Below are positions 1-20,541 of a DNA stretch of 20,541 bases, piece by piece. How positions within the stretch are numbered: the stretch's first letter is position 1; each line of letters begins with the position of its first letter. The DNA comes from a virus, in the IMG/VR virus record IMGVR_UViG_3300007276_000402, positions 1-20,541 of that record. One strand, written 5' to 3'. A model generated the notes under the pieces. That model had not been told where the DNA came from. It saw nothing but the letters and a program-made list of their open reading frames with translations, and made no database searches. Made by a program: the position numbers and the translations under genes.

Positions 1-27
1 AGGCGTCGTAGGCGTCGTAGGCGTCGT
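1..27. repeat. 9-bp tandem repeat (three copies) encoding Thr-Thr-Pro
   Basis: The 9-mer AGGCGTCGT occurs three times in a row from base 1. On the minus strand each copy reads ACG ACG CCT, giving Thr-Thr-Pro in frame with the truncated gene. The array may continue beyond the window edge, so its copy number is unknown. Confidence 0.85.
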
Positions 28-843
28 GGTCCCCGCTAACGGAGAACCAACCACGTTCCCCGTGGTATCCGTGGTGAAAGTGCTTGTCGTAGTAGGCGTG
101 GCTCCCGTAGTGCCAATCACCTGGTCCGAGGTCCGCGTGCCGCCAGGCGTTACAAACTGATCACCCGTAGTGGTCAAGATAGTACCCGTCGCGCTACCCG
201 GAGGCAGACCCGCCGCAGCCGCTTGCTCGGCAGACAAACCTACCGTCGTGCCACCCAGGCCACTGCCCATTATGTTAGCTCCGGTGGACGGAAACACCGC
301 TGTGATGTCCATCTCTCCAGAAGGCTGTAAATCCGCACGCCCCATAGTGATACCAGTCGTCGGCTCACCACTGGGCAAAACACCCTTGGATACCACCGGC
401 ACCGGGCGATTAAGAATTCTGTCGTAGAACGTAAGGGCAGCGGGCCCCGCGACGTTATACGCGGGCGTTTGCGTAATCGATTGTGGATCGTAAGGCAGAC
501 GAGACGCCAATTCCTCCGCACCAAACATGGCCGCACCCGGCTGGCGAGGCTCCGCAGGAGCAAGAGGTAAATCTTGAAAATTTGCACCTTCCGCAGAGCG
601 AATAGGAGACAAACTAACAATGCCGTCTCCACCCGTGGCGGTAGCCGTCCCGGTGCCTGAGCCCCCAATGGACAGTTGGCCACGGACCTGGTTGAACGCT
701 GATTGATAATTAGGGTCGTTTAACGCAACCCCATTGTCCCGCGCCCACTGATCCGCCCTAATCCTAGCCGTATTGATATCCGACTGGTTTTCGTATTCCG
801 CAAGCTCTAACTGTAGTGCCTGCGCTATTTCGTCTCTGGTCAT
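1..843 (-). CDS. Partial Gly/Thr/Pro-rich phage protein of unknown function, cut by window edge
   Basis: An open frame of 281 codons runs from ATG at 843 to the window edge without a stop. The first 60 residues look helical and charged (begins MTRDEIAQALQLELAEYENQ). The rest is low-complexity, rich in Gly, Thr, Pro, Ser and Ala, and ends at the edge in a TTP triplet repeat. Its ATG lies 12 bases after the TerL stop codon, so it is probably in the same late transcript. Genes next to TerL are often portal or virion proteins, but this composition does not resemble a portal, and I do not recognise a family. A minor virion or linker-rich protein is a guess from position only. The frame is reliable; the function is open. 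Confidence 0.75.
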   Translation of the reverse strand, partial: MTRDEIAQALQLELAEYENQSDINTARIRADQWARDNGVALNDPNYQSAFNQVRGQLSIGGSGTGTATATGGDGIVSLSPIRSAEGANFQDLPLAPAEPRQPGAAMFGAEELASRLPYDPQSITQTPAYNVAGPAALTFYDRILNRPVPVVSKGVLPSGEPTTGITMGRADLQPSGEMDITAVFPSTGANIMGSGLGGTTVGLSAEQAAAAGLPPGSATGTILTTTGDQFVTPGGTRTSDQVIGTTGATPTTTSTFTTDTTGNVVGSPLAGTTTPTTPTTP

Positions 844-855
844 CGACCGCTACCC

Positions 856-2325
856 TCACCCATAATACGCAGCCCGCACTCTGGCAGGCTCTTCGGAACC
901 CCAATCGTCGGTAGGCAACTGTACAAAGTTACCCTGACGATAACGCATTAACGCTTGAGTGGTACTGTCAACCAAATCATCATGCTCGCCGTTAGGGAAC
1001 GCAGCACACTCTTCTATCAACTCATGAGCCCATTGCTCATCCGGCACCCAAATCATGCCTGCTTCCAAAAGAGGCGCAATAGAGTGGACTCTCGTGACCT
1101 TATCATTGCCACGAGACGGCGTAAAGTTTACCACAGGGATTCCCATATTCCGAAGTTCGTGCGTTAACGGCATACCAGAAGCCTTCGCCTCAATAATTAC
1201 CGTCTCAGGGTCCCAATACTTGTACTGGTCAAACGCAATCGCCTTCAGTTCAGGAAAATCCCACCGCCCCTTCTGCAAATCTAACAAAATCAAATTGGGC
1301 TGCGTGCCCTCGTCCGGGTGAAACACACCCCATGTCGTAATCGCACTGTAGTCAGCCGTCTCTCGCTTAGAAAACGCCGTGTCATAGCTCTGAATAACGT
1401 ATTCAAGCTTAGGTATTGACGGTTTTTCCCAAAAATGCCACCACTCACGCTTCAGGATCGCATTCGTGTCGCCCGTGGGCTGCTGCTGGTACTGCGCGTT
1501 CCACTTATTTGGCGGAATAGACGCTTTTACCGCCTGCAAATCGTCCAAAGACCAATATTCCGGCCACACAGGGTCCCCAGAAGGCAGCTCCATAGGGAAT
1601 TCTACTATCTCCCACTGATCCGCTAACGGATCACGAGCCATCTGACGCACCAATTGACCCGTCAAGTCCTTCTCAGACCAACGAGTCATCACCAAAACTA
1701 TCGCTCCACCCGGCTGGAGCCTCTGACGGGGGCCCCCTGTGTACCAATCCCAGGCATCATCAAAGCCTGTATTCGACATAGCAGTCTGTTCAGAATGGGG
1801 ATCGTCGATAATACATAAATCAGCACCACGACCAGCGAGATTACTGCCAACACCGACAGCATAATACATACCGCCGCGAGCAGTATCCCACCTTCCACTA
1901 GCTTTCGAATCGGCGGCCAAACCCGATTCAGGAAAAATCTCTTCATAGTCTTCTCGCTCAATCAGATTTTTTACTTTTCTACCGAAACCTACCGCAAGTT
2001 CCGTGGTGTGCGTGGCCTGAATGATCTTCATCGCAGGGTTGCGCCCCACCATCCAAGCAGGAAACAGGAAACTAGCAAATTCACTCTTGGTATGACGCGG
2101 AGGCATGTTGACGATCAGACGCTTTAGCTTGCCGTTGGCCACGGCCTCCAGTTTTTCAGCAATCAGACGATGGTGCTTACCCGCAATGAACTCGGGCTAC
2201 ATCGCGCGGACAAAGGTCAAGAAGTCCTGCTGGCACGCCTCAACGCGCTCCAACTGCGCCAAACGCAACTGAAGCTTTAGCTGACGGTCCGCAACTTCAT
2301 CCGGGCTGTCTAAAGGATCAGTCAT
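856..2325 (-). CDS. terL: Large terminase subunit (TerL), with in-frame amber at codon 43
   Basis: DNA-packaging motor: an ATPase drives DNA into the procapsid and an RNase H-fold nuclease cuts the concatemer. The ATPase has a non-canonical Walker A (PPRHTKS, about residues 75-81) and Walker B (LCIIDDPH, about 171-178). The nuclease has Asp315 (SYDTAF), Glu379 (IIEAKASG) and the EHDDLVD acidic motif near 449. The open frame most easily called starts at a GTG at 2142, but homology-like sequence continues upstream in the same frame (FIAGKHHRLIAEKLE) to an ATG at 2325. This upstream part is needed for the N-terminal adenine-binding region. A single TAG at 2197-2199 interrupts it, in the pattern FVRAM-stop-PEFIAG, where relatives usually have Trp. 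The ATG at 2325 overlaps the previous stop by 8 bp, which supports it as the original start. Nonsense mutation, sequence error or suppression are all possible. Full length would be 489 aa, normal for TerL. Confidence 0.9.
2197..2199 (-). other. In-frame TAG codon inside TerL
   Basis: Minus-strand codons read GCG ATG TAG CCC GAG TTC. The frame is otherwise open from 2325 to 856. From memory, terminases of this type usually carry Trp here (M-W-P-E/D-F-I), one base from TAG (TGG to TAG). The base after the stop is C, a context often associated with leakier termination. Confidence 0.85.
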
Positions 2326-2638
2326 CCGCAATCAAAGCCTTTACTAGATCGGCGTCGCCAGAATTCATAAAGATCGGGGTCTGCGGGCCCATGAACGCGC
2401 CCAGGACATTAAAGTCAAAATACTCTATGGCGTCCTCACGAGTCATGTCCACCGCCCCATCCATCAGGATATCAATGCATTTCTGTATATCGTAGACCAG
2501 AACAGGCCCCTCGTCGTCACTTACCGTCGTTCCGTAAGCCGTTCCAATTATAGCGTCATCAAAACCATCTGCCTTCAAATACATGTCGTCTTCCACGGCG
2601 TTTATGCTCAATTGAATTTTTTTAAATTTACTAGTCAC
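2318..2638 (-). CDS. Conserved small phage protein upstream of TerL
   Basis: An acidic 106-aa protein. The central and C-terminal part (VYDIQKCIDILM, then MTREDAIEYFDFNVLGAFMG, then TPIFM) resembles a small conserved protein common in aquatic phage genomes, whose function is unknown to me. No transmembrane segment or catalytic motif is visible. The start taken is GTG at 2638, with an AGGGG about 9 bases upstream. An ATG at 2584 (MYLKADGFDD) would give a protein closer to the usual length of about 90 aa, so the first 18 residues are uncertain. Its TGA overlaps the TerL ATG by 8 bp, implying translational coupling with packaging. Confidence 0.8.
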   Translation of the reverse strand: MTSKFKKIQLSINAVEDDMYLKADGFDDAIIGTAYGTTVSDDEGPVLVYDIQKCIDILMDGAVDMTREDAIEYFDFNVLGAFMGPQTPIFMNSGDADLVKALIADD

Positions 2639-2878
2639 GTCTTGGGGCCCCTGTGCGGTCTTATATGCAATTTTATGCGATTCAACTTATATGGATTTTT
2701 GCAATTTTTTCGCGACTTTTCAAATTGTTTTTTCTCATCATTGTTCGTGAAAAACATGCCCAAGCACGCGACCCGAGTAAAAGGGGTCCCGGGCGCGTTT
2801 GTACGTGAAATCCGGCCAATTAATTGCGATCCGCCTCGATTGGACCAGGGGCCCCGGCACGCGGTCCTGGGACCAGGC

Positions 2879-2954
2879 GCCAGGGATCGCGGCCACCGGC
2901 CCAGGGACCAGGGCTCTTGCCAGGCGTGCCAGGGATCGCGGCCACCGGCCCAGG
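2879..2954. repeat. 27-bp perfect direct repeat, two copies, within CCAGG-rich DNA
   Basis: Bases 2879-2905 and 2928-2954 are identical over 27 bp (start GCCAGGGATCGCGGCC), 49 bp apart. A third, shorter match (CAGGCGCCAGGGATCGC) appears at 2874-2890 and 2951-2967. An inverted repeat GGCCGCCC-A-GGGCGGCC follows at 3023-3039. Confidence 0.85.
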
Positions 2955-3078
2955 CGCCAGGGATCGCCCAGGCGGGCCAGGGACCAGGGTGGCGGTACGC
3001 GGTACGTTTGCAGGTGTTCTAGGGCCGCCCAGGGCGGCCAGGATCGGCGGGAGTTTACCTGGGAGCGTTTGCCAGGCG

Positions 3079-3107
3079 AAAAAAAACCCGGCGCTGCGGC
3101 CGGGTTT
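3079..3107 (-). terminator. Rho-independent terminator of the 4311-3126 unit
   Basis: Nine-bp stem AAACCCGGC/GCCGGGTTT (3084-3092 with 3099-3107) and a 6-base loop. It is followed on the minus strand by eight T residues (plus-strand A run 3079-3086). It lies 18 bases past the TAG at 3126. Confidence 0.9.
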
Positions 3108-3125
3108 CTCGTGCCAGGGTGGCGA

Positions 3126-3389
3126 CTAGGGGGTGAGGTAGCCGGGCTCGTGCCGCATCGGGACCAGGTGGTCCAAGCGTGCCCAGTTGGGATGGTCCTC
3201 GGTGAACGAGCAGTAGAAAGCCAGGATCGCTTCCTCGCGGGTAATCCCGGTGTGCGCGTTCATGCCATCGCACCAGGACTGGTCCAGGTGCTTGTCTGCC
3301 CGCTGCGGGCGGTATCCAGTCGATCGATGCTCGATCGCGATTACCTGGGCGGGATCGAGCGGGTTCGGTAAGTAGTAAAGCATTTTCAT
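3126..3389 (-). CDS. Small hypothetical protein
   Basis: 87 aa from ATG at 3389, or 85 aa from the second ATG at 3383. The AGGAG at 3393-3397 sits 3 bases from the first ATG and 9 from the second, so MLYYLPNPLDPAQ is the more likely start. The sequence is Asp/His/Pro-rich with two Trp and two Cys. I recognise no family. Its SD overlaps the TAG of the preceding gp88-like gene, whose frame is the same; readthrough of that TAG would fuse the two proteins. It ends in TAG just before a strong terminator, so it is the last gene of its unit. Confidence 0.65.
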   Translation of the reverse strand: MKMLYYLPNPLDPAQVIAIEHRSTGYRPQRADKHLDQSWCDGMNAHTGITREEAILAFYCSFTEDHPNWARLDHLVPMRHEPGYLTP

Positions 3390-3395
3390 TTTCTC

Positions 3396-3998
3396 CTATT
3401 TAACTATTTCGATGATTGAGACCGGCCCGGTTGCCTGGTAGCAGTTGAGACAGTCCAGGCATTTACGGCCGGTGCAGTTGTCGCGCGGATCGGCGGCACG
3501 GGTGTTGTTGAAGACTTTGTGGAAGTGTCGGGGCGGATCGGATCGCACGCGATCGATGCGCGGATTCGAATAGATAAGAATCAGATTCGCCGGGATCGGC
3601 CCGCTGCTGGCAACCGATCGGACCAGATCGGCGCGTTTAGTCCAGAGCGTAAAGGTAGTTCCCGGCAGCGCAGCCGCGATCCGAACAAAGTTCCTCAAGT
3701 GGTCCCGGTTCTGCAGCTCACCATGCCCGTGGAAGCGAACGAAACGAAGGTTCACCAGGCGATCCGTCAGGGCGGCCAGTTCCAGGTCGGTGATCGGGCG
3801 TGCCAGTGCCCGGCTGTTTTGTTCCTAGGGATCGACACAGTTCTGGCGGTGAGTTTGCAACATTCGAACACTGTAACAATCGCCGCAGATAGTTTTACCG
3901 GCGGCGTGCTGCTGCTGACAGAATTCATTGCTAAGGGTGTTGGTGTTGATCGCTGCGAGCCCGTCTAGCTTGCCGGTCATCCGGCTGACTTTGATCAC
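3396..3998 (-). CDS. Cys-rich gp88-like phage protein, split by in-frame amber at codon 58
   Basis: Two open frames in the same register, separated only by a TAG at 3825-3827, together make a 200-aa protein. The N-terminal part has MTGKLDG, AINTNTLSNEFC and ICGDCYSVRML. The C-terminal part has RFHGHGEL, FTLWTKRADLV, ANLILIYSNP and a Cys cluster NCTGRKCLDCLNC. As I recall them, these blocks occur in this order in one family of phage proteins related to mycobacteriophage gp88. The Cys spacing suggests metal or Fe-S binding, but no activity is established. The start is GTG at 3998, overlapping the previous stop by 4 bp (GTGA). As written, the TAG would leave a 57-residue fragment. A nonsense mutation, an error, or readthrough are open. 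The stop at 3396 is also TAG. Confidence 0.7.
3825..3827 (-). other. In-frame TAG inside the gp88-like gene
   Basis: Minus-strand codons read GAT CCC TAG GAA CAA AAC. The remembered family pattern is N-C-V-P-x-(F/W/L)-x-x-N-S, placing the TAG at an aromatic or bulky position. On the plus strand the site is CTAGG, one transition from CCAGG, a word very common in this segment. Confidence 0.8.
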
Positions 3999-4252
3999 GG
4001 CTCCAGGTCCAGGTCTTTTAAGGTTTGCAGATCGGCGGCCAGTCCCTGGTGACGTTCCAGGGCTGCGCGGAAGTTTTCGCAAGTTCGCGCCTGGTCTCCG
4101 TCCGGTTCCATTGATTGGCACAAGAGAAACAGTTGCAAGTCAGACATGATCAAACCCAGGGTTATCAGGTGAGGATCGTTCGAAGCGATCAACTCCTGGC
4201 GGATGTTCTGAACGTAGAACTTAGTTTCTGAGGTTGGAAAAGGTTGCGTCAT
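3995..4252 (-). CDS. Small hypothetical protein (85 aa)
   Basis: Starts at ATG 4252 with GGAGAA 8 bases upstream and ends in TGA overlapping the next GTG (GTGA). The protein is mostly helical in appearance, with a short hydrophobic stretch (LITLGLIMSDLQLFLLC) too interrupted to be a clear membrane anchor. The C-terminal half is charged. No family recognised. It is the second gene of a coupled chain (4311 to 3126), so it is probably co-expressed with the gp88-like protein. Confidence 0.7.
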   Translation of the reverse strand: MTQPFPTSETKFYVQNIRQELIASNDPHLITLGLIMSDLQLFLLCQSMEPDGDQARTCENFRAALERHQGLAADLQTLKDLDLEP

Positions 4253-4311
4253 TTCGATAGTTCTCCAAAATTGTTAAGCCTGGCGGCTGCCAGGGTTTGA
4301 ATATTACGCAT
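4249..4311 (-). CDS. 20-aa minicistron coupled to the next gene
   Basis: An ATG at 4311 follows GGGAGAAAT on the minus strand and opens a 20-codon frame (MRNIQTLAAARLNNFGELSK). Its TGA overlaps the next ATG (ATGA). The ribosome-binding sequence and the precise stop-start overlap argue for translation. The SD for the following gene lies inside this minicistron, so it may act as a translational coupler rather than through its product. It begins only about 12 bases after the upstream terminator, leaving no room for a promoter. Confidence 0.5.
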   Translation of the reverse strand: MRNIQTLAAARLNNFGELSK

Positions 4312-4322
4312 ATTTCTCCCAT

Positions 4323-4355
4323 AAAAAAAGCCCCCAGGGCGCAAACCATGGGGGC
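4323..4355 (-). terminator. Rho-independent terminator after the DUF932-type gene
   Basis: Stem GCCCCCA/TGGGGGC (4330-4336 with 4349-4355), 12-base loop, then seven T on the minus strand (plus-strand A run 4323-4329). The next minus-strand gene starts at 4311, so downstream expression must come from readthrough. Confidence 0.85.
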
Positions 4356-4377
4356 CTTGTTACTGGATCGGCGGGGG

Positions 4378-5508
4378 TTATGCCGCTGCTGCGACTCTCT
4401 GCCAGTCCCTGGCGGGCAAATCCAGAACGCGGCCGCCTAGGCGTTGCCAATCGTCGACGGTGTCCGGATCGGCCTGGTGTGCTACGGCCGTGACAGCGTT
4501 AACCATAGTTGCCCGGCTAACTGGATGCCCGGCGTATCCTTCCTGGCCGATAGTGGCCAGGAGCCCGTCCAAGACTTTCGAGGTGTCCGATTTGGTCAAT
4601 TGCAGCACCTTACCCAGATTTTCGGTTGCCTGGTTGACGCTACCCTGGACGATATCACCGGCTGCCACTTGAATTTTTTGAATGACAGTGTCCAGGGCAT
4701 CGCGGCTGCCGTAGCTGCCGACCAGGTCCCGCACTTTTAAGCTCATGGCTTTATTGTCCGCTGTTTTTGCTTCATCTGTCAGCAGTGACCAGGTGTCCGA
4801 TTCGCTGCGGGCACTGGTGATATGGCTGGAACGGTGACGGTTCGCAGTTTGCATACCATTCAAGCACGCCAGCGTCCAAACCATCTGGTAAACAGCGATA
4901 GAGCCCATGCCTACCTCACTATTACTTAGGCCGATGCCCAGGGCCATCATATCGCCCACGGCCGCGCCTTCCCCGGTGTACCGCTCCGACTTCAAACGCA
5001 AATAAAGGCGCTTATCGGTGACGGTTCCCTGGACCACTTGCCAGGCGGCGTCCGAATCCATTAACTGGGGCAGAGCACTTTCCAGCAAGTCGGCATTGTC
5101 GAAGGTCTTAAACTTGTCACTTACGAACGCTCGCGCCACGCCCGGGCGCCCATCAAGGTTAGCGTGGGTGCGGATAAGTCGCTGGACGGGCTCGCGCTCA
5201 AAGGTTGCATTAATCAATGCGCCGTATTCTTGCGGATAGTTGGTTAGCAACCGTCGCGCGGTTCGGACATCAATTCCAGCCTTGCTGCTGATCTGATCAA
5301 ACGCTACCCCGTTCACCACCAGGTCCGCAGTGGGCACGCCGCCTTCAGATTCAATGACCAGGCGGGGGCTCGTCTCTGCGCCAGGGGCGTTCTGGGGTAT
5401 AAAACGCAACGCATTGGTAGGTGCCAAGTAATCCTCGGTCCTGGCTTTGTCATCCTGAACCCGCTGCAGCAATTTGGTCAGTGTATTCTCTTGGTTTTCG
5501 ATTCTCAT
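4378..5508 (-). CDS. DUF932 / TIGR03299-type phage-plasmid protein
   Basis: 376 aa. The central section around residues 126-150 (RAFVSDKFKTFDNADLLES, then LPQL) matches the hallmark of the DUF932 family, proteins of 300-400 aa found on phages and plasmids with no established biochemical role. A second conserved-looking stretch is LGIGLSNSEVGMGSIAVYQMVWTL, typical of the family core. The start is ATG 5508 with AAAGG about 9 bases upstream. It stands as a single-gene unit: a sigma70-like promoter lies at 5550-5578 and a terminator at 4323-4355. The final residues are Ala-rich. Family assignment is fairly secure; function is unknown. Confidence 0.8.
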   Translation of the reverse strand: MRIENQENTLTKLLQRVQDDKARTEDYLAPTNALRFIPQNAPGAETSPRLVIESEGGVPTADLVVNGVAFDQISSKAGIDVRTARRLLTNYPQEYGALINATFEREPVQRLIRTHANLDGRPGVARAFVSDKFKTFDNADLLESALPQLMDSDAAWQVVQGTVTDKRLYLRLKSERYTGEGAAVGDMMALGIGLSNSEVGMGSIAVYQMVWTLACLNGMQTANRHRSSHITSARSESDTWSLLTDEAKTADNKAMSLKVRDLVGSYGSRDALDTVIQKIQVAAGDIVQGSVNQATENLGKVLQLTKSDTSKVLDGLLATIGQEGYAGHPVSRATMVNAVTAVAHQADPDTVDDWQRLGGRVLDLPARDWQRVAAAA

Positions 5509-5549
5509 TTTCTTTACCTTTTAAATAGTGAATTAAGTAACGCAGGCAC

Positions 5550-5578
5550 ATATTAATCCCATAATAGAAAAAAGTAAA
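5550..5578 (-). promoter_or_regulatory. Candidate sigma70-type promoter for the DUF932-type gene
   Basis: On the minus strand, TTTACT (5578-5573), 17 bases, then TAATAT (5555-5550). It lies between the terminator at 5591-5616 and the ATG at 5508. Four of six bases match consensus in each box, so it is plausible but unproven. Confidence 0.45.
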
Positions 5579-5590
5579 ATTTCTATGCAT

Positions 5591-5616
5591 AAAAAAACCG
5601 GCCACTAGGGCCGGTT
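5591..5616 (-). terminator. Rho-independent terminator after the small-gene chain
   Basis: Stem AACCGGCC/GGCCGGTT (5596-5603 with 5609-5616), loop ACTAG, then seven T on the minus strand (plus-strand A run 5591-5597). The TAG of the upstream 55-aa gene lies in the hairpin loop. Confidence 0.9.
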
Positions 5617-5772
5617 CTGTTTATCCTCCTTTTCTTTATCCAGGCGCTGCTGCCTGGCTTGCCTTAATCTTTTTAGTTCCTCTGCCCGCTGCTGGCGAAT
5701 ATGTGGGGGATCACGGCCGCGTTTGGGCTTAAACAGGCTATCGATCCATGCCCCTAACCATACGAAAATCAT
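5605..5772 (-). CDS. 55-aa small protein, hydrophobic N-terminus and charged helical tail
   Basis: ATG at 5772 overlaps the previous stop by 4 bp (ATGA). The protein begins MIFVWLGAWIDSLF, a short hydrophobic stretch that could associate with a membrane. It then becomes strongly basic and charged (RQQRAEELKRLRQARQQRL), likely one amphipathic helix or coiled coil. The TAG stop is inside the terminator loop, so a terminating ribosome would cover the hairpin. No family recognised. Tight coupling makes it likely real. Confidence 0.6.
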   Translation of the reverse strand: MIFVWLGAWIDSLFKPKRGRDPPHIRQQRAEELKRLRQARQQRLDKEKEDKQNRP

Positions 5773-6035
5773 GAAACAGACGGGGGGTTGACCGATAAAA
5801 GACTTAGGATCAACCGGCCGGTATCGTCAATGGCCAGGGGCCTACCCAGAATCGAATTCTGATCATAAGACCAGACAAAATGTGCCGGTACGTGCAAATT
5901 CGCCCAGGCAATCGGATCGATCGCTTTAAGAAAGCTGCTAACGCCACGGGTCCAGGATATCGGCAACGCACAATCAACTGGCGGCCGATCAATGCCCAGG
6001 ATTTCAGAGGCAATTTCGTATTTATCAATTAACAT
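5769..6035 (-). CDS. Small hypothetical protein (88 aa)
   Basis: Starts at ATG 6035, overlapping the previous TAA by 7 bp (ATGTTAA), and ends in TGA overlapping the next ATG. The sequence has several Trp and Pro residues (ISWTRGV, IDPIAWANLHVPAHFVWSYD) and suggests a compact fold. No domain is recognised, and no signal peptide or membrane segment is clear. It has no SD of its own, so translation probably depends on the upstream gene. Confidence 0.65.
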   Translation of the reverse strand: MLIDKYEIASEILGIDRPPVDCALPISWTRGVSSFLKAIDPIAWANLHVPAHFVWSYDQNSILGRPLAIDDTGRLILSLLSVNPPSVS

Positions 6036-6208
6036 TTATGATGCTCCCGGTATTCCGCTAGTAAGTTTCGCACGCCACTTTCTAAAATCCGGCTATCTAA
6101 TCGAACATTGATCCATTCGATTAATTCTTTATTTGTTGGTTCGATGCCAAATTTAGCAGGATCAAACCAGACTAAAATTGTCTTGCTGTAAGCTTCATCG
6201 AGGGTCAT
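6029..6208 (-). CDS. Small hypothetical protein (59 aa)
   Basis: ATG at 6208 overlaps the TGA of the upstream gene (ATGA); TAA is at 6029-6031. The product begins MTLDEAYSKTILVWFDPAKF and contains NKELIEWINVRLDSR, ending HHKC. It appears helical and mildly charged, with no motif I recognise. It sits in a five-gene chain (6586 to 5605) in which every junction overlaps, strong indirect evidence of translation. Confidence 0.6.
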   Translation of the reverse strand: MTLDEAYSKTILVWFDPAKFGIEPTNKELIEWINVRLDSRILESGVRNLLAEYREHHKC

Positions 6209-6420
6209 TGCACAATCCTCACCGGCTCATCTGTTTCGATCCAAACCTTCGCACCACATGCCAGGGGCTTGTCTGGACTGTAGACCAGGCGGCCGTTCTG
6301 GAATTCGACTTCGTTACACTTGCGGTTCTGTTTGTAGTCTTTAACGGTAAGGACGGGCAATTTCGCGCCTTTGGCGTTTGCCCTGATATTATGCTGATTA
6401 ACGTGGATTCTAGTTTTCAT
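6205..6420 (-). CDS. Conserved small phage protein with HVNQHxIRxN motif
   Basis: 71 aa from ATG 6420, preceded by GGAGG at about 6 bases; an upstream in-frame ATG at 6492 lacks this. The pattern KTRIHVNQHNIRANAK, LPVLTVKDYK, VYSPDKPLACGAKVWIETD matches a small conserved protein I have seen across phage and plasmid genomes. No function is known to me. The distribution of basic and aromatic residues would fit nucleic-acid binding, but that is inference. It overlaps the upstream gene by 11 bp and the downstream one by 4. Confidence 0.75.
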   Translation of the reverse strand: MKTRIHVNQHNIRANAKGAKLPVLTVKDYKQNRKCNEVEFQNGRLVYSPDKPLACGAKVWIETDEPVRIVQ

Positions 6421-6586
6421 CGTTGCCCTCCGTATATTCAACGTTGATGCTCCAGTGGATGTAATACTTCGGTTTGATGTTTCTCTCTTCAAATTGTTTC
6501 CAAATAAATTGAGCTATTGCTTTTTGCACGTTTTCAGGAAAGTTGTCTCGACCAAACGGAACTAAGGTAATTGATTTCATGTCCAT
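6410..6586 (-). CDS. Small hypothetical protein (58 aa), first gene of its chain
   Basis: ATG 6586 has AGGAG 7 bases upstream on the minus strand. The product begins MDMKSITLVPFGRDNFPENV, continues AIAQFIWKQFEERN and ends EGNDEN, with TAG at 6410-6412. It looks like a small alpha/beta protein; no family recognised. It heads a five-gene chain down to 5605. The 62-bp gap to the nuclease stop (6649) contains TATATA near 6606, which could belong to a promoter, but I see no good -35 box. Confidence 0.6.
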   Translation of the reverse strand: MDMKSITLVPFGRDNFPENVQKAIAQFIWKQFEERNIKPKYYIHWSINVEYTEGNDEN

Positions 6587-6648
6587 ATTGATTCTCCTAT
6601 GAAATTTATATAGCGCATCATTACGCTTATCTGAGATTCTATGCGACT

Positions 6649-7098
6649 TTATTGTGCTAATGCAACAAACAAATCATCCCAAGCGAAGCTGCGTTCCTTA
6701 TCCAGGCGAAGTAATGGTTCTGTCACCAGGCCATCCCGCGCCAGATCAATTGCCGCTGCGCCCGGATAAAGATAGACCGATTCACCGTTGCGATGAGTCT
6801 GGTGTACCAGACAATAGACGGGTGCGTGTTGGTGAGTGGTTAGGAAGGATATTTGATGGGGCGACAAACGGACGGCATTTCCCTTAACCGATTTTAGTTC
6901 GATTAGAAAAAACCGCCCCTGCTCATCACATCCCAGGACATCGGGTACGCCCAGAGATGCCCAGGATTCAAGTCGAGTCAGACGCCATTTCGGTCGAAGT
7001 GTTTTCGCTTTGCTCTGGAATGATTTCCAGAAGCTGCTTTCCTTCTTTGCTTTCTGCTTCTTCGGAGTCGTGTCCCACGGCAACTGTTGTTGGCTCAT
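6649..7098 (-). CDS. VRR-NUC-type phage endonuclease
   Basis: 149-aa protein of the PD-(D/E)XK superfamily, similar in layout to phage VRR-NUC/Holliday-junction-resolvase-like nucleases. Visible motifs: ESSFWKSF (20-27), TRLESWASLGVPDVLG (41-56, candidate catalytic Asp53), FFLIELKSVKG (63-73, Glu67 and Lys69) and SPHQISFL (79-86, Gln82). Such enzymes process branched DNA or act beside terminase during packaging; the exact substrate is not shown here. ATG 7098 lies inside the TerS gene, giving a 131-bp out-of-frame overlap. The conserved ESSFW block is inside the overlap, so the overlap is probably real. No good SD is visible, consistent with coupling to TerS. Confidence 0.8.
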   Translation of the reverse strand: MSQQQLPWDTTPKKQKAKKESSFWKSFQSKAKTLRPKWRLTRLESWASLGVPDVLGCDEQGRFFLIELKSVKGNAVRLSPHQISFLTTHQHAPVYCLVHQTHRNGESVYLYPGAAAIDLARDGLVTEPLLRLDKERSFAWDDLFVALAQ

Positions 7099-7597
7099 AG
7101 ACAGATTTAATCTCTTCGAGTGCTTTTAAAACTTCGTCTTTAGACATGCTCTCGATGGTGCCGTGCCGCACCTCAGATTTAGACACGTAGATATCGCCTT
7201 GAGCCTGGCCCCTTCGGTATTCAGCCATTACGGCTGCGCTGTACGCTTTGTCCCCTAGCGCCATATCCCGGATGCGTTGCAGGTCACGAAGATGGCGCTT
7301 GTAGTCAATGCCGTATTTGGAATCCAACTCCTGCCGGTATTCCTTTATCGATTTTACAACGTGTGGGGATATTTTAGGGTTGGTGAGTTCAGAAGCTCGC
7401 CGGGAGGCTGACTTCTCCGGGTAGCCTGCATTGATAGCTGCTTCCCGCATTGTTATCTGGCCGTCTTTTGCAACCAGCTCTTTTACAAACTTCTCTTGTC
7501 GACGGGTCAAAGGGTGGCGTTCCCTTTCGTCCATCGTTTTCTTGGGCCTGCCGGGCTTACGCTTTTCACTGGCAGGGATATTGTAGCGGTTTGGCAT
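6968..7597 (-). CDS. terS: Small terminase subunit (TerS)-like protein
   Basis: 209 aa from ATG 7597, which has GAGGAG about 7 bases upstream. A basic N-terminus (KRKPGRPKK) precedes a helix-turn-helix of the terminase-small type (LTRRQEKFVKELV, then REAAINAGYPEKSASRRASEL). Long helices (YRQELDSKYGIDYKRHLRDL) that would form the oligomer follow. TerS recognises the packaging site and loads TerL. The last 43 residues are Glu/Ser/Thr-rich and are encoded in the overlap with the nuclease, so they may have arisen by overprinting. Unusually, TerS is not next to TerL: about 4.3 kb of accessory genes lies between. Confidence 0.8.
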   Translation of the reverse strand: MPNRYNIPASEKRKPGRPKKTMDERERHPLTRRQEKFVKELVAKDGQITMREAAINAGYPEKSASRRASELTNPKISPHVVKSIKEYRQELDSKYGIDYKRHLRDLQRIRDMALGDKAYSAAVMAEYRRGQAQGDIYVSKSEVRHGTIESMSKDEVLKALEEIKSVYEPTTVAVGHDSEEAESKEGKQLLEIIPEQSENTSTEMASDST

Positions 7598-7665
7598 CCA
7601 GAATCTCCTCAGATGAGTTCTGGGCAATTTACCCGTAATCCTCCTATATTTCAAACCGCTTTATG

Positions 7666-7909
7666 TATATAGGGAGAAAAAAAAAAAAAATAAAAAAACT
7701 TTTCAAAACGCATAAACGGAATATCGCAATTAAGCTCTGGCCCAGAATCAAGCAAACAACACTCCTGTAACTCCTGCAACCTTTCCAGCAAACACCGGAA
7801 CCGTCCCAAAGCACCGTGAGCCGTGGGCCCCGAGCCCCTCAGTTACACAATTACACCAGTTACGGCGATTTAAAAATTATTTTTTATTTTTTTATTTTCT
7901 CCCTATATA
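7666..7909. repeat. Inverted repeat, 15-bp perfect arms extended by A/T tracts
   Basis: Left arm 7666-7680 (TATATAGGGAGAAAA) and right arm 7895-7909 (TTTTCTCCCTATATA) are perfect complements. Both continue inward into A-rich or T-rich tracts (to about 7698 and from about 7872), so total near-match is over 30 bp. The arms are separated by about 214 bp. Confidence 0.85.
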
Positions 7910-7973
7910 TATAAAAGGCCAAAAAAGGAAGACCCGTGACGTGGGTCAGGCGGCAGGTCACCGGAGGGGAAGT

Positions 7974-8036
7974 ATGGACGTTACCGAAGTAAGGTCTTTG
8001 GAGTTACCGGCCCTGCTGCGGGTGTTATTGGGGTGA
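7974..8036 (+). CDS. Possible 20-aa plus-strand minicistron
   Basis: ATG 7974 follows GGAGGGGAAGT, an excellent SD at good spacing. It opens a 20-codon frame (MDVTEVRSLELPALLRVLLG) ending in TGA at 8034-8036. No downstream plus-strand gene begins until 8563, and the next gene is antisense, so the role of such a peptide is unclear. It may be a chance start signal. Confidence 0.25.
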   Translation: MDVTEVRSLELPALLRVLLG

Positions 8037-8070
8037 AAATAAGAAAGCCCCTACGCACCGCCCGCTGGCG

Positions 8071-8433
8071 TTATTTAGATTTCTGTTCAGCCCGTGGGTT
8101 TTCCATCTTGGTGTATGCCTCGAAGTCGAACTGTATCAATTTTTCGTCTGTGTCGGGGACATCGAACCATTCCTTGATCAGGTCGTTGTCCTCACTGATC
8201 CGTTTAAAGTATTTCCAGAAGTTTGGATCGTGTGTGTCGTACTCGTGGATGCTGTGGTCGTGGGGCGTGATGTGTATACAGTTGACTCCGGGTCCGTTGC
8301 TTTGCCAGGTGTACTTGGTTGATCCGAAGTGGCCGTAGTCCACGGTTTGTTTTTCGGACGTCTGGACGACGATGGCGGTGAAGAAGTCTGGGTTGCCCTC
8401 GTGTTCGACGGCAGTAATTTTAATCACTTGCAT
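8071..8433 (-). CDS. Hypothetical acidic protein (120 aa)
   Basis: Start chosen at ATG 8433, with AAAGGAA about 6 bases upstream; longer in-frame extension to 8502 lacks a ribosome-binding site. The product begins MQVIKITAVEHEGNPDFFTA, appears beta-rich in its N-terminal half, and has a His/Asp-rich middle (HITPHDHSIHEYDTHDP). It ends in an acidic helical section with IKEWFDVPDTDEKLIQFDFE. The clustered His and Asp could bind metal, but there is no recognised motif. It is a single gene between the inverted-repeat region and the peptidase gene. Function unknown. Confidence 0.7.
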   Translation of the reverse strand: MQVIKITAVEHEGNPDFFTAIVVQTSEKQTVDYGHFGSTKYTWQSNGPGVNCIHITPHDHSIHEYDTHDPNFWKYFKRISEDNDLIKEWFDVPDTDEKLIQFDFEAYTKMENPRAEQKSK

Positions 8434-8493
8434 TGTAATTTCCTTTGTTGTTAAAGAACGTGGAGCCGATCTTTCTGTCAGCTTCCAAAACCA

Positions 8494-8556
8494 TGGTATC
8501 ATACTTTATGTGTAAATGCAACTCCCCTGGTTTGGGGCCATTCCATCGGGTATCAT
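8494..8556 (+). promoter_or_regulatory. Candidate promoter elements for the peptidase gene
   Basis: The 8-mer GGTATCAT occurs twice, at 8495-8502 (as an extended -10, TGGTATCAT) and at 8549-8556. The second TATCAT ends 6 bases before the ATG at 8563, so transcription from it would start at or next to the start codon. No good -35 box was seen for either. Confidence 0.4.
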
Positions 8557-8562
8557 CCAGGA

Positions 8563-9684
8563 ATGGCTGAAACACCCGATCTAACACTTCTCTCCGAACA
8601 AGAGCGCCAGGAAGGCATTCCTGGTCTGTTCACCCCTGACGAGCTTGCCCTGGCCCGTGCGGCGTCATCTATGTTTGCTGATCAAGAGATGATGGCTGAC
8701 GTGTATAACAAAGTAGACCAACGGTTATCGCCAGGGGGCGAGCTTGGTGTACTCCCTGCTGTTGGCGCGGACGACGTTAGATTTAAGACGTATGTCGCTG
8801 AAGAGCAGGACCCTACCATGTCCTTTGCGGGGCTATATTCAAAAAGAGAGGGGCCGGTTAACGAAGAGGGTTTTTCTGTTGGGTCTCGCGGACAATACGA
8901 TTTAGCTTCTCAGGCTCTGATGTCAAAAGGGTCCGAGCCAGTGCGTCGAGGTGAAATTTTTCTTCAACAGGTGGCGGAGCCCAAAGCGGATCGCATCCTG
9001 GAGGTTCAAAAACAGCTTCAACCGCTGCTAATGACACCTGAACTAATGGCAAGCATAAAAGAAAAGTTTGTAAGCCCCCAGCCTACACTTCTCCATGAGT
9101 TCACGCACCGGGCATTTGACTCCCCTATGTATGACGATTTCGTTAAATGGGCGGAGAGTAATTTAGAGGAAGAAGACGTCCGGGCCATAAAGTTTCCCAC
9201 GCTTTCCAGGGATAACGAAGAGTTTATGGCAGATGCCGTTAGTAATGCTGCTCGGGGTGGCGAAACGGATGACCCCAGGAACGAAGACCGTTTGAGGCGT
9301 ATAAACAAAGCAATGCGAATGTTTCTGACCCCGGAGCGCCAGGAGATGTACGGTTTCCGTGTACCGGTTGAGTCAAAGCCGCCCATTGAAAAGGGCATCA
9401 TGGACTATGTCCGCAGCGCGATTGGTCTGGCGAAGGGTGGGCCGCCCACAGATCAGATGGATTTGTTCATGGACCTGGTTTCTTTGTTGCCGCAAGCGAA
9501 AGCCTTAAAGTTTGTAAAGAAGGCACGCAAGATGGACAGCGAAAAGGTGGACGAGGCGATGGCCCGGCTTAATAAAAATAGAAAGAAACCTGGGAAGAAA
9601 AAGAAAGACAGAAAAGACCCGGGTGAGGGCCGTCGTGGGGATGCCTACGAAAACCCCAAAGATACCCGCGATAGAAACCGTTAG
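8563..9684 (+). CDS. Zincin-like metallopeptidase with Lys-rich tail
   Basis: 373 aa. A zinc-peptidase motif HEFTH is at residues 178-182, preceded by hydrophobic PTLL. An acidic EEFMAD about 37 residues later (219-224) could supply the third zinc ligand, a zincin arrangement. Near 297-318 an amphipathic or weakly hydrophobic stretch (MDLFMDLVSLLPQAKAL) is seen. The final 50 residues are Lys/Arg/Asp-rich and likely disordered. It is the only long plus-strand gene before 19532 and converges on the lipase, sharing a 4-bp overlap of stops (9681-9684). No SD precedes ATG 8563. Possible roles are a cargo protease, a virion-associated protein or a host-modifying moron. Peptidase activity is inferred from the motif alone. 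Confidence 0.65.
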   Translation: MAETPDLTLLSEQERQEGIPGLFTPDELALARAASSMFADQEMMADVYNKVDQRLSPGGELGVLPAVGADDVRFKTYVAEEQDPTMSFAGLYSKREGPVNEEGFSVGSRGQYDLASQALMSKGSEPVRRGEIFLQQVAEPKADRILEVQKQLQPLLMTPELMASIKEKFVSPQPTLLHEFTHRAFDSPMYDDFVKWAESNLEEEDVRAIKFPTLSRDNEEFMADAVSNAARGGETDDPRNEDRLRRINKAMRMFLTPERQEMYGFRVPVESKPPIEKGIMDYVRSAIGLAKGGPPTDQMDLFMDLVSLLPQAKALKFVKKARKMDSEKVDEAMARLNKNRKKPGKKKKDRKDPGEGRRGDAYENPKDTRDRNR

Positions 9685-10385
9685 ATTTTTAAGCGGTCCT
9701 TTGGCAACTCCGCTTTGTCAAAAGCTTCGACACACTTCCTGTAAGAATCCATGAAATGATCAGACACCGAGTCTGAGGCGCGCCAGTCCTCCTTCTTAAA
9801 CTTCTTGCTGGGGTTGATGTGACCCTTCCCAGAGGAGTTATCAAAGTAGAGTTGGGTCTGCCCTCCATCGGGGCCGAAAAAGAACCGTGGAACGCGGGGG
9901 ACGGCGTCAGAGCCGCAGACCACGGACAGTTGCGTCTTCATCCAGGGCATCTTGCCGTTTCGGGCGGGCCGGAAGAAAACGTTGGGCTTGCCCATTGTAA
10001 TCAAGTGGACGTCTTTAAACTCGGAGCAGGACCAGGCGGAGAGTTCCGCCAGAGCCCCGCCCAAGCTGTGCCCACAAATCAACAGCTTTTTGGCCGGGTC
10101 CAGGAGTTTTCTGATTTCCGGCCAAACTGAGCGATGGGCCCTGACGAAACCTGCGTGGCAGAGTCTGCCTTTGTACGGTCGAGGAAAGCTGAGAACGTTG
10201 TACATCCAGTCTCTGACCTGCTGTGTGCCTCTAAAGACGACGATATCGAGATGCGGGGTCCGGTGGACAAAAGCCGTTGTGGACGTCCTGGCGGACTCTA
10301 CCTTGGTGGCCCCGACGATGTTGTCGTCGTAGGCGTTCTCGGCGTAAATGCAGGCGGTGTCTAGATTATCTTCGCTGAATGACAT
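9681..10385 (-). CDS. Class 3 lipase (alpha/beta hydrolase)
   Basis: 234 aa with the full Lipase_3 signature: FRGT oxyanion region (51-54), HAGF (77-80), nucleophile elbow GHSLGG with Ser107, candidate Asp160 (CGSDAVPRVP) and His210 (SVSDHF). The family hydrolyses acylglycerols or phospholipids. No signal peptide or transmembrane segment is present, so it would act in the cytoplasm or leave the cell at lysis. The gene starts 16 bases after a terminator's T tract. A perfect TATAAT (10399-10394) lies 8 bases before the ATG and no SD is visible, suggesting a leaderless transcript. Class 3 lipases occur on some phages; membrane attack or lysogenic conversion is inference. Catalytic residues appear intact. 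Confidence 0.85.
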   Translation of the reverse strand: MSFSEDNLDTACIYAENAYDDNIVGATKVESARTSTTAFVHRTPHLDIVVFRGTQQVRDWMYNVLSFPRPYKGRLCHAGFVRAHRSVWPEIRKLLDPAKKLLICGHSLGGALAELSAWSCSEFKDVHLITMGKPNVFFRPARNGKMPWMKTQLSVVCGSDAVPRVPRFFFGPDGGQTQLYFDNSSGKGHINPSKKFKKEDWRASDSVSDHFMDSYRKCVEAFDKAELPKDRLKI

Positions 10386-10393
10386 GGGACATT

Positions 10394-10421
10394 ATTATAG
10401 GCAAAAAAAAGCCCGGGACAA
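10394..10421 (-). promoter_or_regulatory. Candidate promoter for the lipase, embedded in a terminator
   Basis: Minus strand: TTGTCC (10421-10416), 16 bases, then perfect TATAAT (10399-10394). The -35 lies in the loop and stem of the terminator hairpin, and the expected start of transcription is at or within 2 bases of the lipase ATG (10385). Confidence 0.5.
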
Positions 10422-10431
10422 GCCCGGGCTT
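10403..10431 (-). terminator. Rho-independent terminator of the 11905-10480 chain
   Basis: Stem AAGCCCGGG/CCCGGGCTT (10409-10417 with 10423-10431), 5-base loop, then eight T on the minus strand (plus-strand A run 10403-10410). Confidence 0.9.
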
Positions 10432-10479
10432 ATAAATTACAACAAGGGGGTAATTACGAAATAAACCGATCTCACGGTT

Positions 10480-10617
10480 CTAAGACACTTTACGACGACG
10501 TTTAAGGGGTGTCAAACGTTTGTCGGCGGCTTCCCATCCGCGTTTGTAGGACGCATAACGGCCTTTGCTCATACCTGGGTATGGTCCTCGGGCCGTGGTC
10601 AGTGGGGGGCATTTCAT
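10480..10617 (-). CDS. 45-aa basic small protein
   Basis: ATG 10617 overlaps the previous TGA (ATGA); TAG at 10480-10482. The product begins MKCPPLTTARGPYPGMSKGR, contains YKRGWEAADKRL and ends KRRRKVS, strongly basic. An internal ATG at 10572 would give a 30-aa form. The basic helix suggests nucleic-acid or membrane-surface binding, but no family is recognised. It is the last gene before the terminator at 10403-10431. Confidence 0.55.
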   Translation of the reverse strand: MKCPPLTTARGPYPGMSKGRYASYKRGWEAADKRLTPLKRRRKVS

Positions 10618-10883
10618 TGCGTCCGCTCTATTGCCGGGAGGTAGTGAAAAAGCACTTCGTCCTTGCAGGTGATTGTGATTTTAGCGGTGCTATCGGTTGT
10701 GTCATAGACCAGGGTGGGGTTGTTACCTGCCCAGCAAGTCAGGCCATCGACATTAAACACCGTTTCTTTCACGGCTGCGGGGGTTTGCTCGGCAACCGGT
10801 TCCGCTGTGTCGAATAACAAATCCAGCACCAAGGCGCTTACAAACACAGTAGCGAGAAAGGCGTAATATAGTTTAAGAGTCAT
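10614..10883 (-). CDS. Single-pass membrane or secreted small protein (89 aa)
   Basis: Residues 6-24 (YAFLATVFVSALVLDLLF) form a clear N-terminal hydrophobic segment: signal anchor, or signal peptide without an evident cleavage site. The rest would lie outside the cytoplasm and has two Cys (TCWAG and ITCKD) able to form a disulfide. Its ATG at 10883 overlaps the TGA of the 20-aa membrane minicistron, and its TGA overlaps the next ATG. No SD of its own. The size and topology would fit a lysis or envelope accessory protein such as a spanin-type component, but there is no lipobox and no long coiled coil. Unknown function. Confidence 0.65.
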   Translation of the reverse strand: MTLKLYYAFLATVFVSALVLDLLFDTAEPVAEQTPAAVKETVFNVDGLTCWAGNNPTLVYDTTDSTAKITITCKDEVLFHYLPAIERTQ

Positions 10884-10942
10884 AGTGTGTGGTACACGAC
10901 AATTACTGAAAGGACTATGCCAAAGATTATTACAGCTTCCAT
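10880..10942 (-). CDS. 20-aa transmembrane minicistron
   Basis: ATG 10942 follows AGGAG with 7-base spacing. The frame encodes MEAVIIFGIVLSVIVVYHTL, almost entirely hydrophobic and just long enough to cross a membrane. Its TGA overlaps the ATG of the next membrane protein (ATGA), and its start overlaps the end of the zinc-finger gene by 13 bp. A good SD, coupling on both sides and the hydrophobic composition argue for a real membrane micropeptide, perhaps acting with the 89-aa protein. Function unknown. Confidence 0.55.
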   Translation of the reverse strand: MEAVIIFGIVLSVIVVYHTL

Positions 10943-11301
10943 TTGTCTTCTCCTGTGTGTTTGTTAAACCAAAGGTCGAAACCTTTGTTATTTAATTGCA
11001 TCTGTTTGTATTCGTCCAAGTCGCCGCAGACTGACTTTTTAAGCACGGCCGGAGTCACATTTTTCACGCTAGAGCATGCCGCGCAACAAAAGCGGTGGTT
11101 TACGTTCTTTGCCAAAAAAGGTTTTCCGCAGTGATCGCAAGCTTTTGTTACTCGGTCTTCGTACCTTTTCTTTTTTCGCCACGCTTGACGGCAATCATGG
11201 GTGCATACTTTGTGATCAGGTTTTTTAGGAACAAAACTCACGCCGCAATGTAAACACTTAACCGGCTCGTGCTTCTTTTTAAGGCTCAGAAAAAACTTCA
11301 T
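10930..11301 (-). CDS. Zinc-finger protein with two Cys4 modules
   Basis: 123 aa. Two similar treble-clef-like zinc modules: C16-x2-C19 with C33-x3-C37 (KCLHCG ... VCTHDC), and C55-x2-C58 with C72/C73-x2-C76 (ACDHCG ... FCCAAC). Both are followed by basic helices, especially RQAWRKKKRYEDR. The C-terminus has a Trp/Lys-rich end. Such proteins often bind nucleic acid or act as small regulators, but no specific role can be read. It overlaps the upstream gene by 23 bp. SD is weak. Confidence 0.7.
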   Translation of the reverse strand: MKFFLSLKKKHEPVKCLHCGVSFVPKKPDHKVCTHDCRQAWRKKKRYEDRVTKACDHCGKPFLAKNVNHRFCCAACSSVKNVTPAVLKKSVCGDLDEYKQMQLNNKGFDLWFNKHTGEDKWKL

Positions 11302-11527
11302 CCGAATTTTCTTTCTTTTCTCGTTGAACTTGCTGGATCATTTGCTCAGAACATTTGACGTAATCGGAGGGATTGACGCCTATGTCAGAAGCCATGCGGG
11401 CCGCGAGCCGTTCGCAAGCAACCATCAGGTAATTTAAAGGAATATCGCAATGTTGTTGATAAAAAACGGACATGATGGAGTCTTCGACAGAATCCACTAT
11501 ATCAAACACCTTTTCTTGTTTAGACAT
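11279..11527 (-). CDS. Small hypothetical helical protein (82 aa)
   Basis: ATG 11527 with GAGG about 9 bases upstream and an 8-bp overlap with the previous gene. The central part (DSIMSVFYQQHCDIPLNYLMVACERLAARMASDIG) appears helical and resembles small conserved phage proteins of unknown role. The end is charged (QVQREKKENSDE). No catalytic motif seen. Confidence 0.65.
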   Translation of the reverse strand: MSKQEKVFDIVDSVEDSIMSVFYQQHCDIPLNYLMVACERLAARMASDIGVNPSDYVKCSEQMIQQVQREKKENSDEVFSEP

Positions 11528-11723
11528 TTTTTCGAGCCTCTAATCTTTTGGTTCGTTCAATGTTTATTTTTTCCACAAGCGCCAAACATTTTTCGCTGTG
11601 GCCCTGTAAGACCCAACGCGCTGTTTCATGGTCTTCTAAATTGCTTATGGCGCAGTCACAGTCCATTGACGCGGTAAAGGCCAGGTCAGAGATCAGCTCT
11701 AACTCTTCGTCTAATATTTTCAT
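11520..11723 (-). CDS. Small hypothetical protein (67 aa)
   Basis: ATG 11723 shares one base with the TAA of the previous gene (TAATG). The protein is acidic, mostly helical, with a CDC motif (SMDCDCAISNLE) and a basic end (RTKRLEARKNV). It has no recognised family. Stop-start coupling supports translation. Confidence 0.65.
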   Translation of the reverse strand: MKILDEELELISDLAFTASMDCDCAISNLEDHETARWVLQGHSEKCLALVEKINIERTKRLEARKNV

Positions 11724-11905
11724 TAGTTTGAACCCCTTCGCACGACATCAATGTAGTTAACTAACTTTTCTACGTGTGTTCTAAGGTTATTGTGATCATC
11801 AAGAATATTTTTAGCAAAATCTAAAACTTCTTGTAAATCACGATTAAGTTGTGCGTGATGCATGTGACTATATTCCAAGTCTTTTGGTTCCGTTTCTTTT
11901 TTCAT
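11723..11905 (-). CDS. Small hypothetical helical protein (60 aa), first gene of its chain
   Basis: Start at ATG 11905 with GGAGG 5 bases upstream; a longer in-frame start at 11962 would overlap the promoter and lacks an SD. The product begins MKKETEPKDLEYSHMHHAQL and is helical, probably a coiled coil (LDFAKNILDDHNNLRTHVEKLVNY). It leads the seven-gene minus-strand chain ending at the 10403-10431 terminator. Function unknown. Confidence 0.65.
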   Translation of the reverse strand: MKKETEPKDLEYSHMHHAQLNRDLQEVLDFAKNILDDHNNLRTHVEKLVNYIDVVRRGSN

Positions 11906-11932
11906 CAAGACCTCCGTTTTGGTTAGGGGGCC

Positions 11933-11962
11933 AGTATACACACATAAAATACCCATATTCAA
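11933..11962 (-). promoter_or_regulatory. Sigma70-type promoter for the 11905-10480 chain
   Basis: Minus strand: TTGAAT (11962-11957), 18 bases, TATACT (11938-11933). Four of six and five of six match consensus. It is 28 bases from the first ATG and divergent from the plus-strand HTH gene. Confidence 0.6.
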
Positions 11963-11963
11963 C

Positions 11964-11990
11964 TTGTTTTACCCAAAAAAATCGTATAAA
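11964..11990 (+). promoter_or_regulatory. Candidate promoter for the HTH gene
   Basis: TTGTTT (11964-11969), 15 bases, TATAAA (11985-11990), 27 bases before ATG 12018. Spacing is short; shifting the -35 by one base gives 16. Back-to-back with the opposite promoter, so one regulator could act on both. Confidence 0.4.
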
Positions 11991-12017
11991 TTTACATTTT
12001 TTCGGGAGACTCAACAT

Positions 12018-12197
12018 ATGGCGGGTAGACCAGCTAAATGGCCACAAGAACTTGTGGATAAGGTTAGACAAGCGAGAAACGTAGAGAACCGCAAAGTTGA
12101 TTGGATTGCGGAAAAATATGGTGTACCCATAGATACGGTGCGAGACTGGGTATATCGAGGAAAGCGAGCTACGCCATATGAAGAAGCCCGACAGTGA
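12018..12197 (+). CDS. Small helix-turn-helix DNA-binding protein
   Basis: 59 aa from ATG 12018 (GGGAG 9 bases upstream); an earlier in-frame start at 11919 would cross the promoter. Begins MAGRPAKWPQELVDKVRQAR. The HTH spans about residues 24-50: VDWIAEKYGVPIDTVRDWVYRG, a pattern of helix, turn (YGVP) and recognition helix as in small phage regulators. Being divergent from the chain at 11905, it is a candidate regulator of both promoters, which is inference. It overlaps the following zinc-ribbon gene by 20 bp. Confidence 0.7.
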   Translation: MAGRPAKWPQELVDKVRQARNVENRKVDWIAEKYGVPIDTVRDWVYRGKRATPYEEARQ

Positions 12198-12357
12198 GTA
12201 CCAGTGTTCTAGATGTAAGGAAATGTTTTCCTTAGAGCCAATTATCTACCAGTTCTTGGTTGAATCCGAGGCGCAAGTAGAGTCTATCCTGTGTTATGCG
12301 TGCCTGGGACAGGTAGAAATGGTTAATGGCGATCTTGAGTTTCCAATTTATCATTGA
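12178..12357 (+). CDS. Small zinc-ribbon protein (59 aa)
   Basis: ATG 12178 lies inside the end of the HTH gene; TGA at 12355-12357. Cys pairs at C10/C13 (QCSRCK) and C39/C42 (LCYACL) would form one zinc ribbon. The 25 residues between are helical and hydrophobic. Probably co-expressed with the HTH protein. It ends tail-to-tail with a minus-strand gene, overlapping it by 35 bp. Function unknown. Confidence 0.6.
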   Translation: MKKPDSEYQCSRCKEMFSLEPIIYQFLVESEAQVESILCYACLGQVEMVNGDLEFPIYH

Positions 12358-12478
12358 GCCGGTAGGCAAGGTCTACCAGCTCTTTTAGTTCCGCTACGCT
12401 CTCATTAAATTTATCGATAGCTTCAAAGACTTTGTCCGCCTCTTCTTCGGTAAACTCAACTGTTACTTTTGTTCCCAA
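12323..12478 (-). CDS. Small coiled-coil protein with probable TTG start (51 aa)
   Basis: A frame from TTG 12478 to TAA 12323 encodes GTKVTVEFTEEEADKVFEAI followed by a heptad-like helix (FNESVAELKELVDLAYRLN). GAGG stands 9 bases upstream, and an in-frame stop further up excludes ATG starts. It overlaps the previous gene by 23 bp and the convergent zinc-ribbon gene by 35 bp. Composition is protein-like and the acidic coiled coil is convincing, but the non-ATG start keeps confidence moderate. Confidence 0.5.
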   Translation of the reverse strand: MGTKVTVEFTEEEADKVFEAIDKFNESVAELKELVDLAYRLNDKLETQDRH

Positions 12479-12641
12479 CTGGAATCGCCTCGTTTGGTCG
12501 GTTGGCCTCGTGCTTCACGCCTAGTAGTGCTTGCCACATTTGAAGCGTCTTGACGTCGTCGGTGTTAGCCGCGCCATTTTCCTGGATTTGTCGCTCTACT
12601 TTCTCAAATGCTCTTTTAAATTTTTGTTCAATCGTGAGCAT
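12456..12641 (-). CDS. Small hypothetical protein (61 aa)
   Basis: ATG 12641, with AAGGA about 10 bases upstream. The N-terminal half is a charged helix (LTIEQKFKRAFEKVERQIQE). The middle has DDVKTLQMWQALLGVKHEAN, and the tail is polar. No family recognised. It overlaps the preceding ribbon-helix-helix gene by 14 bp and the next by 23 bp. Confidence 0.6.
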   Translation of the reverse strand: MLTIEQKFKRAFEKVERQIQENGAANTDDVKTLQMWQALLGVKHEANRPNEAIPVGNKSNS

Positions 12642-12888
12642 TATAATAATCCTTGACCGAAAAGACGGTGTCTTCTTCTTTTGGATCGGGTTTATTCTTC
12701 TCTCGGTGTTCGATTAAACGATCCTTAATGTAGCGTCGGTCTCTATCCGAAAGGTTTTCGTTTTTCCACGCTTCAAATACCACGCGCAGTTGGCCGCTGA
12801 TAGTGCGGCCCTCCACGTCGGCAATGACTACGATCTCTTCGTAGACGTCTTTTGGAAGTAAGACGCTTTTCCACTTGTTTGTATCCAT
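12628..12888 (-). CDS. Arc/MetJ-like ribbon-helix-helix protein
   Basis: 86 aa from ATG 12888 with GGAG 6 bases upstream (a TTG four codons earlier is less likely). Residues 5-43 fit the ribbon-helix-helix layout: a short strand (KWKSVLLP), helix A (KDVYEEIVVIADVEG), then helix B (TISGQLRVVFEAW). Such proteins dimerise and insert the strand into DNA, usually as repressors. The C-terminal half is highly charged (DRDRRYIKDRLIEHREKNK). It lies directly downstream of the polymerase gene, so it may autoregulate the replication operon; this is inference. Confidence 0.6.
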   Translation of the reverse strand: MDTNKWKSVLLPKDVYEEIVVIADVEGRTISGQLRVVFEAWKNENLSDRDRRYIKDRLIEHREKNKPDPKEEDTVFSVKDYYNAHD

Positions 12889-12925
12889 CGGTTTCTCCAA
12901 GGCTAATATCTGCGATTATATAAGA

Positions 12926-14839
12926 TTAATCGACAGATTCAAAATCTCCCCAGTTTGGGCCCATTTCAATATCGCACTTGTTCGGGACCACTAGAGGTAT
13001 GGCGTTTTTCATGGTTTCAGACAGCTCACGAGCCTGTTCCACGGACTTTACGCTGAAAGCCAACTCATCATGCACCTGGAGCAAAGGCACCGTACCGGCC
13101 TTGTAGACGTCCACCATAGCCTGTTTGGTCATATCTGCGGCCGCCGCCTGGATTAAACGGTTCAATGATTTATAGGTGTACGCCCTGCGAAGACGGGTCG
13201 TGGGCCCATATTCGTTTATTGCGTCCTGGTAAGGCAAAGCTTTATTCATTTCAAAGGCGTCCGGTTCCCATAAATCAAACCGGCACTTACGTCCTCCCAG
13301 GGAGCGTATGGAGCCGCTAGAGCGTTTATCGTCCAGGGAGCGCTGTACCCCTTGCATCAACCCTCGAACGAACGGCACGCGGTCGTGGTACTGTTTGGTA
13401 AGCTCCTTGGCCTCCGGCAGGGTGATGTCTAGCTGCTGCGACAGTTTATTGACGCCCATCCCATACATCATCGCCAAATTTATGACTTTCGCCTGTTTGC
13501 GGGGGATTTCCGCCATGTCGGCAACCATGCTGTGAAAATCCATATTCGGGTTTTCGTTGTAGGCTTCGACAAACTCTTTGACGCCCGGCAGGTCCATGTT
13601 CTTGTACTCCGAGAATGCGTGCGCGTAGTGCGTCAGTATGCGTGGCTCCTGTTGACTGAAGTCTATTGCAGCCCACTGCTCGCCTTCTTCCGGTAAAAAT
13701 AATCTACGGATCATAGGTCCTAGCTCCGGGTCGCGAGCCGGGATTTGTTGAAGGTTTGGGTTGCTCATGGATAGACGGCCGGAAACGGTGCCCCCGCTGT
13801 CTGAGCGCAGTTGGTTGATATGCCCATGCACACGGCCATCCCTGCCGACAAACTTCAATATGGAATCTATGAACGTTCCCTGTATTTTGTTCAGGTTACG
13901 CGCTTCCATGATTAACTTAGCCAGTTCTGAGGGGTGTTCAGACAAAAACGCTTTAGTGAAGCTAGGCGCGCCTTTTTCTGTCCTTGCGTATTTTATGTTC
14001 TGCTTGTCAAACGCCTTAGCGATAGAAGCAGCCGCCCAGATTTCCACATCAGAGCCGTTGAGTTCCTTGAGCCGTTTACGGGCGGCCTTCTCACGTTTTA
14101 AAAGTTCTTGTTTGGTGCGTTCCGCCTGGTCGGTATCGACTCGGATGCCCCTGTATGTCATGTCCACGAGGCACGGCAGCAGGTCCGTTTCCAATTCCCA
14201 GATTTGCCATAGGTCCTCTCGGTTCAATAGGGTCTTGAGATGTGACCAAAGCTCTAAGGTAATTTCGGCGTCAACCTCCGCGTAAGGCCCCACATACATC
14301 GCGGGCAGCTTCCACATCTCACCCTTGGGGTCCACGCCAAACTCGCGTGCTGCTTCTGTCAGGGTCTTCTCAGACTTGGTCTTGCCCAGGTAGTCGTAAC
14401 ACAGGGCGTTCAGGCTGTAGGAGAATCGGTTCTCGTCTACAAGCGCAGCGGTCATCATCGTGTCGATCACACGGCCCTTGACCTCAAAACCCATCGCACG
14501 TATCCAGCCCAGGTCATATTGAGCGTTGTGCATGATCTTGTCTGCCGGAGACTCAAACACCTTTTTTAAATATTTATTGATGATGCGCTGGTCCATGTTG
14601 CCGCCACCCAGGTGACCTACAGGGAAGTAACCCTTCCACCCCGGAACAGCTATGGCATAGCCCACCACCTCGCCGTTCTTTGTAGCCCACCCCGGGCCGT
14701 TCGACTTGATGTGTGGGTCGCGTGTCTCAACGTCAATTGCTATTTCTTTGGCGTTTAAAATTTCTTCTGGAAAAGGATGCTCTGGGGGCAGCCAATCTGT
14801 CTTCTGAGCGAACATCGCCATCTGTAAGTTACCGGGCAT
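12926..14839 (-). CDS. polA: Family A DNA polymerase with 3'-5' exonuclease
   Basis: 637-aa replicative phage polymerase without a 5'-3' exonuclease domain. Proofreading motifs are intact: Exo I DVET (Asp36, Glu38), Exo II HNAQYDLGW (Asp109) and Exo III YAEVD (Tyr186, Asp190). Polymerase motif A is DFSQQEPR (393-400), motif B is RKQAKVINLAMMYG (447-460), and motif C is VHDE (589-592). Aligning motif B with E. coli Pol I puts Leu455 at the Phe762 site. Phage polymerases carry Phe, Tyr or Leu there, and surveys of marine viral polymerases link Leu to slower or temperate lifestyles. ATG 14839 has GGAG 11 bases upstream and overlaps the zinc-ribbon gene by 11 bp. It is part of the operon starting at 19434. 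Confidence 0.95.
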   Translation of the reverse strand: MPGNLQMAMFAQKTDWLPPEHPFPEEILNAKEIAIDVETRDPHIKSNGPGWATKNGEVVGYAIAVPGWKGYFPVGHLGGGNMDQRIINKYLKKVFESPADKIMHNAQYDLGWIRAMGFEVKGRVIDTMMTAALVDENRFSYSLNALCYDYLGKTKSEKTLTEAAREFGVDPKGEMWKLPAMYVGPYAEVDAEITLELWSHLKTLLNREDLWQIWELETDLLPCLVDMTYRGIRVDTDQAERTKQELLKREKAARKRLKELNGSDVEIWAAASIAKAFDKQNIKYARTEKGAPSFTKAFLSEHPSELAKLIMEARNLNKIQGTFIDSILKFVGRDGRVHGHINQLRSDSGGTVSGRLSMSNPNLQQIPARDPELGPMIRRLFLPEEGEQWAAIDFSQQEPRILTHYAHAFSEYKNMDLPGVKEFVEAYNENPNMDFHSMVADMAEIPRKQAKVINLAMMYGMGVNKLSQQLDITLPEAKELTKQYHDRVPFVRGLMQGVQRSLDDKRSSGSIRSLGGRKCRFDLWEPDAFEMNKALPYQDAINEYGPTTRLRRAYTYKSLNRLIQAAAADMTKQAMVDVYKAGTVPLLQVHDELAFSVKSVEQARELSETMKNAIPLVVPNKCDIEMGPNWGDFESVD

Positions 14840-15011
14840 TTTCTTTTGCTCTCCAAATAGTTTCTCGGCCTATGGCTTTACTAAAGTGTGTGCAGTGTTG
14901 GCAGTACCAACCTTTCCTCACGTTGTTTTCCACATCAACAACGGCTGTGGCGGTGTTACCGCAGGCATCGCATTTGTTGTAGTACAAAGGGTCAAGTTCG
15001 TCTTTTTTCAT
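14829..15011 (-). CDS. Small zinc-ribbon protein (60 aa) in the replication operon
   Basis: Cys pairs C14/C17 (KCDACG) and C37/C40 (YCQHCT) form a zinc ribbon, followed by a basic helix (KAIGRETIWRAKENAR). The start ATG overlaps the helicase stop (ATGA) and its end overlaps the polymerase start by 11 bp. Position between helicase and polymerase suggests a role in replication or its regulation, but nothing more specific can be read. Confidence 0.7.
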   Translation of the reverse strand: MKKDELDPLYYNKCDACGNTATAVVDVENNVRKGWYCQHCTHFSKAIGRETIWRAKENAR

Positions 15012-16513
15012 AAGTTGTAAGCTCTTTCATAATTCTCAGGATCGACGATAAATAAATTTTCTATTGTTCTAGTGACACCAACATAAAACACGCGGTGCAA
15101 ATCGTCGGCAGGGGTTCGTAAGGCAGCGGGGCTCAGATCAAGTAACAGAACGACGTTCTCTGCCTCTCCCCCCTTTGTGCCGTGGATCGTGGACAATTTG
15201 ATACGGGGTAATGCATTAAACTTTTCTCCTCGTCTCAATAAAGATGTGATGTAGGCGCGGTCTACCGCAGGAATTTTGTCCATTGCGACATGCCATATCA
15301 TGCTGTCATCAGCGATTAGACCGTGTTCTTTCTGCAATAGTTCAAGAGTGAATAACTGATCGTCAGGAGCCACTATCTTTTTCTTGCCACGTGCGACGCG
15401 CACGCCGTTGCCGGACATATAGCTATATATTGTTTCGGCGGTCTTGAGGGACACCGGGCGTCCTTTACGCATGGACTCCCATCCGTTTACAGCCACGGAC
15501 AAACGCTCAGAGATGGACCGTGAGCCGTTACGCTCAAACAAGTAACCGCCACTCTTGAGCTGCTCTGCAAGGGGCGACAGCATGTAGTTTGCCTGTGCCA
15601 TTACCAGCCATTCGCCGTCCGACATATCCAACTCTTCTAGACTGGTCAGTCTTCTAACGCTGCCTTCTTGAGGCTTAGGGTTATATTTTTTTGGGAAACG
15701 TCTATGGATTCTCGAAACAATACTTTCTGCAAGTCGATGGACGGCTTGCGGGATTCGATAGGATTGTTCCAATACCTCACTTCCGCCGGGCAGGTTGATG
15801 AACTGATCAACATCTGCACCTGCCCATCTATAGATAGCTTGATCGTCGTCTCCCGCGCAGTACATGCGTTCTGCTTTTTTGTCGATGGCATGAGCGATAT
15901 CCCACTGTAAGGGTGAAAGGTCCTGGGCTTCATCCAAAAAACAAAGCTTGAAGTAAGGGCACACTCTCTCCGCATCCTTTGTAAACAGCTCAAGCATGTC
16001 GGTGTAGTCCAATAAACCATGAAACTGCTTGTACTCTGCGTAGGCCGCAGCAATGTATTCAACCTCGGGCCACGATTCGTCTAATGCGGTTTGGTTGTAC
16101 TCTGAACGCAACGTAGTCTTTTTAAGGCGGGACAGGTTAATAAGTCCTAACACCGGGTGTTCTAAAAGATTAGATGAAGACTCTTGTTCAAAATCGTAGT
16201 GCGGTCTAATGCTGAGAGGTATCTTTATCTTTTTAGAAAGATCATCGAAGTTTTCTTTCTTCATTAGATCGTGATCGCGTATACCAAGCGCGCGGTAAGC
16301 AAAGCTATGCAACGTTCTAAAATGCGGCAGGTCAGCCTTTTCATTAAGTTGAAAACGACGGGCGGCGCGTTCCCTCGCCTCGCCCGCCGCTTTCCGGGTG
16401 AACGCAAAAAATGCAATGTCTTGTGACGACATACCTGCTTCTAATGCCTGGTCGACATAGTTAAGAAGCGTAGTTGTCTTTCCAGTCCCGGGAGGACCAA
16501 ATATACGAAACAT
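15008..16513 (-). CDS. UvrD/Rep-like superfamily 1A DNA helicase
   Basis: 501 aa from ATG 16513, which shares one base with the primase stop (TAATG); a longer in-frame extension to 16594 lies within the primase gene and is rejected. All SF1A motifs are visible: Walker A GPPGTGKTT (6-14), motif Ia FAFTRKAA (36-43), Walker B FLDEAQD (192-198), motif III GDDDQAIYRW (221-230), motif IV QSYRIP (250-255), motif V STIHGTKGGE (441-450) and motif VI VFYVGVTR (475-482). At about 500 aa it is shorter than E. coli UvrD (about 720 aa), as is common for phage versions. With no DnaB-type helicase in the window, it may be the replicative helicase. Confidence 0.9.
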   Translation of the reverse strand: MFRIFGPPGTGKTTTLLNYVDQALEAGMSSQDIAFFAFTRKAAGEARERAARRFQLNEKADLPHFRTLHSFAYRALGIRDHDLMKKENFDDLSKKIKIPLSIRPHYDFEQESSSNLLEHPVLGLINLSRLKKTTLRSEYNQTALDESWPEVEYIAAAYAEYKQFHGLLDYTDMLELFTKDAERVCPYFKLCFLDEAQDLSPLQWDIAHAIDKKAERMYCAGDDDQAIYRWAGADVDQFINLPGGSEVLEQSYRIPQAVHRLAESIVSRIHRRFPKKYNPKPQEGSVRRLTSLEELDMSDGEWLVMAQANYMLSPLAEQLKSGGYLFERNGSRSISERLSVAVNGWESMRKGRPVSLKTAETIYSYMSGNGVRVARGKKKIVAPDDQLFTLELLQKEHGLIADDSMIWHVAMDKIPAVDRAYITSLLRRGEKFNALPRIKLSTIHGTKGGEAENVVLLLDLSPAALRTPADDLHRVFYVGVTRTIENLFIVDPENYERAYNL

Positions 16514-18057
16514 TAAAACGGCTGCGGATGAGCAGAAGAAATTCCGTTGGGCTTTATAGCGCCAATGGGAGCAGCATATGCGGGTATGCTCCACACCCTC
16601 ACTGCTTTTCCGCTAATCTTTAAAGAAGTTGATTCGCCGTTTATGTCTCGTAAACGCTGGGCAATCTTATGGCTTTTGTATTCAAAGAAACGATGCTTGT
16701 GCAGATACGCGGTAAAATCTTTAATGCGAAAGTAAGTTCGCTCATCGTCTTCATTGGTGTATGGGCGGCGCAGCAGAATCTCTTCCCTGTTGTCTGCTTG
16801 CTGCATGACTGTGCAAAACTCTTCTAATAAATCATAGAACTGACCGTTGATAGAGGCGTCCTGCGACACTTCAATGATGGCACCGTCTGTATCGCTCATC
16901 TCTGACAGCAACCCGTTTATACGGGCCTCCCACATGTCCTTCTTTACACTCTGCGGCATAAAATTGAGCTGTTCCACACAGGCGCGCTGAAACGCAGCCT
17001 GGTTCATTAGAGCGTCTGTATCCAGCTCTAACGGAAAGCCGTTAACATCCATAAACCACACAGGGGGAGTAGAGTTGTACTTGCGAAGGTTCGCAATGGT
17101 CGCACCCGATACTGCGGCCTCAATACCGTACTTCCTCGTCTTACAGACCTCGGCATTGCAGTAATCACAGATCGGGGCGTCTTTGCACTTGTAAGCGTAA
17201 TCTTTCTTCTGAAGCTGTTTCGCTACAAGATTAACTTCGGAGAGAGGAAGTGGAGGTTCGAAGTAGCGCGTATTATACGTTAAAATCTCAGATTCCCAAC
17301 TATCTGGGAAAGCTTTGCGTAAGTACACACCAACGTTGAAGAGCCTATTATTCCGTCCACCTTCGCTTATTTTCTGCGTGCAAAGCGTTTGTAAACAGGG
17401 CGGACCATCTTTGACAATGATGTTAGTGTCCGCTTCTTCTATGGTTATGCTGTCAAGCTGCTCCGGTTCTTGAGCGTATTGATCGTACAACCCAAAGAAT
17501 TCTTCGATTGTACCGGACTGCCCATCATCTTTAATGACATAGCGCAACCCTTCCTCCGCATCATAATACGGAAGGTTTAAGAAATTACCTACGTCACCCC
17601 GGTCCAGGAACAACTTGACTTGTTTAGGAAATATTTCACTACCGCCGTAGCCTAAGCTTGCAGCAATAGTTTGTAAGGTCTCCTGCATCTTCTTTGCAGT
17701 AACCCATTCCTTTGTAAACAAAAAACAGTGAGCGCCTCCTGACTTGGAACGGCACACGACAAGCGGCAGCTTCATGCTACGCACTTTGTCTACTAGCTCT
17801 TTGTGATCTAACGGATACTGATCAACGTCGATACAACCCCACTTACACTGGTTGTCTTCGTTGATCGGTATAATTCCAATTGCTTCACCCTCTCCGCTTA
17901 AATGACCGAGCCAGGTGTCCTTTGTTCGTGGCGTTTTAACAACGGTTGCCTTACCGGTATTCTTTCCATTTTGCGCTTTGCGATCTATCCGATATGTGCC
18001 GTAAGCTTGCTTTAGTCCGTCAAAGATAGCCGCAAATTTCTTAGCGTTATCAATCAT
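16513..18057 (-). CDS. Archaeo-eukaryotic-type primase (AEP), TOTE/PrimPol-like
   Basis: 514 aa. The N-terminal third matches an AEP core: GIIPINEDNQ, then the catalytic CIDVD (Asp77, Asp79) and SGGAHCFLF (His110). GNFLNLPYY at about 192-200 may contribute the third motif. This layout resembles the primase domain of TOTE-type conflict elements and phage PrimPol proteins. A Cys cluster (CKDAPICDYCNAEVC) near residue 300 probably binds zinc. The C-terminal part is helical and may be a PriCT-like or DNA-binding region. It makes primers on single-stranded DNA, possibly with polymerase activity. ATG 18057 lies 12 bases after a terminator T tract, with GGTGA just upstream. Its TAA overlaps the helicase ATG. 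Confidence 0.8.
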   Translation of the reverse strand: MIDNAKKFAAIFDGLKQAYGTYRIDRKAQNGKNTGKATVVKTPRTKDTWLGHLSGEGEAIGIIPINEDNQCKWGCIDVDQYPLDHKELVDKVRSMKLPLVVCRSKSGGAHCFLFTKEWVTAKKMQETLQTIAASLGYGGSEIFPKQVKLFLDRGDVGNFLNLPYYDAEEGLRYVIKDDGQSGTIEEFFGLYDQYAQEPEQLDSITIEEADTNIIVKDGPPCLQTLCTQKISEGGRNNRLFNVGVYLRKAFPDSWESEILTYNTRYFEPPLPLSEVNLVAKQLQKKDYAYKCKDAPICDYCNAEVCKTRKYGIEAAVSGATIANLRKYNSTPPVWFMDVNGFPLELDTDALMNQAAFQRACVEQLNFMPQSVKKDMWEARINGLLSEMSDTDGAIIEVSQDASINGQFYDLLEEFCTVMQQADNREEILLRRPYTNEDDERTYFRIKDFTAYLHKHRFFEYKSHKIAQRLRDINGESTSLKISGKAVRVWSIPAYAAPIGAIKPNGISSAHPQPF

Positions 18058-18068
18058 GTTTCACCCGA

Positions 18069-18093
18069 AAAACGGGGCCTTTCGGCCCCGTAT
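18069..18093 (-). terminator. Hairpin between SSB-like and primase genes; partial terminator
   Basis: Stem ACGGGGCC/GGCCCCGT (18074-18081 with 18086-18093), loop TTTC, then five T on the minus strand (plus-strand A run 18070-18074). Only 12 bases separate it from the primase ATG and no other promoter fits, so it likely reduces rather than stops downstream transcription. Confidence 0.8.
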
Positions 18094-18096
18094 TAA

Positions 18097-18855
18097 TTAC
18101 CACGGAACGTCGTCAGAGTTACTGCCGTCGTCACCCTCCTGCTCGTGCTTAACAACTACGTCGCCAGCGCGGATGCTCTTGGCAAACTCGCGTGCGTGTT
18201 GATACGCATCGACCTGATTTGTTTCAGCCAACGACTCCTCAAGCTCAACACTCCAACCCCACCAATCGCCTTTGTTGTTGTTCTCGTGCTGTGTCGTAAG
18301 CTTATATGTGTACGCAAAACGTGGCGGCTTGAATATGCCGTTCGCACCTTGCATCGTGCGACTGCTAACCACCGTGTTCCACGCTCTGGACTTCTTGAGC
18401 TGTGTAGATTTCATCGGTATCAAGGCAGCTTCCAGCGTCCCATCCTCTTGTTTTATAAGAACAAAATGCTGATGTGTCTCTTCGATGTAATTACCACCAC
18501 CGCCTACAATCACGTCTTTGTTGGTGGACGGATCACGCTCTGTTTCAGGGCGCTTATCATCCTTCTGATAAATGTTAACGGGAGCCCCAGGACCTGATCC
18601 ACGCGGAGCCCATTCGATAAACACACGCTGATATGCACAAGGAATAACAGTGACACCGTCTTCCGGTTTCCACTGCTGCCCTGTTACTTCCTGCAATATC
18701 GTGCCGTTATCCTTATCAATTTTAAGGAATGGAATCTTGACGTCATCTTGATCAAGAGTCTCACCCATAGTCTCAGCATCGGCCTCAAATAGCGAGACTG
18801 CCGCCAACTCCGTACTAGCCTTTTCGGCCACTTCTTTTTTCTTTGCTTCTGCCAT
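18097..18855 (-). CDS. Phage single-stranded DNA-binding-like protein
   Basis: 252 aa. The core (IPFLKIDKDNG, VTVIPCAYQRVFIEWAPRG, AWNTVVSSRTM, FKPPRFAYTYKLTT) resembles phage proteins in replication operons thought to bind single-stranded DNA. The tail is acidic and ends DDVPW, similar to the DD-x-PF tip of bacterial SSB that recruits partner proteins. The N-terminus is Lys/Glu/Ala-rich. Position directly before primase and helicase fits. ATG 18855 with AAAGG about 10 bases upstream. SSB role is inferred from tail and context; the fold is not certain. Confidence 0.65.
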   Translation of the reverse strand: MAEAKKKEVAEKASTELAAVSLFEADAETMGETLDQDDVKIPFLKIDKDNGTILQEVTGQQWKPEDGVTVIPCAYQRVFIEWAPRGSGPGAPVNIYQKDDKRPETERDPSTNKDVIVGGGGNYIEETHQHFVLIKQEDGTLEAALIPMKSTQLKKSRAWNTVVSSRTMQGANGIFKPPRFAYTYKLTTQHENNNKGDWWGWSVELEESLAETNQVDAYQHAREFAKSIRAGDVVVKHEQEGDDGSNSDDVPW

Positions 18856-18861
18856 TTTTCG

Positions 18862-19434
18862 TTAACCTTTTTTAATGTTTGCGCGTTGACCCACATAAGC
18901 TCCGAACAAGTCCATCGGAAACTGCTTGCCCGATTCAACCTGGTCTTTTACAAATGCTTTCAGGGTCTGTGGATGAATGTCCCGCTTCTGTGCGGCAGGG
19001 TAGCCCTGACCAGCAAGAGAGGACATGAGGTCATTAGCCATTTGGTCTTCGCCGCGACCAAATTGACAACTAATAACGTTCTTGATGATATCGTCATACC
19101 CATTTTCTTGCAGCCAACTATAAGCAGAATCTCGGTTTTCAACCTTGATATAAGCGCCATAAGTTGGTTTTAGCTCGACTTTGGAACCGTCTTCTAGTTC
19201 CATTTTGGATACGCCGACTTCGTGTAGCAAAGCGGGAAGGTCTTCGTCGGTCAGCTTCAGCAAATCTTTCTTGCTCTGTTTGAGCTTACTGTCTAAGAGT
19301 TCTATTTCGTCTTGCTTGTTTCGGACAGCTCTTGCAACTTCAGCAATGCTGGCCACGCCACCGGTATCGAGGGATTCTACGGCAGACCCACCGGACTGAT
19401 CTGCTTCCATTTCTGCAAAGAGGTCATCGACCAT
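18862..19434 (-). CDS. Conserved phage replication-module protein of unknown function
   Basis: 190 aa from ATG 19434, with AAAGGAG about 9 bases upstream; a longer frame to 19545 crosses the promoter. N-terminal coiled coil (VRNKQDEIELLDSKLKQSKKD), then LTDEDLPALLHEVGVSKMELEDG, DSAYSWLQENGYDDIIKNVIS and a conserved end (HPQTLKAFVKDQVE, FPMDLFGAYVGQ). I recognise this arrangement as a protein that commonly sits next to the SSB-like gene in aquatic phages. Its role is not known; a structural or nuclease-inhibitor role would be speculation. It is the first gene of the replication operon. Confidence 0.7.
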   Translation of the reverse strand: MVDDLFAEMEADQSGGSAVESLDTGGVASIAEVARAVRNKQDEIELLDSKLKQSKKDLLKLTDEDLPALLHEVGVSKMELEDGSKVELKPTYGAYIKVENRDSAYSWLQENGYDDIIKNVISCQFGRGEDQMANDLMSSLAGQGYPAAQKRDIHPQTLKAFVKDQVESGKQFPMDLFGAYVGQRANIKKG

Positions 19435-19473
19435 CGTTTTTCTCCTTTCGTGATTAAAGGACATGTTTTGCCC

Positions 19474-19503
19474 TTGCGGAGGAGGATAATAGTCCCATAT
19501 AAT
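19474..19503 (+). promoter_or_regulatory. Candidate promoter of the SNF2-type helicase
   Basis: Perfect TATAAT at 19498-19503 with TTGCGG at 19474-19479 (18-base spacing, weak -35). It interleaves with the opposite promoter, so the two directions probably compete for polymerase. Confidence 0.5.
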
Positions 19504-19515
19504 CTCAGAAGTCAA
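19486..19515 (-). promoter_or_regulatory. Sigma70-type promoter of the replication operon
   Basis: Minus strand: TTGACT (19515-19510), 18 bases, TATTAT (19491-19486), with five of six matches in each box. It is 51 bases upstream of ATG 19434. Confidence 0.7.
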
Positions 19516-19531
19516 GTGTAAATAGAAAGCC

Positions 19532-20541
19532 ATGTATAAATTCAAAACAACACCTTACGAACACCAAAAAACTGTCTTTGACCAGTCTTGGACGTCTAGC
19601 ATGTATGCGCTGTTCATGGAAATGGGCACGGGTAAATCCAAGGTAGCGATAGATACCATGGGCGCTCTGTTCAAGCGCAAAGACATAGATACGGCCCTTA
19701 TCCTGGCACCCAAAGGCGTCTACGATAACTGGGTCAGGAAAGAAATACCGGCACATCTGCCCGACGACATACCCACTCGGATAGTGCGTTGGCAGCCCAA
19801 CTTTACAAAGAAATTTACCCAAGAAATCAAAGACATAGCTTTGAGAGAGAACCGTGAGCCGGGGACGTTGCACATCCTGATTATGAACATAGAAGCGTTG
19901 TCCACGAAGAAAGGGGCGGCCTCTGCGATTAAATTTTTGCAGCTAAACCCAGACAACATATCTATCGTTGATGAAAGCACCACGATCAAAAACCGCAAGG
20001 CGCAGCGGACTAAAACGGTGCTTGAGATTGGCCGGGCATCAAAATATCGCCGCATCCTGACCGGTAGCCCCATCACCAAGACACCTATGGATTTGTTTAG
20101 CCAGTGTGCCTACCTGGGCGACGACGCCTTGGGCTACACCAACTACTATGCTTTTCAAAATCGCTACGCCGTGACGCAGCAGCGGAGCATGGGGCATCGC
20201 AGCTTTCAGAAGATTGTGGGCTTTAGACGTCTTGAGGAGCTTACCGACAAGCTAGACCAGTTCAGCGCCCGGGTGTTGAAGCGTGACTGCTTGGACTTGC
20301 CGGACAAGGTATATATGGCGCGCAACGTGCCGTTGACCACGGAGCAGGTGAAGGTATACGGGCAGATGAAAGAACTAGCCCTGGCCCAGATGGAGGGTGG
20401 CGAGTTGGCCACCACCGCGTCGGTGCTTACACAGATCATGCGCCTGCAATCCATTGTTTGTGGGCACTTACGAACGGACGACGGTGAGATACAAAGCATC
20501 AAGAACAACCGCCTGCCTGAATTGATGAACGTCGTGGAAGA
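19532..20541 (+). CDS. SNF2/DEAD-type helicase, 3' end outside window
   Basis: 336 complete codons from ATG 19532 to the window edge, no stop. Superfamily 2 motifs: a Q-motif-like YEHQ (9-12), Walker A MGTGKS (31-36), APKGVYDNW (motif Ia region, 59-67), Walker B variant IVDEST (145-150) and motif III RILTGSP (174-180), followed by SNF2-like KTPMDLFSQC. The second RecA-like domain lies mainly beyond the edge. Phages often carry such short SNF2-type ATPases in replication modules, probably for remodelling or displacing protein on DNA, though the role is not proven. It is divergent from the replication operon. The SD is weak (AGAAAG). Confidence 0.85.
   Translation, partial: MYKFKTTPYEHQKTVFDQSWTSSMYALFMEMGTGKSKVAIDTMGALFKRKDIDTALILAPKGVYDNWVRKEIPAHLPDDIPTRIVRWQPNFTKKFTQEIKDIALRENREPGTLHILIMNIEALSTKKGAASAIKFLQLNPDNISIVDESTTIKNRKAQRTKTVLEIGRASKYRRILTGSPITKTPMDLFSQCAYLGDDALGYTNYYAFQNRYAVTQQRSMGHRSFQKIVGFRRLEELTDKLDQFSARVLKRDCLDLPDKVYMARNVPLTTEQVKVYGQMKELALAQMEGGELATTASVLTQIMRLQSIVCGHLRTDDGEIQSIKNNRLPELMNVVE

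What the first reader, a model, noticed from the sequence alone, without database searches (positions are those of the whole stretch)
2197..2199. Amber codon at a normally Trp position in the large terminase
TerL is essential, yet its frame is closed by TAG at codon 43 while all downstream ATPase and nuclease motifs are intact. The upstream ATG overlaps the preceding stop by 8 bp, so the long form is the ancestral gene. The codon is one base from TGG (Trp), which relatives usually have. The next possible start (GTG 2142) would lose the N-terminal adenine-binding region and has an SD only 2 bases away. Either the phage is defective, the base is wrong, or TAG is read through.
Basis: partly seen in the sequence, partly recalled or inferred. 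Interest (0 to 1): 0.7.

Follow-up and report, generated by a model that had tools for sequence, protein, structure and literature searches.

The report
Private amber mutation in phage terminase
One copy of a marine-type phage genome carries a single-base stop codon in its DNA-packaging gene that every close relative lacks, so it is an ordinary recent mutation or a base-calling error rather than a new way of reading the genetic code.

Summary
In detail: the terL frame (856-2325, minus strand) is closed by TAG at 2197-2199 (codon 43), where all 78 relatives covering the site have TGG. The decisive evidence is a separate IMG/VR contig (L002, 3300025570_001174). It matches window 1-3111 with one mismatch, and that mismatch is base 2198: L002 has the intact Trp codon. 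The amber is therefore private to this record and very recent.

In about 360,000 aligned codons of relatives I found no TAG in a conserved frame and one clear internal stop (TAA), so two ambers in one contig is a mild oddity. Suppression by a Trp-inserting tRNA is not strictly excluded, but little supports it: TAG ends at least five genes here, and no tRNA gene was found in the window or the near-identical contigs.

Best reading: recent C:G>T:A point changes, real or consensus errors, in one assembled variant. Only reads can tell those two apart. Low interest.

The parts
2197..2199 (-). TAG, codon 43 of terL, in place of an otherwise invariant Trp codon; the changed base is 2198
   Evidence: 78 of 78 covering relatives have TGG; the only mismatch to L002 in 3111 bases
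2200..2325 (-). terL codons 1-42 (ATG at 2325), overlapping the preceding gene by 8 bases
   Evidence: conserved in frame in all relatives long enough to show it
856..2196 (-). terL remainder (ATPase and nuclease regions), frame intact
   Evidence: PHROG 38 E 2.8e-101, Terminase_6C E 2.3e-13
2140..2142 (-). GTG, first in-frame restart candidate after the amber; GGAGG with only 2 bases of spacing; not a conserved start
3825..3827 (-). second TAG, in the GP88-family gene (codon 52 counted from ATG 3980), at a near-invariant Trp; the changed base is 3826
   Evidence: 59 of 60 relatives TGG, one TTT
3396..3980 (-). GP88-family gene interrupted by the second amber; its own terminal stop is also TAG
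   Evidence: (PF17338, E 8.1e-10); start inferred from relatives, which have stops upstream of it

Best explanation
The TAG is a single-base change (C to T on the + strand, TGG to TAG in the gene) private to this assembled contig. It is either a very recent nonsense mutation in one phage variant or a wrong consensus base. It has no evolved function. If real, the variant would make a 42-residue fragment and at best little of a TerL lacking its first 61 residues, so it should be packaging-defective unless complemented by an intact phage in the same cell. Shown here: the change is private, recent, and sits at an invariant Trp. Inferred: the loss of function. Not decidable here: mutation versus base-calling error.
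For: L002 matches window 1-3111 with one mismatch, at 2198, and has TGG. All 78 relatives covering the codon have TGG. At nucleotide level every aligned relative of at least 74% identity has C at 2198. No TAG was found in a conserved frame in about 360,000 aligned codons of relatives. The four other window-private changes that could be polarised as recent or at a conserved site (3826, 17346, 17815, 17832) are also C:G>T:A, the commonest mutation and damage class. Of the four private changes seen against near-identical contigs, one is nonsense, two missense and one silent, as expected of changes not yet filtered by selection.
Against: Two nonsense changes in one 20.5 kb contig is more than the baseline in relatives: one clear internal stop per about 360,000 codons, so 0.017 expected here. 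Both are TGG to TAG. One of the two was the reason the contig was picked, which weakens the surprise (about 0.017 for the second). If about 5-10 C:G>T:A changes occurred, two or more nonsense changes have a chance of 3-11%.
Confidence: 0.93

Rival explanations
1. TAG is translated as Trp (or another residue) by an amber-suppressor tRNA of this phage or its host, so TerL and GP88 are made full length.
For: Both ambers replace a Trp codon that relatives conserve. Downstream frames are intact, and neighbouring genes carry mainly silent private changes, so the lineage is not decaying.
Against: TGG is retained in the near-identical L002, so no stable recoding lineage is seen. TAG ends at least five genes here, including GP88 itself. 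About 110 other Trp codons in the window are TGG. No tRNA gene was found in the window or in the near-identical contigs L002 and L219. Known recoded phages have TAG in dozens of genes plus tRNA-SUP-CTA genes (41 genes in phAss-1, PMC10607447).
Confidence: 0.04
2. TerL truly starts after the amber (GTG 2142) and the upstream stretch is not translated.
For: A GTG with an upstream GGAGG exists.
Against: The 42 codons before the amber and the 19 from the amber to GTG are conserved in frame in the relatives. The GTG is not conserved and its spacing of 2 bases is poor. The match to solved T7-type terminase begins at residue 31, before the amber.
Confidence: 0.02
3. The contig comes from a decaying (defective) provirus in which several genes are broken.
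For: Two genes carry nonsense codons.
Against: Every other gene examined has an intact frame. Private changes in the middle of the window are mainly silent. The closest cultured relatives are phages of about 57-62 kb annotated with hosts such as Pelagibacter. L002 and L219 show near-identical copies without these stops.
Confidence: 0.03

Closest known systems
Amber (nonsense) point mutation, TGG to TAG
   Same: Single C:G>T:A transition at a Trp codon in an otherwise intact essential gene; intact copies in close relatives
   Different: Nothing beyond a second example in the same contig
TAG-recoded phages (genetic code 15 and related; phAss-1 and Zeta crAss-like phages, PMC10607447, PMC12386605, PMC9523058)
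   Same: In-frame TAG inside terL at a position where relatives have a sense codon
   Different: Two interrupted genes, not dozens; TAG still ends genes; no suppressor tRNA found; close relatives not recoded; residue is Trp, whereas code 15 is Gln
TerL of HTVC027P/HTVC023P-like and DSL-LC04-like phages
   Same: TerL 56-64% identical over most of the protein; Trp at the same column in HTVC027P and DSL-LC04
   Different: Those terL genes are uninterrupted

Membership tests
TAG-recoded phage (suppressor-based alternative code) | In-frame TAG codons in many genes of the genome | tested here: not met
   Two interrupted genes of about 29 examined
TAG-recoded phage (suppressor-based alternative code) | TAG avoided as a terminal codon | tested here: not met
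   At least five genes, GP88 included, end with TAG
TAG-recoded phage (suppressor-based alternative code) | tRNA with CUA anticodon in phage (or suppressor in host) | tested here: inconclusive
   No tRNA in the window or in the near-identical records L002 and L219; of 26 further or related records only G016 has tRNAs, Thr and an odd one, neither CTA. Much of a genome of about 57-62 kb was not seen; host unknown
TAG-recoded phage (suppressor-based alternative code) | Recoded positions shared with close relatives | tested here: not met
   0 of 78 at terL and 0 of 60 at GP88
TAG-recoded phage (suppressor-based alternative code) | In-frame TAG positions point to one amino acid | tested here: inconclusive
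   Both point to Trp, but n = 2, and TGG>TAG is a common nonsense route
Phage large terminase, PHROG 38 | Profile match over ATPase and nuclease regions | tested here: met
   E 2.8e-101; Terminase_6C E 2.3e-13
Phage large terminase, PHROG 38 | Continuous open frame from the conserved N-terminus | tested here: not met
   TAG at codon 43 in this record only

The most novel reading that the evidence does not exclude
This phage variant multiplies in a host, or carries on an unseen part of its genome, a Trp-inserting amber suppressor tRNA. Ambers at Trp codons of terL and the GP88 gene have just begun to be tolerated, which would be a first step of stop-codon reassignment.
Probability: 0.04. Interest if true: 0.6.

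Novelty: not a real feature. Interest (0 to 1): 0.1.

Why it matters
If TAG were read as Trp here, it would be an early stage of stop-codon reassignment caught in a small tRNA-poor phage. As it stands, the value is practical: a nonsense codon in one metagenomic phage contig should be checked against a near-identical contig before recoding is inferred. Here that check settled most of the question.

Tried and rejected
Stable recoding in the clade: rejected, since no TAG was found in a conserved frame in about 360,000 aligned codons of relatives. The GP88 'stops' flagged in relatives in that call lie upstream of the true start and are not interruptions. Late start of TerL: rejected. Suppressor tRNA in window or relatives: none; my own ARAGORN run over the fetched loci also gave none. 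Genome-wide C-to-T hypermutation: not supported, since private changes in the middle of the window are of mixed type and mainly silent. A six-frame screen for TAG-split genes in L002 and L219 found none, but it is weak: its first version missed the known terL amber and the second still missed the GP88 one. Near-identical phage records in GenBank: none.

Full report
Observation. The window is an IMG/VR virus record of 20541 bases. On the minus strand the terL frame runs from ATG 2325 to TGA 856 and holds one TAG, codon 43, at 2197-2199. The ATG overlaps the preceding gene by 8 bases. The rest of the frame matches PHROG 38 and Terminase_6C well.

Homologues at the column. Of 79 relatives aligned at this site, 78 cover it and all 78 have TGG; the other contig begins downstream. 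The 42 codons before the amber and the 19 from it to GTG 2142 are conserved in frame, while GTG 2142 is not a conserved start. The cultured phages HTVC027P and DSL-LC04 also have Trp, and the Trp aligns with a Trp of T7-type terminase in solved structures. The long form is the real gene and TGG is ancestral.

The decisive comparison. L002 (IMGVR_UViG_3300025570_001174) aligns to window 1-3111 at 99.97%: one mismatch in 3111 bases, at position 2198, where L002 has C and therefore TGG. L003 and L004 (97% and 95% identical over most of this stretch) agree with L002. The amber therefore arose, or was miscalled, after the split from L002, which is negligible in evolutionary time.

A second amber. 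The GP88-family gene, which reads on the minus strand from about 3980 to 3396, has TAG at 3825-3827. Of 60 relatives, 59 have TGG there and one has TTT. The start is inferred: upstream of it the relatives have stops. Of viral contigs, only L082 has the exact flanks around this codon, and it carries TGG. No near-identical contig covers this stretch, so its age is less well fixed; it is the only window-private change found in GP88 against relatives that agree with each other.

Is this more than chance? In about 360,000 aligned codons of relatives one clear internal stop was seen, a TAA in the L196 primase; other flagged stops lie in leader stretches or variable ends. By that yardstick a contig of about 6,000 codons should hold 0.017, and two has a chance near 1.4e-4; given that the contig was selected for the first amber, the second has a chance near 0.017. 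By another yardstick, 5.7% of possible C:G>T:A changes in these genes are nonsense, so two or more among 5-10 such changes has a chance of 3-11%. The pair is a mild oddity, not proof of a mechanism.

Nature of the private changes. L219 (3300006810_000471) matches window 11116-20541 with four mismatches, none nonsense. One of these is private to L219. The other three (17346, 17815, 17832) are private to the window. With 2198 and 3826, all five polarised recent or conserved-site window changes are C:G>T:A, the commonest class in spontaneous mutation, and also the class expected from cytosine damage. Elsewhere in the window, private changes against more distant relatives are of mixed type and mainly silent, so the lineage is under purifying selection and is not decaying or hypermutated.

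Suppression. TAG is the terminal codon of at least five genes, including GP88. No tRNA lies in the window or in the near-identical records L002 and L219, and of the other 24 relatives searched one has tRNAs, neither of them amber-reading. The HTVC027P and DSL-LC04 stretches searched (50 kb each) have none either. Recoded phages described in the literature have TAG in dozens of genes plus CUA tRNA genes: phAss-1 has 41 such genes and three suppressor tRNAs (PMC10607447), and Zeta crAss-like phages are similar (PMC12386605). The window does not fit that pattern. A host suppressor cannot be tested here.

Verdict. The stop is in the record, but it is best read as a private, recent nonsense mutation or a consensus error in one assembled variant. 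Reads would decide which. Nothing supports evolved readthrough beyond the coincidence of a second TGG to TAG change.

Noticed in passing
window 3825-3827 (-): Second in-frame TAG, in the GP88-family gene, at a Trp codon conserved in 59 of 60 relatives; not mentioned in the finding.
   Followed up: yes
window 2873-2989: GC-rich intergenic array of imperfect repeats (unit about CCAGGGATCGCGGCCACCGGC) between the genes at 2318-2638 and 3126-3389; near-identical contig L002 ends at window 3111, just beyond it.
   Followed up: no
window 1-27: Three copies of the 9-base repeat AGGCGTCGT (Thr/Pro-rich end of the protein at 1-843, minus) at the very edge; L002 continues past it, so the contig probably broke at the repeat.
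   Followed up: partly
window 17346, 17815, 17832: Three window-private C:G>T:A changes within 490 bases of the primase gene, against L219, L218 and five further relatives.
   Followed up: partly
L196, primase frame (column 141 of the window protein): Internal TAA at a Glu position in one relative, the only other clear nonsense seen in the survey.
   Followed up: no
L278/L279 (record G016, 37971-38124): A relative carries tRNA-Thr and a neighbouring tRNA-like gene with a predicted four-base anticodon (tccg).
   Followed up: no
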